DNA of 64,000 nt, taken from contig NZ_FZNO01000005.1 in the NCBI RefSeq assembly GCF_900188025.1, positions 124,001 through 188,000 of the forward strand, written 5' to 3'. This DNA comes from Blastococcus mobilis (GTDB lineage Bacteria > Actinomycetota > Actinomycetes > Mycobacteriales > Geodermatophilaceae). Under the pieces are notes generated by a model. It did not search any database, was not told where the DNA came from, and was given only the letters and a program-made list of their open reading frames with translations. The position numbers and the translations under genes are program-made. Every line of letters begins with the position of its first letter. Position 1 is the stretch's first letter. Below are positions 1-64,000 of this stretch, piece after piece.

Positions 1-131
1 AGGCCACCACCGTCGCCGAAGGCCTCGAGAGCCGCGCCGAGAAGTCCCTCGCGCTGGCCGCCCAGCAGCGCCAGATCGCCGCAGACCTCATCGCCGGCGC
101 CGACATCATCGAGGAGGCCCGCCGTGGCTGA
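1..131 (+). CDS. 3' end of an unrecognised element-borne gene (partial)
   Basis: An open frame runs in from the left edge (first full codon at 3) and stops at 129-131. The 42 visible residues are Ala/Glu/Leu-rich and look helical, ending IIEEARRG. The next gene starts inside it at GTG 124, an 8-nt overlap that marks a translationally coupled small-gene cluster. No family is recognisable from this tail; phage or mobile-element origin is inferred only from the neighbours. Confidence 0.6.
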   Translation, partial: ATTVAEGLESRAEKSLALAAQQRQIAADLIAGADIIEEARRG

Positions 132-336
132 GCACATCGCTGACCGGTTCCGCTTCAGGCCCGCCACCTCCGCGACCGTCCCCGTGTTCGAGGAGGTCCG
201 CGCCCTCTTCACGAACCTCGCGGAGGAGCTCGACGAACTCCTGCCCGCCGGGCGGGAGAAGGCGGTCGCGTTCACCGAGCTGGAGACCGCGCACTTCTGG
301 GCGAACGCAGCGATCGCCCGCGGGAGCGACCAGTGA
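124..336 (+). CDS. small Acb2/Tad1-like hairpin protein (putative anti-CBASS/anti-Thoeris signal sponge)
   Basis: A 70-residue protein with GTG start overlapping the previous gene. It has a short N-terminal stretch ending in an FRFRP motif, then two helices that would form a hairpin. The second half reads LLPAGREKAVAFTELE and FWANAAIAR, a pattern (P-x-x-REK-x-x-A-x-T-x-LE, then WANAxIAR) that I associate with the Acb2/Tad1 hairpin family of phage proteins. Known Acb2 and Tad1 proteins bind cyclic nucleotides or cyclic ADP-ribose signals and block CBASS or Thoeris immunity. Its place in a phage-like gene chain fits. The family call is from memory of motif patterns, and signal binding is inference; it could be another small phage hairpin protein. 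The 4-nt overlap with the next gene indicates one operon. Confidence 0.6.
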   Translation: MAEHIADRFRFRPATSATVPVFEEVRALFTNLAEELDELLPAGREKAVAFTELETAHFWANAAIARGSDQ

Positions 337-572
337 CCGCCATCCCGAGCGACGCGCAGCTCATCGCCACGGCGCAGGCGCTGGTCCCCGGAATCGACGG
401 CGCCCAGGTCATCCACTTCCTCCGCCTGCAGGCCGAGGAGGTGTCGTTCGAGATCGAGGACGTGCGGTACAAGGCCGAGGAGATCGTCGATCGCCTCCGG
501 GAGCTCTATGAGACGAGGGCGCACTTCGAGGACGCGGCCGACCGCTTGGAGGCCGCTCTCTCCGGCGACTGA
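333..572 (+). CDS. small helical hypothetical protein
   Basis: A 79-residue protein starting at GTG 333, sharing 4 nt with the preceding stop. The middle (about residues 33-60) is charged and heptad-like (FEIEDVRYKAEEIVDRLREL), suggesting a coiled coil. No catalytic motif or membrane segment is visible. It is the last gene before a strong terminator hairpin at 585-627, so it closes the first small operon. Function unknown. Confidence 0.55.
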   Translation: MTAIPSDAQLIATAQALVPGIDGAQVIHFLRLQAEEVSFEIEDVRYKAEEIVDRLRELYETRAHFEDAADRLEAALSGD

Positions 573-584
573 CCTACGTGCATC

Positions 585-627
585 GAGGGGTGCCGCTCCG
601 GACCGTCACAGGGGAGCGGCACCCCTC
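585..627 (+). terminator. intrinsic terminator-like hairpin
   Basis: Perfect 14-bp stem (585-598 pairs with 614-627) with a 15-nt loop, stem sequence GAGGGGTGCCGCTC. It separates the upstream small-gene chain from the next gene and argues that the next gene starts at ATG 659 rather than upstream of the hairpin. No T-tract follows, as is usual in high-GC actinobacteria. Confidence 0.7.
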
Positions 628-658
628 GCCGTACCCCCCGCACCCCTCGGAGCCCCCG

Positions 659-1186
659 ATGCTGCTGACCATCTGCCTCACCGTCGTCTTCGTGTCCCTC
701 GTCGGCCTGATCGTGCTGCTCGCCGGCCGCAGCATCGACGCCGCAACGACCCTCCCCGACCCGGATGCGGTCGACCGCCTCATGGCCGCCCTCGTCGAAG
801 GAGACGACTGCCGCTGCGAGCTCCCCGTCATCGTCGGCAGCCACAGCCCCGAGCCGTACTGCGACACGTGCGGTGGCGACCTCGACCCGAACTTCGGCAA
901 CCGCTACCTCGTGCCCGACGCCGAGCCCGCCGGCCACGCCGGCACCCTGCGCACCTCGAACGGCACCACGTCCGCGTTCTGCGAGTGCGGCGACGAGGGC
1001 CCCGAGGGGACGTTCGACGACGCCCGCGCGTGGCTGGCCGGGCATCACCGCATTATCAGCAGCGAGGCCGCCAGCTCGGCGCGCCTGGTGCCCGTCGACG
1101 TGCAGACCGGCCTCACCCCCGAGCAGGTTCGGGCGCTCATCCTCGACCAGCTCCGCACCCTCGACCTCCGCGGCGGTCAGCGGTGA
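659..1186 (+). CDS. membrane-anchored protein with Cys motifs, unknown function
   Basis: A 175-residue protein from ATG 659. Residues ~2-22 form one hydrophobic helix (N-terminal anchor). The soluble part carries CRCEL, YCDTCGGDL and a later FCECGDEGPEGTFDDA segment followed by WLAGHH; the paired cysteines could bind zinc, but this is not proven. The CECG-EGP-GT-D-A-W-A-H segment recurs in the next gene. An upstream in-frame ATG at 578 is rejected because the terminator stem would fall inside the gene. Product unknown; the location suggests a mobile-element accessory gene. Confidence 0.55.
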   Translation: MLLTICLTVVFVSLVGLIVLLAGRSIDAATTLPDPDAVDRLMAALVEGDDCRCELPVIVGSHSPEPYCDTCGGDLDPNFGNRYLVPDAEPAGHAGTLRTSNGTTSAFCECGDEGPEGTFDDARAWLAGHHRIISSEAASSARLVPVDVQTGLTPEQVRALILDQLRTLDLRGGQR

Positions 1187-1482
1187 CACGCTGGTCCGGG
1201 CCCCTGGACAATGGCGGCTTGGCCCCCTACACGTTCGCCCAGCTCCCAGGACACGACACCGTCGTACGGCACAGCGTCGGCGCCGTGTTTGCCTCCTGTG
1301 AGTGTGGCGCCGAAGGCCCCGACGGCACCCTCGACTCCGCCTGCGACTGGATCGCTGCGCACTGCCTCAGCTTGCTGTGCGACCTCGACGAGGCCGGGCT
1401 GCGCGTCGCCGCCCGCCTCGCCCCGGACTTCACCGGCACCCTCGACGAGCTCATCAGCACCGCCCGCGCCATCGCCGCGTAG
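1183..1482 (+). CDS. CECG-motif protein, paralogue of the preceding gene's C-terminal part
   Basis: A 99-residue protein from GTG 1183, overlapping the upstream stop by 4 nt. It holds SCECGAEGPDGTLDSACDW followed by IAAHC, clearly the same module as the CECGDEGPEGT segment of the preceding protein, without the membrane helix. The first 25 residues include PGHDTVVRHSVG. The pair look like a duplicated small domain. No enzymatic signature is visible and the product is unknown. Confidence 0.55.
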   Translation: MTRWSGPLDNGGLAPYTFAQLPGHDTVVRHSVGAVFASCECGAEGPDGTLDSACDWIAAHCLSLLCDLDEAGLRVAARLAPDFTGTLDELISTARAIAA

Positions 1483-1642
1483 GAACTGGTCGGGTTCCTT
1501 CGCCCTGACAGCACCGCACCCCTACGCCATGAGGGACCAGCCCGCCTGGGGTGGACCACACCCGACCAGCCCCGTCAGCCTGCCACGACGCGACGCGGTG
1601 GCCTCCGCAATCCACAGGACCCCGCGACGTAGCCTCCGGATC

Positions 1643-2500
1643 GTGCCCGACGAGCCCCTCACCGACGACACCAGCGCCGACCCGATCATCGACGCGCAAG
1701 CCGTCATCACCGGCCCCACCGTCACAGACCTCCCCGACGGGTACAGCTACGGCGTCACCCGGTACGCCGACCTCATCCTCCGCGACGCCCTCCCCGACGC
1801 CTGGGACGCGCTCGTCAAGACCCTCACCGACTTCCACATCGAACTCCAAGAGCTGCAGACCGGAGGCGGAGGCCGCACCCGCCACGTCACCCGCTTCGAC
1901 GCCACCCTCAACACGCACGGCTGGGCGAAGAAGAACATCCGCATCGCCAAGACCATCGACGGTCAGCAGGTGTACGAAGTCCGCGGCCACGAGATCGACA
2001 TGTTCACCCTCGGACCCGACGGCACGTACCCCGGCGCCGCCGTCGAGATGGAGTGGAACAACAAGGACCCGTTCTTCGACCGGGACCTCATCAACTACCA
2101 GGCGCTGCACCGCGAAGGGGTCCTCGCCGCCGGCGTCATCGTGACCCGCGGCGACCGCCTCCAGGCGCTGCTCAAGGACGCGATCCTCGGCAAGGACGGC
2201 AGCCGCATCGTCAGCAAATACGGCGAGTCGACGACCCACTGGCGCAAGCTGCTGCCGCGCGTCGCGCTCGGCGGCGGGGGAGAGTGCCCGCTGCTGCTGA
2301 TCGGCATCGAACCCGAACGGATCAACGACCTCCGCCGGCTCGAGGAGGTCGCCGAGTTCGTCCGCGACGCCCGCGAGTTCCTCGACCAGAAGCAGTACCA
2401 GGCCGTCGGCATGACCCGCGCCGAAGCGCAGCAGCGGCTCCGGAACGTGCAGGAGGCCGCCATTCAAGCCATCCCGCCGCTGCCCCGCGAACGCGATTAG
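1643..2500 (+). CDS. BglII/BstYI-family type II restriction endonuclease
   Basis: About 285 residues. The core reads EIDMF, then AVEMEWNNKDPFFDRDL, then GVIVTRG, which matches the PD-(D/E)XK core of the BglII/BstYI family (IDF ... VEVQ ... IIITKG in BglII). The Asp of EIDMF and the first Glu of EME occupy the metal-binding positions; the BglII Gln of E-x-Q is Glu here, as in BamHI. Expected to cut GATC-centred hexamers, but specificity cannot be read from sequence. The start is uncertain: GTG 1643 is chosen because codon bias falls off upstream; ATG 1529 would add 38 residues. It converges with an HTH gene and an adenine methyltransferase that plausibly protects its site. Confidence 0.7.
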   Translation: MPDEPLTDDTSADPIIDAQAVITGPTVTDLPDGYSYGVTRYADLILRDALPDAWDALVKTLTDFHIELQELQTGGGGRTRHVTRFDATLNTHGWAKKNIRIAKTIDGQQVYEVRGHEIDMFTLGPDGTYPGAAVEMEWNNKDPFFDRDLINYQALHREGVLAAGVIVTRGDRLQALLKDAILGKDGSRIVSKYGESTTHWRKLLPRVALGGGGECPLLLIGIEPERINDLRRLEEVAEFVRDAREFLDQKQYQAVGMTRAEAQQRLRNVQEAAIQAIPPLPRERD

Positions 2501-2727
2501 GTCGACGTGTCCGGCCGGGGCCGACGGTTCGCGCCGCCCCGGCCGCGGAACGTCACCCCCGCGTCGGTGAGCAGCCCCCGGACCCGCGTGATCGAGTAGC
2601 CGTGCTCCGCAGACAGCTGCCGGATGCTGCGGCCGGCCTCGTACGCCGCCCGCAGCTGCTCAGCTGTCTGCTGCCGCGTCTCCCCGCTCAGCCTCTGGTG
2701 CGGCCGCAACGTCGGTGTGGACGACAT
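2497..2727 (-). CDS. small helix-turn-helix DNA-binding protein
   Basis: A 76-residue basic protein with a single HTH at about residues 27-55 (RAAYEAGRSIRQLSAEHG then YSITRVRGLL) and an Arg/Gly-rich tail. Similar short HTH proteins in actinobacteria resemble the Hin-recombinase DNA-binding domain. It starts inside the 3' end of the methyltransferase gene (68-nt overlap) and its stop overlaps the stop of the restriction gene. A control role for the restriction-modification cassette is possible but inferred from position only. Confidence 0.65.
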   Translation of the reverse strand: MSSTPTLRPHQRLSGETRQQTAEQLRAAYEAGRSIRQLSAEHGYSITRVRGLLTDAGVTFRGRGGANRRPRPDTST

Positions 2728-3571
2728 CGGTCACCTCCGTGGCTTGAGCGTAGGAGCCGACCTCGATGTCTGCCTGCGGATGGGCCACATCCCACGCGTA
2801 CCCGCGGTGCCGCTGCCCGCGCGGCTGCACGTCGTCGGCGGCCTCGTTGCCCCACACCTGCCAGCCGTCCCGCGGATACCGGGCGAACATCTCCAGGAAC
2901 GGCCCAGGGGAGCACGCCTCGATGAGGTCGTACTGCTCGTCAGGCTTGCGGGAGTGCTCCCGCTTCCGGGTCTCGATCATGTTCACCTGCGACCGGCCCG
3001 GCGGCAGCGTCCGCATGCTGCCGCGCACTCCGAACAGGATGAGCTCGGTGACGTTGCGGAAGTAGAACCCGACCCCGCGGCCGTCGGGGCCGCCGTCCTT
3101 GCGGCGCTTGGCCCACACGAGGTTGGAGATGTACCGGAAGCCCCACGCCTCCATCACGCGCAGCCCCTCGGGCAGCAGCGCGTTCGGCACCCACAGGTAC
3201 AGGTGCGCCGCGTCGGCGACCACGTCGGAGACGGGCAGGTCGCAGATCTGGTCCAGCGTCATCGTGTCGTACCGGTCCAGGCGCCGATGCTCCGGCGCGA
3301 CCTTCCCGGTCCGGTTGGCGAACCGCCATGGGGGGTCGGCGAGGACGGTCTTGAACCCGCCGTCGACGGTCGGCAGCGGAGGCAGCGGCTCGGGGGCGGC
3401 CACGTCGGCGCGTAGCGGCGCGACAAGCCGCGGCCGGCGTGTGGCCGCGCGCGGCTTGGTCTCCGGCTGGCGGAGCACCTCGGGGGCCGGGAGGTCGATG
3501 GGCTCGGCGGTCACGGCGGGGGCTCCTTGCACGGTTGGATCGTATGGGTCTGCGGTCACCGTGCCGGTCAT
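2660..3571 (-). CDS. MT-A70-family N6-adenine DNA methyltransferase
   Basis: 303 residues. After a ~70-residue Pro/Ala-rich N-terminus, the MT-A70 core begins with FKTVLADPPWRF (catalytic DPPW motif), followed by LYLWVPNALLPEGLRVME, GFRYISNLVWAK and HSRKPDEQYDLIE, all typical of this family. The enzyme would transfer methyl from S-adenosylmethionine to adenine N6. It sits beside a BglII-type endonuclease, so the likely job is protection of the cognate site; a solitary phage methyltransferase is the alternative. Its 3' end overlaps the HTH gene by 68 nt, implying co-transcription. Confidence 0.85.
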   Translation of the reverse strand: MTGTVTADPYDPTVQGAPAVTAEPIDLPAPEVLRQPETKPRAATRRPRLVAPLRADVAAPEPLPPLPTVDGGFKTVLADPPWRFANRTGKVAPEHRRLDRYDTMTLDQICDLPVSDVVADAAHLYLWVPNALLPEGLRVMEAWGFRYISNLVWAKRRKDGGPDGRGVGFYFRNVTELILFGVRGSMRTLPPGRSQVNMIETRKREHSRKPDEQYDLIEACSPGPFLEMFARYPRDGWQVWGNEAADDVQPRGQRHRGYAWDVAHPQADIEVGSYAQATEVTDVVHTDVAAAPEAERGDAAADS

Positions 3572-3679
3572 CGACGCGGTGTCACTCGCTGCGGCCTGGT
3601 CACAGTCAGGGTGTGCCGTGGGTGGGACAGTTCAGGTGGCTGCGGGACGCTGTGGGCCGAGCCCGGACGGTCCGAGCGC

Positions 3680-3880
3680 ATGGAGGCGCTGCCCACCCCG
3701 GCCGAGTACGTCGTCGCGCTACACACGGCGACGAAGGCGGGCCGGCGCACGCCGTACGTCGACCGCCTCCTCGAGGCGCTGCACGTCGCACTCATCGTGC
3801 ACGGCCCGATCGTCATCCTCACCCCACCGGGGCAGACGCCGGTGATCGTGTCCGCTGCCGCGGGTAGCGTCACCACCTGA
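3680..3880 (+). CDS. small hypothetical protein
   Basis: 66 residues from ATG 3680 (MEALPTPAEYVVAL...). Codon bias is weak before 3680, so the longer frame from 3527 is not favoured. The C-terminal half is hydrophobic (HVALIVHGPIVIL). No family is recognised. It lies alone between divergent methyltransferase and integrase modules and converges on a strong hairpin at 3926-3958. Confidence 0.4.
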   Translation: MEALPTPAEYVVALHTATKAGRRTPYVDRLLEALHVALIVHGPIVILTPPGQTPVIVSAAAGSVTT

Positions 3881-3925
3881 CCGGGCTGCGAATGATGCCC
3901 GGCGGGTAGCGCACCTGCCCACCAG

Positions 3926-3958
3926 CGGCCCCGCCGGCCCGATCAGCTGGCGGGGCCG
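3926..3958. terminator. bidirectional terminator-like hairpin
   Basis: Perfect 10-bp stem (3926-3935 with 3949-3958, CGGCCCCGCC) and 13-nt loop, placed between the convergent ends of the small gene ending at 3880 and the minus-strand gene ending at 3966. Confidence 0.6.
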
Positions 3959-3965
3959 TTGGCGT

Positions 3966-4259
3966 TCAGTACCCGAGGACGCGAAGCTCCAGCTTCCGGA
4001 CCCGCTCCGCGCTCGCCTCCCGGGACAGGGCCAGCACCGCCTCTGCAGCCAGCGTCACCCCGCGTCGCGCGTCCTCGTCCCGTTCCTCGGTCAGGCCCTC
4101 GATGGTCCCCATCACCGCCCTGAACGCGTCACTGAGCGCCTCCGACCGGATGATGTCCGCCTCCAGCCGCGCCGCCGTCCGCGCGCGGGCCTCCGCCACG
4201 CTGTCCGTGGTCACCGAATCCTGCTCCGCCACGCTCGCCCCGCCCCTCGCCTCGGTCAC
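3966..4259 (-). CDS. small helical protein downstream of the integrase
   Basis: 97 residues from GTG 4259, overlapping the integrase stop by 4 nt. Nearly all helical and charged, with Arg/Glu-rich stretches (EARARTAARLEADII; EERDEDARRG) that suggest a coiled coil. No known domain. The coupling to the integrase suggests an element-maintenance or accessory role, but nothing in the sequence shows which. Confidence 0.55.
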   Translation of the reverse strand: MTEARGGASVAEQDSVTTDSVAEARARTAARLEADIIRSEALSDAFRAVMGTIEGLTEERDEDARRGVTLAAEAVLALSREASAERVRKLELRVLGY

Positions 4260-5749
4260 CCGAACACCGCCCCCATCTGCTCGATGAACTTCTCGTCGTC
4301 GGTCGTCAACACCCGCGAGTACGTCTTCATGATCGTCGCCGGGCTGTTCCCGACGACCTCCGCGATCTTCGGCAGCGGCACACCCTGGGCAATCGCCGTC
4401 GTCACCATCGAATGCCTGAGCTGGTACATGGTGACGCCGCTCAGTGGACCGTCCGGATGCAGCTTCCGCCGCACCGTCCGGAACACCCGGCCCAGGTGGT
4501 CGAGGCTGAACAGGTTCCCCTGCGTGTTCAGGAACAGGCGGGCACCCGGCCGCACGTCGGTCCGGTCGATGAGCTCCCGCAGCGCGCGCACCGTCTCCGG
4601 TGGCAGCGGCACGTGCCGTTCCGCACCGACCGCCCGGGCCTTCAGGTGCGCCCGGTCGGCGTGCTTGCCGCCGGTGCCCGTCCACCGCTTGTCCCCAGCG
4701 TCGACCGTCGGCCGCCACAGCCGCACCCAGCCCCACGAGCCATCGTCGGGCAGGTGGAGACGCTTGTGCGCGTTCCGGATGCTCAGCGCCTCACTGGGTC
4801 GCATCCCGGTCGTCCACAGCAGCGTGAAGAACACGGCGAACCGCCACGCGTACCAGGAGTGCTCACGGACCGCGACGCAGAACGCGCGGCACTCGTCGGC
4901 ATCCATGACCCGGTCCGGGTCGACGACCGTCGAGTCGACGTCCTCCTCGGTCTCGGTGGCGGTCGTGTCCGCGGCCATCGTCGTCACCGGCCGGACCCGC
5001 TTCGCGTCCCGAACCGGGTTCACTGGCAGCAGCCCGAGGCGGACCGCCTCGGTGCCAATCCAGTTGAACGACCCGCGGGTCGCGGTCCGGCGGTCCTTCT
5101 CGTACAGCTTCCCGTTCAGCTGCGTCGACGCCGCGACCAGCGCCTCCTCAACGACGGGCAGCGTCAGGTCGGTCGCCGGCCGCACGTGGTCGGGAATCCA
5201 CGCGACCGCAGCACGGACGGCCTGCGGCTGCGTCGACAGGTCCGCGGTGCGGCCGGCCTCCGGCGGCAGCAGGAACGCGTACAGCGCGCGGCGGGCGTCG
5301 GCGAGGGTGATGCCGCGGGGCAGGTCGTCGGTCAGCAGCGCGGCGACGATGCACGCCATCGTCTCCACGCGGCTCTTCCGGTTGCCCGGCGACCAGTCGC
5401 CCCACTCGCGGGCGATGACCGCGACGGCCAGCTGCAGCACGTCAGGGACCGCGACCGGCGCCGCGGCGGGCTGCTCGGCGAGGTGCAGGCCCTCGGGGAG
5501 GCCGGACACGCGGTGGAACCGGACGGTCGGGTTGCCCGCCGCTCGGACCAGTTCGGCGCGGAACGCCTCGGCGATGGCGTCGGGCTTGCGGCCGGGCGCG
5601 GCCGGCTTGCTCCGGGACCGCTGGGCGGTGCCGACGCGCCACTTGACGACGTAGTTGCCGCTGCTGCGCGGCTGCGGACGCGGCCACACGTACACGTGCA
5701 CGCTCGACACCCACTCGTCGGCGGGCGCCGTCGGGGCGTGGGCGGTCAT
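4256..5749 (-). CDS. int: tyrosine recombinase / site-specific integrase
   Basis: 497 residues. The N-terminal third includes an SAM-like core-binding region; the catalytic domain holds box I (TTGMRPSEALSIRNAHK, catalytic Arg), box II (MYQLRHSMVTTA, Arg ~445) and the nucleophile Tyr ~477 in TIMKTYSRV. The canonical box II first His is Tyr here (Y-Q-L-R) and the GH before the nucleophile is GN, both tolerated variants in phage integrases. It would insert and excise the element at its attachment site. Gene order xis-int with a 1-nt gap is typical, with int followed by an overlapping small gene. Placed next to the element's right end. Confidence 0.93.
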   Translation of the reverse strand: MTAHAPTAPADEWVSSVHVYVWPRPQPRSSGNYVVKWRVGTAQRSRSKPAAPGRKPDAIAEAFRAELVRAAGNPTVRFHRVSGLPEGLHLAEQPAAAPVAVPDVLQLAVAVIAREWGDWSPGNRKSRVETMACIVAALLTDDLPRGITLADARRALYAFLLPPEAGRTADLSTQPQAVRAAVAWIPDHVRPATDLTLPVVEEALVAASTQLNGKLYEKDRRTATRGSFNWIGTEAVRLGLLPVNPVRDAKRVRPVTTMAADTTATETEEDVDSTVVDPDRVMDADECRAFCVAVREHSWYAWRFAVFFTLLWTTGMRPSEALSIRNAHKRLHLPDDGSWGWVRLWRPTVDAGDKRWTGTGGKHADRAHLKARAVGAERHVPLPPETVRALRELIDRTDVRPGARLFLNTQGNLFSLDHLGRVFRTVRRKLHPDGPLSGVTMYQLRHSMVTTAIAQGVPLPKIAEVVGNSPATIMKTYSRVLTTDDEKFIEQMGAVFG

Positions 5750-5750
5750 C

Positions 5751-6011
5751 TCAGGCCGCCAGCGGCAGCGCGTCCAGCCACGCGGCGACGTCGGCGCGCA
5801 GGAACCGCACCGAGCGGTTCGGCAGCCGACGCGGCGCGGGGAACGGGGCGACGGCGCGGGCGCGCCACTTGTCGAGGGTCTTGCGGCTCAGCGGACCGTC
5901 CGGGGTGCGCAGCAGCTCGCACACGTCGTCGACGGTCAGCCACTCGCCGACCGTGGTCAGCTGCACGACGTTGCTCGGGCCGGGGTTCGGGGTGGGGTTC
6001 TTGCGGGGCAT
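5751..6011 (-). CDS. excisionase / AlpA-like helix-turn-helix protein
   Basis: 86 residues from ATG 6011. Contains WLTVDDVCELLRT, SRKTLDKWRARAV and FLRADVAAWLDAL, the winged-HTH arrangement of MerR-like excisionases (DNA-binding domain of the 'helix-turn-helix domain 17' type). It ends 1 nt before the integrase ATG, so both are read from one promoter. It would direct excision or repress int. The start is set by the last ATG before the non-coding right end. Confidence 0.85.
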   Translation of the reverse strand: MPRKNPTPNPGPSNVVQLTTVGEWLTVDDVCELLRTPDGPLSRKTLDKWRARAVAPFPAPRRLPNRSVRFLRADVAAWLDALPLAA

Positions 6012-6208
6012 GGCGAGGCACGGTGCGCACGCCGAACATGAGGGCAGTCGCCCCGCGGTGACCCTCCCCACAACGGGTGAGGTGCCCCGAGGCACGGTGA
6101 GGCATGGTCCGACGGAGGGCCGCCGCCGAGGTGCTCATCAGCGGTCGCGTCGGGTACATGCCGGGTACGGTAGCGCACCGCTGCGCACATCTGGGATCGT
6201 TTTCCCAG
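6012..6208. other. right end of the integrated element (putative attR region)
   Basis: About 200 bp without a convincing gene between the excisionase start and the DUF4244 gene. It should hold the xis-int promoter and the recombination site. A 12-bp direct repeat CGAGGCACGGTG lies at 6014-6025 and 6088-6099, possibly arm-type Int or Xis sites. The exact core cannot be placed because the other end of the element is outside the window. Confidence 0.5.
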
Positions 6209-6370
6209 GTGAAACGCCTGATTAGGGTATGGGTGCTGACGGCCGAGTACGCCGTCGGCACCGTGGCCGCCTGCGCGTTCGCCGCAGTGCTCTACCGCGT
6301 GGTCACCGGCAGCTCGATCGTCACCGGGCTCACCGACCTGGTCGAGTCCGCCCTCGCCACGCTCTCCTGA
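6209..6370 (+). CDS. DUF4244 pilin-like protein with altered N-terminus
   Basis: About 53 residues from GTG 6209. The conserved DUF4244 part starts at LTAEYAVGTVAACAFAAVLY and continues to the end; it is a single membrane helix of the type-IV/Flp pilin kind. Homologues normally carry a longer charged leader and a G-M/S-T-TAEYAVG junction. Here the preceding residues (VKRLIRVWV) look unlike that leader, consistent with replacement by element DNA. GTG 6233 is an alternative start. Neighbouring TadE genes indicate a tad pilus locus whose upstream part lies beyond the element. Confidence 0.65.
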   Translation: MKRLIRVWVLTAEYAVGTVAACAFAAVLYRVVTGSSIVTGLTDLVESALATLS

Positions 6371-6373
6371 GTG

Positions 6374-6760
6374 ATGCACCACCGTCCCGACCGCCCGGTC
6401 CGCCACCCTCGCCGGGAGGCCGGCATGGTGACCGCCGAGACGGCGGTCGTCCTTCCCGTCCTGCTGCTGGTCCTCGCGGGCGCGGTCGCCGCCGTGACGG
6501 TGGTCGGTGCCCAACTGCGGTGTGTGGACGGGGCGCGTGAGGGCGCCCGGGGCGCGGCCCGAGGTCAGTCGGTCGCGGAGGTGACCACCCTGGTGCATCG
6601 GGCCGCACCCGAGGGAGCGGTCACCACGGTCATCCCCGACGGGGAGGAGGTGCGGGTGACCGTCTCGGCGGAGATCGCGCCGCTGGGTCCGGTGCCCCTG
6701 CGGGTCACCGTCTCGGCGGAGGCGGTGGCGCTGCGGGAGCCGGGCGGCGAGACCGGATGA
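6374..6760 (+). CDS. TadE-family pilus assembly protein
   Basis: 128 residues from ATG 6374. The GMVTAETAVVLPVLLL segment is the TadE prepilin-like cleavage and membrane motif, followed by a hydrophobic helix and an exported domain. The family helps assemble Flp/Tad surface pili or related secretion. It sits 3 nt after DUF4244 and its stop overlaps the next start by 4 nt, so the three genes form one operon, the same arrangement as Rv3656c-Rv3654c in M. tuberculosis. Confidence 0.8.
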   Translation: MHHRPDRPVRHPRREAGMVTAETAVVLPVLLLVLAGAVAAVTVVGAQLRCVDGAREGARGAARGQSVAEVTTLVHRAAPEGAVTTVIPDGEEVRVTVSAEIAPLGPVPLRVTVSAEAVALREPGGETG

Positions 6761-7122
6761 CCGGGGGGAGGGACTCCGAGCGCGGCTCCGCGACCGTCTG
6801 GATGCTGGCGCTGTCCGGCGTCCTGGCGGTCATCGGGGCGGCGGCGGTGCTCACCGGCGCCGCCGTGGTCGCTCGTCACCGCGCCACCGTCGCCGCCGAT
6901 CTCGCCGCGCTGGCCGGGGCGGTCCGCGCCCTGCAGGGGGCGGACGCCTGCGGCACGGCCGGTCGGCTGGCGAGGGCGAACGCCGCGGAGCTGACCCGGT
7001 GCGACGTCCGGGACGGGGCCGTGGTCGACGTGGTGGTCAGCCTGCCGGTCCGGTTGGGTCGCCTGGGCGTCTTCTCGGCGACCGCCGGTGCCCGCGCCGG
7101 CCCCGCGGACCCGCCGGGGCTA
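6757..7122 (+). CDS. TadE-like secretion-neighbourhood protein lacking its expected stop codon
   Basis: Conserved part about 110 residues: GSATVWMLALSGVLAVIGAAA is the membrane segment, followed by VAARHRA-type sequence and an exported region ending FSATAGARAGP, where homologues end. In this frame no stop follows, and the frame stays open antisense through the helicase gene to 9324. A TAG at 7121-7123 lies one frame over and forms CTAG with the helicase stop, the usual geometry for convergent neighbours. I therefore end the feature at 7122. A small indel or assembly error near the 3' end is the simplest explanation. Confidence 0.6.
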
Positions 7123-9540
7123 GCGGGTGGCGTCGTCCTGGGCGGAGTCGTCGGGAAGGGGGCGCTCCCGGGCGGCGAGCTCGTCGAGGACCACGTCGAG
7201 GACGCGGACCGCCCCGGCCTTGTCGAGGGGGTCGTTGCCGTTGCCGCACTTGGGCGACTGCACGCAGGAGGGGCAGCCGGCTTCGCACTCGCAGCTGGCC
7301 ACGGTCGCCCGGGTCGCCTGCAGCCACTGCCGCAGCACGGCGAACCCGCGCTCGGCGAAGCCGGCCCCGCCCGGGTGCCCGTCGTAGACGAAGATCGCCG
7401 CCGTCCCGGTGTCGGGGTGCAGAGCGGTCGAGAGCCCCCCGAGGTCCCAGCGGTCGCAGGTGGCCAGCAGCGGCAGGAGGCCGATGGCGGCGTGCTCGGC
7501 GGCGTGCAGTGCACCGGGCAGCTCCACCTCGTCGACCTCGGCGCGCTCCACCGCCCGCTCGTCGAAGGTCAGCCAGACCCCTCGCGTCCGCAGCTGCCGT
7601 GCCGGGAGGTCCAGCGGGAACTCGGCCAGCACCTCGCCGGTGCCCAGCCGCCGGCGTTGGTAGGCCACGACCTGGTTGGTCACGTCCACCACCCCGGTGC
7701 GCGCGGTGACGGCGCCCAGCGGCCGGGTGTTCTCGATGGTGACGATGCCCAGGTCGGTCACGTCCCGGGCAACGGTCGTCCACTCGGGGCTCTCGGGGTG
7801 GACGACGGCACAGGCGCCGTCGATGTCGAACTCGTCGACGACGAAGGTGTCGCCGCGGTGCACGTACAACGCACCGTCGTGGACCGTGGCGTGCGCGGCA
7901 TCGGCGTCGACCGTTCCCAGCAGCCGCCCGGTTCCGGCCTCGATGATCGAGACCGGCTCCCCGCCACTGCCCCGGATGTCGACGTCGGGCCGTCCGCGAC
8001 CGGCCCAGTACCAGCCGGCCGGTCGCCGCCGCAGCCGGCCGGCGGCGACGAGTTCCTCGAGCAGGGCCTCGGCCGCGGGGCCGCCGAAGTCCGGCAGGTC
8101 CGCATGTGTCAGCGGCAGCTCGGCCGCTGCGCAGCACAGCTGTGGGCCGAGGACGTAGGGATTGCCCGGATCGGTGACGGTGGCCTCGATCGGCCGCCCG
8201 AAGACCGCTCCCGGGTGGTGCGCGAGGTAGTGGTCCAGCGGGTCGTCGCGGGCGACGAAGACGACCAGCGACTCCTTCTGCGCCCGTCCTGCCCGGCCGG
8301 CCTGCTGCCAGAGGGAGGCGAGGGTGCCCGGGTACCCGGCCAGGACGACCGCATCCAGCCCGGCGATGTCGATGCCGAGCTCCAGGGCGTTCGTTGTCGC
8401 CACGCCCAGGAGAGAACCGGAGGACAGCGCCCGCTCCAGCTCACGGCGCTCCTCCGGGAGGTAGCCGCCGCGGTAGGAGTCGACCCGCCGCGCGAGGTCG
8501 TCGCGGCCCCGGTCGTGCAGCAACCGCCGGGCCTGTTCGGCGACCGACTCCGCGCTCCGGCGGGACCGCACGAACGCGAGCGTCCGGGCGCCACGCTCGA
8601 CCAGATCGGCGAGGAGGCCCGCGGCATCCGCGGCGGCCGAACGGCGCAGTGGAGCGCCGTGCTCCCCGGTGCGCTCGGTCAGCGGCGGCTCCCAGAGGGC
8701 GAAGGTGGCTCCCGGCCGTGGCGAGCCGTCGGTGGTGACCGCCGCGACGGGAGCGCCGACCAGCCGGGTGGCGGCGGCGGCCGGGTCGGCGACCGTGGCC
8801 GAGGCGAGCACGAACACCGGTTCGGCCCCGTAGCGCCGGCAGATGCGCCGCAGCCGCCGCAGGACGTGCCCGACGTGGGAGCCGAAGACCCCGCGGTAGG
8901 CGTGGCACTCGTCGACGACCACGTAGGCCACCCGCCGCAGCGTGCTCGACCACTTCTGGTGGGCGGGCAGGATCCCGCGGTGCAGCATGTCGGGGTTGGT
9001 CACGATCCACCGCGAGTGGCGCCGGACCCAGTCCCGCTCCTCGCCCGGGGTGTCCCCGTCGTAGGCGGCCGGCCGAACCGACGGGTCGGCGAGCGCGGCC
9101 ACGGACGCCAGCTGATCGCGGGCCAGAGCCTTGGTCGGGGCCAGGTAGAGCACGCAGGCGCGGGGGTCTTCCTCCAGCCGGGTCAGCGCGGGGAGCTGGT
9201 AGGCCAGCGACTTGCCCGACGCCGTCCCCGTCGCGACGACGACGTGGCGGCCCTCGCGGGCCAGCTGTGCGGCGTCGACCTGGTGCCGCCACGGTGCGGG
9301 AACCCCGCGGCCCTCGAGCCGTGAGCGCAGCGCGGGACTCAGCCACTCCGGCCAGGGCAGGGTGCTGCTCTCCCGCACGGGGACGTGGTGCACGTGGGTG
9401 ACCGGCCGCTCCTCCTCGTCGATTCCGGCCAGCACGGAGGCCAGGAGGTCGGCACCGGGCAGGACGCCGGGGGGGCCGCCCACGGCATCGGCGTCCGTGC
9501 CGGGAGGGAGGGCCGGCCGGACCGGATGGAGCGTGGTCAC
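7120..9540 (-). CDS. DEAD/DEAH-box helicase with C-terminal DUF1998 (MrfA-like)
   Basis: 806 residues from GTG 9540, which has a strong GAGGAGG at about 6 nt. The N-terminal helicase lobe has TGTASGKSLAYQLPAL (Walker A), APTKALARDQL (motif Ia), VVVDECHAYRG (DEAH-like box) and ASATV (motif III); the second lobe has FVRSRRSAE and YPGTLASLWQQAGRAGR. The C-terminal DUF1998 domain carries the CECEAGCPSC...C cluster, which in Bacillus MrfA binds metal. Family members act in repair of mitomycin-type lesions. Upstream frame extension encodes only repeat-derived residues. It converges with the TadE-like gene as Rv3649 does with its neighbours. Confidence 0.9.
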   Translation of the reverse strand: MTTLHPVRPALPPGTDADAVGGPPGVLPGADLLASVLAGIDEEERPVTHVHHVPVRESSTLPWPEWLSPALRSRLEGRGVPAPWRHQVDAAQLAREGRHVVVATGTASGKSLAYQLPALTRLEEDPRACVLYLAPTKALARDQLASVAALADPSVRPAAYDGDTPGEERDWVRRHSRWIVTNPDMLHRGILPAHQKWSSTLRRVAYVVVDECHAYRGVFGSHVGHVLRRLRRICRRYGAEPVFVLASATVADPAAAATRLVGAPVAAVTTDGSPRPGATFALWEPPLTERTGEHGAPLRRSAAADAAGLLADLVERGARTLAFVRSRRSAESVAEQARRLLHDRGRDDLARRVDSYRGGYLPEERRELERALSSGSLLGVATTNALELGIDIAGLDAVVLAGYPGTLASLWQQAGRAGRAQKESLVVFVARDDPLDHYLAHHPGAVFGRPIEATVTDPGNPYVLGPQLCCAAAELPLTHADLPDFGGPAAEALLEELVAAGRLRRRPAGWYWAGRGRPDVDIRGSGGEPVSIIEAGTGRLLGTVDADAAHATVHDGALYVHRGDTFVVDEFDIDGACAVVHPESPEWTTVARDVTDLGIVTIENTRPLGAVTARTGVVDVTNQVVAYQRRRLGTGEVLAEFPLDLPARQLRTRGVWLTFDERAVERAEVDEVELPGALHAAEHAAIGLLPLLATCDRWDLGGLSTALHPDTGTAAIFVYDGHPGGAGFAERGFAVLRQWLQATRATVASCECEAGCPSCVQSPKCGNGNDPLDKAGAVRVLDVVLDELAARERPLPDDSAQDDATR

Positions 9541-9618
9541 GCGACCTCCTCGCTGGCGCTCGCCGCCGCGTGCCCACGGGCGCTCCGTCTCGGAGTGACC
9601 TCGCACGCTCGGTCACGC
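9537..9618 (-). repeat. start-adjacent dispersed repeat, copy C (helicase)
   Basis: On the minus strand this ~80-bp block begins CGAGCGTGCGAG and ends CGAGCGCCAGCGAGGAGG next to the helicase GTG. It matches blocks before hpt (27061-27140) and lysS (43419-43500). It contributes the ribosome-binding site and reaches the start codon. An internal GCGTGC/GCACGC pairing is possible. Confidence 0.75.
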
Positions 9619-9721
9619 CCCCACTGTCACACCTCCTCGCCACCGTGTCCGCCCCTGAATGCCATGGATGTGATGCAGACGACAGAACGTCGCTCACGGC
9701 TGCACAGACTGTGATCTCGCT

Positions 9722-9727
9722 TACACT
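9722..9727 (+). promoter_or_regulatory. putative -10 element of hppA
   Basis: TACACT in the relatively AT-rich stretch upstream of hppA; no convincing -35 hexamer at standard spacing. It would give a leader of roughly 100 nt before ATG 9832. Confidence 0.35.
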
Positions 9728-9831
9728 CCTGCCGCGTTCGGTTCGCGGGCTCGCCCGTGTACCGAGCGGGCCTCCGCCGATCCGGGGCGCACCGATGCCT
9801 CCCGGAGGCAGCCGACCGCTTGGAGGAACAC

Positions 9832-12096
9832 ATGCCCGACAGTTCGCTGTCCGGCGGGGACATGGCGCTGGTCGCCGTGGTCCTCGTCGTCTCCCTCGCC
9901 GCCCTCGGCTTCGCCGGCTATCTGGTCAAGGCGGTCCTGGCCGCCGATCAGGGCACGGTGAAGATGCGCGAGATCGCGCAGGCGGTCCAGGAAGGAGCGG
10001 CGGCCTACCTGAGACGGCAGTTCAAGACGCTGGCGGTCTTCGCGGTCATCGTGTTCCTGCTCCTGCTGCTGCTCCCCGTGGCCGAAGGCGGCTGGGAGAC
10101 CCGTACTGGACGGGCGATCTTCTTCCTCGTGGGCGCGCTGTTCTCGGCCTCGGTCGGCTTCATCGGCATGACGCTGGCCACCCGCGGCAACGTGCGGGTC
10201 GCCGCGGCGGCCCGTGGCGGCGGCTTCCTGTCGGCCTTCCGCATCGCCTACCGCACCGGCGGCGTCGTCGGCATGATCACCGTCGGCCTCGGGCTCTTCG
10301 GCGCCGCGCTGGCCCTCCTGCTCTTCGACGAGACCGCGCCGATCGTCCTGGAGGGCTTCGGCTTCGGCGGCGCCCTGCTCGCGATGTTCATGCGCGTCGG
10401 CGGCGGCATCTTCACCAAGGCCGCCGACGTGGGCGCCGACCTCGTGGGCAAGGTCGAGGCCGGCATCCCCGAGGACGACCCCCGCAACGCCGCCACCATC
10501 GCCGACAACGTGGGCGACAACGTCGGCGACTGCGCCGGGATGGCGGCCGACCTCTTCGAGTCCTACGCCGTCACCCTCGTCGCCGCCCTCATCCTCGGGC
10601 AGGTCTTCTTCGGCTCGGAGGGCATGGTGTTCCCGCTGCTGATCGCCGCGATCGGCGTCATCGCCTCCGTGGTCGGCATCCTCGCCTCCAACCCCGGCAA
10701 GGCCGACGCCAGCGGCATGGCTCCGATCAACCGCGGGTTCTTCACCTCCGCCGCCGTATCCCTCGTCCTGGTCGCCGCGGCGTCCTTCGTCTACCTGCCG
10801 AGCGTCTCCGACGGGGCGGACCTGTCGGTCAGTCCCCAGGTGCTCGGGTTCGTCTCGGTGCTGATCGGCGTCGTGCTCGCCGCGGCCATCCAGCAGCTCA
10901 CCGGGTACTTCACCGAGACCAGTCGCAAGCCGGTGAAGGACATCGGACGCAGCTCCCTGACCGGCCCGGCCACGGTCATCCTGTCCGGGATCTCGCTCGG
11001 TCTGGAGTCCGCGGTCTACGCGGCCGTCCTCATCGGTGGCGCGGTGTACGGCGCGTTCCTCATCGGCGGTGGTGCGGCCCTCTACGCCGTCGCGCTGGCC
11101 GGCTGCGGCCTCCTCACGACGGCCGGCGTCATCGTCTCCATGGACACCTTCGGGCCGGTCAGCGACAACGCGCAGGGCATCGCCGAGATGTCGGGGGACA
11201 TCGACGAGGAGGGTGCCCGGGTGCTCACCGACCTGGACGCCGTCGGCAACACCACGAAGGCGATCACCAAGGGGATCGCGATCGCGACCGCCGTCCTCGC
11301 CGCGACCGCGCTCTTCGGCTCCTACAACGCGCAGATCACCGTGGCCCTCGACGAAGCGGGGGAGACCCTCGGCGACGCCTTCAGCCTGGTGAACCCGAAC
11401 AACGTGGTGGGCGCGGTGGTCGGTGCCGCGGTCGTCTTCTTCTTCTCGGGCCTGGCGATCAGCGCCGTCTCGCGGGCCGCCGGACGGGTGGTCTTCGAGG
11501 TCCGCGAACAGTTCCGCACGAAGCCCGGGATCATGGACTACAGCGAGCGCCCGGACTACGGCGCGGTCGTCGACATCTGCACGAAGGACTCGCTGCGGGA
11601 GCTGGCCACCCCCGGGCTGCTCGCCGTCCTCGCACCGGTGGCCGTCGGCTTCGGCCTCGGCATCGGCCCGCTGGCGGCCTATCTGGTGGGCGCGATCGCG
11701 GCCGGCACGCTGATGGCGGTGTTCCTCGCCAACTCCGGCGGCGCCTGGGACAACGCGAAGAAGATGGTGGAGGACGGCGCCTACGGCGGGAAGGGCAGCG
11801 AGGCCCATGCCGCGACCGTCATCGGGGACACGGTCGGTGACCCGTTCAAGGACACCGCCGGCCCGGCGATCAACCCGCTGATCAAGGTGATGAACCTCGT
11901 CGCCCTGCTCATCGCGCCCGCCATCGTGGGCCTGTCGGTCGGTGAGGACGCGAACACCACCGCTCGGGTGCTCATCGCGCTCGGTGCGGTGCTGATCATC
12001 GTGATCTCCGTCGTCATCTCCAAGCGCCGGTCGGTCGTCGTCGGTGGTGCCCCGAGCGCCGCGTCCGACGGCAGCCTCAGGGTCAGCGCTCCCTGA
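9832..12096 (+). CDS. hppA: K+-independent proton-translocating pyrophosphatase
   Basis: 754 residues, ATG 9832 preceded by GGAGGA. About 15-16 membrane helices. Substrate-site motifs are present: DVGADLVGKVEAGIPEDDP, DNVGDNVGDCAGMAADL and GDTVGDPFKDTAGP. The GNTTKAITKG segment has Lys at the position that is Ala in K+-dependent enzymes and Thr three residues on, the pattern of K+-independent H+-pumps. It couples hydrolysis of pyrophosphate to proton export across the plasma membrane. The same region carries soluble ppa, so PPi can be either conserved or simply destroyed. Followed by a strong terminator. Confidence 0.95.
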   Translation: MPDSSLSGGDMALVAVVLVVSLAALGFAGYLVKAVLAADQGTVKMREIAQAVQEGAAAYLRRQFKTLAVFAVIVFLLLLLLPVAEGGWETRTGRAIFFLVGALFSASVGFIGMTLATRGNVRVAAAARGGGFLSAFRIAYRTGGVVGMITVGLGLFGAALALLLFDETAPIVLEGFGFGGALLAMFMRVGGGIFTKAADVGADLVGKVEAGIPEDDPRNAATIADNVGDNVGDCAGMAADLFESYAVTLVAALILGQVFFGSEGMVFPLLIAAIGVIASVVGILASNPGKADASGMAPINRGFFTSAAVSLVLVAAASFVYLPSVSDGADLSVSPQVLGFVSVLIGVVLAAAIQQLTGYFTETSRKPVKDIGRSSLTGPATVILSGISLGLESAVYAAVLIGGAVYGAFLIGGGAALYAVALAGCGLLTTAGVIVSMDTFGPVSDNAQGIAEMSGDIDEEGARVLTDLDAVGNTTKAITKGIAIATAVLAATALFGSYNAQITVALDEAGETLGDAFSLVNPNNVVGAVVGAAVVFFFSGLAISAVSRAAGRVVFEVREQFRTKPGIMDYSERPDYGAVVDICTKDSLRELATPGLLAVLAPVAVGFGLGIGPLAAYLVGAIAAGTLMAVFLANSGGAWDNAKKMVEDGAYGGKGSEAHAATVIGDTVGDPFKDTAGPAINPLIKVMNLVALLIAPAIVGLSVGEDANTTARVLIALGAVLIIVISVVISKRRSVVVGGAPSAASDGSLRVSAP

Positions 12097-12101
12097 CCCG
12101 T

Positions 12102-12145
12102 GCGCGGGTCCTCCGGCCGACGTCCGCCGCCCGGAGGACCCGCGC
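12102..12145 (+). terminator. strong terminator hairpin after hppA
   Basis: Perfect 15-bp stem (12102-12116 with 12131-12145, GCGCGGGTCCTCCGG) and 14-nt loop, starting 6 nt after the hppA stop. Confidence 0.75.
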
Positions 12146-12260
12146 TCGGGATGTGGACGGCGCCGCCCGGTGTGGACGACGGCGCACGCGGCGGGGGCCC
12201 GGGTCCCTACCGTCCGTCGCCTCCGACCCACTCCGGGTCGGGCCGACGACGGGAGCCGCC

Positions 12261-12590
12261 ATGTCCACGCCCACCGCTGTCGAGGCCGTCCTCGTCCACC
12301 CCGAGGGGGTGACGGCGCTCGCCGCCGAGCTGACCGTCCTCGCCGCTGAGCTGTCCGACGACGCCGACCGGTGCCGGGCCGCTGCCGGCGCCCTGACGAG
12401 TGCCCTCGACGGCGACGACGGGTGGACGGCGGGGGCTGCCGCCACCGCCTGGGCTGGGCTCGAGGAGCTCCTCGCCGAGCAGGCCGCTGCCCTCGCCGGA
12501 ACCCTGACCGGCGCCGTGCAGAGCTACCTGGCCGAGGACGCGCGGATCGCCCGGGGAACGGGCCCCGGTCGGTCGGGGGTGCCCCGGTGA
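12261..12590 (+). CDS. small WXG100-like helical protein
   Basis: 109 residues from ATG 12261. Almost wholly Ala/Leu/Glu helices with a central DDGWTAGAAATAW turn that resembles the W-x-G turn of WXG100/ESX helical hairpin proteins. Length (~100 residues) also fits. Its stop overlaps the start of a DUF1023 hydrolase by 4 nt, a pairing seen in actinobacteria. A type VII secretion role is inference; no export signal is obvious. Confidence 0.6.
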   Translation: MSTPTAVEAVLVHPEGVTALAAELTVLAAELSDDADRCRAAAGALTSALDGDDGWTAGAAATAWAGLEELLAEQAAALAGTLTGAVQSYLAEDARIARGTGPGRSGVPR

Positions 12591-14119
12591 CCGCTCCGCT
12601 CGATGTGCCCGCACGCCTGAGCGCGGTCGCGGTCTGGGACGTCCCGCTGCTCCGCCGTGCCGTGGGGTCCCTGACCTCGGTGGTCGAGCGGCTCCCGTCC
12701 TGGCGGGCGCGGCTGGAGGGGGTCGCGCGGTCCCTGGAGGCGGGCGAGAGCTGGTCGGGACAGGCGGCGCGGGCGGCGGTCGCCGCCGTGCGGGAGGCAT
12801 CCACCGTGGCCTGGGCCGTCGACGCCGCGCTCACCGCCTCGCTGGCGGAGTTGGACCGGCTCGTCGTCGAGGCCGACCCGGCGCAGGAGCGGGCCCACGA
12901 GGCGCTGGCGCTCGCCGCCGCGCTGCCCGGCGGTCCGGACGCGGCGCTGCGGGACGCGGACCGGCTCGCTGCCGCGGTAGGCGCGCTCGTGCCGGGGGCG
13001 GGAGTCCTCCACCCGGCCGGTGCTGCGGCCGAAGCGGCGATGGGTCATGCCTCGGCCGCGGCCGTCGCCGCGGAGCAGGCCGGCGCGGCCCTGGCCGCGG
13101 TCGGGGTCCGCGACGCGTTCGCTCCGGCCGACTTCGCCGCGCTCGCCGCCCGGGTTCCCCTGGCACATCCGGTCTGTGTCCTGCCGGTGCCGTCCGGACC
13201 GCCGGGGGACGTGGCGGCCTGGTGGGCGGCCCTGCCGCTCACGGCCCAGCTGGCCGTCATCGCGTCCACGCCCCAGGCGCTCGGGAGGCTCGACGGGGTA
13301 CCGGCCTGGGCCCGCGACCGCGCCAACCGGCTGGTACTGGACCGGGCGCTCGCCCACCGGCGGCTGCCGGAGCCGGAGGTGGCCACCGCCCGCGTGGTCG
13401 CCGCACGCATCGCGGCGGAGGAGGCCACCGGCGGACAGGTCCAACTGCACCTCCTCGATCTCGCCGGGGACCGCGTCGGTCTCGCTCTGGGCGACCTGGA
13501 CACCGCCGACGCGGTCGCCCTCGTGGTGCCGGGCATCTTCAACACCCCGGCCGACGACCTCACCGGCTTGGTCGCCGACGCGGAGGACGTCGGGGCGGCC
13601 ACGCGCGCCGCAGCTCCCGCGACGGCCGTCGCCACGATGGTCTGGCTCGGGTACCGGACACCATCGCACCCGGGGGAGGCCGTCGTCCGGACATCGGCCG
13701 GGCGTGGCGGCCCGGCCCTGGCGGCCGCGCTCGACGGGCTGGGCGCCGCCCGCGGTGCGGTGGCCGCTCCGGCGGCCCGGACCACCGTCGTGGCGCACAG
13801 CTACGGCACATACGTCGTGGACGAGGCAGCCGACGAGCCGGGACGCCTGGCGGCCGACGCGGTGGTGCTCCTCGGGAGTCCCGGGATGGAGGACGACGCG
13901 GCCAGTCTCGAGGCCCCCGCCGTCTTCGACGCCGCGACCCCCGCCGATCCCATCTCCTGGGCCGGCTGGTTCGGCGACGGCCACACGTGGGAGGAGGGCT
14001 ACGGCTCCACGGCACTGCCGACCGAGGCGTCGATGGGGCACTCCCACTATCTCGATCCCGCCCGTCCCACGCTGGCTGCGATCGGCGAGGTCGTGGCCGG
14101 GAGACGGGCGCCGGAATGA
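12587..14119 (+). CDS. DUF1023-family alpha/beta hydrolase with WXG-like N-terminal helices
   Basis: 510 residues from GTG 12587. Residues ~15-250 are helical, with SLEAGESWSGQAARAA resembling a WXG turn. The C-terminal ~230 residues form the DUF1023 alpha/beta-hydrolase: VVPGIFNTPADDL, VWLGYRTP, nucleophile elbow VVAHSYGTYV (Ser in H-S-Y-G), and a late GHSHYLD with the likely catalytic His. Substrate unknown; relatives are often annotated as lipase-like. Translational coupling to the small WXG-like gene suggests that the two proteins act together, possibly as a secreted pair. Confidence 0.75.
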   Translation: MTAPLDVPARLSAVAVWDVPLLRRAVGSLTSVVERLPSWRARLEGVARSLEAGESWSGQAARAAVAAVREASTVAWAVDAALTASLAELDRLVVEADPAQERAHEALALAAALPGGPDAALRDADRLAAAVGALVPGAGVLHPAGAAAEAAMGHASAAAVAAEQAGAALAAVGVRDAFAPADFAALAARVPLAHPVCVLPVPSGPPGDVAAWWAALPLTAQLAVIASTPQALGRLDGVPAWARDRANRLVLDRALAHRRLPEPEVATARVVAARIAAEEATGGQVQLHLLDLAGDRVGLALGDLDTADAVALVVPGIFNTPADDLTGLVADAEDVGAATRAAAPATAVATMVWLGYRTPSHPGEAVVRTSAGRGGPALAAALDGLGAARGAVAAPAARTTVVAHSYGTYVVDEAADEPGRLAADAVVLLGSPGMEDDAASLEAPAVFDAATPADPISWAGWFGDGHTWEEGYGSTALPTEASMGHSHYLDPARPTLAAIGEVVAGRRAPE

Positions 14120-14412
14120 CCGGTCACGGAGCCGGTCCTCGGTAGGGGGAACACGAGCCGGCCCACACTGTTGATGTCGGTGACGGCACGCCCACGGTGG
14201 GTCGCCCTCGGCGCCATGTCCGGTGCGTGGCTTACCGTGGCCCGCCGAGGGGGCGTCTCGCGGCGGCGCCCGCCGGAGTCGGGGAGTCCGCCCACCCACG
14301 GGCCGACGAACCCGGCACCGATCCCGGCCGCCCGCGCCGCACCCGGCACCACCACAGCACCACCGACAGGAGCACCGTGCCCACGAAGACCAGCCAGACC
14401 GGAAGCGAGAGC
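14120..14412. other. intergenic region upstream of topA
   Basis: 293 bp with no supported gene. A TACCGT hexamer at 14233-14238 is a possible -10 for topA; GAGAG lies just before the topA ATG. In M. tuberculosis a cold-shock gene lies nearby, but none is visible here. Confidence 0.4.
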
Positions 14413-17235
14413 ATGGACGCGGTCGCCGGCGGGACGAAGGCGCCCACGCGCCGGCGGACCCCTGCGGCCGGGGGCAAGCCGCTGGTCATCGTGGAGTCCC
14501 CGACGAAGGCGAACAAGATCGCCGGATATCTCGGCAGCGGTTACGTCGTCGAGGCCAGCGTCGGCCACATCCGCGACCTGCCCCGCAATGCCGCCGACGT
14601 CCCCGCCGAGCACAAGGGCGCCTCGTGGGCGCGCCTGGGTGTCGACGTCGACAACTCCTTCGAGCCGCTCTACGTGGTCAGCCCCGACCGCAAGCAGCAG
14701 GTCAGCCGGCTCAAGCAGCTGGTCAAGCAGGCCAGCGAGGTCTACCTCGCGACAGATGAGGACCGCGAGGGCGAGGCGATCGCCTGGCACCTGGTCGACA
14801 CCCTCAAGCCCCGCGTCCCGGTCCACCGGATGGTCTTCCACGAGATCACTCCCGAGGCGATCGCCCGCGCCGTGGCCAACCCCCGCGAGCTCGACACCGC
14901 CCTGGTCGACGCCCAGGAGACCCGCCGGATCCTCGACCGTCTCTACGGCTACGAGGTCTCGCCGGTGCTCTGGAAGAAGGTGCTGCCCAAGCTGTCGGCC
15001 GGCCGGGTGCAGTCCGTCGCCACCCGGATCGTCGTCGAGCGCGAGCGGGAGCGGATGGCCTTCCACGCCGCCGACTACTGGTCGCTCGAGGGCACCTTCG
15101 CCGTCCCGACGCCCGCAGCCGCCACCGACGAGGGCGAGCCCACGACGGTCCGCGCCCGGCTGGTCAGCGTCGACGACAGCCGGGTGGCCACCGGGCGGGA
15201 CTTCGACCCGGCGACCGGCCGGGTCAGCGGGGACGTCGTCCATCTCGACGAGGCCGGTGCCCGCGGCCTGGCCGCGCGGCTGGAAGGCCGCCAGGTGAGC
15301 GTCAGCAGGGTCGACGAGAAGCCCTACCGGCGCCGTCCCTACGCGCCCTTCACCACCTCCACGCTGCAGATGGAGGCCGGCCGGAAGCTCGGCTGGTCCT
15401 CGGCGCAGGCCATGCGGGTGGCGCAGCGGCTGTACGAGAACGGCCACATCACCTACATGCGCACCGACTCGACGAACCTGTCCGACGAGGCGATCAACGC
15501 CGCCCGTCAGCAGGCCCGTGAGCTGTACGGCGACGCCTACGTGCCCGCCGAGGCCCGTCGCTACAAGAGCAAGGCCAAGGGCGCGCAGGAGGCGCACGAG
15601 GCGATCCGTCCCGCCGGTGACAGCTTCCGCACGCCCGGGCAGCTGGCCGCACAGCTCGCCCGTGACGAGTTCCGGCTCTACGAGCTGATCTGGAAGCGCA
15701 CCGTCGCCTCGCAGATGGCCGACGCCGTCGGGCAGACCGTCAGCATCCGGCTGGCCGGGCGCAGCGCCACCGACGAGAGGGTCGAGTTCACCGCCAGCGG
15801 CCGCACGATCACGTTCCCGGGCTTCCTGAAGGCCTACGTCGAGTCGCAGGACGACAGCGCCCCGGCCAACGGCGACGACGAGCCCGGCAGCGACGACGCC
15901 GAGCGGCGGCTGCCCCGCCTGGAGCGCGGCCAGCAGCTCGACACCCGTGAACTGGACGCCAAGGGCCACACCACGAGCCCGCCGGCGCGGTACACCGAGC
16001 CCAGCCTGGTCGCCCGCCTGGAGGAGCTGGGGATCGGCCGCCCGTCGACCTACGCGTCGATCATGCAGACCATCCAGGACCGCGGGTACGTGTGGAAGAA
16101 GGGCAACTCCCTGGTGCCCTCGTTCATCGCGTTCGCCGTGGTGAACCTGCTCGAGCAGCACTTCGGCCAGCTCGTCGACTACGACTTCACCGCCTCCCTG
16201 GAGGAGGAACTCGACGAGATCGCCGGCGGCAACCTCCAGCGGGTCGACTGGCTCACCGAGTTCTACTTCGGCGGCGAAGGACGGCACGCAGGGGGGATCG
16301 CCGAGTCCGGTGGCCTGAAGTCCGTCGTCGGGCAGCGGCTGGAGGAGATCGACGCCCGAGGCGTGAACTCGATCCCGCTGCGGGCCACCAGCCCGGACGG
16401 GAAGCCCGTCGTCGCCCGGGTGGGCCGCTACGGGCCCTACCTGCAGGCCGGCGGTGAGGACGGCGCCCGGGTCAGCATCCCCGAGGACCTGGCGCCCGAC
16501 GAGCTGACCAGCGAGAAGGTGACCGAGCTGCTGGAGGCGCCCTCCGGCGACCGCGAGCTGGGCACCGACCCGCAGTCCGGGCATCCGATCGTGGTCAAGG
16601 CCGGACGCTACGGCCCGTACGTGACGACCGTCGTCCCCGAGGGCAGCAAGGAAGCGCCGCGCACGGCCAGCCTCTTCGCCTCCATGACGCCGGAGACCCT
16701 CACCTTCGAGGAGGCCCTGAAGCTGCTGACCCTGCCGCGCACCGTCGGGGTGGCACCGGACGGTGAGGAGATCCAGGCGCTCAACGGGCGCTACGGGCCC
16801 TACATCAAGAAGGGCACCGACTCCCGTTCGCTGGACAGCGAGGAGAAGCTGTTCACCGTCACCCTCGACGAGGCGCTGGCGATCTTCGCCCAGCCCAAGC
16901 AGCGGGGCCGACGGGCCGCGGCGGCGCCGCTCAAGGAGCTCGGGGTCGACCCGGTCACCCAGGGGCAGGTCACCGTCCGCGAGGGACGCTTCGGCCCCTA
17001 CGTCACCGACGGCGAGACCAACGCCAGCCTGCGCAAGGGTGACGATGTCGAGTCGATCACGATCGAGCGCGCTGCCGAACTGCTCGCCGACCGCCGCGCG
17101 CGTGGTCCGGTGACGAAGAAGAAGGCCACCAAGAAGGCCGCCGCCAAGAAGACCACCGCGAAGAAGGCGGCCACCACCAAGGCGGGGGCCAAGAAGGCGG
17201 CGAAGAAGAGCGCGACGCCGGTCGCTGCAGGCTGA
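14413..17235 (+). CDS. topA: DNA topoisomerase I
   Basis: 940 residues from ATG 14413. TOPRIM domain near the N-terminus (KPLVIVESPTKANKIAGYL and ATDEDREGEAIAWH, with the acidic DxDxE set). Active-site Tyr is about residue 348 in GHITYMRTDSTNL. Central type IA core is complete. Four C-terminal topo-C repeats follow (each with GRYGPY or GRFGPY), with no zinc fingers, then a Lys/Ala-rich tail of ~45 residues, which in mycobacterial and streptomycete enzymes aids processivity. Relaxes negative supercoils. Essential housekeeping gene; followed by a dispersed terminator repeat. Confidence 0.97.
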   Translation: MDAVAGGTKAPTRRRTPAAGGKPLVIVESPTKANKIAGYLGSGYVVEASVGHIRDLPRNAADVPAEHKGASWARLGVDVDNSFEPLYVVSPDRKQQVSRLKQLVKQASEVYLATDEDREGEAIAWHLVDTLKPRVPVHRMVFHEITPEAIARAVANPRELDTALVDAQETRRILDRLYGYEVSPVLWKKVLPKLSAGRVQSVATRIVVERERERMAFHAADYWSLEGTFAVPTPAAATDEGEPTTVRARLVSVDDSRVATGRDFDPATGRVSGDVVHLDEAGARGLAARLEGRQVSVSRVDEKPYRRRPYAPFTTSTLQMEAGRKLGWSSAQAMRVAQRLYENGHITYMRTDSTNLSDEAINAARQQARELYGDAYVPAEARRYKSKAKGAQEAHEAIRPAGDSFRTPGQLAAQLARDEFRLYELIWKRTVASQMADAVGQTVSIRLAGRSATDERVEFTASGRTITFPGFLKAYVESQDDSAPANGDDEPGSDDAERRLPRLERGQQLDTRELDAKGHTTSPPARYTEPSLVARLEELGIGRPSTYASIMQTIQDRGYVWKKGNSLVPSFIAFAVVNLLEQHFGQLVDYDFTASLEEELDEIAGGNLQRVDWLTEFYFGGEGRHAGGIAESGGLKSVVGQRLEEIDARGVNSIPLRATSPDGKPVVARVGRYGPYLQAGGEDGARVSIPEDLAPDELTSEKVTELLEAPSGDRELGTDPQSGHPIVVKAGRYGPYVTTVVPEGSKEAPRTASLFASMTPETLTFEEALKLLTLPRTVGVAPDGEEIQALNGRYGPYIKKGTDSRSLDSEEKLFTVTLDEALAIFAQPKQRGRRAAAAPLKELGVDPVTQGQVTVREGRFGPYVTDGETNASLRKGDDVESITIERAAELLADRRARGPVTKKKATKKAAAKKTTAKKAATTKAGAKKAAKKSATPVAAG

Positions 17236-17294
17236 AGAAGGACCCCGTCCCCCTCACCCCTCGCAAGCTCGGGGCGAGCCTCCGGACGGGGCCT
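17235..17294 (+). repeat. dispersed 3'-end hairpin repeat, copy 1 (topA / VOC)
   Basis: GAAGGACCCCGTCC ... GGACGGGGCCTT outer arms around a core CACCCCTCGCAAGCTCGGGG. Lies between convergent genes and overlaps the last codons and stop of the minus-strand VOC gene. Likely a bidirectional terminator. Confidence 0.75.
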
Positions 17295-17622
17295 TGGGCG
17301 GGTCGGCGACGTAGAGCCGCCGGTGGCCGGGGAAGTGCGGGTCCCACTCGACGTCGTGCCCGGCCGCCTCGCAGGCAGCGGCCAGCGCGTCCAGGTCCGT
17401 GGTGAGCAGCCCCGGATGCGCCTTGCGGGCCGGCCGGAAGTCCGCGTCCACGCCGCAGTGGATCTCCGCGCCGCCCGAGCGGAACCACGCCCCACCCCGC
17501 GCCGCCAGGGCCGCCGGCTTCGCCACCTCGGTCATGCCGAGCACGCCGGCGTAGAACGCGCGCAGGGCGTCCTCGCTGCCGGCGGGACAGGCCACCTGGA
17601 CGTGGTGCAGAGCGGTGAGCAC
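17254..17622 (-). CDS. VOC-family (glyoxalase/bleomycin-resistance-like) protein
   Basis: 122 residues from GTG 17622 with GGAGG upstream. Opens with LTALHHVQVACPAGSE, where the His is the first metal ligand of VOC proteins; then FYAGVLGMTEV, GGAWFRSGGAEIHCGV and a late DPHFPGHRRLYVADP typical of the fold. Substrate unknown. The last ~13 residues (KAPSGGSPRACEG) are encoded by the dispersed hairpin repeat, so the native C-terminus has been replaced or extended. It follows the methyltransferase gene by 17 nt on the same strand. Confidence 0.8.
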   Translation of the reverse strand: MLTALHHVQVACPAGSEDALRAFYAGVLGMTEVAKPAALAARGGAWFRSGGAEIHCGVDADFRPARKAHPGLLTTDLDALAAACEAAGHDVEWDPHFPGHRRLYVADPPKAPSGGSPRACEG

Positions 17623-17639
17623 TGGAGGACCTCCGGAGA

Positions 17640-18497
17640 TCAGGACGGACGGGTGCCGACGGCGAAGACCCGCCGGAAGGGCAGGACGGTCGTGCCGTCG
17701 GGGCGCGGGGGATAGGCCTCCCGCAGCGCTTCGGCGTACTCGGCGGTGAACCGCCCGGCGTCCTCCTCCGGGAGCAGCGCCAGCACCGGCCGCAGCACCG
17801 TGCTGCGCACCCAGGCCAGGACGGGGTCCGTGCCGGTCAGCACGTGCAGGTACGTGGTCTCCCAGGCGTCGGCGGACAGACCCGCCTCGGTGAGGACATC
17901 GAGGTACCCCGCGGGCTCCAGGACGGCGTCCGGGCGCGGCGCGGCATCGGCCAGCCGGTCGGCCCACCGGGGTGACCGGCACAGGTCGGCCAGCAGCGCG
18001 TGCGTCGGCGCCCGGAAGTTTCCCGGCACCTGGACGGCGATCCACCCGCCGGCCGGCAGCCATCCGGCCCAGCGGTCCAGCAGGCGGTGATGATCGGGCA
18101 CCCAGTGCAGGACGGCGTTGCTGACCACGACGTCCACCGGCCCCGGGGGAGTCCAGTCGCGGACGTCGGCGAGCGTGAACCGGACACGGTCGGCAGGGGC
18201 CTGGGCCGACGCGGCGGCGATCATCTCGGGGGAGGAGTCGACCCCGGTCACCCGCGCGCCGGGCCACCGCCTGGCCAGGGAGGCGGTGAGGCTGCCCTCG
18301 CCGCAGCCGAGGTCGACGACCGTCGCAGGCGCATCGGCCCCCACCCGGGCCACCAGCTCGGCGAACGGCCTGGCGCGCTCCCCGGCGAAGCGCAGGTAGC
18401 GCGCGGGATCCCACGCGGCCGACGGCGTTCCACCGGAATACCCCATGGTGTCTTCGGCGCTCGGTCCCTGTTCGGTCATCGGCCCGACCCTAGACAT
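17640..18497 (-). CDS. tam: trans-aconitate 2-methyltransferase-like SAM methyltransferase
   Basis: About 285 residues if started at ATG 18497 (GGGAGG 10 nt upstream); ATG 18479 and 18446 are alternatives. WDPARYLRFAGERARPF is the Tam N-terminal signature, followed by motif I VVDLGCGEGSLTASLA, GVDSSPEMIAAA (motif II Asp), DVRDW, and SNAVLHWVPDH. The C-terminal half keeps the Tam pattern ETTYLHVLTGTDPVLAWVRST. It would methylate trans-aconitate, an aconitase inhibitor, with SAM in the cytosol. Likely co-transcribed with the VOC gene. Confidence 0.85.
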   Translation of the reverse strand: MSRVGPMTEQGPSAEDTMGYSGGTPSAAWDPARYLRFAGERARPFAELVARVGADAPATVVDLGCGEGSLTASLARRWPGARVTGVDSSPEMIAAASAQAPADRVRFTLADVRDWTPPGPVDVVVSNAVLHWVPDHHRLLDRWAGWLPAGGWIAVQVPGNFRAPTHALLADLCRSPRWADRLADAAPRPDAVLEPAGYLDVLTEAGLSADAWETTYLHVLTGTDPVLAWVRSTVLRPVLALLPEEDAGRFTAEYAEALREAYPPRPDGTTVLPFRRVFAVGTRPS

Positions 18498-20982
18498 GCC
18501 TCGGTCACCTCCCGGTGCGACCGTCGTCCCGGTTCGCTCCTCCGGGCGGAAACCTGCCGGAATCGACTGCCCGCCCCGGTACCGTGAGCCTGCCCAGGGG
18601 ACATCGCGCACCCATCCTCCGACGCCGGGAGCTCCGATTCCGTCCGACCCGACGCCGCCGGCGCCGTCGCCCGACGATGCGGTCGACGCGCGGACGAGCC
18701 TGCCGGCCGACGGTCTGCCGCCCGCCGGCACGCCGGTGCCGCCGCGAGCCGCGGTGCCGTTGACCGAGCTCGACCCGGGCGCGCCCGCCGGCCCCGGGAA
18801 GGAGCCGGCGGACGAGGGCCACGCCGGTGAGGGCGCGCATCCCGACGTCCTCGGCGCGGTGGGCCTGGTCGCCAAGCTGCGCGCCGTGCTCCGGGTCAAG
18901 GACTTCCGCAAGCTCTGGCTGTCGATGTCCCTGTCGAGCTTCGGTGACTGGCTGGGCCTGCTCGCGATCACCGCCACCGCGACCTCGCTGGTCGAGGGGT
19001 TCGCCGCCGCCAACTTCGCGCTCGGCGGCGTGCTGCTGTTCCGGCTCCTGCCCGCGATCGTGCTGGGGCCGCTCGCCGGTGCTTTCGCCGACCGGTTCGA
19101 CCGGCGCAAGACCATGGTGATCACCGACGTCATGCGGTTCGGCCTGTTCGCGTCGATCCCGATCGTCGACAACCTGGTCTGGCTGTTCGTCGCCCAGTTC
19201 CTCATCGAGGCCATCAGCCTGTTCTGGATCCCGGCCAAGGACGCCGCCGTCCCGAACATGCTGCGCAAGGACCAGCTCGAGACGGCCAACCAGCTCTCAC
19301 TGGTCACCACCTATGGGCTCACGCCGGTGCTCGCGGCGCTCGTGTTCGCCGTCCTGACCACGGCCGGGCACCAGATCTCGCGCCTGCTGCCGACGGTCGA
19401 CGAGGTCGACCTGGCGCTCTACGTGAACGCACTGACCTTCCTCGTTGCCGCGGTGGTCATCTGGAACCTGCCGTCGATCAGCGGCCGCCGCGCGGCCGGG
19501 ACGTCCGCCCCGCGGGAGAGCTTCTTCGGCTCCCTCAGGCACGGCTTCTCCTTCGCCGGGCACACCCCGCTGGTCCGCGGGCTGGTCGTCGGCATCACCG
19601 GCGCGATGGCCGCCGCCGGCGTGATCATCGCGACCGGGCAGGCCTTCGCGAACGCCCTCGGCGGCGGTGAGGCCGCGTACGGGCTGCTCTTCGGCGCGGT
19701 CTTCATCGGTCTGGGTCTGGGCATCGCCCTGGGCCCGAGCATCGCGCGTGACCTCGCCCGCGAGCGGATCTTCGGGGTCGCCATCGTCGGAGCCGGCGCC
19801 ATGGTGCTGCTCATGTCCTGGACGTTCGCGCTCTGGATCGCCCTGCTGCTCGTCGTCCTCATGGGCTTCTTCGCCGGCATCGCCTACCTGGCTGGGTTCA
19901 CGCTGCTGGGCACCGAGATCGAGGACGAGATCCGCGGCCGGACGTTCGCGATCGTCCAGTCGCTGATCCGGGCCGCGCTGATCCTGTCGTTGGCCGTGGT
20001 GCCGTTCGGGGTCGGCCTCATCGGCCGGCACTCCGTGGACCTCGGCCCGGTCACGATCCCCGTCACCGGCGAGCGCATCATGCTGTTCGTCGCGGGTCTG
20101 CTGGCGATCGGCGTGGGCGTCCTGGCCTACCGGCAGATGGACGACGGCCGGCCCGTCCCGCTGCTGGCCGACGTCGTCACCGCGCTCCGGCGCGACACCA
20201 CCGCGCGCCGTCGGCTGGCCGGTGGCGGGGTGCTCATCGCCTTCGAGGGCGGTGAGGGCGCCGGCAAGTCCACCCAGGTGCGGCGGCTGCAGGAGTGGCT
20301 GACCAGCGAGGGGCTGGTCGCCCGGGCCACCTTCGAGCCGGGCGCCACGCCCTCGGGTGCCGGTATCCGGTCGATCGTGCTGGACCGTGCGCACACGGGG
20401 ATCGCGCCGCGCTCGGAGGCGCTGTTGTACGCGGCCGACCGGGCCCAGCACGTCCACGACGTCCTCCGCCCTGCCCTCGACGCCGGCGAGGTGGTGATCA
20501 CCGACCGGTTCGTCGACAGCTCGCTGGCCTACCAGGGGGCGGGCCGGACGATCCCGCTGGACGACGTCCGCATGCTGTCGCGCTGGGCGACCGGAGGCGT
20601 TCAGCCGGATCTCACGATCCTGCTGGACCTGCCGCCGGAGGTCGGGCTGGCCCGCGCGCGCGGGCGGGCGGTCGCCGACCGGCTCGAGTCGGAGTCGCTG
20701 GAGTTCCACCAACGGGTCCGCCAGACGTTCCGGGCGCTGGCAGAGGCCGAACCGGACCGCTACCTGGTCCTCGACGCCCGCGAGTCCCCGGAGGCGATCG
20801 CCGCGCACATCCGGGTGCGTGTCGCCGAGCTGCTCTCCGGGCTGCCCTTGCAGCAGCTGGCCCAGACCAGCGCCCCGGAGCCGCGGGCCGACGGATCGTC
20901 GGTGTCGCACGACGACCTCGCGGCGTCGGTCCCGCACCACCCGCACGCCCAGACCGGCCCGACCCCCCAGCTGCACCCGTGA
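18496..20982 (+). CDS. tmk: MFS-like membrane domain fused to thymidylate kinase
   Basis: About 828 residues from the only in-frame ATG covering the Pro-rich N-terminus; the start is uncertain, since a TACCGT at 18580-18585 could place the transcript start inside. Residues ~130-565 are a 12-helix major-facilitator domain (LRVKDFRKLWLSMSLSSFGDW, FADRFDRRKTMVI, IPAKDAAVPNML). The C-terminal ~220 residues are dTMP kinase: P-loop FEGGEGAGKST, Asp/Arg DRFVDSSLAYQGAGR, and LID region around RARGRAVADRLE. It makes dTDP for DNA synthesis. MFS-Tmk fusions are known in actinobacteria; the transporter part has no known substrate. Coupled to holB by a 4-nt overlap. Confidence 0.88.
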   Translation: MPRSPPGATVVPVRSSGRKPAGIDCPPRYREPAQGTSRTHPPTPGAPIPSDPTPPAPSPDDAVDARTSLPADGLPPAGTPVPPRAAVPLTELDPGAPAGPGKEPADEGHAGEGAHPDVLGAVGLVAKLRAVLRVKDFRKLWLSMSLSSFGDWLGLLAITATATSLVEGFAAANFALGGVLLFRLLPAIVLGPLAGAFADRFDRRKTMVITDVMRFGLFASIPIVDNLVWLFVAQFLIEAISLFWIPAKDAAVPNMLRKDQLETANQLSLVTTYGLTPVLAALVFAVLTTAGHQISRLLPTVDEVDLALYVNALTFLVAAVVIWNLPSISGRRAAGTSAPRESFFGSLRHGFSFAGHTPLVRGLVVGITGAMAAAGVIIATGQAFANALGGGEAAYGLLFGAVFIGLGLGIALGPSIARDLARERIFGVAIVGAGAMVLLMSWTFALWIALLLVVLMGFFAGIAYLAGFTLLGTEIEDEIRGRTFAIVQSLIRAALILSLAVVPFGVGLIGRHSVDLGPVTIPVTGERIMLFVAGLLAIGVGVLAYRQMDDGRPVPLLADVVTALRRDTTARRRLAGGGVLIAFEGGEGAGKSTQVRRLQEWLTSEGLVARATFEPGATPSGAGIRSIVLDRAHTGIAPRSEALLYAADRAQHVHDVLRPALDAGEVVITDRFVDSSLAYQGAGRTIPLDDVRMLSRWATGGVQPDLTILLDLPPEVGLARARGRAVADRLESESLEFHQRVRQTFRALAEAEPDRYLVLDARESPEAIAAHIRVRVAELLSGLPLQQLAQTSAPEPRADGSSVSHDDLAASVPHHPHAQTGPTPQLHP

Positions 20983-22160
20983 GCGCAGGCGAAGGCGTCT
21001 GGTCGCAGGTCATCGGCCAGGAGGCGGTCGTCGCCGAGCTGCGGGCGGCCGTGGCCGACCCGGCCGCGATGACCCATGCCTGGCTGTTCACCGGGCCGCC
21101 GGGCTCGGGCCGGTCGGTGGCCGCCCGGGCGTTCGCTGCGGCCCTGCAGTGCCCGGACGGCGGCGACGGCACCTGTCACGCCTGCCGCACGGTGCTGGCC
21201 GGCACGCATGCCGACGTGCAGACCGTCGTTCCCGAGGGGCTGTCGATCGGGGTCGCCGAGGTCCGCCAGATCGTGCGGATCGCCGGCCGGGCGCCGTCCC
21301 AGGGGCGTTGGCAGGTGGTCCTCGTGGAGGACGCCGATCGGATGACCGAGCAGGCGTCGAACACCGTGCTCAAGATGCTCGAGGAACCGCCGTCCCGGAC
21401 GGTGTTCCTCCTGTGCGCCCCGAGCCTGCACCCCGACGACGTGCCGGTGACCATCCGCTCGCGGTGCCGGGTCGTCGGCCTGCGCACCCCGCCGATCGAT
21501 GCGGTGGCCGAGGTGCTGGTCCGCCGGGACGGCGTGGACCCGGCGCTGGCCGCGTGGTCGGCGGCGGCCGCGGCCGGTCACGTGGGGCGGGCCCGCCGGC
21601 TGGCCCGGGACGAGGCCGCCCGGATGGCCCGCAAGGCCGTCCTCGACGTCCCGCTGAAGCTCGTGTCGCTGGCCGCCTGTCTCGACGCCGCCGACGACCT
21701 GGTCGGTGCGGCGCAGGAGGAGGCGGACGAGGCGTCGGCCGCCCTCGACGGCGCCGAGACCGAGGCGGTGAAGGCCAGCCTCGGCGTGGGCGCGCGCGGG
21801 CCCGGGGTGGCGGCCGCCAGCCGGGGCGCCGGACAGCTCAAGGAGCTGGAGAAGCGCCAGAAGTCACGGGCCACCCGCCTCGGTCGCGACTCCCTCGACC
21901 GGGCGCTGGTCGACCTGGCAGGCCTCTACCGCGACGCCCTGGTGCTGGACGCGCTGTCGTCGGACGCGGCCGCCCAACCTCCGCAGCTGCTGCACCCCGA
22001 CCGCCGCGCCGACGCCGCCGAGCTCGGCCGCCGGATCGGCGCCGAGGGCGCGCTGCGCCGGATCGACGCCGTTCTGGCCTGCCGGCTCGCGCTGGAGCAG
22101 AACGTCAAGCCGAGGATCGCGCTGGAGGCGCTGACCGTCGCCCTGCGTCTCCCGGCCTGA
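20979..22160 (+). CDS. holB: DNA polymerase III subunit delta'
   Basis: 393 residues from GTG 20979. AAA+ clamp-loader fold: TGPPGSGRSVAARAFA is a P-loop with Arg in place of the Lys, so ATP binding is probably impaired as in other delta' subunits. The zinc module is CPDGGDGTCHACRT. Then VVLVEDADRMTEQASN (Walker B-like), LKMLEEPPSRTVF and sensor 1 IRSRCRV. Acts in the replisome clamp loader that places the sliding clamp on primed DNA. Overlaps tmk by 4 nt, so dTTP supply and clamp loading are co-expressed. Confidence 0.93.
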   Translation: MSAGEGVWSQVIGQEAVVAELRAAVADPAAMTHAWLFTGPPGSGRSVAARAFAAALQCPDGGDGTCHACRTVLAGTHADVQTVVPEGLSIGVAEVRQIVRIAGRAPSQGRWQVVLVEDADRMTEQASNTVLKMLEEPPSRTVFLLCAPSLHPDDVPVTIRSRCRVVGLRTPPIDAVAEVLVRRDGVDPALAAWSAAAAAGHVGRARRLARDEAARMARKAVLDVPLKLVSLAACLDAADDLVGAAQEEADEASAALDGAETEAVKASLGVGARGPGVAAASRGAGQLKELEKRQKSRATRLGRDSLDRALVDLAGLYRDALVLDALSSDAAAQPPQLLHPDRRADAAELGRRIGAEGALRRIDAVLACRLALEQNVKPRIALEALTVALRLPA

Positions 22161-22214
22161 AGAAGGACCCTCCTGCCCCCCACCGCTCGCAGGCTCGCGG
22201 CGGGACCCTGCGCG
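22161..22214 (+). repeat. dispersed 3'-end hairpin repeat, copy 2 (holB / tRNA)
   Basis: Begins AGAAGGACCCTCCTGCC, core CACCGCTCGCAGGCTCGCGG, ends CGGGACCCTGCGCGGG; directly follows the holB stop and probably ends that transcript before the tRNA gene. Confidence 0.75.
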
Positions 22215-22234
22215 GGACGCGGGCGGCGGTGTCG

Positions 22235-22240
22235 TAGGCT
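22235..22240 (+). promoter_or_regulatory. putative -10 element of the tRNA-Thr gene
   Basis: TAGGCT, 13 nt before the mature tRNA 5' end, gives a transcription start about 7 nt upstream of the tRNA. No good -35 is visible. Confidence 0.45.
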
Positions 22241-22253
22241 GTTCGGGCAGTCC

Positions 22254-22326
22254 GCCGCCTTAGCTCAGTCGGTAGAGCATCTCACTCGTAATGAGAAGGT
22301 CGTCGGTTCGATTCCGACAGGCGGCT
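22254..22326 (+). tRNA. tRNA-Thr (anticodon CGT)
   Basis: 73-nt cloverleaf: acceptor GCCGCCT pairs with AGGCGGC, discriminator T; D arm GCTC...GAGC; anticodon stem TCTCA/TGAGA with loop CTCGTAA (anticodon CGT at 22287-22289); T arm GTCGG-TTCGATT-CCGAC. CCA is not encoded. Reads ACG codons. No attachment-site duplication is seen next to it. Confidence 0.97.
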
Positions 22327-22429
22327 CGCCCCGATCAGCGGCTTCGCCCTCCCGGGCGGGACCGCTGCGTCGTCTCCGGCGTCATGTCGACGCATCCGCC
22401 GGCGCAGCTCCCGTGGATCACCGGACCCG

Positions 22430-22588
22430 TCAGCCCTCGGTCGGTGCATCTTCCTCGGGCTCGAACGTGCTGCCGCCGTCCCCCGAGAGGCCGATCTCCG
22501 CGCCGGGGGCGCCATCGAGCTCCGGGGAGCCGTCGTCGGGCTGGTCGTTCTCGTCGTCCGGGACCGGGCTGTCCGGTGTCGTCGTCAT
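22430..22588 (-). CDS. small acidic hypothetical protein
   Basis: 52 residues from ATG 22588, with GAGGAG 7-8 nt upstream. Highly acidic and disordered (SPVPDDENDQPDDG; FEPEEDAPTEG), no cysteines, no hydrophobic core. Similar short Asp/Glu/Pro-rich proteins are common and uncharacterised in actinobacteria. It stands alone between tRNA-Thr and ppa. Function unknown. Confidence 0.5.
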   Translation of the reverse strand: MTTTPDSPVPDDENDQPDDGSPELDGAPGAEIGLSGDGGSTFEPEEDAPTEG

Positions 22589-22855
22589 GGCGCGCTCCTC
22601 GGCGAGTCGCTGCATTGGCGAACGAGGACCTACCCACGACGGCGGGGTCGGCTCACCTGACCTGGCGGTCGCCGGGAGCACCCTCGCGAGCGGCGTCGTC
22701 CGTGACCGGTGCGGCCCGGCGGGGTGCTGCCCGGAGGTACTCGGACACGACGCCGAGGACGAGGACGGTCGCGGGGAGGCAGAACGGCGGCACGCTTCAG
22801 GGAGGCGTGCCGCCGTCGGTGCGCTCGGCGACCTGGAGGGCCAGGAGGAACCCGG
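22589..22855. other. gene-free region downstream of ppa
   Basis: 267 bp with no supported gene; it holds the ppa terminator hairpin (22785-22815) and presumably the promoter of the small acidic gene. Confidence 0.5.
22785..22815 (-). terminator. ppa terminator hairpin
   Basis: Perfect 11-bp stem (22785-22795 with 22805-22815, CGGCGGCACGC) with 9-nt loop, about 40 nt beyond the ppa stop on the minus strand. Confidence 0.7.
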
Positions 22856-23356
22856 TCAGTGGTGAGGTGCCGCGTTCTTGGCGCGCTCGAGCGAGGCGAG
22901 GATCTCCTTCTCGGCTTCCTCTTGGCCGACCCACTCGGCGCCCTCGACCGACTTGCCCGGCTCGAGGTCCTTGTAGGTCTCGAAGAAGTGCTGGATCTCC
23001 AACCGGTCGAACTCCGACACGTCGCTGATGTCCGTGAGGTGCGACATGCGCGGGTCGGTCGCCGGAACGGTGAGGACCTTGTCGTCCCCACCGGCCTCGT
23101 CGGTCATGCGGAACATGCCGATGGCCCGGCAGGTGATCAGGCACCCGGGGAAGGTCGGCTCCTCGAGCAGGACCAGGGCGTCGAGCGGATCGCCGTCCTG
23201 GCCGAGGGTGTTCTCGATGTAGCCGTAGTCCGCCGGATAGCGGGTGGAAGTGAACAGCATCCGGTCCAAGCGGATGCGTCCGGTGGCGTGGTCCAGCTCG
23301 TACTTGTTCCGCTGGCCCTTCGGGATTTCTACCGTCACGTCGAACTGCACCCGCAT
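22856..23356 (-). CDS. ppa: inorganic pyrophosphatase, soluble type I
   Basis: 166 residues from ATG 23356. Family signature motifs: [38 protein letters not shown] (the D-G-D-P-L-D metal cluster), [20 protein letters not shown], and the C-terminal [14 protein letters not shown]. Cytosolic Mg-dependent enzyme that hydrolyses pyrophosphate and pulls biosynthetic reactions forward. Divergent from dacB over 52 bp, matching the ppa-dacB arrangement in M. tuberculosis. Confidence 0.96.
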
Positions 23357-23408
23357 AGTCTGGCCCACGGTGGCCTCGCGCGTTCCGCGGAGGTCACTTT
23401 TTTGGGGG

Positions 23409-24830
23409 GTGGGCGCCATCGCGTCGAGTGGTTCGACGATCGTCACGGCGAAGACCGGACGCTTCCGTCGGCGTGTCGCCATGGGCGTCATCGGCCTCGT
23501 CCTCCTGCTCATCGGTGGCATCGTCGGCGTCGGCCTGCTCTTCACCGGTGGCGGTGGGGACGGCGCCACCGAGGCGGTCGCCATCGCCGATGCGGAGCTG
23601 CCCGACCTCGACGACGCCTCCCCGGTCCTCGCCTCGCTGGCCACCGACGCGTCGGCCCCGGATCCCGCCGTCCTCAGCAGCCGGCTGACCCCGCTGCTCT
23701 CCGCCCCGGGCCTGGGCACGGGCGTCTCGGCCGAGGTCGTCGACGTCGCCAGCGGCGAGGTCCTGCTCGACCTGGACGCCGGCGATCCCGCCATCCCCGC
23801 GTCGACGGCGAAGCTGCTGACCGCCGCGGCCGCACTGGTCGCGCTCGACCCGACCGACACCCTGACGACGACGGTCGTCGCCGGCGCCACCCCTGGCGAG
23901 GTCGTCCTCGTCGGCGGCGGGGACCCGACCCTCTCCCGTACCTCCCCGTCACAGACCTACCCGGGTGCCGCCACCATGGCCGACCTCGCCGCCCAGGTCG
24001 TCGCCGCGCTGCCGGCCGGGACGCCCATCACCCGCGTCGTCGTCGACAACTCGCTTTTCAGCGGCGCCCTCACCGCGCCGGGGTGGGGCGCCGGTGACGC
24101 CCCGTCCACCTACGCCGCGCCGGTGACCGCCGCCGCAGTCGACGGCGCGCGCGTCAGCCCCGGCTCCCAAACGCGCAGTGGCCAGCCCGGGATCGATGCC
24201 GGATCGGCGCTCGCCGACGCCCTCGGCGCACCCGGAGCCGCGGTGGTCCTCGCGGACGCACCGGCCGGCGCGAGGACCCTCGCCACCGTCGAGTCCGCCC
24301 CGATCGGCCGGTTGGTCGAGCAGACCCTGTCGATGTCGGACAACATGCTGGCCGAGGCCCTGGCCCGCCACGTCGCGATCGCCACCGACCGTCCGGCGAC
24401 CTTCGAGGGCGCGGCGCAGGCGGTGACCCGGACGCTGGCGGACGCGGGCATCGACGTCACCGGCGTGGCGCTGTCCGACGGCAGCGGCCTCTCCCAGGCC
24501 GACCGGGTCCCGGCCGGGGTGCTGACCGACGTGGTGAGCGGCGCCGCGGACGGCAGCCTGGAGGGCGCCTCGGCGCTGCTGTCCGGGCTCCCGGTCGCCG
24601 GCTACGACGGCACGCTCTTCGACCGCGGCGACGCCGGCGCCGCGCCCGGGACGGTCCGCGCCAAGACCGGCACGCTGCTCGGGGTGCACGCTCTCGCGGG
24701 AACCGTCGTCACCGTCGACGAGCGGCTGCTGGCCTTCGCCGTCATCGCGGACGGCTCGAGCGGCGAGGCCGCGGCCGAGAACGCCCTGGACGACGTGGCG
24801 GCGGCCCTGGCCGGCTGCGGTTGCGGCTGA
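23409..24830 (+). CDS. dacB: D-alanyl-D-alanine carboxypeptidase/endopeptidase (PBP4/DacB type)
   Basis: About 473 residues from GTG 23409 (ATG 23481 is the alternative). An N-terminal Arg-rich stretch precedes a hydrophobic helix ([20 protein letters not shown]), so the enzyme is membrane-anchored or secreted. Class C low-mass penicillin-binding protein motifs: S-x-x-K in [11 protein letters not shown] (Ser ~132), S-x-N in [13 protein letters not shown], and KTG in [10 protein letters not shown]. Trims peptidoglycan peptides outside the membrane. A T6G6 homopolymer run lies at the start (23398-23409). Confidence 0.9.
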
Positions 24831-24934
24831 GAGAGCACCCTCCTGCCCCCCATCGGTGAGGACCCCGTCCTCCCCACCCTTCGCACGCTCAGGGCGGAAC
24901 CCGGACGGGGCCACGGCGGGCCCCTGCAGGAGGG
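24831..24934 (+). repeat. dispersed 3'-end hairpin repeat, copy 3, with a second copy nested inside
   Basis: Outer halves CACCCTCCTGCCCCCCATCG (from 24836) and CGGCGGGCCCCTGCAGGAGG match the two arms of other copies (compare 39140-39200). Between them lies a complete copy-1-type element with arms GAGGACCCCGTCC and CCGGACGGGGCC. Located between dacB and the co-directional metalloprotease gene. Confidence 0.7.
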
Positions 24935-24936
24935 CC

Positions 24937-24942
24937 TACCGT
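24937..24942 (+). promoter_or_regulatory. putative -10 element, leaderless metalloprotease gene
   Basis: TACCGT ends 6 nt before ATG 24949, placing the transcription start at or next to the start codon. No clear -35. Confidence 0.45.
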
Positions 24943-24948
24943 GAGGCG

Positions 24949-26031
24949 ATGAGCAGCGCCTCTTCGATGGTCGACTGGGACCTCGCCGGACGCACGGCCC
25001 GCAAGCTGATCAATGCGGGACCCTCGACCACCCGGGAGGAGGCCGCCGGCGTCGTCCGGGAACTGCACGAGGCCGCGGCGGTCGCCGTCGCGCACGTCGA
25101 GAAGCTGACCGGGCTGCGTCCCGTCCCCGGCGGGCCGGTGCCGGAGGTCGCCGTCGTGGACCGACCAGGCTGGGTCGACGCCAACGCCGGCGGGATGGCG
25201 GCCCTGCTCGACCCGCTGGTGGAGGCGCTCGCCGCGAAGCAGGACAGCCGGCCCGGGGTGATCGCCACGGCCATCGGCTCCCGTGCCACCGGTATCCAGG
25301 CAGGGGGCATCCTGGCGTTCCTGTCCTCGCGGGTCCTGGGCCAGTACGAGGTGTTCGGCACCGGCGGACGGCTGCTCCTGGTCGCGCCCAACATCGTCGC
25401 GACCGAGCGGAAGCTCGGCGTCGACCCGTCGGACTTCCGGCTGTGGGTGTGCCTGCACGAGGTGACCCACCAACTGCAGTTCACCGCGGTGCCGTGGCTC
25501 AAGGGCCACCTCGAGGCCGAGATCGCCCGGTTCGTCGAGGCCACCGACCTCACTGCCGACGCGCTGCGCGAGCGGCTCCAGGACGTCCTTCGCAGCCTCG
25601 GCGACGCCGTCCGCGGCGGCGACACGGAATCCGAGGGCCTCCTCGCACTGGTGCGCGACCCCGAGCAGCGGGCCGTCCTCGACCGGGTCACCGCGGTGAT
25701 GAGCCTGGTGGAGGGGCACGCCGAGTACGTGATGGACGGCGTGGGCCCCGACGTCGTCCCGTCGGTGAAGACGCTGCGCAAGCGGTTCGCCCAGCGGCGC
25801 AAGGGCCGCGGGCCGCTGGACCGCGTCCTGCGCCGACTGCTGGGGCTGGAGCAGAAGATGAAGCAGTACGCCGAGGGCCGGGTCTTCGTCGGCGGTGTGG
25901 TCGACCTGGTCGGCATGGACGGGTTCAACCGGGTCTGGGAGGGCCCGGCGAACCTGCCGCGGATCGACGAGCTCACCGCGCCGGAACGCTGGGTCGAGCG
26001 GGTGCACGGCCGTCCGGCCATCCTCGCCTGA
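24949..26031 (+). CDS. zinc-dependent metalloprotease, DUF2342 family
   Basis: 360 residues from ATG 24949. The zinc site is CLHEVTHQLQF (H-E-x-x-H), with the downstream MSLVEGHAEYVMDGVG helix probably providing a third ligand. This is the actinobacterial family once labelled 'coenzyme F420 biosynthesis-associated', found beside tilS (Rv3626c-Rv3625c). Substrate unknown. A TACCGT box 6 nt before the ATG suggests a leaderless mRNA. It ends 7 nt before tilS, so the two are co-transcribed. Confidence 0.87.
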   Translation: MSSASSMVDWDLAGRTARKLINAGPSTTREEAAGVVRELHEAAAVAVAHVEKLTGLRPVPGGPVPEVAVVDRPGWVDANAGGMAALLDPLVEALAAKQDSRPGVIATAIGSRATGIQAGGILAFLSSRVLGQYEVFGTGGRLLLVAPNIVATERKLGVDPSDFRLWVCLHEVTHQLQFTAVPWLKGHLEAEIARFVEATDLTADALRERLQDVLRSLGDAVRGGDTESEGLLALVRDPEQRAVLDRVTAVMSLVEGHAEYVMDGVGPDVVPSVKTLRKRFAQRRKGRGPLDRVLRRLLGLEQKMKQYAEGRVFVGGVVDLVGMDGFNRVWEGPANLPRIDELTAPERWVERVHGRPAILA

Positions 26032-26038
26032 CCGTTCG

Positions 26039-27139
26039 GTGCCCGGTCCCGCCCCGGCGGTCGCGCAGCTGCGCGGCGCCGTCCGCCCCGCCCTGACGGC
26101 CTCCGCCCAGCCGGTGCTCGTCGCCTGCAGCGGGGGAGCGGACTCCCTCGCCCTCGCTGCCGCCGTCGCCTTCGAGGCCCCGCGGGCCGGCGTGCCGGCC
26201 GGGGCCGTGACCGTCGACCACGGCCTCCAGCCGGGGTCCGCGGAGCGGGCGGCGGCCACCGCCACGCTGCTGCGCGACCTCGGGCTCGGACCCGTCACCG
26301 TCGTCGGGGTGGACGTGGGTGCGGCCGGCGGCCCCGAGGGCGCGGCCCGCGCCGCCCGCTACGACGCGTTGACCGCCGTGGCGGTGGAGCAGGGCGCCCG
26401 CGTCGCGCTCGGGCACACGCTCGACGACCAGGCCGAGACGGTGCTGCTCGGTCTCGGCCGTGGGTCCGGTCCCCGCTCGGTCGCCGGGATGATCGAGCAC
26501 CGGGCGGCCGGGGGAGTGACCTGGTGGCGCCCGCTGCTCGGCGTCCGGCGGGAGACCACCCGGGCCGCCTGTGCGGCCCTGGAGCTGCCGGTGTGGGACG
26601 ACCCGTGGAACGACGATCCCGCCTACACCCGCGTCCGGCTGCGGGCGGAGGTGCTGCCGCTGCTCGAGGAGGTCCTCGGCGGCGGGGTGGCCCCGGCGCT
26701 GGCCCGGACCGCCGCGTTGCTGCGCGACGACCTCGACGCGCTCGACACGCTGGCCGCCGGTCACCTCGCCGGCCTGTCGGACGCCGACGGGCTCCCGGCC
26801 GATCGGCTCGTCGTCCTGCCCACGGCCCTGCGCCGCCGGGTGCTGCGCGGCTGGCTGCGTGCCGCTGGGGTCCCGGACCTGCAGGCGGTGCACCTGGCGG
26901 CCGTCGACGCGCTCCTGGTCCGCTGGCGGGGGCAGGGGCGGGTCGACCTACCCGGCGGAGCAGGCGTCGTCCGGACGTCTGGCAGGCTGGCCCTGCGGGC
27001 CCCGGACCACCCGGCCGGCCGTCCCGACGACACACCCCCGGACTTCGAGGAGCCTTCAGTGAGCGAGCGTGCGAGCTCACCAGTGAGCACGGCAGCCCCG
27101 CGGATGCGACCGACGAGCGCCAGCGAGGAGAGCGCGTGA
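26039..27139 (+). CDS. tilS: tRNA(Ile)-lysidine synthase
   Basis: 366 residues from GTG 26039. PP-loop [16 protein letters not shown], then [13 protein letters not shown] and [20 protein letters not shown] are N-type ATP pyrophosphatase signatures; [13 protein letters not shown] and [17 protein letters not shown] follow. It converts cytidine-34 of tRNA-Ile(CAU) to lysidine so AUA is read correctly. The final ~25 residues ([16 protein letters not shown]...) are encoded by the dispersed start-adjacent repeat and look acquired. The stop overlaps the hpt start by 4 nt. Confidence 0.93.
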
Positions 27140-27140
27140 G
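27061..27140 (+). repeat. start-adjacent dispersed repeat, copy A (hpt)
   Basis: Starts GAGCGAGCGTGCGAGCTCAC and ends CGACGAGCGCCAGCGAGGAG, AGCGC, then the hpt GTG. Matches copies before lysS and the helicase. It encodes the tilS C-terminus and supplies the hpt ribosome-binding site. A GTGC/GCAC hairpin is possible inside. Confidence 0.78.
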
Positions 27141-27720
27141 CAACGCCGTCAGCGCTCCCGGGGCGCTCGGTCCCGATCACGGCTACGGCCCGGACATCGA
27201 CCACGTCCTGCTGAGCGAGGAGCAGATCCGGGACAAGATCGCCGAGCTCGCCGCGCAGGTCACCGCCGACTACGCCGGCAAGGAGGTCCTGCTCGTCGGG
27301 GTCCTCAAGGGCGCGGTGCTGTTCATGAGCGACTTCGCCCGAGCGCTGCAGATCCCGACGCAGATGGAGTTCATGGCCGTCTCGTCCTACGGCTCGGCGA
27401 CCAGCTCCTCCGGCGTGGTGCGCATCCTCAAGGACCTCGACCGGGACATCACCGGCAAGCACGTGCTCGTGCTCGAGGACATCATCGACTCCGGGCTCAC
27501 CCTGTCCTGGCTGCTGAAGAACCTGGGCGGCCGGTCCCCGGCCTCGCTCGAGGTGTGCGCCCTGCTGCGCAAGCCCGACGCCGTGAAGGTGGAGGTCCCG
27601 GTGAAGTACATCGGGTTCGACATCCCCAACGAGTTCGTCATCGGTTACGGCCTGGACTACGCCGAGCGCTACCGGGACCTGCCCTACATCGGGACGCTGA
27701 AGCCCGAGGTCTATCAGTAG
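27136..27720 (+). CDS. hpt: hypoxanthine phosphoribosyltransferase
   Basis: 194 residues from GTG 27136. PRPP-binding loop [18 protein letters not shown], the upstream [20 protein letters not shown] and the C-terminal VGFD-type segment [22 protein letters not shown] are all diagnostic. Salvages hypoxanthine and guanine to IMP and GMP with PRPP. Expressed from GTG inside the repeat and overlapping tilS. Followed immediately by a compact terminator hairpin. Same tilS-hpt-ftsH order as M. tuberculosis. Confidence 0.96.
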
Positions 27721-27725
27721 TTCTT

Positions 27726-27744
27726 GTCGGCCCTCCGGGCCGAC
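27726..27744 (+). terminator. hpt terminator hairpin
   Basis: Perfect 8-bp stem (GTCGGCCC with GGGCCGAC) and TCC loop, 5 nt after the hpt stop, preceded by TTCTT. Confidence 0.7.
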
Positions 27745-28099
27745 ACCGCCGCCAGGAGGCGTTCCCCTGGTGCGCCGAGCCGCTGCTCGGCACGCCTCGG
27801 GGAGCCTCCGGCCCCCGCTCGGTGCGCCGATCTCGCGGAGCGGCGAGCCTCGGTGCCGCGACCCCGCCACGTCCCCACTTCTGAGCCGCGGTTCCTGGCC
27901 CGTCGTCGGCGACCCTCCGGGCCCCACTCCTCCGGGCCATCCCAGCTCACGTCCGGCTGATGCACAGGTTGTCCGGTGTACCGTCGATCGTGACGACGCT
28001 GCTCCCGGCGCCGGGGTCCTCGCCCGGATCGCACGCGGCGTCCCCGGACGATCAGGAGGGTCGACGGGCAGCCGGTAACCCGGCGCCCGGCATCGGTGT
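27745..28099. other. gene-free ftsH upstream region
   Basis: 355 bp with no supported gene. It holds a further GCCGAGC/GCTCGGC hairpin near 27775-27800 and, towards the 3' end, the promoter and leader of ftsH; I cannot place the promoter hexamers with confidence. Confidence 0.5.
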
Positions 28100-30081
<1,982 letters not shown>

Positions 30082-30085
<4 letters not shown>

Positions 30086-30699
30086 GTGAGATCCCGGCCG
30101 AGCCGGAGGACCAGCTTCTGGCGCCGCTTGGCGGAGTCGACGAGGCGCGGGCGGCCGCTGCGGTGCGCGAGCTGCTCCTGGCGGTCGGGGAGGACCCCGA
30201 CCGGCCGGGGCTGCAGGGCACTCCCGAACGGGTCGCGCGGGCCTACGCGGAGACCTTCGCCGGGCTCTGGCAGGACCCCTACGAGATCCTCGCGACGACC
30301 TTCGACGAGGACCACGACGAGCTCGTCCTGGTCAAGGACATCCCGATGTACTCCACCTGCGAGCACCACCTGGTGCCCTTCCACGGCCAGGCGCACATCG
30401 GGTACATCCCGGGCGCCGACGGGCGGGTGACCGGGCTGTCCAAGCTCGCCCGACTGGTCGAGGTCTACGCCCGTCGCCCTCAGGTGCAGGAGCGGATGAC
30501 CCGTCAGATCGCCGAGTCGCTCTACGAGGTGCTCAAGCCGCAGGGCGTCATCGTCGTCATCGAGGCCGAGCACCTCTGCATGGCCATGCGGGGCATCCGC
30601 AAGCCCGGCTCCACGACCGTGACGTCGGCCGTGCGCGGGATCTTCCGCGACAACCCGGCGACCCGGAGCGAGGCGATGAGCCTCGTGCTGGGCAGGTGA
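30082..30699 (+). CDS. folE: GTP cyclohydrolase I
   Basis: 205 residues. [21 protein letters not shown] carries the zinc ligands Cys and His, followed by [23 protein letters not shown] and the third ligand in CMAMRGI. It makes 7,8-dihydroneopterin triphosphate from GTP, first step of folate synthesis. ATG overlaps the ftsH stop (ATGA) and its own stop overlaps folP by 4 nt. Confidence 0.97.
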
Positions 30700-31544
30700 C
30701 CCCGCTCCCGCGCCCGGGCCGCTGCGTGGTCATGGGCGTCCTGAACGTCACCCCGGACTCCTTCTCCGACGGCGGCTGCTTCGCCGACACCGCCTCGGCC
30801 GTCGCGCACGGCCTGGCGATGCACGCCGCGGGCGCGGACTACGTCGACGTCGGGGGCGAGTCCACGCGTCCCGGCGCCGACCGGGTCGACGCCGAGGAGG
30901 AATGCCGTCGGGTCCTCCCGGTCATCCGCGAGCTGACCGCCGCAGGCGTGCGCACCAGCGTGGACACGACCCGGGCCGAGGTGGCCGAGGCGTCCATCGC
31001 CGCCGGCGCGACGCTGATCAACGACGTCAGCGGAGGGCTCGCCGATGACGGCATGGCCAAGCTGGTCGCCACGACCGGCATCCCGTGGGTGCTCATGCAC
31101 TGGCGCGGCCACAGCCGGGAGATGTACGCGGCCGCGCGGTACGGCGACGTGGTCACCGAGGTCTGTGCCGAGCTCATGGCCCGCGTGGAGGACGTCGTCG
31201 CCGCCGGCGTCGCCCCGGAGCAGCTCGTGCTCGACCCGGGTCTCGGGTTCGCGAAGAACGCCGACCACAACTGGGCCCTCCTGGCGGGGCTCGACCGGCT
31301 GGTCGGCCTCGGTCTGCCGGTGCTGGTCGGCGCCTCGCGCAAGTCGTTCCTGGGCCGCCTGCTGTCGGGCACCGACGGGGCACCGCGCCCGGCGGAGGGC
31401 CGCGACGCCGCGACGCTGGCCACCACCGTGCTCGCCGCGGAGGCCGGGGCGTGGGGCGTGCGCGTGCACGACGCGGCCGCCTCGGTCGACGCCGTCCGCA
31501 CCGTCGAGGCCGTCCGTAGTGCACGGGGAGCCGGCCGTGGCTGA
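30696..31544 (+). CDS. folP: dihydropteroate synthase
   Basis: 282 residues from GTG 30696. Motifs [53 protein letters not shown] and [12 protein letters not shown] define the family and its pterin and p-aminobenzoate sites. Joins hydroxymethyl-dihydropterin pyrophosphate with p-aminobenzoate. Target of sulfonamides. Overlaps both neighbours in the fol chain. Confidence 0.97.
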
Positions 31545-31926
31545 CCGATCGCCCACCCGCCCGACCCCGGACCGCATCGTGCTCAGGGGACTCCGGGCGC
31601 AGGGACACCACGGCGTCTATGCCTTCGAGCGCGAGCGGGGGCAGGTGTTCGGCTGCGACGCCGTCCTGGAGCTCGACACCTCGGCGGCGGCCGCCGGCGA
31701 CGACCTCCGCAAGACGGTGAACTACGCCGACCTGGCCCGCGAGCTCTACGCCGTCCTGGCCGGTGAGCCGGTGAACCTGCTCGAGGCCCTGGCCCAGCGC
31801 CTCGCCGACGTCTGCCTGGCCCACGCGATGGTCGACGCCGTCGAGATCACCGTGCACAAGCCCCAGGCCGAACTCGGGGTCCCTTTCGACGACGTCACCG
31901 TCAGCATCCGTCGGGAGCGCGCATGA
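31537..31926 (+). CDS. folB: dihydroneopterin aldolase
   Basis: 129 residues from GTG 31537, preceded by GGGGAG at a good distance and overlapping folP by 8 nt (GTG 31519 is the alternative). LRGLRAQGHHGVYAFERERGQ, TVNYADLA, and VNLLEALAQRLAD with the closing VEITVHKPQAEL are typical. Cleaves dihydroneopterin to hydroxymethyl-dihydropterin and glycolaldehyde. Stop overlaps folK. Confidence 0.95.
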   Translation: MADRSPTRPTPDRIVLRGLRAQGHHGVYAFERERGQVFGCDAVLELDTSAAAAGDDLRKTVNYADLARELYAVLAGEPVNLLEALAQRLADVCLAHAMVDAVEITVHKPQAELGVPFDDVTVSIRRERA

Positions 31927-32426
31927 CGCGCGCGGTCCTCTCGCTCGGCGCCAACGTCGGGGACCGGGCCGGCGCGCTGCGCGCCGCGATCACCGCGCTC
32001 AAGGACGACGGCCTGGTCGCCCGCTCCACCCTGTACGAGACGCCGCCCTGGGGGCCGGTCGAGCAGCCGCCCTACCTCAACGCCGTCGTCGTGGTCCGGG
32101 GGCCGCGGGACGCGCGGGGCTGGCTGGCACGGGCCGCGGAGCTGGAGCAGGCCGCCGGCCGTACCCGCGAGGTCCGGTTCGGGCCGCGCACCCTCGACGT
32201 GGACGTCATCGTCGTCACCGGGGACGACGGCGCGCCGGTGATCTCCCACGATCCGCAGCTCACGCTGCCCCACCCGCGAGCGCACGAGCGGGCCTTCGTG
32301 CTGGTGCCGTGGCTGACCCTGGATCCCGGCGCGGTCCTTCCCGGGCACGGACGGGTGGCCGATCTCGTCGCCGCACTCCCGCCCGAGGACGTCGCCGCGG
32401 TCGTCCGCTGGGACCACCTGCATTGA
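31923..32426 (+). CDS. folK: 2-amino-4-hydroxy-6-hydroxymethyldihydropteridine pyrophosphokinase
   Basis: 167 residues. Opens AVLSLGANVGDRAGALRAAI, then YETPPWGPVEQPPYLNAVV and the signature RFGPRTLDVDVIVV. Phosphorylates hydroxymethyl-dihydropterin with ATP for FolP. It overlaps folB by 4 nt and its stop overlaps a TTG start of the DUF3180 gene. Confidence 0.96.
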   Translation: MTRAVLSLGANVGDRAGALRAAITALKDDGLVARSTLYETPPWGPVEQPPYLNAVVVVRGPRDARGWLARAAELEQAAGRTREVRFGPRTLDVDVIVVTGDDGAPVISHDPQLTLPHPRAHERAFVLVPWLTLDPGAVLPGHGRVADLVAALPPEDVAAVVRWDHLH

Positions 32427-32944
32427 GTCCCGTCCGTCGTCGCGACCTGGGGATCCTCGCGGTCGGCTTCGCACTGGCCGCGTGGCTGCTCGTCCGCGCC
32501 CTGTACGGCGAGCTGCCGCCCCTCGACTGGTGGCTGCCGGCGCCGCTGGCGGTCCTCGCCGTCGCCGAGGCGTTGGGCGCCCGGACGCTGAAGGCCCGGC
32601 TGGACGGGCTGCGCGAGGCCCGCACCCGCCCGGGGGCGGCGGCCGCCACCTCCCGCGACGTCCCCGTCCGACCGGTGGAGCCGATGCTGGTCGCCCGCCT
32701 CGCCGTCCTGGCCCAGGCCAGCGCCTACGTCGGTGCCGTCTTCGCCGGCGTGTGGACCGGCGTGCTCGCCCACGTGGGGCCGGCCGTCGGCCGCCTCCAG
32801 GCCGCCGGCGGTGACACGGTGGCCGCGCTGATCGGCATCGTGAGCTCTGCGGGCCTCGTGGTCGCGGCGCTGTGGCTGGAGTCCGCGTGCCGGGTGCCGC
32901 CGAGCTCGACCGACGACGATCCGCACCTGGGCGTCTCGGCCTGA
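32423..32944 (+). CDS. DUF3180 membrane protein
   Basis: 173 residues starting at TTG 32423 within the folK stop (TTGA). Four membrane segments can be seen: residues ~8-25, ~32-50, ~92-112 and ~128-150. The family is found downstream of folK in actinobacteria (Rv3605c), but its function is unknown. The tight overlap suggests obligate co-translation with folate enzymes. Confidence 0.85.
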   Translation: MSPVRRRDLGILAVGFALAAWLLVRALYGELPPLDWWLPAPLAVLAVAEALGARTLKARLDGLREARTRPGAAAATSRDVPVRPVEPMLVARLAVLAQASAYVGAVFAGVWTGVLAHVGPAVGRLQAAGGDTVAALIGIVSSAGLVVAALWLESACRVPPSSTDDDPHLGVSA

Positions 32945-33022
32945 CGAGGGTCGTGGACCCGGCGCGGCGCCGAGGACGTGGGCGGCGGCTCGGTGGTACC
33001 GGGGCACGGCTTCGGGCCGCGG

Positions 33023-33041
33023 TGTCGTCCGGAGGACGACA
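33023..33041. terminator. bidirectional terminator hairpin
   Basis: Perfect 8-bp stem TGTCGTCC/GGACGACA with 3-nt loop between the convergent DUF3180 and ABC ATPase genes, 2 nt beyond the ATPase stop. Confidence 0.6.
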
Positions 33042-33043
33042 GA

Positions 33044-34237
33044 TCACACGGCGCCGGCGGTCTCCGGCACCCTGCCCTCCACCGAGCGGCGCAGGGCGGA
33101 GTGCAACGACTCCGGGGTGAGGACGCCGAGGAAGCGGTCGTCGTCGAGGACGGCGACCCAGCCGGCCTCCAGCTGCAGCATCGTGGCGAAGGCGGTCTTG
33201 AGCGAGGCGTTCTTCGGGACCCAGGCCTCCATGCGCCGGGCCGCAGTGCCGACGGCGCCCGGCCCGGTGGCGCGGTCGGCCGACAGCCACCCGTGCAGAC
33301 GGCCGGCGTCGTCCAGGACGACCGCCCAGCGGGCACCGGTCCGCTCCAACGCGGCCCGGGCGTCGGCCAGGCGGTCGGCCACCTGCACCACCGGGGGCTG
33401 CTCGAGGTCGGCCGCGTCGATGCCGGTGACGGCCAGCCGCTTGAGCCCGCGGTCGGCACCCACGAAGTCGGCCACGAAGTCGTTCGCCGGACGGCCGAGC
33501 AGCTCCGCCGGGGTGGCGTACTGCTCCACGTGGCCGCCCTGGCTCATCACGGCGATCCGGTCGCCGATGCGCACGGCCTCCTCGATGTCGTGGGTGACGA
33601 ACACGATGGTCTTGCGAACGGTCTCCTGCAGCCGCAGGAACTCCGTCTGCAGGCGCTCGCGCACGACCGGGTCGACGGCGGAGAACGGCTCGTCGACCAG
33701 GAGCACGGCGGGGTCGGCCGCCAGTGCCCTGGCGACGCCGGCCCGCTGGCGTTGCCCGCCGGAGAGCTGGGCGGGGTAGCGGTCGCCGTGCGCCGCCGGG
33801 TCGAGCCCCACGGTGACCAGGAGCTCGTCCACCCGGTCCCGGATCCGCTGCCGGTCCCAGCCGAGCAGGCGGGGGACGGTGCCGACGTTCGCGCGCACCG
33901 TCTGGTGCGGGAAGAGCCCGATGCTCTGGATCACGTATCCGATCCGCCGGCGCAGCTGCTCGGGCTCGACCCGTGTCACGTCCTCTCCGTCGATGAGGAC
34001 GCGGCCGGTGGTCGGCTCGATGAGCCGATTTATCATCTTCATCGTCGTCGTCTTGCCGCACCCGGAGGGCCCGACCAGCACCGTGAGCTCGCCGGCGGCG
34101 AACGTGAGGTCCAGCTCGGCGACGCCCACCGTGCCGTCGGCGAAGACCTTGCTGACCCCCTCCAGCCGGATCTCGGCGGCGCGGGAGGCCCCGGCGGGCG
34201 AGCTCGCCCGCCGGGGAGCCTGAGCAGTAGCGTCCAC
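33044..34237 (-). CDS. osmolyte (glycine betaine/choline-type) ABC transporter ATP-binding protein with CBS domains
   Basis: 397 residues from GTG 34237 (AGGAAGG upstream). ATPase motifs: VGPSGCGKTTTMKMIN (Walker A), Q-loop YVIQSIGLFPHQ, signature LSGGQRQRAGVARALA, Walker B VLLVDEPF, switch THD. The C-terminal ~130 residues are two CBS domains, the OpuCA/ProV arrangement, which sense ionic strength or nucleotides. Energises the permeases encoded divergently 26 bp away and the binding protein beyond them. Confidence 0.92.
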   Translation of the reverse strand: MDATAQAPRRASSPAGASRAAEIRLEGVSKVFADGTVGVAELDLTFAAGELTVLVGPSGCGKTTTMKMINRLIEPTTGRVLIDGEDVTRVEPEQLRRRIGYVIQSIGLFPHQTVRANVGTVPRLLGWDRQRIRDRVDELLVTVGLDPAAHGDRYPAQLSGGQRQRAGVARALAADPAVLLVDEPFSAVDPVVRERLQTEFLRLQETVRKTIVFVTHDIEEAVRIGDRIAVMSQGGHVEQYATPAELLGRPANDFVADFVGADRGLKRLAVTGIDAADLEQPPVVQVADRLADARAALERTGARWAVVLDDAGRLHGWLSADRATGPGAVGTAARRMEAWVPKNASLKTAFATMLQLEAGWVAVLDDDRFLGVLTPESLHSALRRSVEGRVPETAGAV

Positions 34238-34263
34238 GGGGTGGCCTTCCTGGAGAGCGCCCG

Positions 34264-34959
34264 GTGAGCGCGGGACCGGGCCGGGCGCTCGCGCTGGACG
34301 AGGCGCCGAACCCCTGGTTCGACGGTTCCTACGTGGCCGACAACTGGGACACCATTGTGGGCTACCTCGGTGAGCACGTCCGGCTCACGGTCGGTGCCGT
34401 CGCGATCGGCGCGGCGATCGCGCTGCCGCTGGCGCTCCTCGGCCGCCGCAGCCGGTTGCTCAGCGGGGCGCTGCTGGGCCTGTCGACGATGGTCTACACC
34501 ATCCCGTCGCTGGCGATGTTCGCCTTCGTCTTCCCGTTCACCGGGCTCTCGGCGACCACGGTGCTGATCGGCCTGACCGCGTACTCGCTGGTCATCCTCG
34601 TCCGCAACTTCCTCGTCGGGCTGCAGAGCGTGCCCGACGACGTCCGGGAGGCGGCCCGCGGCATGGGGTACGGCGCGGCTCGGCAGTTCTGCCAGATCGA
34701 CCTGCCGCTCGCGCTACCCACGTTCATGGCCGGTCTCCGGATCGCCACCGTCTCCACCGTCGCGCTCACCACGGTGGGTGTGCTGGTGGGCCACGGCGGG
34801 CTCGGGCAGCTGATCTACGGGGGCTTCAACGCCAACTTCTACCGGGCCGAGATCGTCACGGGCTCGGTCGCGTGCGTGCTGCTCGCCCTCGTGGCCGACG
34901 TGCTGCTCGCCGGCGTCCAGCGGCTGCTCACCCCCTGGGCTCGGGCGGTGCGGTCGTGA
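34264..34959 (+). CDS. osmolyte ABC transporter permease (OpuCB/OpuCD type)
   Basis: 231 residues from GTG 34264, five to six membrane helices. The EAA-type cytoplasmic loop VPDDVREAARGMGYGAARQ, ahead of LPLALPTFMAGLRIATVS, contacts the ATPase. First of two non-identical permeases; overlaps the second by 4 nt. Forms the membrane channel for quaternary-amine uptake. Confidence 0.92.
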   Translation: MSAGPGRALALDEAPNPWFDGSYVADNWDTIVGYLGEHVRLTVGAVAIGAAIALPLALLGRRSRLLSGALLGLSTMVYTIPSLAMFAFVFPFTGLSATTVLIGLTAYSLVILVRNFLVGLQSVPDDVREAARGMGYGAARQFCQIDLPLALPTFMAGLRIATVSTVALTTVGVLVGHGGLGQLIYGGFNANFYRAEIVTGSVACVLLALVADVLLAGVQRLLTPWARAVRS

Positions 34960-35690
34960 CCGGGTTCGCCGACGCGCTGGTCTACCTCAACGACCCGCTG
35001 AACTGGACGCGGCGGGACGGCATCCTCGACCTGCTCGGTGAGCACCTGGCCATCTCCGCCGTCGCCGTGCTCGCGGCCCTCGTCCTCGCCGTCCCGCTCG
35101 GCGTCGCCCTGGCGAGCTCGGGGCGGGGGAGCGGCGCGGTCGTGGTCCTGTCCAACGTGAGCCGCGCCGTCCCGACCCTGGCACTGCTCACCCTGTTCGC
35201 GGTCACCCCGATCGGGTTCGGCAACCGGGCCACGACGATCGCGCTCGCGGTCTTCGCCTTCCCGCCGATCCTGACCAACACCTACGTCGGGTTCCGCGGC
35301 GTCGACCCCGACGTCCGGGAGGCGGCCGTCGGCATGGGGATGAGCCGGTGGCAGGTGGTGCGGCGGGTGGAGTTCCCGCTGGCGCTGCCGCTGGTGATGA
35401 CCGGGCTCCGGACGGCGGCCGTGCAGGTGGTGGCGACGACGGGGCTGGCGGCGCTGGTGGGCGGTGGCGGTCTCGGCCGGATCGTGAACCTCGGCTTCGG
35501 CCAGCAGGACTACGGCCAGATCATCGCCGGGGCGATCCTCATCGCGGCGCTCGCGCTGCTCAGCGAGCTGGCCCTGGTCATCCTGTCCTCGGCGGCCTCT
35601 CCCGGCCCGGGACGGTCACCCCTGGCGCGGTTCCGGCAGCGCACCGCGGTGGGCCGTCCCGAGCCGACGGCGGCCGGCGTGCCCCTCTGA
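34956..35690 (+). CDS. osmolyte ABC transporter permease, second subunit
   Basis: 244 residues from GTG 34956. Six membrane helices, EAA loop VDPDVREAAVGMGMSRWQ, then FPLALPLVMTGLRTAAVQ. Homologous to the first permease; the two likely form a heterodimer. The C-terminal ~30 residues are Pro/Arg-rich and polar. The substrate-binding protein gene follows after 142 bp. Confidence 0.92.
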   Translation: MTGFADALVYLNDPLNWTRRDGILDLLGEHLAISAVAVLAALVLAVPLGVALASSGRGSGAVVVLSNVSRAVPTLALLTLFAVTPIGFGNRATTIALAVFAFPPILTNTYVGFRGVDPDVREAAVGMGMSRWQVVRRVEFPLALPLVMTGLRTAAVQVVATTGLAALVGGGGLGRIVNLGFGQQDYGQIIAGAILIAALALLSELALVILSSAASPGPGRSPLARFRQRTAVGRPEPTAAGVPL

Positions 35691-35832
35691 TCCGTCGCCG
35701 ACCTGCCCGCCCGGCGCGCGGGGCACCGATTGCATCGCGCGCAACGGGGCGGTTCGATGGGCCCGCGGGAGGTCTCCCGCCAGACACGCGTGGCTGCGAC
35801 AGGGCGGTCACGGGACACAGAAGGCGGGCAGC

Positions 35833-36843
35833 ATGCGCACGCGTATCCGGGTCGTTGCTCCTCTCGCGCTGGCGGTGGCCCTCACCGCCGGCTGCGGGGA
35901 GTCCGGGTCCTCCGGCAGCGGGAGCGGCAGCGGCGGGGGAGGGAACGCCTCCGGCGAGGCCTGCGCCCCGGTCGAGGGCGACCAGCTCGTCGTCCTCGAG
36001 GACGACCAGAACCTGCAGAACGCCGACAACGTCATCCCGGCCGTCACCACGGCCACGGCGCAGGCCAACCCCGCCCTGCTCCCGGCGCTCGACGCGGTCT
36101 CCGAGGCGATGACCACCGAGGAACTGATCGAGCTCAACGCCGCGGTGGACCTCCAGCGCGAGAGCGTCGAGGACGTCGCCGCCGCCTGGGTGGAGGAGAG
36201 TGGCGTGACGGAGGGCCTCGAGGAGGGAAGCGGCACCATCGCCGTGGGTGGGGCCAACTTCACCGAGTCCACGATCCTCGCCAACATCTACGCCGAAGTG
36301 CTGCGCGCCGCCGGCTTCGACGCCTCCGCCCGCGAGGTGGGCAACCGCGACCTCTACCTCTCGGCGCTCGTCGAGGGCACCGAGATCCAGGTCGTGCCCG
36401 AGTACCTGGCCACCGTCACCGAGGCGCTCAACACCCGCGTCAACGGGGCCAACCCCGAGCCGGTCGCCAGTGGCGACGTGCAGGAGACCCTCGCCGCGCT
36501 GGAACCGCTGGCCGCGGAGGTCGGCCTGACCTTCGGGGAGCCGTCCGAGGCGGCCGACCAGAACGCGTTCGCGGTGACCCAGGCGTTCGCCGACGAGCTC
36601 GGCGTCCGCACGCTCTCCGAGCTCGCCGAGGCGTGCGGCGACGGCTCACTCGTCCTCGGTGGACCGACCGAGTGCCCGACCCGGCCCTTCTGCCAGCCCG
36701 GTCTCGAGGAGACCTACGGGCTGCAGTTCGACAGCTTCCGCGAGCTCGACGCCGGCGGGCCGCTGACCAAGGCCGCACTCCAGCAGGGCGAGATCTCCCT
36801 CGGGCTGGTCTTCAGCTCCGACGCGGCCCTCGCCGAGCAGTAG
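35833..36843 (+). CDS. osmolyte-binding lipoprotein (ProX/OpuAC family), circularly permuted order
   Basis: 336 residues. Lipobox VALTAGCGES with lipidated Cys21, then a Gly/Ser linker. Residues ~50-120 (GDQLVVLEDDQNLQNADNV to VDLQRESVEDVAAAW) match what is normally the C-terminal part of OpuAC/OsmF proteins. After a short linker, residues ~134 onward (TIAVGGANFTESTILANIY, VPEYLATVTEALN) match the normal N-terminal part, and the protein ends at LVFSSDAALAEQ, where canonical proteins continue into the VLEDD segment. The fold closes up as a two-lobe binding protein delivering substrate to the permeases. Operon with them. Confidence 0.88.
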   Translation: MRTRIRVVAPLALAVALTAGCGESGSSGSGSGSGGGGNASGEACAPVEGDQLVVLEDDQNLQNADNVIPAVTTATAQANPALLPALDAVSEAMTTEELIELNAAVDLQRESVEDVAAAWVEESGVTEGLEEGSGTIAVGGANFTESTILANIYAEVLRAAGFDASAREVGNRDLYLSALVEGTEIQVVPEYLATVTEALNTRVNGANPEPVASGDVQETLAALEPLAAEVGLTFGEPSEAADQNAFAVTQAFADELGVRTLSELAEACGDGSLVLGGPTECPTRPFCQPGLEETYGLQFDSFRELDAGGPLTKAALQQGEISLGLVFSSDAALAEQ

Positions 36844-36899
36844 GCCCCGTCCGGAGGCTCATCCCGAGCCTGCGAGGGGTGAGGGGGACGGGGTCCTTT
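36844..36899 (-). repeat. dispersed 3'-end hairpin repeat, copy 4 (proX / DUF1684)
   Basis: GGCCCCGTCCGGAGGCTC ... GGGGGACGGGGTCCTTTC, the reverse orientation of copy 1. Directly follows the binding-protein stop and encodes the last ~10 codons of the convergent DUF1684 gene. Ends in CCTTTC, terminator-like for the plus strand. Confidence 0.75.
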
Positions 36900-37542
36900 C
36901 CCAGCCGCCGGGGGGCAGCAGCTCCCCGGCGGCGACCGGTGCCGCGGTCCGGTTGCCCTCCGGCGCCAGCGGACACGACCAGCGCGGGTCGTAGGTGCAG
37001 GAGGGGTGGTAGGCGAAGTTCAGGTCGACGACCAAGCGCTCGTCGTCCCCGCCGAGGTCGGCGCCCTTGACGGTGTCGAGGAGATAGCGGCCGCCGCCGT
37101 AGGTGGACGTCCCGGCGCTGCCGTCGCGGAGCGGCAGGAAGAGCCCGCCGCCGTAGCTCCCCAGCCACCACAGATCCAGCCGGCCGATCCCCTCGAGCTC
37201 GACGGCGCCGATCCGGTCGAACGGCACGACGCCGTCGGTGGCGGTCGGCACCTCGAGCCGCTGGGACTCCGCCGGGAGTGCCACCACCTCGAACCGGAGC
37301 GCCGGGTCGTAGGCGGCGTAGGGCAGCCCCCGGAAGTCCGCCCGGGCGGACCGGTCCAGGGGGGAGTCCGGATGGCCGGCGAACAGCTCGTCGCGGCCGT
37401 CCCGCCAGGTCCGCCAGCCGGTCTCCGGGTCGGCCGCGGCCCGCACGGCCGCATACAGCGCGGCCACCTGGCGGCGCCAGCCGAGCAGGCTCAGGGTCAC
37501 GTCCCCCACTCTCGCAGCCGGCGCCGGCGACAGCTCGGTCAC
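36859..37542 (-). CDS. DUF1684 protein
   Basis: 227 residues from GTG 37542. The conserved DUF1684 features are WRTWRDGRDELFAGHPDSPL near the N-terminus, YAAYDPALRFEV, and YGGGRYLLDTVKGAD then DLNFAYHPSCTYDPRWSCPLAPEGN, the Cys/His-bearing C-terminal motif. Biochemical role unknown. The last residues TPSPSPLAGSG come from the dispersed repeat. Divergent from the DUF6779 gene over 50 bp. Confidence 0.85.
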   Translation of the reverse strand: MTELSPAPAARVGDVTLSLLGWRRQVAALYAAVRAAADPETGWRTWRDGRDELFAGHPDSPLDRSARADFRGLPYAAYDPALRFEVVALPAESQRLEVPTATDGVVPFDRIGAVELEGIGRLDLWWLGSYGGGLFLPLRDGSAGTSTYGGGRYLLDTVKGADLGGDDERLVVDLNFAYHPSCTYDPRWSCPLAPEGNRTAAPVAAGELLPPGGWERTPSPSPLAGSG

Positions 37543-37580
37543 AACGCCGTTTCCCTGCGTAGCGCGGCTCGGTCCGCCGT

Positions 37581-37586
37581 TACGCT
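37581..37586 (+). promoter_or_regulatory. putative -10 element of the DUF6779 gene
   Basis: TACGCT ends 6 nt before ATG 37593, which points to a leaderless or nearly leaderless transcript. Confidence 0.4.
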
Positions 37587-37592
37587 GGGGCC

Positions 37593-39140
37593 ATGCCACT
37601 GCGCGAGGACGAGGTCGCTCCTCGTAGCGTCGTGCTGGATCAGCGGACCCTGGTCCAGGTCGGCGGCTTCGCGCTCGCCATCGCCGCGACCCTCGCGGTG
37701 TTCCTGACCGACGATCCGCAGTTCCTGCGCCTGGCCGTCGTCGGTGTCGCCTGGGCCTTCGTCCTCGCCACCTTCGCCGCCGGCCGCCGGTCCACCGACC
37801 GCGTGGCCGCCCGGGCGCGCGAGGCCGAGCTCCGGCAGGCCTACGAGTTCGAGCTGGAGCGGGAGGTCGCCGCCCGCCGCGAGTACGAGCTGGAGCTCGA
37901 GACCGAGCTGCGCCGCGAGGCCGAGGAGGCCATGCGCGCCGAGCTCGACGCGCTGCGGGCGGACCTCGCCGGCGCGAGCGGGCTGCGCGACGAGCTCGCG
38001 CGGCTCGCCGACCTGCGTTCCGACATCGGGACGCTCTCCTCCCTGCGGGACGAGGTGGCGCAGGTCGCCGCGCTCCGCGACGACGTCGCCGCGCTCACCT
38101 CGCTGCGCCAGGAGCTCGGGCAGCTCGCGGAGTTGCGTGCCGACATGGGCAGGCTGCGGGCCGAGCTCACCGAGCAGCTGTCCAGCGAGATGCTCGTCGA
38201 GCGCATCGTCATGCGCACGCAGGCCAGCCGGCTGACGTCCGAAGCGAACGACGCTCCCGGCCGGACGCTGGACGCCGCCCGGCGCTGGGCCGACGACGTT
38301 CCTCCGCGGGAACTGACCGGCGGGTGGCCGGCCGTGCGGCTCGACGAGCCGCGTGAGACCCGGCAGTTCGACCAGGTGCGAGTGGAGCGTGCCGCCGCGC
38401 GACCGCCGGTGCCGCCGGCCTCGCCGGTGGCGTCGCCCCGACCCCCGTTCCAGCCCTCGCCCGAGCCGTCGTGGCGGCCGAGCTGGGAGTCCGGGTCCGC
38501 CCCGTTGCGCCGGGAGACGCCCGCGACCGCCGCACGGGAGAGCCTCTCGACGCCGCCGGCGGACACGCCCGCGACCGCCTCGTGGGAGTCGGCGACGGCG
38601 GACGTCGACACCGCCGGGCAGCAGGCCCACGGTGCGGCCGAGCCGGTGCCGCGGACTGCGGCATTCGTCCTCGCACCGCCGTCGGACCGCTCGCGCGGCG
38701 GCGCGCCGCCGGCGAACAGCCCGGTCGCAGCACCACCGGTCGTGCCGACCCCGGCACCGGAACCTCCGCCCTCGCCGCTGGAGTGGCTGGCCGCGCGTTC
38801 GCTGATCGACGCCGAGCCGACATCGTTCCGTCCGGAGGTCCCGCCGCGCCGTCGGCGCGGCGACGAGGCGTCGGCGGATCCGGCCGCGGCCCCCACCACC
38901 CAGCGCCCCGCCGTGTCGCCGCACCCGCCCATCCGCATCGGCGACCGCGGGAGTCATCGGGTCGCCGTCCGGGAGGACGACCAGGCCGAGCGGTCCGGCC
39001 CGCCCGCGCGGGAGAAGCGGTTGGCCGACATCCTGGCGGAGAACGGCGTCAGCCCGGCGACCGGCGGCCGCCGGAGGCGGCGCTACCGGGACGACGACGA
39101 GGCCGACGACGTCCTCGCCCGGGTGCTCGGGAACGACTGA
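37593..39140 (+). CDS. DUF6779 membrane-anchored coiled-coil protein
   Basis: 515 residues. Two hydrophobic helices at ~23-42 and ~48-65, then a long coiled coil (~75-200) rich in Glu/Arg/Leu, including four similar units with L-x-x-L-R-x-[DE] spacing (SGLRDELARLADLRSDIGTL...). The C-terminal 300 residues are Pro/Ala-rich and probably disordered, closing with a basic segment GGRRRRRYRDDDEADD. Found in this genomic position in actinobacteria; function unknown, a septal or scaffold role is only a guess. Confidence 0.8.
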   Translation: MPLREDEVAPRSVVLDQRTLVQVGGFALAIAATLAVFLTDDPQFLRLAVVGVAWAFVLATFAAGRRSTDRVAARAREAELRQAYEFELEREVAARREYELELETELRREAEEAMRAELDALRADLAGASGLRDELARLADLRSDIGTLSSLRDEVAQVAALRDDVAALTSLRQELGQLAELRADMGRLRAELTEQLSSEMLVERIVMRTQASRLTSEANDAPGRTLDAARRWADDVPPRELTGGWPAVRLDEPRETRQFDQVRVERAAARPPVPPASPVASPRPPFQPSPEPSWRPSWESGSAPLRRETPATAARESLSTPPADTPATASWESATADVDTAGQQAHGAAEPVPRTAAFVLAPPSDRSRGGAPPANSPVAAPPVVPTPAPEPPPSPLEWLAARSLIDAEPTSFRPEVPPRRRRGDEASADPAAAPTTQRPAVSPHPPIRIGDRGSHRVAVREDDQAERSGPPAREKRLADILAENGVSPATGGRRRRRYRDDDEADDVLARVLGND

Positions 39141-39200
39141 AAAGGACCTCCTTGCCCCCCACCGCTCGCAGGCTCGCGGCGGGCCCCTGCAAGGAGGCCA
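39140..39200 (+). repeat. dispersed 3'-end hairpin repeat, copy 5 (DUF6779 / SDR)
   Basis: AAAAGGACCTCCTTGCC, core CACCGCTCGCAGGCTCGCGG, then CGGGCCCCTGCAAGGAGG. Between convergent genes. Confidence 0.78.
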
Positions 39201-39950
39201 TCAGCGGCCGCGCGAGAGCCGTCCACCGTCGAGCACCAGCGTCTGACCGGTGACCCAGGCGGCGCCGTCGCCCAGCAGGTAGGCGGCTGCCTCGCCGACG
39301 TCCTCGGGCGTCCCCAGCCGGCCGACCGGGTACTCCGCGGCCACCTCGGCCTCCCGGCCCTCGTAGAGCGCCTCGGCGAACCGGGTCTTCACCACGGCGG
39401 GGGCCACGGCGTTCACCCGGACCGTGGGCCCGAGCTCGACGGCCAGTTGGGTGGTCAGGTTGATCATCGCGGCCTTGCTGACGCCGTAGGCGCCGATGTT
39501 CTCCGAGGACCGCAGCCCGGCGACCGAGGCGACGAACAGGATCGAGCCGCCGTGCTCGGCCATCCAGGCCTGCCACGCCTCCTGGACGAGTCCGAGCGAG
39601 GACACCACGTTGGTGTCGAGGATCTTGCGGAAGGCGTCCAGGTCCAGGTCGACCATCGGCCCGTAGACCGGGTTCACGCCGACGTTGCCGACCAGCATGT
39701 CGAGGCTGCCGAAGGCGTCGACCGCGGTGCGTACCGCTTCGGCCCGGTGGGCGGCGTCCCCGGCGTGGCCGGCGACCGCGACGGCGACGTCCGGGCCGCC
39801 GAGCTGTGCCACCGCCTCGGCCAGCGCGTCGGGCTTGCGGGCGGTGACCACCACGCGTGCCCCCCGGTCGACCAGGCTCTGCGCGATCGCCAGGCCGATA
39901 CCCCGGCTGCCACCGGTGACCAGTGCGGTCCGTCCGTCCATCGTGCCCAC
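39201..39950 (-). CDS. short-chain dehydrogenase/reductase
   Basis: 249 residues from GTG 39950 (GGGAG upstream). Cofactor motif TGGSRGIGLAIAQ, NVGVN, catalytic Ser in ASVAGLRSSENIGAYGVSKAA with Y-x-x-x-K, and the closing VTGQTLVLDGG of FabG-like SDRs. NAD(P)-dependent oxidoreductase; substrate unknown. It lies alone, convergent with DUF6779 and divergent from the DUF2520 gene. Confidence 0.88.
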   Translation of the reverse strand: MGTMDGRTALVTGGSRGIGLAIAQSLVDRGARVVVTARKPDALAEAVAQLGGPDVAVAVAGHAGDAAHRAEAVRTAVDAFGSLDMLVGNVGVNPVYGPMVDLDLDAFRKILDTNVVSSLGLVQEAWQAWMAEHGGSILFVASVAGLRSSENIGAYGVSKAAMINLTTQLAVELGPTVRVNAVAPAVVKTRFAEALYEGREAEVAAEYPVGRLGTPEDVGEAAAYLLGDGAAWVTGQTLVLDGGRLSRGR

Positions 39951-40240
39951 GCTGTTCTCCCTCGGTCGGTTCTCCGGTCGCTCACGCTAGGGCTGCGGCG
40001 ATGCCACCCGTACGGGTACCCCGTGGTCACAGGTGAGCCAGGACACATCGCCCAGGCATTGCGGGCCGCGCGAAGCGGTCACACACTCGCCTTCGGCGAT
40101 CAACGCGCGCGACACATCCGGTTGCAGCGGGACGACGCCACCGGCAGGACCGCACCACCGCAGGACCCCGGCGACCCATGACGGCGTGGGCCGCCACCGA
40201 CGTCCGGTACCCGCGAGGGACTGGAACGAGAGGTGCACAG
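39951..40240. other. gene-free divergent promoter region
   Basis: 290 bp between the SDR and the DUF2520-panC operon. It contains a short TCGCC-TTC-GGCGA hairpin near 40087. I see no gene and no confident promoter hexamers. Confidence 0.45.
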
Positions 40241-41200
40241 ATGCCTGCTCACCGCAGGACCTTCCGTGTTGCCGGGTTGGACCCGGCGGCCACCGCTCCC
40301 GCTCGCCTGCGCGTGGGCGTCATCGGCGCGGGACGTGTCGGCGCGGTCCTGGGCGCCGCGCTCGCCGCCGCCGGCCACGACGTGGTCGCCGCCGCGGGCC
40401 TGTCCGCGGCATCCGCCGAGCGCGCGGCACGCCTGCTGCCCGGTGTCCCGCTCGTTCCCGCCGACGAGGTGGTCGCCGCCTCCGATCTGGTCGTGCTGGC
40501 CGTTCCCGACGACACGCTTCCCGGTCTCGTCGCCGGTCTGGCCGAGACCGGCGCCTGGCGAGCCGGCCAATTGACCTTTCACACGTCCGGCGCACACGGC
40601 CTGGACGTCCTCGCCCCCGCCGAGCGGGCGGGTGTCCTCCCGCTGGCGCTGCACCCGGCGATGACCTTCTCCGGCGCTCCCGAGGACGCCGACCGGCTGA
40701 CGGGTGCACCCTTCGGCGTGACCAGCCGCGAGGGTCACCGGGCCGTCGCCGAGACGCTCGTCCTGGAGATGGGCGGCGAGCCGTTCTTCGTGGCCGAGGA
40801 CGACCGGCGGCTCTACCACGCCGCCCTGGTCACCGGCGCCAACCACCTGGTCACCCTCGTCGCCGAGGCCGCCGATCTGCTGCGGACCGCGGGGATCGGC
40901 GATCCGGACCGCGTCCTGGCTCCCCTGCTGACCGCGGCCCTGGACAACGGCCTGCGCCGCGGGGACCGCGGCCTCACGGGCCCGGTGAGCCGGGGAGACG
41001 CCGGCACGGTCCGCGACCACCTGGAGACCCTCACCGAACGAGCACCCGCGTCGGTCGCGGCCTACGTCGCCATGGCGCAGCGGACCACCGAGCGGGCGCT
41101 GGCCTCCGGTCGGCTCAAGCGGCACGAGGGTGCGCCGCTGCTGGACCTCCTCGCCGGCCACGTCCCGGGTTCCCTCGCGAGCGAGCGAGCGGAGGGCTGA
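40241..41200 (+). CDS. Rossmann-like/DUF2520 protein of the pantothenate cluster
   Basis: 319 residues from ATG 40241 (GAGAGG upstream). N-terminal Rossmann fold with [24 protein letters not shown] and [15 protein letters not shown]-terminal helical DUF2520 domain with [20 protein letters not shown]. Resembles NADP oxidoreductases such as ketopantoate or pyrroline-carboxylate reductases. Always next to panC in actinobacteria (Rv3603c), so a role as ketopantoate-reductase-like enzyme is plausible. panC begins 28 nt downstream. Confidence 0.87.
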
Positions 41201-41228
41201 CCGTGGTCCTTCTGCCGGCGGGCTCACG

Positions 41229-42113
41229 ATGACCGGGACGCCGAGCCCGGCCGTGTCTGCGTCCCGCCCCGCCGCCCCGGCGATCGTCGAGACCGTCGTC
41301 GACCTGCGGCGCGTGCGCGACGGGCTCCCCGGGCCGGTCGCGCTGGTCCCGACCATGGGCGCGCTGCACGAGGGGCACCGCACGCTGGTCCGCGCGGCTC
41401 GGGAACGGGCGGCCACCGTCGTCGTCTCGGTCTTCGTGAACCCGACCCAGTTCGGGCCCGGCGAGGACTTCGACCGATATCCGCGCACCTGGGACGCCGA
41501 CCTCGCGGCGCTGGCGGACGAGGGCGCGGATGTGGTGTTCCACCCACCCGTGGACGAGGTCTACCCGCCGGGTGCGGCGGGGGTGACCGTCGACCCGGGT
41601 CCCCTCGGCTCGGTGCTGGAGGGCGCGATCCGCCCCGGTCACTTCGCCGGCGTGCTCACCGTCGTCGCCAAGCTGTTCGGCCTCGTGCGGCCCGACCTGG
41701 CGGTCTTCGGCGAGAAGGACTACCAGCAGCTCACCCTCATCCGCGCCATGGCGCGGGAGCTGGCGCTGGGTGTGGACGTCGTCGGCGTACCGACCGTCCG
41801 CGAGGACGACGGACTGGCGCTCTCCAGCCGCAACCGCTACCTCTCGCCGGAGCAGCGGTCGGCCGCCGTCACGATCTCGGCGGCACTGCGCTCGGGCGCC
41901 GCCGCCGGTCCGGAGGGCGCGACCGCCGTCCTGACCGCGGCCCGGACGGTGCTCGATGCCGAGCCGGCGCTGGTCCAGGACTACCTCGCACTCACCGATC
42001 CCGCGCTCGGGCCGGCACCGGCAGCCGGCCCGGCCCGCCTGCTGGTCGCTGCCCGCGCCGGCACCACTCGACTCCTCGACAACATCGCCGTGACCCTGGG
42101 AGACCCTCGATGA
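41229..42113 (+). CDS. panC: pantothenate synthetase
   Basis: 294 residues from ATG 41229. Motifs [18 protein letters not shown] (HIGH-like), [54 protein letters not shown]. Condenses pantoate and beta-alanine with ATP. Its stop overlaps panD by 4 nt, so beta-alanine supply and use are coupled. Confidence 0.97.
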
Positions 42114-42529
42114 TGCGCACGATGCTCAAGTCCAAGATCCACCGTGCGACGGTCACCCAGGCCGACCTGCACTACGTGGGCTCGGTGACCATCGACGAGG
42201 ACCTCCTCGACGCCGCCGACCTGCTCCCCGGCGAGCAGGTCGCGATCGTCGACGTCACCAACGGCGCCCGGCTGGAGACCTACGTCATCCCGGGGGAGCG
42301 GGGCAGCGGGGTCATCGGCATCAACGGTGCCGCGGCCCACCTCGTGCACCCGGGCGACCTCGTGATCCTGATCAGCTACGGCGTCATGGACGAGACCGAG
42401 GCGAAGAGCTACCTCCCGCGGGTCGTCCACGTCGACGCTGCCAACCGCATCGTCGAGCTGGGTGGCGACCCGGCCGCGCCGTCTCCGGGCGTGCAGGGTC
42501 AGCGGCGCGGCGACGTCGTGGAACGGTGA
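42110..42529 (+). CDS. panD: aspartate 1-decarboxylase proenzyme
   Basis: 139 residues. [25 protein letters not shown] contains the self-cleavage site Gly24-Ser25, which yields the pyruvoyl cofactor. [21 protein letters not shown] and ILISYG continue the family pattern. Makes beta-alanine for PanC. ATG overlaps the panC stop; the C-terminal tail (~20 residues) is extra and polar. Confidence 0.96.
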
Positions 42530-42561
42530 TCCCTCTCCCTGCGTCGCCGGCGGGCTGAGCC

Positions 42562-43371
42562 GTGCTGCTCACCGTCGACGTCGGCAACACCCAGACCGTC
42601 CTCGCGACCTTCGACGGCGAGGAGCGGGTGGGGTGCTGGCGGGTCACCACGTCGCCGCGGGCCACCGCCGACGAACTGCAGATGCTCTGGCGCGGCCTGC
42701 TGCGGGACACCGAGGTCACCGGTGTCGCCGCGTGCTCGACCGTCCCCGCGCTCCTGCCGGCGCTGCGTCAGCTCCTGGACTCCCTCGAGGTTCCCGTCGT
42801 CCTCATCGGGCCCGGCGTGCGCACCGGCGTCCCATTGCACGTGGACAACCCGCGCGAGGTCGGCGCCGACCGTGTGGTCACGGCCCTGGCCGCGCACGAG
42901 CTGTTCGGTCGCTGGCCCGACGGACGCGGCCGGCCGGTCGTCGTCGTCGACTTCGGGACGTCGACCAACGTCGACGCCGTCGGCCCGGACGGGCAGTTCC
43001 TGGGCGGTGCGCTGGCGCCCGGCGTGGAGGTCAGCCTGGAGGCGCTGGCCACGCGCGCGGCCCAGCTGCGCTCGGTGGAGCTGACCGTGCCGCCCCAGGC
43101 CATCGGCAAGAACACGGTGGCGGCACTGCAGTCGGGCCTGGTCCTCGGCTTCGCCGGGCTGGTCGACGGGCTGGTGGGCCGGATCGCGGCCGAGATCGTC
43201 GCCCAGTTCGGTGCGGCACCGGTCGTCGTCGCCACCGGCGGACTGGCTCCGCTCGTGGTCGACAGCTGCCGCTCCATCGGCGAGCGGGAGCCCGACCTGA
43301 CCGTGCACGGACTGCGCCTGGCCTTCGAGCGCCAGCAGGCCGCCGGCTCCCCGCCCGGCCGTCGGCCGTAG
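42562..43371 (+). CDS. coaX: type III pantothenate kinase
   Basis: 269 residues from GTG 42562. LLTVDVGNTQTVLATFDGE is the N-terminal phosphate motif, then ACSTVPALLPAL, PREVGADRVVTALAAHELFG, VVVDFGTSTNVDAVGPDG and the GGALAPGVEVSLEALATRAAQL stretch. Phosphorylates pantothenate, the committing step of CoA synthesis, without feedback by CoA. Last gene of the DUF2520-panC-panD-coaX operon. Confidence 0.96.
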   Translation: MLLTVDVGNTQTVLATFDGEERVGCWRVTTSPRATADELQMLWRGLLRDTEVTGVAACSTVPALLPALRQLLDSLEVPVVLIGPGVRTGVPLHVDNPREVGADRVVTALAAHELFGRWPDGRGRPVVVVDFGTSTNVDAVGPDGQFLGGALAPGVEVSLEALATRAAQLRSVELTVPPQAIGKNTVAALQSGLVLGFAGLVDGLVGRIAAEIVAQFGAAPVVVATGGLAPLVVDSCRSIGEREPDLTVHGLRLAFERQQAAGSPPGRRP

Positions 43372-43402
43372 TTCCCCGCCCCGGCCGCCGAACCGTCCCC
43401 CG

Positions 43403-43408
43403 TAGGCT
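43403..43408 (+). promoter_or_regulatory. putative -10 element of lysS
   Basis: TAGGCT; a transcript starting ~7 nt later would begin at the edge of the start-adjacent repeat, making that repeat the lysS 5' leader (about 80 nt). Confidence 0.45.
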
Positions 43409-43418
43409 CTCATTTGCC

Positions 43419-43500
43419 CGAGCGAGCGTGCGAGCTCGGCCATGAACACAGCAGTGCTCGCGAACGCGATCGACGAGCGCCAGCGAGGAGTAAGCGTGAG
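43419..43500 (+). repeat. start-adjacent dispersed repeat, copy B (lysS)
   Basis: CGAGCGAGCGTGCGAGCTCG ... CGACGAGCGCCAGCGAGGAG, TAAGC, then lysS GTG. Near-identical ends to copy A, divergent middle. GCGAGC/GCTCGC pairing within (20-nt loop) parallels stems possible in copies A and C. Confidence 0.78.
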
Positions 43501-45031
43501 TGAAGGTCCGAACGACCCTGGCAACGGCTCCGGCAACGGAGATGACTCCGGGGGTGAAGAGCTCCCGGAGCAGATGCGCGTCCGTCGGGCGAAGCTGGAC
43601 CGCCTGCGGGACAGCGGCATCGACCCCTATCCGGTGACCGTCGCGCGGACCACGACGCTGGCGGGCGTCCGCGCCGCCCACCCCGACCTGCCCCCGGACA
43701 CGATGACGGGGGAGACCGTCGGCATCACCGGCCGGGTCATCTTCTTCCGCAACACCGGCAAGCTGTGCTTCGCGACCCTGCGTGAAGGCGATGCCGAGCT
43801 GCAGGTGATGCTCTCCCGCGACCGCGTGGGCGAGGAGGCGCTGGCGGCCTGGAAGGCCGACGTCGACCTCGGTGACCACGTCCTGGTCACCGGCGAGGTC
43901 GGGACGTCGCGCCGGGGCGAGCTCTCGGTCTTCGCCGACTCCTGGCAGCTGACGTCGAAGGCGCTGCGACCGTTGCCAGTGGCGCACAAGCCGATGAGCG
44001 AGGAACTCCGCGTCCGCCGTCGCTACGTCGACCTCATCGTCCGGGACGAGGCCCGCCGCACGGTGCGCCAGCGGGCCACCGTCATGTCGACCCTGCGGGC
44101 CGAGCTCTCCTCCCGTGGATTCCTCGAGGTCGAGACGCCGATGTTGCAGACGCTGCACGGCGGGGCCGCCGCCAGGCCGTTCCGGACCCACATGAACGCG
44201 TTCGACATGGATCTCTACCTGCGTATCGCCCCGGAGCTGTTCCTCAAGCGGTGCATCGTCGGCGGGCTGGACCGGGTCTTCGAGATCAACCGGAACTTCC
44301 GCAACGAGGGCGCGGACAGCTCGCACTCCCCGGAATTCGCGATGCTGGAGCTTTACCAGGCCTATGCGGACTACCGGGTGATGGCGACCCTCACCCGGGA
44401 GCTGATCCAGGAGAGCTGCCGGGCATTGTTCGGCGACCATGTCGCCCGTCACCACGACGGCACGGAGGTCGACCTGTCGGGGGAGTGGCCGCAGGTTCCG
44501 CTCTACTCCGCCGTGTCCGAAGCGGTCGGCGAGGCGGTCACCCCCGAGACGCCGGTCGAGAAGCTGCGGGCGATCGCCGAACGGCACGATGTCGGCGTCG
44601 ACCCCGCCTGGCTGCCGGGAAAGGTGGTCGAGGAGCTGTTCGAGGCATTGGTGCAGCACACCCTGCAGGCGCCGACGTTCGTCGTCGACTACCCGCTGGA
44701 CACCTCGCCGCTGACCCGGGCCCACCGCTCGCAGCCGGGGCTGGCCGAGAAGTGGGACCTCTACATCGGCGGGGTGGAGCGAGCCACCGCCTACTCCGAA
44801 CTGGTCGACCCGGTCGTCCAGCGGGAACGGTTCACTGCGCAGGCAGCGCTGGCCGCGGCCGGTGACCCGGAGGCCATGGTGCTCGACGAGGACTTTCTCG
44901 AGGCACTCGAGTACGGCATGCCTCCCACCGGCGGGATGGGCATGGGCATGGATCGACTGATGATGACTCTCACCGGACTCGGAATCCGCGAGACAATCCT
45001 CTTTCCCCTGGTCAGGCCCATTCCTTCGTAG
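43496..45031 (+). CDS. lysS: lysyl-tRNA synthetase (class II)
   Basis: 511 residues from GTG 43496 with GAGGAG 6 nt upstream; an upstream in-frame ATG at 43442 would be read from the repeat and is not favoured. N-terminal OB-fold anticodon domain ([21 protein letters not shown]), class II motif 1 near [22 protein letters not shown], motif 2 [20 protein letters not shown], motif 3 [16 protein letters not shown]. Charges tRNA-Lys. Upstream coaX, downstream lsr2, as in M. tuberculosis. Confidence 0.96.
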
Positions 45032-45183
45032 CGCTGATGAACTGATCGGGTTCGTTTCACCACTTGGAGTTGCCATCCGGCGAGATTGGCGGAATGGGCT
45101 CCGGGCGTGGTGCAATAGTCCTGTCGCCCTGGACGGGCGCAATTCCGACCGGCTCATCGCCGTTGCGAGAAGTGAGGAACACA

Positions 45184-45528
45184 ATGGCCCGCAAGGTTCA
45201 GGTCATCCTGAGCGACGACCTCGACGAGAACCTGTCTGCCGACGAGACGGTGAGCTTTGCCCTCGACGGCACCTCGTACGAGATCGACCTGGCGGAGAAG
45301 AACGCCAAGGAACTGCGTGAGGCTTTCTCGCGCTATGTCGCCGCCGCCCGCAAGGTGGGCCGGGGCAACCGCGCCTCCGGTGGCGGTCGTTCCCGTGCGA
45401 CCGGTGGGCGGATGGACCGCGAGCAGGCCGGTGCCATCCGCGACTGGGCCCGCAAGAACGGTCACGCGGTCAGCGACCGCGGTCGTATTCCTGCCAGCGT
45501 CGTCGAGGCCTACGAGGCCGCGCACTAA
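45184..45528 (+). CDS. lsr2: Lsr2 nucleoid-associated protein
   Basis: 114 residues. N-terminal dimerisation part opens [20 protein letters not shown]; the middle is a Gly/Arg linker; the DNA-binding domain is [20 protein letters not shown] with the AT-hook-like RGRIP. Xenogeneic silencer that coats AT-rich DNA. ATG 45184 is preceded by GTGAGGAAC. The 150-bp upstream gap is AT-richer than its surroundings, suiting autoregulation. Confidence 0.96.
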
Positions 45529-45586
45529 GGCCTCGTCCGGAGGCTCGGCCCGAGCCTGCGAGGGGCGAGAGGGACGAGGCCCTTCT
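45527..45586 (-). repeat. dispersed 3'-end hairpin repeat, copy 6 (lsr2)
   Basis: AAGGCCTCGTCCGGAGGCTC ... GAGAGGGACGAGGCCCTTCT; overlaps the lsr2 stop codon. Reverse orientation relative to copy 1; ends in CCCTTCT, terminator-like for lsr2. Confidence 0.73.
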
Positions 45587-45621
45587 CCTGTGACGTCCGC
45601 GCGTGTCACGTGCGTCGGCCC

Positions 45622-45649
45622 GCCCGGTTCCCCGTCGGGGGAGCCGGGC
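45622..45649 (+). terminator. second hairpin downstream of lsr2
   Basis: 12-13 bp stem with one bulge and GTC loop; may back up the repeat element as transcription terminator. Confidence 0.45.
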
Positions 45650-45827
45650 CGTCGTCGTCCCGGAGCGGGGACGGTCGGATCCGCTGCGGCACGGCCGGCC
45701 CTCGCCGCCGTCCGGGGCGTCCGCTGACGGCGTAACCAGGCAGGAAATCCTGGGGCGCCGGCGCTGGTTGGACCAGGCAGCCACCCACCGCCCCCGTCTT
45801 CCACGACGGGACGGCGTGGTCCGCGAC

Positions 45828-45833
45828 TACAGT
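45828..45833 (+). promoter_or_regulatory. putative -10 element of clpC
   Basis: TACAGT, giving a transcript start near 45840 and a leader of about 95 nt before ATG 45934. No well-spaced -35. Confidence 0.4.
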
Positions 45834-45933
45834 GGAATGACCGGTGCCCCCAGCGCCGACGGATGTCGGGTGCTCCTCCCCCACGACAGGGGAAGGACAG
45901 TGCCGGACCAGCCGGTCGAAGGAGAAGCAGCAG

Positions 45934-48466
<2,533 letters not shown>

Positions 48467-48468
<2 letters not shown>

Positions 48469-48522
48469 AAGGACCCCTGCCCCCACCGCTCGCAGGCTCG
48501 CGGTGGGACCCCGCAGGGGGCC
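48467..48522 (+). repeat. dispersed 3'-end hairpin repeat, copy 7 (clpC / mutY)
   Basis: AGAAGGACCCCTGCC, core CACCGCTCGCAGGCTCGCGG, TGGGACCCCGCAGGGGG. Overlaps the clpC stop and lies between convergent genes. Confidence 0.77.
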
Positions 48523-48571
48523 CGACGACAGGGGCCGCTCCCACCGACAGGTGGGGCGGCCCCTTCGCGCG

Positions 48572-49471
48572 TCAGGTGGGGAGGCGGAACAGGCCGTCCC
48601 CGGTCTGCTCGACGAGGCCGTCGGTGAGCAGGGAGTCCAGGCAGCGGCTGCGCTGGACGGCGTCCTCCCAGGCGGGCTCCAGTGCCGTGGCATCCACCGG
48701 TCCCTGCGCGGCACGGAGGACGTCGAGCAGGCGGCCGCGCACCTGACGGTCGGTGCCTGCGAACCTCTGCACCCGTCTGGGCGGCCCGTCGTGCGGCGGG
48801 CACCCGGCCAGCCGCCAGGCGCACCGGTCGCGGACCGGGCACACCCCGCAGCGAGGGGTCCCGGCCACGCACACCAGCGCCCCCAGTTCCATCGCCGCCA
48901 CCGAGAACCGGGTCGCCCGCCGGACGTCGGGCGGCGTGAGCGCCGCGATGTCGGTGAGGTCGGCGGCGCGGGCGTTCCCCGCCTCCGCCCGGCCGTGCAC
49001 GAGGCGGGCCACCACCCTCCGGACGTTGGTGTCGACCACCGGCTGTGGCTGCCCGTAGCCGAAGCAGGCCACCGCGCGGGCCGTGTACGTGCCGACGCCC
49101 GGCAGCGCCTCCAGCGCCGCCACGTCGGCCGGAACGACGCCCCCGTGGCGCTCGACGACGGCCACCGCTGCCTCCCGCAGCCGCAGGGCCCGGCGCGGAT
49201 AGCCCAGCTTCCCCCAGGCGCGGATGACGTCGGCCGGGGCGACGGCGGCCAGGGCTGCGGGTGTGGGCCAGCGGGCCATCCACTCCCGCCAGACCGGCTC
49301 CACCCGTGCGACCGGCGTCTGCTGCAGCATGACCTCGCTGACCAGTACCGCCCACGCGTCGACGCCGGGGCGGCGCCACGGCAGGTCACGGGCGGCGGTG
49401 GCGTACCAGTCGACGATCGCTTCGCCGGCCGCCTCGTCGGTCGCCGAGCCCGCTGTGGGGGTGCTCGTCAC
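48572..49471 (-). CDS. mutY: A/G-specific adenine glycosylase
   Basis: 299 residues from GTG 49471. LPWRRPGVDAWAVLVSEVML and QQTPVARVEPVWREWMARWP lead to helix-hairpin-helix LPGVGTYTARAVACFGYG, catalytic Asp in VVDTNVRRV, and the [4Fe-4S] ligands C-x6-C-x2-C-x5-C in CVAGTPRCGVCPVRDRC. Removes A opposite 8-oxoguanine. Lacks a full C-terminal NUDIX-like domain, as in many actinobacterial MutY; the short C-terminus is instead winged-helix-like. Divergent from the next gene. Confidence 0.93.
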   Translation of the reverse strand: MTSTPTAGSATDEAAGEAIVDWYATAARDLPWRRPGVDAWAVLVSEVMLQQTPVARVEPVWREWMARWPTPAALAAVAPADVIRAWGKLGYPRRALRLREAAVAVVERHGGVVPADVAALEALPGVGTYTARAVACFGYGQPQPVVDTNVRRVVARLVHGRAEAGNARAADLTDIAALTPPDVRRATRFSVAAMELGALVCVAGTPRCGVCPVRDRCAWRLAGCPPHDGPPRRVQRFAGTDRQVRGRLLDVLRAAQGPVDATALEPAWEDAVQRSRCLDSLLTDGLVEQTGDGLFRLPT

Positions 49472-49535
49472 GGGAGAACAGTCTGCCGTCCGGCAGGAGC
49501 GGCGTGCCGAGCCGACCCGCTCCGAGCCCGCCGAC

Positions 49536-49541
49536 TACCGT
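49536..49541 (+). promoter_or_regulatory. putative -10 element, leaderless gene
   Basis: TACCGT exactly 7 nt before GTG 49549. Confidence 0.45.
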
Positions 49542-49548
49542 TCCCCGC

Positions 49549-50220
49549 GTGTGGCACCCGGTCGGCGACCTGCCCGCCCGCGTCTACTGGCGTCGGCGGC
49601 TGGTCGCGCTGACCGTGCTGCTGGCGGTCCTGGGCGGTGCGGGGTGGCTGGGTCTCGCGATGCTCGGGCAACGCGACGGCGACGACGCCGCGGCGGTCAG
49701 TGGTACGCGCCCGCTCCCGGTGCCGGCCCTGGAGCGGGTGGTCCCTTCGCTCAGCGCCGTCGCGACGCCCGACCCGCCGGCCCTGCCGACCGAGGCCGAG
49801 GTGGCCGCCCCCGCTCCCGGCCCGGTGGCCGGAGGCCCGTGCACCGACGAGATGCTGGGCCTCGAGGTGCGGACCCCGGGCAGCGCCGCCGTCGGCAGCA
49901 AGCCGACGTTCGAGCTGGCGGTCGCCAACGTCTCCGCGGTGCCCTGCGTCCGCGCCCTGGACAAGGGGCTCCAGGAGATCGTCATGTTCGACGGGGCCGG
50001 CACCCGGGTGTGGGGCAGCAACGACTGCTTCCCGGAGGCCAGCAGCGACCCGCGCACCCTCGCTCCCGGCGAGGTGGTCACGCTCCCGATCGTCTGGGGT
50101 GGCCTGACCAGCGAGCCGACCTGCACCGCGCCTCGCGGGGCGCCCCCGCCGGGGACCTACGTGCTGCGTGGCCGGCTGGACACCAAGGTGTCGTCGGACG
50201 CCTCGATCACCCTCGGCTGA
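49549..50220 (+). CDS. membrane-anchored secreted protein of unknown function
   Basis: 223 residues from GTG 49549. Cytoplasmic N-terminus with RVYWRRR, a single helix (LVALTVLLAVLGGAGWLGLAML), a Pro/Ala linker, then an exported beta-sandwich-like domain (FELAVANVSAVPCVRALDKG, WGSNDCFPEASSDPRTLAPG, SEPTCTAPRG) with four cysteines likely forming two disulfides. Resembles DUF4232/BsuPI-type extracellular domains but I cannot name a family. Convergent with disA across a repeat. Confidence 0.65.
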   Translation: MWHPVGDLPARVYWRRRLVALTVLLAVLGGAGWLGLAMLGQRDGDDAAAVSGTRPLPVPALERVVPSLSAVATPDPPALPTEAEVAAPAPGPVAGGPCTDEMLGLEVRTPGSAAVGSKPTFELAVANVSAVPCVRALDKGLQEIVMFDGAGTRVWGSNDCFPEASSDPRTLAPGEVVTLPIVWGGLTSEPTCTAPRGAPPPGTYVLRGRLDTKVSSDASITLG

Positions 50221-50280
50221 CGGCTCCCTTCCGGGTCCCGCCCCGAGCGTGCGAGGGGTGGGGAGAAGGGGGTCCTTTCT
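50221..50280 (-). repeat. dispersed 3'-end hairpin repeat, copy 8 (secreted protein / disA)
   Basis: CGGCTCCCTTCCGGGTCCCG ... GGGGAGAAGGGGGTCCTTTC; reverse-orientation copy between convergent genes, ending against the disA stop. Confidence 0.72.
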
Positions 50281-51365
50281 CAGCTGTAGCGGTCGAGGAT
50301 GGAGGTCTCGGCCAGCCGCGAGAGGCCCTCACGAATGCCTCGGGCCCGCGCCTCGCCGACGCCCTCGACGGCCAGCAGGTCCTCGATGGTGGCGGCCAGC
50401 AGCTTCTGCAGGCCACCGAAGTGATCGACCAGGCGGTCGATGATGCCCGACGGCAGCCGGGGCACCCGGTTGAGCAGCCGGTAACCACGCGGGCTGACGG
50501 GGGAGTCGAGGGCGTCGGGCGATGTCGGCAGGCCGTAGCACCGGGCGACGGCGGACAGGTCGAGCAGCTCGGTCGCCGACAGCGCGCGCAGGTCGGTGAG
50601 GACCTGGTCGATCGTGCGCGGGCGGCGACCGCCGCCGGGCAGGTAGTCGCGGACGAGCAGACCGCGGTCCTCCTCCACGCCGGCCAGCATCTCGTCCAGC
50701 TGCAGGGCCAGCAGGCGGCCGTCGGTGCCGAGCTCGACGACGAAGCCCTCGATCTCGTCCGCGATGCGCCGGACCATCTCCAGGCGCTGGCTGACGCTCA
50801 TCGCGTCGCGCACGGTGACGAGGTCCTCGATCTCGAGGGCGGACAACGTGCTGGCGACCTCGTCGAGGCGCAGCTTGTAGCGCTCCAGGGCGGCCAGGGC
50901 CTGGTTGGCCCGCGCCAGGATCGTCGTCGGGTGTTCCAGGGTGTACCGGCGGCCGGCGACGTACACGCTGATGATGTGCATCGACTGGCTGACCGAGATG
51001 ACCGGGAACCCGGTCTGGAGGGCCACCCGCTCGGCGGTCCGGTGCCGGGTGCCCGACTCCTCGGTGGGGATGGTCGGGTCGGGCATCAGGTGGACGCCGG
51101 CCCGCACGATCCGGGTGCCGTCGTAGGAGACGATCACCGCGCCGTCCATCTTCGCGAGCTCGCGCAGCCGGGTGGCCGACAGCGCCACGTCCAGGGCGAA
51201 GCCACCCGTGCACAGCGACTCGACGACCCGGTCGTAGCCGAGCACGATGAGCGCGCCGGTACGCCCGGCCAGGATGCGCTCCAAGCCGTCGCGGAGCGCG
51301 GTCCCCGGGGCGATACGGCCGAGGAGTTCGCGCAACGCGACCTCGGGATCCACCTCGGTGGGCAC
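50280..51365 (-). CDS. disA: DNA-integrity-scanning diadenylate cyclase
   Basis: 361 residues from GTG 51365. DAC domain motifs [20 protein letters not shown] (DGA) and [15 protein letters not shown] (RHR) form the c-di-AMP synthetase site; a central helical linker and C-terminal HhH ([20 protein letters not shown]) bind branched DNA. Makes c-di-AMP when DNA is intact and stops at lesions. Gene order radA-disA (radA directly upstream on the same strand) matches other bacteria, where RadA modulates DisA. Confidence 0.96.
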
Positions 51366-51484
51366 GAGCGCTCCTGACGGTCGAGTGGTACGGCGACTGA
51401 GTCTACGTGCCCGGGCGCGACGGGGTGCCTCCTCGGGTCCCCCTGCTGCACCGGATCGCGGCGACCTAACGAAACCCTAGAGTG

Positions 51485-52852
51485 CTAGAAGAGGCGGTAG
51501 AAGGCGGTACCCAGATCGGGGACCTCGATCAGCCGCATGCCGGGGGGTGCTGCGCCGGCATCGGCGGGCACCAGGGCCACCTTGTAGCCCTGTCGCGCCG
51601 CCTCCGCCAGCCGGCGGCCGGCGCCGCCGACCCGGCGAATCTCGCCGGACAGGCCGACTTCTCCCAGGGCCACCAGGCCCTCGGGCAGGGCGCGGTCCTT
51701 GGCGGCCGACGCGATCGCCAGGGCGAGCGCGAGGTCTGCGGCCGGCTCCGCGATGCGCACGCCCCCGACCGAGGCCGCGAAGACGTCGGCCTCGGCGAGC
51801 TTCACCCCGCCCCGGCGTTCCACGACGGCATTGACCATGGCCACGCGCTGGGCGTCGAGACCGCTCACGGCTCGGCGAGGTGACCCGCCGCCGCCGGTGC
51901 CGGCCACCAGCGCCTGCACCTCGGCCAGCAGCGGGCGGCTGCCCTCCATCGTCACGGTGACGCAGCTGCCGGGGACCGGGGCCGAGCGTCGGGAGACGAA
52001 CAGCGCCGACGGGTCGGGGACTCCGACCACGCCGCCGTCGCCGATCTCGAAGCAGCCGATCTCGTCGGCCGGGCCGAACCGGTTCTTCGTGGCGCGGACC
52101 AGGCGCAGCGTCGAGTGCCGCTCACCGTCGAAGGAGACGACGACGTCGACCAGGTGCTCCAGCGTGCGGGGGCCGGCGATCGCGCCGTCCTTGGTGACGT
52201 GGCCGACGAGGATCGTGGTCATGCCCCGGCTCTTGGCCACGGCGGTGAGCGCCCCGGCCACGGCGCGGACCTGGCTGGCCCCACCATCGGTGCCGTCGAC
52301 CGCGGGGGAGCGGACGGTCTGGACGCTGTCGAGGATCAGCAGTGTCGGGTTCACCTGCTCGACGTGGGCGAGGACGGCCGACAGCTCGGTCTCGGCGGCC
52401 AGGTAGAGCCGCTCGTGCAGGGCGCCGATCCGCTCGGCGCGCAGCCGCACCTGGCCGGCGGACTCCTCCCCGGAGACCACCAGGGCGGGCCCGTTGCTCG
52501 CGGCGACCCGATGGGCGACCTCGAGCAGCAGGGTGGACTTGCCGACCCCGGGTTCGCCGGCGACCAGCAGGACGGCGCCGGGGACGAGCCCGCCGCCCAG
52601 GACGCGGTCGAATTCCTCGATGCCGGTGGGAACCGCGCGCGCCCCGGCCAGCTCCACCTGCGCGATCGGGCGGGCGGGCGCGGTGACCGGGCCCGCCGAG
52701 ACGGCCCGCAGGGCGGCGGCGGGAGCGCCGAACTCCTGGATGCTGCCCCAGGCCTGGCACTCAGGGCAGCGGCCGACCCACTTGGCAGAGGCGTAGCCGC
52801 ACTCGGTACAGCGGTGGGCGGGACGGGCGGACTTCACTCCAGCGGACGGCAC
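51485..52852 (-). CDS. radA: DNA repair protein RadA (Sms)
   Basis: 455 residues from ATG 52852. N-terminal zinc finger CTECGYASAKWVGRCPEC, RecA-like core with Walker A GEPGVGKSTLLLEVAHR and Walker B LLILDSVQ, RadA-specific KNRFG in RATKNRFGPADEIG, and the C-terminal Lon-like domain. Helicase that extends D-loops in recombination and repair. disA starts 119 nt downstream. Confidence 0.96.
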   Translation of the reverse strand: MPSAGVKSARPAHRCTECGYASAKWVGRCPECQAWGSIQEFGAPAAALRAVSAGPVTAPARPIAQVELAGARAVPTGIEEFDRVLGGGLVPGAVLLVAGEPGVGKSTLLLEVAHRVAASNGPALVVSGEESAGQVRLRAERIGALHERLYLAAETELSAVLAHVEQVNPTLLILDSVQTVRSPAVDGTDGGASQVRAVAGALTAVAKSRGMTTILVGHVTKDGAIAGPRTLEHLVDVVVSFDGERHSTLRLVRATKNRFGPADEIGCFEIGDGGVVGVPDPSALFVSRRSAPVPGSCVTVTMEGSRPLLAEVQALVAGTGGGGSPRRAVSGLDAQRVAMVNAVVERRGGVKLAEADVFAASVGGVRIAEPAADLALALAIASAAKDRALPEGLVALGEVGLSGEIRRVGGAGRRLAEAARQGYKVALVPADAGAAPPGMRLIEVPDLGTAFYRLF

Positions 52853-52907
52853 GCCGCGACGCTAACCAACCAGGACGACAGTTCCCGGAAGGACCGCGGA
52901 GGCGCAG

Positions 52908-53621
52908 CTACTCGCCGCCGCCGTGCTCGCCCGCGGACTCGCGCTCGCGCGCCGCGTCCTCGGTGCCCTCTTCCGCTGCGCCCTCCTCGTGGTGGAAGTC
53001 GAAGGCTTCACCGCGCTCGAGGGCCTCGTCGGGGTTGGCGACGGTGACGGGGAGGGACACCTCACCGGCGTTCTCGAAGGTCAGGGTCAGCTCGATGTAC
53101 TGCCCGACCGTCAGTCCCTCGTCGAGGTCGGTCAGGGTGATCGTCGCCGCATCGCCGTCGACGATGACGGTGGCGCCGGCCGGGATCTCGATCTCCTGCG
53201 ACCCGGTGGTGGTCGTGGGGGCGGCGCCGGTCGTGGGGGCGGCGCCGGTCGTGGGGGCGGCGCCGGTGGCGGGGCTCGGGGTCGCGCCGGTGGTGGGCGC
53301 TGCCGTCGTGCCGCCCTCGGCGCCCTCGATCTCCACCCCGCCGATGCCCTCGCCGTCGACCTCCACCAGGGTGTCGGCCTCCTGGCCACCGTTCACGATG
53401 ACCATCCGCAGCTCGGCGTCGTCACCGCTCTCGTAGGCCCCGCCGCGGGGGTGCTCGAGCTCGGCGGCGCGCACGGTGATGTCACCGACCTGCGCCATCC
53501 CGCCGGTCTTGTCGCGCTCCTGCGTGGCGGTTTGCGTGACCTGGCCGGCACTGCACGCGGACAGCACGACGGGGGACAGAAACAGTACGCCCACAGTGGC
53601 GGCGCGCAGCGCGCGATTCAC
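52908..53621 (-). CDS. lipoprotein with PTTGAA repeats, unknown function
   Basis: 237 residues from GTG 53621 (GGAGG 9 nt upstream). Signal peptide with lipobox VVLSACSAG. A low-complexity linker of TTGAAP units interrupts a beta-rich domain (MAQVGDITVRAAELEHPRGG; IPAGATVIVDGDAATITLTD; GQYIELTLTFENAGEVSLPV), resembling PCuAC-like copper chaperones or DUF461, but the Met/His copper ligands are not clear. The C-terminus is strongly acidic with HHEEG and ends GEHGGGE. Confidence 0.75.
   Translation of the reverse strand: MNRALRAATVGVLFLSPVVLSACSAGQVTQTATQERDKTGGMAQVGDITVRAAELEHPRGGAYESGDDAELRMVIVNGGQEADTLVEVDGEGIGGVEIEGAEGGTTAAPTTGATPSPATGAAPTTGAAPTTGAAPTTTTGSQEIEIPAGATVIVDGDAATITLTDLDEGLTVGQYIELTLTFENAGEVSLPVTVANPDEALERGEAFDFHHEEGAAEEGTEDAARERESAGEHGGGE
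53211..53264 (-). repeat. 18-bp tandem repeat, three perfect copies
   Basis: GGTCGTGGGGGCGGCGCC three times in frame inside the lipoprotein gene, encoding GAAPTT units. Copy number is likely variable between strains. Confidence 0.85.
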
Positions 53622-53824
53622 AGCCGTCGACCTCCACACAGTTCCGGGCCGGCCACCGCGGAATCGGTGACACGGGCTCGTCCGGAGCCTAACGGGCAGC
53701 CCCGGAGGTCCGCCCGCAGGGAAGGGGTTCCTCCCGCGCGTCCTCCGTCGGGGGCGGAGGCTCCAGCACCTGCCCCGGCCTGCCGATGAGGAAGGAGCTG
53801 ATGGGCCGAGGGAGGGAGGGCGCG

Positions 53825-54430
53825 ATGCGGGCGGGGTTGGCGTTCGACGACGTGCTGGCCGCGGCGCAGGCCGGGGCCGCGTGGGCCTTCGAGACGCTCT
53901 ACCGCGGTCTGGCCCCCACCGTCATCGCTTACCTCCGCCTGCACGGGGCGGCCGACCCGGACGACGTGGCCAGCGAGACGTTCCTCGGGGTTTTCACGGG
54001 GCTGCCCGGCTTCCGGGGCGACGAGGAGGCCCTGCGGAGCTGGGTGTTCACCATCGCCCACCGGAGGCTGATCGACGACTGGCGGCGTCGGAGCCGCCGT
54101 CCCCGGCTCGCCGACGACGCCGGCGACCTCACCCTGCTCGCGGGCGGGGACGCGGAGGACGACGCCCTGGTGCGCGTCGGCACCGACGACGTCCACCGGC
54201 TGTGCGCCGGATTGCCCGACGACCAGCGCGCGGTGCTGCTCCTGCGCGTGCTCGCCGACCTGACGGTGGAGCAGATCGCCTCGGTCATGGGGCGCTCCGT
54301 GGGCTCGGTGAAGGCGCTCCAGCGGCGTGGGCTGCGGTCCCTGCGGGAGCGCATCGAGAAGTCGTCCGAGATTGTTCCCGGCACCCGCGTACCCCTGGCA
54401 GCCCGTCCGGCGATGACGGGTGTGAGATGA
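53825..54430 (+). CDS. ECF-type RNA polymerase sigma factor
   Basis: 201 residues from ATG 53825, chosen because GGAGGGAGGG precedes it; ATG 53801 and 53786 are alternatives. Sigma-2 region: FETLYRGLAPTVIAYLRLHG, DPDDVASETFLGVFTGLPGF, SWVFTIAHRRLIDDWRRRSR. Sigma-4: LCAGLPDDQRAVLLLRVLAD, LTVEQIASVMGRSVGSVKAL. Extracytoplasmic-function class. Its stop overlaps the next gene by 4 nt; the partner is the likely anti-sigma factor. Confidence 0.88.
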   Translation: MRAGLAFDDVLAAAQAGAAWAFETLYRGLAPTVIAYLRLHGAADPDDVASETFLGVFTGLPGFRGDEEALRSWVFTIAHRRLIDDWRRRSRRPRLADDAGDLTLLAGGDAEDDALVRVGTDDVHRLCAGLPDDQRAVLLLRVLADLTVEQIASVMGRSVGSVKALQRRGLRSLRERIEKSSEIVPGTRVPLAARPAMTGVR

Positions 54431-55416
54431 CCACGACAGCCGACGACTCCGCCGCCGAGGAGGCCTTCGAGGCCCTCCTCACGGGCCGGCCCGTCCCCTT
54501 CGAGGCGGCCGGGCTGGCCGCCTTCACCGAGGCGGTCCGCGCGAGCGCGACCCGGCCGGGGCGGCCCAATGCCGCCCTCGCCGAACTGCTGGCCACGGGT
54601 CTGCTCACCGACCAGTCCGAACCGTCCACGCGGACGGCCGGAACGGACGGGAGCCCGCCCGCGCGGAGGGGCGCCCGCGTCCGGAACAGGAGACGTTTCG
54701 CCATGATCTTCCCCGCCCTTCTCGCCAAGATCATCTCCGCGGGTGCGGTGGCTCAGGCCGACACCGGCGCCGGAGTCGTCGTGGTCGCCGTTACCGGTGC
54801 CGGCGTCGTCGGAGTCCTGCCGGACCCGGTGCAGGACACCGTCGCGAGCGTCGTCGAGACGGTCACGCCGTTGGACATCGAGGGCGGTGACGAGGTCGCC
54901 GGTGACGAGGTCCCCGGCGAGGACCAGACGGGCACGACCGACCCTGGGACCGTCCCGACCCCGGTGGTGGAGACCGCGCCGCCGGCGGAGCCGACCGAGG
55001 CCGAGTTCAGCGCCGAGACGTGGGCCCTGGAGGGCCCGGACGCCTACCCCTCCTTCGGTGCATGGGTGAGTGCGGGCACGCACCACGACGTGGCCAAGGC
55101 GCTGGGCGTCCGCTTCGGTGAGCTCGTCAGCTCCCGTGCGCGTGAGAAGGGCCTCGACGCCGAGGAGCTCGCAGCGGCGGGCGTGGACCTCGGCGAGCTG
55201 ACCGGGGCCACGCCGACGGCGGCGCCCGAGGCCGAGCAGGAGACCACCGTCGCCACGCGGGAGACGGCGTCCGGTGAGCGCGGCAGCGGCGGCAACGGCA
55301 ACGGCAACGGCAACGCCGTCGCCGGCAGCAACGGCAACGCCGGGAACGGCAAGGCCGCCGCCGGCAACGGCGCCGGCAGCAACGGCAACGGCGGCAAGGG
55401 CAACGGTCGCGACTGA
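54427..55416 (+). CDS. sigma-factor-coupled membrane protein with Gly/Asn-rich tail (putative anti-sigma)
   Basis: 329 residues. N-terminal ~70 residues (FEALLTGRPVPFEAAGLAAF, VRASATRPGRPNAALAELL) resemble anti-sigma helices near sigma-gene partners. Then one hydrophobic stretch (MIFPALLAKIISAGAVAQAD then VVVVAVTGAGVVGVL), an acidic Pro-rich linker, and a terminal ~45 residues of Gly/Asn repeats (GNGNGNAVAGSNGNAGNG) from a GGCAAC-like hexamer repeat. No zinc-binding HxxxCxxC is seen. Co-transcribed with the sigma gene; function inferred from position. Confidence 0.6.
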   Translation: MTTTADDSAAEEAFEALLTGRPVPFEAAGLAAFTEAVRASATRPGRPNAALAELLATGLLTDQSEPSTRTAGTDGSPPARRGARVRNRRRFAMIFPALLAKIISAGAVAQADTGAGVVVVAVTGAGVVGVLPDPVQDTVASVVETVTPLDIEGGDEVAGDEVPGEDQTGTTDPGTVPTPVVETAPPAEPTEAEFSAETWALEGPDAYPSFGAWVSAGTHHDVAKALGVRFGELVSSRAREKGLDAEELAAAGVDLGELTGATPTAAPEAEQETTVATRETASGERGSGGNGNGNGNAVAGSNGNAGNGKAAAGNGAGSNGNGGKGNGRD

Positions 55417-55424
55417 TCGTGGGT

Positions 55425-55449
55425 GGCGGCCGGCGTGACACCGGCCGCC
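55425..55449. terminator. bidirectional terminator hairpin
   Basis: Perfect 9-bp stem GGCGGCCGG/CCGGCCGCC with 7-nt loop between the sigma operon and the convergent prenyltransferase gene. Confidence 0.65.
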
Positions 55450-55453
55450 CCCG

Positions 55454-56311
55454 TCAGACCGGGGCGGCGCCGCCCGCGACCAGCAGGGCCACGTCCAGGA
55501 CGGTGAGGAGCATGACCGCCGGGAAGGCCAGCCGCCGGAACCGCGGCCTTCCCGCGAGGGCGGCCACGACCACGGCGGGCACCGCCAGGACGACGGCGGC
55601 CCACCCGGCGGCCGACGGCGGACCGTCGGGGCCCAGGACCAGCACGAGGGACGCGCCGCCGAGCAGCAGCGCGCCCACGGCGGCGGAGACCCGCGCGCCG
55701 AGTCGGTGCGGGAGGCCGCGGACCCCCGTGGCGTGGTCGTCCTCCAGGTCAGGGGCGACGTTGGCCAGATGGGCGGCGGCGCCGAGCGCGGCGCCCGCCG
55801 TGATCAGCCACCAGGGCGCCACCGGTGTCCCGGGCGCTGCCGCGACCACTCCGGCCGGTAGTGCGCCGAAACCGGTCACGTAGGGCACCGCCGAGGCCGC
55901 GGTGCGCTTGAGGCCGGCGTTGTAGGCCCACCCACTGGTCACCAGTGTCAGCAGGAGCACGCCCGGCACGACGCCGAGCAGGAGCGACAGGAGAACGGCG
56001 GCGGTGACGGCGACCAGTGCCGCGGACCGCAGCCGGGTGGGTGACACGGCCTGCTGGACGACGGGCTTGTCGGCCCGCGCGACGGCTCGGTCGCGGTCGG
56101 CGTCCAGCCAGTCGTTGCTCCACCCGATCGACGCCTGACCTGCGAGGACGGCGACGCAGACGAGTGCCACCCGCCCCGGTGACACCCCTGCGGCGACGGC
56201 CAGGAGGGTCGCGACGGTGGTCACTGCGGCAGTCGGACCGGCGTGCGTGGCGACGGCGAGAGCACGCACCGTTGCGGCCCGCCCGGTCGGCCGCGCAGGC
56301 ACATCCACCAC
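55454..56311 (-). CDS. UbiA-family prenyltransferase
   Basis: 285 residues, about eight to nine membrane helices. First Asp motif is IGWSNDWLDADRD (N-D-x-x-D-x-x-x-D), second is HLANVAPDLEDDHATG. These bind Mg-prenyl diphosphate. Substrate could be a quinone, porphyrin or phospholipid precursor; family membership alone does not decide. In M. tuberculosis a different gene sits here, so this may be lineage-specific. Divergent from carD. Confidence 0.85.
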   Translation of the reverse strand: MVDVPARPTGRAATVRALAVATHAGPTAAVTTVATLLAVAAGVSPGRVALVCVAVLAGQASIGWSNDWLDADRDRAVARADKPVVQQAVSPTRLRSAALVAVTAAVLLSLLLGVVPGVLLLTLVTSGWAYNAGLKRTAASAVPYVTGFGALPAGVVAAAPGTPVAPWWLITAGAALGAAAHLANVAPDLEDDHATGVRGLPHRLGARVSAAVGALLLGGASLVLVLGPDGPPSAAGWAAVVLAVPAVVVAALAGRPRFRRLAFPAVMLLTVLDVALLVAGGAAPV

Positions 56312-56432
56312 GCTGTGTCAACCCCTCGTCGTCACCTGTTCAGGCCGCTGACCTGCAGATTTACTGCCCGAGCCCGATTCGCTTGTCAGTTTGCCGTGGT
56401 AGTCTGGGGATAGCGAAAGGGGTCACATCCAC

Positions 56433-56915
56433 ATGGGCTTCACTGTCGGCGAGACCGTCGTCTATCCGCACCACGGTGCCGCGTTGATCGAGGCGATCGA
56501 GCAGCGGACCATCAAGGGCGTCGAGAAGGCCTACCTCGTGCTGAAGGTCGCCCAGGGCGATCTGACCGTGCGCGTGCCGGCTGACAACGCCGAGATCGTC
56601 GGCGTACGTGACGTCGTGGGCCAGGAGGGTCTGAACCGGGTCTTCGAGGTGCTGCGCGCCCCGCACACCGAGGAGCCGACCAACTGGTCGCGCCGCTACA
56701 AGGCCAACCTCGAGAAGCTGGCCTCCGGAGACGTGAACAAGGTGGCCGAGGTCGTGCGCGACCTCTGGCGCCGCGACAAGGACCGTGGCCTTTCGGCCGG
56801 CGAGAAGCGCATGCTCTCCAAGGCCCGTCAGATCCTGGTCAGCGAGCTGGCGCTCGCTGAGGGCACCAACGAGGACAAGGCCGAGGTCCTCCTCGACGAG
56901 GTCCTCGCCAGCTGA
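56433..56915 (+). CDS. carD: CarD transcription regulator
   Basis: 160 residues from ATG 56433 (AAAGGGG upstream). N-terminal RNA-polymerase-interacting Tudor-like domain opens [21 protein letters not shown]-terminal helical DNA-binding part includes [20 protein letters not shown] and the conserved Trp in [15 protein letters not shown]. Stabilises open complexes at rRNA and housekeeping promoters. Upstream patch with TAGTCT may be its -10. ispD follows 62 nt later. Confidence 0.96.
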
Positions 56916-56977
56916 GCTCGGGCTTCCGAGCACAGCCTTCGAACGCGCTGCTCCACAGAGACACCCAGACCACTCCC

Positions 56978-57640
56978 GTGCACGCTGTCGGCATCGTCGC
57001 AGCGGCCGGGAGTGGTCTGCGTCTGGGGGCCGATCTGCCGAAGGCTCTCGTCCCTCTGGCCGGTCGACCACTCGTCGCCTGGTCGGTCGACGCGCTGCGC
57101 GCCGGAGGGGTGGCCGAGATCGTGGTCGCCGTCCCCGCCGAACAGCGTGCTGCCTTCGCCCGCGCGTTGTCCGCGGACGTCCGGCTGGTCGACGGGGGAG
57201 CCAGCCGGACCGCCTCGGTGCGGGCCGGGCTGGACGCTGCCACCGCCGGTGCCGACCTCGTCCTGGTGCACGACGCCGCCCGGCCGCTGACCCCGCCCGA
57301 CGTCGTCCGCCGCGTGCTGGCAGCGCTGGCGGACGGCCACCCCGCGGTGGTGCCGGTCCTTCCCGTGGTCGACACCACCGTGGTCGTCGACGAACGGGGA
57401 GCAGTCATCGAGACCGTCCCGCGCGCGTCCTTGCGCCGGGTCCAGACCCCCCAGGGGTTCGACCGCGTGGCGCTCACCGCGGCCTACGCGCTCCTCGCCC
57501 CGGACGCCGACCTCACCGACGACGCCGCGGTCGTGCGCGCCGGCGGCGTCCCGGTCGTCACCGTGGACGGCGACGAGCGGGCTGCCAAGGTGACCGTGCC
57601 GCACGACCTGGCGACCGCCGAGCTGCAGGTGCGGCGGTGA
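56978..57640 (+). CDS. ispD: 2-C-methyl-D-erythritol 4-phosphate cytidylyltransferase
   Basis: 220 residues from GTG 56978. Nucleotidyltransferase motif [19 protein letters not shown], then [20 protein letters not shown] and [20 protein letters not shown]. Third step of the MEP isoprenoid pathway, making CDP-methylerythritol. Overlaps ispF by 4 nt. Order carD-ispD-ispF-cysS-rlmB matches M. tuberculosis. Confidence 0.95.
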
Positions 57641-58116
57641 CCCTGCTGCCGCGGGTGGGCATCGGCACCGACGTGCACCCGATCGAGCCCGGGCGGGCCT
57701 GCCGGCTCGCCGGACTGGACTGGCCCGGTGCCGACGGCTGTGCCGGGCACTCCGACGGAGACGTCGTCGCCCACGCCCTGACCGACGCCGTTCTCTCCGC
57801 CGCCGGCCTCGGCGACATCGGTGGCCTGCTCGGCACCGATGACCCGCGGTGGGCGGGGGCCGCCGGGATCGCCGTCCTCGCGCACGTGCGCGAGGTCCTG
57901 GCCGCCGCCGGCTGGCGGATCGGCAACGCGTCGGTCCAGCTGGTGGCCACCAGCCCGAAGCTCGGTCCCCGCCGGGCGGAGGCCGAGGCCGCGCTCTCGA
58001 CGGCCCTGGGCGCTCCCGTCAGCGTCGCGGCCACGACGACCGACGGCCTCGGGCTCACCGGCCGCGGCGAGGGCCGGGCCGCCGTCGCCACTGCCCTGGT
58101 CGTACGGGCCGACTGA
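57637..58116 (+). CDS. ispF: 2-C-methyl-D-erythritol 2,4-cyclodiphosphate synthase
   Basis: 159 residues from GTG 57637. Zinc ligands in [18 protein letters not shown] and [21 protein letters not shown]-terminal [17 protein letters not shown]. Makes MEcPP in the MEP pathway. Usually a trimer. Stop lies 131 nt before cysS. Confidence 0.96.
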
Positions 58117-58234
58117 GTCCCGCCTCCCCGCCCCCTGGTGCGTACCGCAGGCAGGTGGCCGCGGCTGTCGCCCACTCGGGGCCGACCGGGATCGACCGAT
58201 CGACGGCGGGCTCCGCACCGCCGGCCGCGCTCCG

Positions 58235-58240
58235 TAGACT
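58235..58240 (+). promoter_or_regulatory. putative -10 element, leaderless cysS
   Basis: TAGACT exactly 7 nt before GTG 58248. Confidence 0.5.
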
Positions 58241-58247
58241 CTCCGCA

Positions 58248-59651
58248 GTGAGCCTCCGCCTCTACGACACGGCCGCCCGCGCGGTCCGCGACTTCACGCC
58301 GCTGCGTGCCGGTCAGGCCTCCGTCTACGTCTGCGGGCTCACGGTGCAGGGACGTCCCCACATCGGTCACGTCCGCTCGGCCCTGGCCTTCGACGTGCTG
58401 CGCAGGTGGCTGGCCGCCGGTGGTCTCGACGTGACCTACATCCGCAACGTCACCGACATCGACGACAAGATCCTGGCCAAGGGTGCGGCGAACGGCGTCC
58501 CCTGGTGGGCCTGGGCGTACGACAACGAGCGGGCCGTCACCCGCGCCTACGACGTCCTGGGTGTCCTGCCTCCCACCTACGAGCCCCGCGCGACCGGCCA
58601 CATCACCGACATGGTGACGTTGATGGACCGGCTGATCGAGAGAGGCCACGCCTACGCCGCCGGGGGTGACGTCTACTTCGACGTCCGCTCGTTCCCCGAG
58701 TACGGCGCACTGACCGGGCAGAAGCTCGGGGAGATGCAGCCGGCCGCCGACACCGAGACCGACGAGCGCAAGCGGGACCCCCGCGACTTCGCCCTGTGGA
58801 AGGCGCACAAGCCGGGCGAGCCGGAGACCGCTTCCTGGCCCACCCCATGGGGTCGCGGCCGGCCGGGCTGGCACCTGGAGTGCTCAGCGATGGCGGAGCG
58901 CTACCTGGGCCCGGAGTTCGACATCCACGGCGGGGGGCTGGACCTCCGCTTCCCGCACCACGAGAACGAGCAGGCTCAGTCCCGGGCACTCGGTAACGGC
59001 TTCGCGCAGTACTGGCTGCACAACGGCTGGGTCACCCTCGGCGGCGAGAAGATGAGCAAGTCGCTGGGCAACACGGCGCTGGTCGACGAGGTCGTCCAGC
59101 GGGTGCGCCCGGTCGAGCTGCGGTACTACCTGGTCGCACCGCACTACCGGTCGGCGATCGAGTTCACCGAGGCGGCCCTCGCCGAGGCCGGGGCGGCCTA
59201 CCGGCGCATCGAGTCCTTCGTCCGCCGGGCGGCGGAGCGGGTCGGCGAGGACAGTGGAGCGCGGGTGCTGTGCGCTGAGTTCAGCGCCGCGCTCGACGAC
59301 GACCTCGGCACACCCGCGGCCGTCGCCGCGATCCACGAGGCCGTGCGCGAGGGCAACACCGCGCTGGCCGACGGCCACGACGCGGCCGTCGCGGGGGCCC
59401 TCGGCGCGGTGCGGACGATGCTCGGCGTTCTGGGGCTGGACCCGCTCGACCCGCAGTGGACCGCCGGCGGCAGCGACCAACGGCTGACCCAGGTGACCGA
59501 CGGGCTCGTCTCACTGGCGCTGGAGCAGCGGCAGGCCGCGCGGGCCCGCAGGGACTTCGTCGCCGCCGACGCGATCCGCGACCAGCTCACCGCCCTCGGC
59601 GTCTCCGTCGAGGACACCCCCCAGGGACCCCGATGGGAGCTGACCCGCTGA
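58248..59651 (+). CDS. cysS: cysteinyl-tRNA synthetase
   Basis: 467 residues from GTG 58248. Zinc ligand Cys in [18 protein letters not shown] (family usually CGPTV), then [14 protein letters not shown], second Cys in [23 protein letters not shown], and KMSKSLGN. Class Ia enzyme that charges tRNA-Cys. The TAGACT box 7 nt upstream suggests a leaderless mRNA. rlmB starts within the stop codon (TGATG). Confidence 0.96.
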
Positions 59652-60643
59652 TGGCCGGCAACAGCCAGCGCCGAGGCCGCACGACCGGTGCGGGCAAGAA
59701 GACGGCGACCGCAGGAACCGGTGGCAAGGGCCGCCGGGCTCTGGCCGGCCGGGGCGCCACCCCGCCGGCGGAGGCGCGCCCCGGGCACCCGGCGCAGCGC
59801 CGGGCCGCCGCCGAGCAGCGGCAGCGGGCCGACCGCGCCCGGGCCCGGGCACGGGCCGAGGAGACACCGGAACTGCTGCTCGGCCGCAACCCGGTCGTGG
59901 AGGCGCTGCGGGCGAAGATCCCCGCGACGGCGCTCTACGTCGTCACCGGGGACACCCACCGCACCACCGACGAGCGGATCGCCGAGGCCCTTGCCCTCGC
60001 GGCCGACCGCGGGCTGCCGCTGCTCGAGGTCGGGAAGGCCGAGTTCGACCGCATGTCCGGAGGGGCGCTGCACCAGGGCATCGGCCTGCAGGTGCCGCCC
60101 TACGACTACGCCCACCCGGACGATCTGCTCGACCTCGCCCGCGACTCGGGCCGGCCGCCGCTGATCGTCGCGATGGACGGGGTGACCGATCCCCGCAACC
60201 TCGGCGCCGTCGTCCGTTCCGCGGCCGCCTTCGACGCGCACGGTGTCGTGGTTCCGCAGCGCCGCGCGGTCGGCATGACCGCATCGGCCTGGCGCACCAG
60301 CGCGGGCGCTGCCGCTCGCATCCCCGTCGCCCGCGCGGTCAACCTGGCGCGCGCCCTGGGCTCCTACCAGGACGCCGGGTTGCAGACCGTGGGCCTGGCC
60401 GGCGACGGGAACGTGGACGTCACTGACTACGACGGCTTCGCCGACCCCGTTGCCCTGGTGGTCGGCGCGGAGGGCACGGGGCTCTCCCGGCTGGTGCGGG
60501 AGCGCTGCGACGTCGTCGTCCGCATCCCCATCGACCGGGACACCGAGTCCCTCAACGTCAGCGTCGCCGCCGGCATTGCCCTGTTCCAGATCGCGACCCT
60601 CCGGGCCGCACCGCGGCCAGGGAGCGCTCCCCCTTCGCGTTGA
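59651..60643 (+). CDS. rlmB: 23S rRNA (guanosine-2'-O-)-methyltransferase RlmB-type SpoU
   Basis: 330 residues. A basic disordered N-terminus (~70 residues rich in Gly/Arg/Lys) precedes the RlmB substrate-binding domain ([20 protein letters not shown]) and the SPOUT catalytic core: [78 protein letters not shown]. Methylates a 23S rRNA guanosine; exact base not shown by sequence. Confidence 0.92.
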
Positions 60644-60662
60644 GCCGTTGCGCGGCGCTCGT

Positions 60663-60682
60663 CGGGGACGCTTCGGGCCCCG
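60663..60682. terminator. possible convergent terminator
   Basis: Short CGGGG/CCCCG stem with 10-nt loop between convergent rlmB and DUF445; weak. Confidence 0.3.
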
Positions 60683-60686
60683 CTCG

Positions 60687-61967
60687 TCACGACAGAGCTT
60701 GCGCGACGGTGTAGATCACCAGGCCGGCCAGGCCGCCCACGACGGTGCCGTTGACGCGGATCCACTGCAGGTCGCGGCCGACCTGGAGCTCGATCCGTCG
60801 GCTGGTCTCCTCGGTGTCCCACCGGGCCACGGTGCTGCTGACCAGGTCGGCCAGGTCGCCGGAGAACCGCTCGACGAGGTAGCCCCCGATGGTGTGCGCG
60901 TGTCGCTGCACCAGCTCCCGCACGGTGGGGTCGGACCGCAGCAGCTCGGCGAGCTGGGTGATCATCCCGGCCACCCGGCCGCGCAGCTCCGAGTCCGGGT
61001 CCGCGGCGGCGGCCAGGAACGCCGTCTTCGCGTTCGACCACAGTGACCCCGACCAGGTGCGGACGGCGGGGTGCTCCAGCAGCTCCTTCTTCAGATCCTC
61101 GATGCGCGCGGCGCTGTCGGGGTCGGTCCGCAGCGCGCGCACGTAGACGCGGAGCCGAGCGTCGTAGGAACGGCGCAACTCGTGCCGCGGGTCGTCGCCG
61201 ACCTCGTCGAGGAAGGTCTGGACGCCGGCGAACACCCGGTCGAACACCTGGTCGTCGACCCAGTCGGGTACCCACGCGGGGGAGGCGTCGCCCAGCTGGG
61301 CACGGAAGACCACCCGGTTCTCGTGCAGGAAGCGGGACAGCAGCCGCAGCGCGGCCGACAGCACTTCCTGGTGCCGGTCGCCCTCGACGACGAGCTCGAG
61401 GACGCGGGCCAGGACCGGTGCGGCCGGGGTGTCGTGCAGCTTGCGGTCGACGAGGGCAGCGACCGCCGGTTCCAGCTCCTCGTCGCGCAGCAGCCCGGCG
61501 AGTGCGGTGACCGCGGCGGACGCGTCGCCGGCCAGCCGCTCGGCGCGGCCAGGAGCGCTGAGGAACCCACCGAGCCGGCCGGGGACGTCGATGGTGATCA
61601 GCTTCTCCTCGACCACCGTCCGGGTCAGGAAGTTCTCCTGGACGAAGGTGCCCAGGCTCGCCCCGATCTGGTCCTTCTTGCGCGGGATGATCGCGGTATG
61701 CGGGATGGGCAGCCGCAACGGGTGCCGGAACAGCGCGGTGACGGCGAACCAGTCGGCGAGCGCGCCCACCATCGAGGCCTCGGCGGTGGCGCGGACGTAG
61801 CCGACCCAGGCGCCGGCGTCCTCGCCCAGCAGCACGCAGGCGAGGAAGACGGCGGCGGCGACCCCGAACAGCCCGGTCGCCAGCCGCTTCATGCGGGAGA
61901 GGTCGCGGGCCCGCTCCGGGTCGTCCAGCGAGCTCGCGAGGGGGACGGTCGGTCGGGTAGCCGGCAC
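60687..61967 (-). CDS. DUF445 membrane protein
   Basis: 426 residues from GTG 61967. One or two helices near the N-terminus (LATGLFGVAAAVFLACVLLG; ASMVGALADWFAVTALFRHP, the DUF445 signature) and a C-terminal helix (VNGTVVGGLAGLVIYTVAQA). Long helical middle. Family of unknown function in the envelope. A TAGGCT box (61975-61980 on this strand) ends 7 nt before the GTG, so the mRNA is likely leaderless. Confidence 0.88.
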   Translation of the reverse strand: MPATRPTVPLASSLDDPERARDLSRMKRLATGLFGVAAAVFLACVLLGEDAGAWVGYVRATAEASMVGALADWFAVTALFRHPLRLPIPHTAIIPRKKDQIGASLGTFVQENFLTRTVVEEKLITIDVPGRLGGFLSAPGRAERLAGDASAAVTALAGLLRDEELEPAVAALVDRKLHDTPAAPVLARVLELVVEGDRHQEVLSAALRLLSRFLHENRVVFRAQLGDASPAWVPDWVDDQVFDRVFAGVQTFLDEVGDDPRHELRRSYDARLRVYVRALRTDPDSAARIEDLKKELLEHPAVRTWSGSLWSNAKTAFLAAAADPDSELRGRVAGMITQLAELLRSDPTVRELVQRHAHTIGGYLVERFSGDLADLVSSTVARWDTEETSRRIELQVGRDLQWIRVNGTVVGGLAGLVIYTVAQALS

Positions 61968-61974
61968 CCGTAGG

Positions 61975-61980
61975 AGCCTA
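61975..61980 (-). promoter_or_regulatory. putative -10 element, leaderless DUF445 gene
   Basis: TAGGCT on the minus strand, 7 nt before GTG 61967. Confidence 0.45.
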
Positions 61981-62043
61981 GAGAAAGGACCCCCCTGGCC
62001 CCCCACCGCTCGCAGGCTCGCGGCGGGACCTGCAGGGGGGCCG
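61981..62043 (+). repeat. dispersed 3'-end hairpin repeat, copy 9 (htrA)
   Basis: GAGAAAGGACCCCCCTGGCC, core CACCGCTCGCAGGCTCGCGG, then CGGGACCTGCAGGGGGGCC. It lies 7 nt beyond the stop of the minus-strand protease gene and just upstream of the DUF445 promoter. Confidence 0.77.
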
Positions 62044-62049
62044 CGGGGC

Positions 62050-63396
62050 TCACTGGGTGGTGCCGAGGGTGACCTCCGCCGTCCGGGTCTGGTCGCCTCG
62101 CCGGACGGTCAGCTCGACCGTCTCACCCGGGGCCTGGCTCCGTACGGCCGCGGTGAGCTCGGTGGAAGTGGTCACCGGCCGGTCGCCGACCGCGGTGATG
62201 ACATCGCCCTCCTGCAGGCCGGCGTCGGCCGCGGCGCTCCCCGGCTCGACCGAGACGATCTGCGCGCCGGTGCCGACCTCGCCGTTCTGGCCGTCCGCGG
62301 CGGTGCGGGCGCGTACGCCGAGCAAGGCATGGGTCGCCGAGCCGGTCCCGATGATCTCCTGGGCGATGCGCTCGGCGGTGTTGCTCGGGATGGCGAAACC
62401 GACGCCGATGTTCCCGCTCTGCGACTGCGAGCCCGGCACCCCCGAGGCGACGGTCGCGATGGCGGTGTTGATGCCGATCACCTCTCCGGCCCCGTTCACC
62501 AGCGCGCCACCGGAGTTGCCCGGGTTGATGGCCGCATCGGTCTGCAGGGCGTCGATCACGGTCGCGTCGTCCTGGGTCGAGCCGGTGGCGACGGCCCGGT
62601 TGGTCGCGCTGATGATCCCGTCGGTGACGGTGTTCGACAGGCCCAGCGGGGCGCCGATCGCCACCGCGACGTCCCCGACCTGCACGTCGTCGGAGTCGGC
62701 GAACGTCGCCGGGTTGAGATCCTCGGCGCCGTCCAGGCGGACGACGGCGAGGTCGGACGCGGCGTCGGTGCCGACGACGGTGGCGTCGTAGAGGGTGCCG
62801 TCGGACGTGCGGACCTGCACGCTGCCCGACCGGCCACCCTCGGCGACGACGTGGTTGTTGGTGAGCACGTAGCCGTCTTCGGTGAGGACGACGCCGGAGC
62901 CGCTGCCCGAGCCGGAGCCGCTCGTCACGTAGATCGTCACCACGCTGGGGGCCGCCTTCGCAGCGGCTGCGGTCGCCGTGGTCGCCGTCTGCGGATCCTC
63001 GATGATGACGTTCTGCGCCACCGCGCCGGTCCGCGGCGTGCCCGACGGATCGTCGAGCAGGGTGGCCACGCCGGCGCCGGCGCCGCCGCCGATCAGCGCA
63101 CCGGCCACGAGACCGGCCAGACCGATCCGCAAGCGACCCGGCCGACGGGATTCGGAGGGGGCCGCCGGTCCCGATGCCTCCGGTGCGGGCACGGGGTGTC
63201 CGCCGTAGCCGGGGTAGGACGGCGGCTGGGGGACCGTCGCCTGGGCATGTGGTGGAGCCCAGGGGGAGGGGCCGAGGGTGCCGTACTGACCGGGCGCCGA
63301 CGGGGTCGGGACGGGGTTGACCGGCTCGCCGCGGCCCGGCTCGGGCCCCTGTCCGATTCCGGCCCCCGGAACTGTCGGGTGGCGCTGCTCAGTCAC
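62050..63396 (-). CDS. HtrA/DegP-family S1C serine protease with PDZ domain
   Basis: 448 residues from GTG/ATG at 63396. Cytoplasmic Pro/Gly-rich N-terminus (~85 residues), a single membrane helix (~90-112), then the exported protease: His182 in TNNHVVA, Asp215 in SDLAVVR, Ser295 in NPGNSGGALV. PDZ domain ~340-440 (GAQIVSVEPGSAAADAGLQE). Envelope quality control or signalling. A Gly/Ser run (SGSGSGSG) precedes the catalytic His. A hairpin at 63531-63565 isolates it from the upstream UspA-like gene. Confidence 0.94.
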   Translation of the reverse strand: MTEQRHPTVPGAGIGQGPEPGRGEPVNPVPTPSAPGQYGTLGPSPWAPPHAQATVPQPPSYPGYGGHPVPAPEASGPAAPSESRRPGRLRIGLAGLVAGALIGGGAGAGVATLLDDPSGTPRTGAVAQNVIIEDPQTATTATAAAAKAAPSVVTIYVTSGSGSGSGSGVVLTEDGYVLTNNHVVAEGGRSGSVQVRTSDGTLYDATVVGTDAASDLAVVRLDGAEDLNPATFADSDDVQVGDVAVAIGAPLGLSNTVTDGIISATNRAVATGSTQDDATVIDALQTDAAINPGNSGGALVNGAGEVIGINTAIATVASGVPGSQSQSGNIGVGFAIPSNTAERIAQEIIGTGSATHALLGVRARTAADGQNGEVGTGAQIVSVEPGSAAADAGLQEGDVITAVGDRPVTTSTELTAAVRSQAPGETVELTVRRGDQTRTAEVTLGTTQ

Positions 63397-63530
63397 TTCG
63401 TTGTCCTCCCCTGCGTGCAGCCGGGCGGCCGCGGTGGCTCCACTGTCCGGCCGTGGTCTTGTGCAGCGCTGTACGTGCCCTGTGACATTCCTGGACGGCC
63501 GGGACCGCTTGTGCAGAGCGCGGCACAGCG

Positions 63531-63565
63531 CCGGACACTGCCTACCTCGGCAGGCAGTGGTCCGG
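63531..63565 (-). terminator. terminator hairpin after the UspA-like gene
   Basis: CCGGAC-ACTGCCT ... AGGCAGT-G-GTCCGG, a 13-bp stem with one bulge and 8-nt loop, about 45 nt past the UspA-like stop on the minus strand. Confidence 0.6.
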
Positions 63566-63607
63566 ACCGGCAGGGGTGCGGCAGTGCGGTCGGTGGGAGC
63601 CCTACGG

Positions 63608-64000
63608 TCAGCCCACCGCGATGATCTCCTCGCGCGGTTCCTGCTCCCCGCGGTGGACCCGCGGGATCAGCGCCATGGGCGAGGTGCAGTGCCTCAGCAG
63701 CCAGAGGTGGGTTCCGTCGAGGGCACGGTGCAACAGGCTCCCGCGTCCGACACTGATCACCAGGAGCGGAGCCGGGCAGGTGGCGGCCAACAGCTGCTCC
63801 GCCCGGGCGCCGGGCAGGTCCTTGCGGGAGACGTCGAGCCCCGGGTGCCGGCGCTCCCATTCGCCGTTGTCGTCGACCCAGCTGCCGGGGAGTCTGCGCC
63901 GGGGCGGGCGGGTCTGGAGCACCGTCAGACCGACCCCCGACCGTTGGGCGGACTCGGCGGCGAACGTGGCCACGGCTTCGTCGTCGGCCTGGTCGCCGAC
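63608..64000 (-). CDS. UspA-family universal stress protein (partial, cut by window end)
   Basis: The frame is open to the last base; the visible 130 residues begin DQADDEAVATFAAESAQRSG and VGLTVLQTRPP, matching the first helix and strand of UspA, with LVISVGRGSLLHR like the ATP-binding G-x2-G-x9-G region though shorter than usual. The N-terminal start lies beyond 64000. Expression is probably stress-linked, but no regulatory site is visible here. Confidence 0.65.
   Translation of the reverse strand, partial: VGDQADDEAVATFAAESAQRSGVGLTVLQTRPPRRRLPGSWVDDNGEWERRHPGLDVSRKDLPGARAEQLLAATCPAPLLVISVGRGSLLHRALDGTHLWLLRHCTSPMALIPRVHRGEQEPREEIIAVG

Follow-up and report, generated by a model that had tools for sequence, protein, structure and literature searches.

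Segment order and its conservation

The canonical substrate-binding proteins of the ProX/OsmF type carry an N-terminal segment, A, followed by a C-terminal segment, B. The gene located at 35833..36843 of the window, i.e., the whole stretch of 64,000 nucleotides analysed here, raises the question of whether these segments can occur in exchanged order in a natural lipoprotein and, if so, how such a protein arose and how it relates to permuted proteins already described. An earlier note on this DNA had read the order as B-A rather than A-B, with the lipid anchor transferred to another lobe.

The open reading frame, assigned from the ORF list and its PF04069 matches, starts with ATG and encodes a substrate-binding lipoprotein of 336 amino acids plus a stop codon on the plus strand, where the segments listed in this paragraph also lie. 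Its product begins with a signal peptide (residues 1-20) and the lipid-anchor residue C21 of the lipobox LTAGC (residues 17-21; together 35833..35895). C21 is invariant in the 19 proteins of alignment A1, and the signal peptide together with the lipobox cysteine marks the product as a bacterial lipoprotein, which is predicted to be lipidated. A Ser/Gly-rich tether (residues 22-43; 35896..35961), mostly disordered in the structural model, leads to the codon of the permutant-specific C44 (35962..35964). Segment B, the C-terminal part of canonical proteins, comes first (residues 50-126; 35980..36210) and is joined by a new linker that connects the old termini (residues 127-133; 36211..36231) to segment A12, the N-terminal part of canonical proteins (residues 134-267; 36232..36633). 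The codon of a second permutant-specific cysteine, C268 (36634..36636), precedes segment A3 (residues 271-333; 36643..36831), which holds C281 and C287; the protein stops three residues further on.

The Pfam profile PF04069 (OpuAC) matched the native protein in two stretches with 131.3 bits, against a curated cut-off of 21.2 bits. In the genome profile search, profile positions 187-257 came first (C42:159983-160198, E 6.1e-12) and positions 2-185 second (160235-160837, E 2.8e-23). Since segment B alone is significant against PF04069, the N-terminal part is a genuine piece of the family. A copy rotated to the A-B order gave one stretch over profile positions 2-257 with 145.2 bits, and a doubled copy, the alignment proposed in the earlier note, gave a single collinear stretch (89-366) over the same positions. 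Likewise, the NCBIfam OsmF profile (NF049931) scored 70.1 bits in two stretches with the native protein and 79.2 bits in one stretch after rotation, both below its equivalog cut-off of 400 bits. Judged by these profile matches, the product is a circular permutant, i.e., a protein with swapped pieces that matches collinearly once doubled. The B-A order of the earlier note is therefore upheld, and sequential structure alignments agree with it: the native protein gives two out-of-order stretches and no single collinear OpuAC alignment, its N-terminal part belongs to the family, and the motifs that the note named are found where it placed them. Two canonical A-B members of the PF04069 family are encoded elsewhere in the same genome.

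Profiles were built for segments B, A12 and A3, and their order was read in the ORFs of the fetched actinobacterial loci, a survey that the note had also suggested. Order B-A12-A3 was present in 150 ORFs, corresponding to 111 distinct proteins that were sampled by their resemblance to the window protein, while the same count gave 21 ORFs with the canonical order A12-A3-B, seven with A3-B-A12 and four with two segments only. The new B-to-A linker is seven residues long in 96 of the 111 permutants (range 6-9), and the new C-terminus lies 1-5 residues past position 333 in 110 of them. In a scan of the genome collection, all of the best 80 of 556 relatives had the B-A order at their loci; these came from Geodermatophilus, Blastococcus, Modestobacter, Klenkia, Sporichthyaceae, Promicromonospora, Isoptericola, Myceligenerans, Cellulomonas, Oerskovia, Actinotalea, Demequina, Micromonospora, Allorhizocola and others, and one of the 80 is labelled Bacillus in a record marked as unverified. 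Full-length collinear matches to the window protein were obtained in 33 of 61 relatives' genomes and, with strict E-values, in at least 17 of 394 genomes of the class; at E-values of up to 1e-20, a match was present in at least 2 of 296 genomes of the phylum, the window's own included. Internal stops were absent from the full-length matches among those listed. The sole match in the viral collection, the IMG/VR contig L181:1-420, is a fragment that begins within A12-A3 of this type with 60% identity, and it is probably host DNA.

Predicted fold, lipid anchor and cysteine pair

An AlphaFold model computed with a 50-row alignment reached a pLDDT of 91.6 and a pTM of 0.86. The pLDDT was below 50 over residues 21-40, and the chain was ordered from approximately residue 41 (block mean 85, then 95). 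In order-bound structure alignments, canonical ProX/OsmF chains matched segment A alone and OpuAC matched B plus A12 alone, which is the pattern expected for two cuts. Based on these segment-wise matches to 2b4l and to the canonical structures, the modelled protein has the same fold as the unpermuted family. The earlier note had proposed checking that the termini meet near the hinge; the model is confident. The cut lies within lobe II, between the final strands of that lobe, and not at the hinge itself.

In a part of the report on EgtU (PMC9732360), residue Y443 is placed in the interdomain linker. Because Y443 aligns with D65 of the window protein, the first strand, LVVLE (residues 52-56), is expected on the side of lobe II, from which the anchor should thus leave. 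The canonical N-terminus begins the first strand of lobe I, so that this mapping favours the change of lobe claimed in the earlier note. By the same Y443-based reading, the OpuAC order would also start in lobe II.

Leaving the lipid cysteine aside, each of the 111 distinct permutants has exactly four cysteines between the position just before segment B and the C-terminus. C44 and C268 occur in all 111 and in none of 22 canonical or 12 OpuAC-order relatives, and both are invariant across a clade that reaches down to 44% identity. C281 and C287 occur jointly in 19 of the 22 canonical and 5 of the 12 OpuAC-order relatives and are both missing from the remainder, a joint presence or absence of the kind that a disulfide pair would leave in an alignment. 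If C281 and C287 are read as a pair, then by elimination C44 would pair with C268. C44 sits in the new N-terminal arm, at a spacing of 6 from segment B that is fixed in all 111 permutants, and C268 immediately precedes the strand LVLGG of lobe II. We therefore infer a C44-C268 disulfide that would staple the new arm to lobe II. Since the pair was gained once, in one clade, its tie to the permutation is a single event and not a repeated coupling.

The earlier note also described the protein as osmolyte-binding, which its putative binding-site residues do not establish. In the alignment, the EgtUC cage residues F293, Y341, Y419, Y443 and K242 correspond to Y191, N244, F327, D65 and A141, i.e., two of the four aromatics of an AfProX/OpuBC/EgtU-type cage are kept, and the other two and the lysine are replaced. 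All 19 aligned permutants have N244, and D65 is nearly invariant among them. The acidic residues D65 and D242 hint at a cationic ligand that would be bound without a complete aromatic cage. With half of the quaternary-amine cage missing, "osmolyte-binding" can be used as a family label only.

Operon context and origin of the permutation

Based on the ORF list and profile matches, the binding-protein gene is preceded by two permease genes (PF00528) at 34264..34959 (+) and 34872..35690 (+), the latter with its start as listed, which may lie further in, and by a divergent gene for an ABC ATPase with CBS domains (33044..34237, -). A DUF1684 gene (PF07920; 36859..37599, -) is convergent to it. Adjoining the transporter, the plus strand of 28100-32426 carries ORFs that, from their translations, we take to be FtsH-like and of the folate pathway. 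Linked ATPase and permease genes are thus present, as for the binding protein of an ABC importer, and the operon and the fold together point to this role for the window protein. A divergent ATPase gene with permeases before the binding protein was found at 94 of 95 permutant loci for which all genes were found and at 11 of 13 canonical loci, and in 12 of 12 OpuAC-order loci the ATPase is on the strand of the binding protein. As permutants and canonical relatives share the same divergent ABC operon, the swap occurred inside an orthologous operon. The DUF1684 neighbour is kept at many permutant loci and at the OpuAC-order loci of family code f61, with L081, L102 and L198-L201 among the loci that have it. 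A fused A-B-A-B duplicate, the possible intermediate, was not present among the fetched ORFs. At one locus, L038, the permuted gene occurs in two tandem copies (2857-3846 and 4041-5030), a type of duplication that can give rise to permutations.

The sequence of Bacillus subtilis OpuAC, which matched 2b4l_A over its whole length with phmmer, has its first PF04069 stretch beginning at profile position 114, as do the proteins of L037 and L035. The cut of OpuAC (order A3-B-A12) is therefore at profile positions 113/114, approximately 70 residues away from that of the window protein (185/187), and by their sequences the two permutations are different cuts of one circle. Among actinobacteria, the A3-B-A12 order was found in 12 lipoproteins (L035, L036, L037, L095-L098 and L197-L201), seven of the class and five of family code f61, which belongs to another class. 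A sequence-only search gave no collinear full-length match for these proteins at E-values of up to 10. In trees built from rotated sequences, with groupings tested by AU, a single origin for all permutants of both orders was ruled out (p 0.0012 in the first tree and 2.6e-39 in the second). Proteins with the order of the window protein group as a single clade in the second tree (support 92/63), and in the first tree such a clade is not rejected (p 0.52); L094, the most divergent permutant, is loosely placed. The twelve OpuAC-order proteins are rejected as one clade (p 1.8e-8), with the canonical L046 and L202 in between, so that this order possibly had two origins in actinobacteria, or one with reversion. 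Its origin is apparently separate from that of the window's permutants.

These data bear on three rival accounts of the locus. A canonical gene scrambled by an assembly error, a frameshift or faulty gene calling would account for an unusual order confined to one genome, for which we found no support; this account is rejected, with practically no residual probability, by the identical order in 111 distinct proteins of many genera with fixed cysteine spacing and C-terminal end. That the window protein is the OpuAC permutation (2B4L) in another organism might be suggested by the common Pfam family, by the fact that both are lipoproteins of Gram-positive bacteria and by the published permutation in this class; it is made very improbable, and as an identity is ruled out, by the different cut point (first profile position 187 here and 114 in OpuAC) and by the position of the 12 actinobacterial OpuAC-order proteins elsewhere in the tree, one origin being rejected. 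Somewhat less improbable, yet still very unlikely, is that operons of this type first had the B-A order, that close relatives acquired the canonical order later and that family f52 reverted. In the transporter-gene tree, two canonical f52 operons (L203 and L204) are indeed nested within permutant operons with an SH-aLRT of 97. Nevertheless, the permutants as one operon clade are not rejected in that tree (AU p 0.159), and in the binding-protein tree f52 lies outside the permutants, its grouping with its transporter-tree neighbours being rejected (AU p 7.4e-5). We read the nesting of L203 and L204 as noise or operon mixing, with reversion as a possibility.

On the reading that we consider highly probable, the solute-binding lipoprotein encoded here serves an ABC importer of four genes (ATPase, two permeases and binding protein) and is a natural permutant of a ProX/OsmF-type protein, with a putative lobe II anchor and C44-C268 staple and, most likely, a single origin by tandem duplication in place. 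The protein would form the usual two-lobed clamp, which closes on a small solute and docks on both permeases. In lobe I, the linker of approximately seven residues would join the former N- and C-termini, while the break that creates the new termini would fall in lobe II, between the LVVLE strand and the one that ends in FSSD; the lipid tether would leave from lobe II rather than from lobe I. The disulfide between C44 in the arm and C268 in lobe II would fix the arm and so compensate for the lost chain connection. The likeliest origin would be that a canonical gene in this operon was duplicated in tandem and the outer parts were then lost, once and in place.

Whether the new architecture serves a function is a separate matter. 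The permutation may be real but functionally neutral, with the cysteine pair forming an unrelated stabilizing disulfide or pairing otherwise, and we regard this as a serious possibility that falls somewhat short of an even chance. It fits the statement, in a part of the CPSARST paper (PMC2395249), that permutants usually keep fold and function, and the cysteine pair arose once, so that its association with the cut may be coincidental. Against neutrality stand the invariance of both cysteines down to 44% identity, the constant spacing at which C44 sits within the new arm, and at least three separate permutations in the family that place the anchor on the same lobe. A wider proposal, which we put forward tentatively and hold to be rather doubtful, is that actinobacterial PF04069 lipoproteins have been repeatedly permuted (once to the order seen here and, apparently, twice to that of OpuAC), with the anchor passing from lobe I to lobe II on every occasion, that the cut was secured here by the new disulfide, and that the anchor lobe is under selection. 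If this is true, the selection would act on the anchor lobe probably because a tethered clamp must always turn the same side towards its two different permeases.

The occurrence of permutants and close unpermuted relatives in one orthologous operon provides a clean setting in which to ask why a protein is permuted and what offsets the cut. For annotation, the two partial domain matches are a warning, as such proteins are easily mistaken for fragments. Additionally, a cut point kept by evolution is on offer to builders of sensors from hand-permuted binding proteins.

Comparison with known systems

Circular permutation among glycine-betaine-binding proteins, including B. subtilis OpuAC (2B4L), has been in print since 2008, as described in a part of PMC2395249. 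OpuAC shares with the window protein the PF04069 family, a circular permutation and, by the Y443-based reading, an N-terminal anchor followed by a strand of lobe II. Among the structural matches it ranks first by Z (16.1), with 17% identity in that alignment. OpuAC differs in its order and cut, as described above, and no profile match of the window protein to OpuAC was found among the PDB sequences at E-values of up to 1. In the canonical AfProX (1SW1), EgtUC (7TXK/9EGH), YehZ/OsmF (4WEP) and Agrobacterium ProX (4ND9), both segments are homologous to those of the window protein, and 4nd9 superposes on segment A at approximately 2.2 Å; their order, in contrast, is A-B, and the listed matches fall in two out-of-order stretches or cover one segment. 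Canonical actinobacterial orthologues in the same divergent operon (L069 and L073 of f52, L039, L040, L099, L100 and L205-L209) also have the A-B order and lack C44 and C268, although L069 and L073 are approximately 59% identical to the window protein over segment A.

Outside this class, a part of PMC4990184 describes Treponema TpMglB-2 (Tp0684) as a circularly permuted glucose-binding lipoprotein, and its authors suggest anchoring as a possible reason for the permutation. Like the window protein, it is a tethered ABC binding protein that was permuted in nature, but it belongs to another binding-protein class (Type I/cluster B) and has another permutation. A profile search of PDB sequences at E-values of up to 1 returned no structure in which B precedes A, and searches of the open-access PMC literature gave no report of the 185/187 cut, of repeated actinobacterial permutations or of the cysteine pair. 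Permutation in this protein class was thus known already, and what is new here is a second cut point together with the cysteine pair C44/C268.
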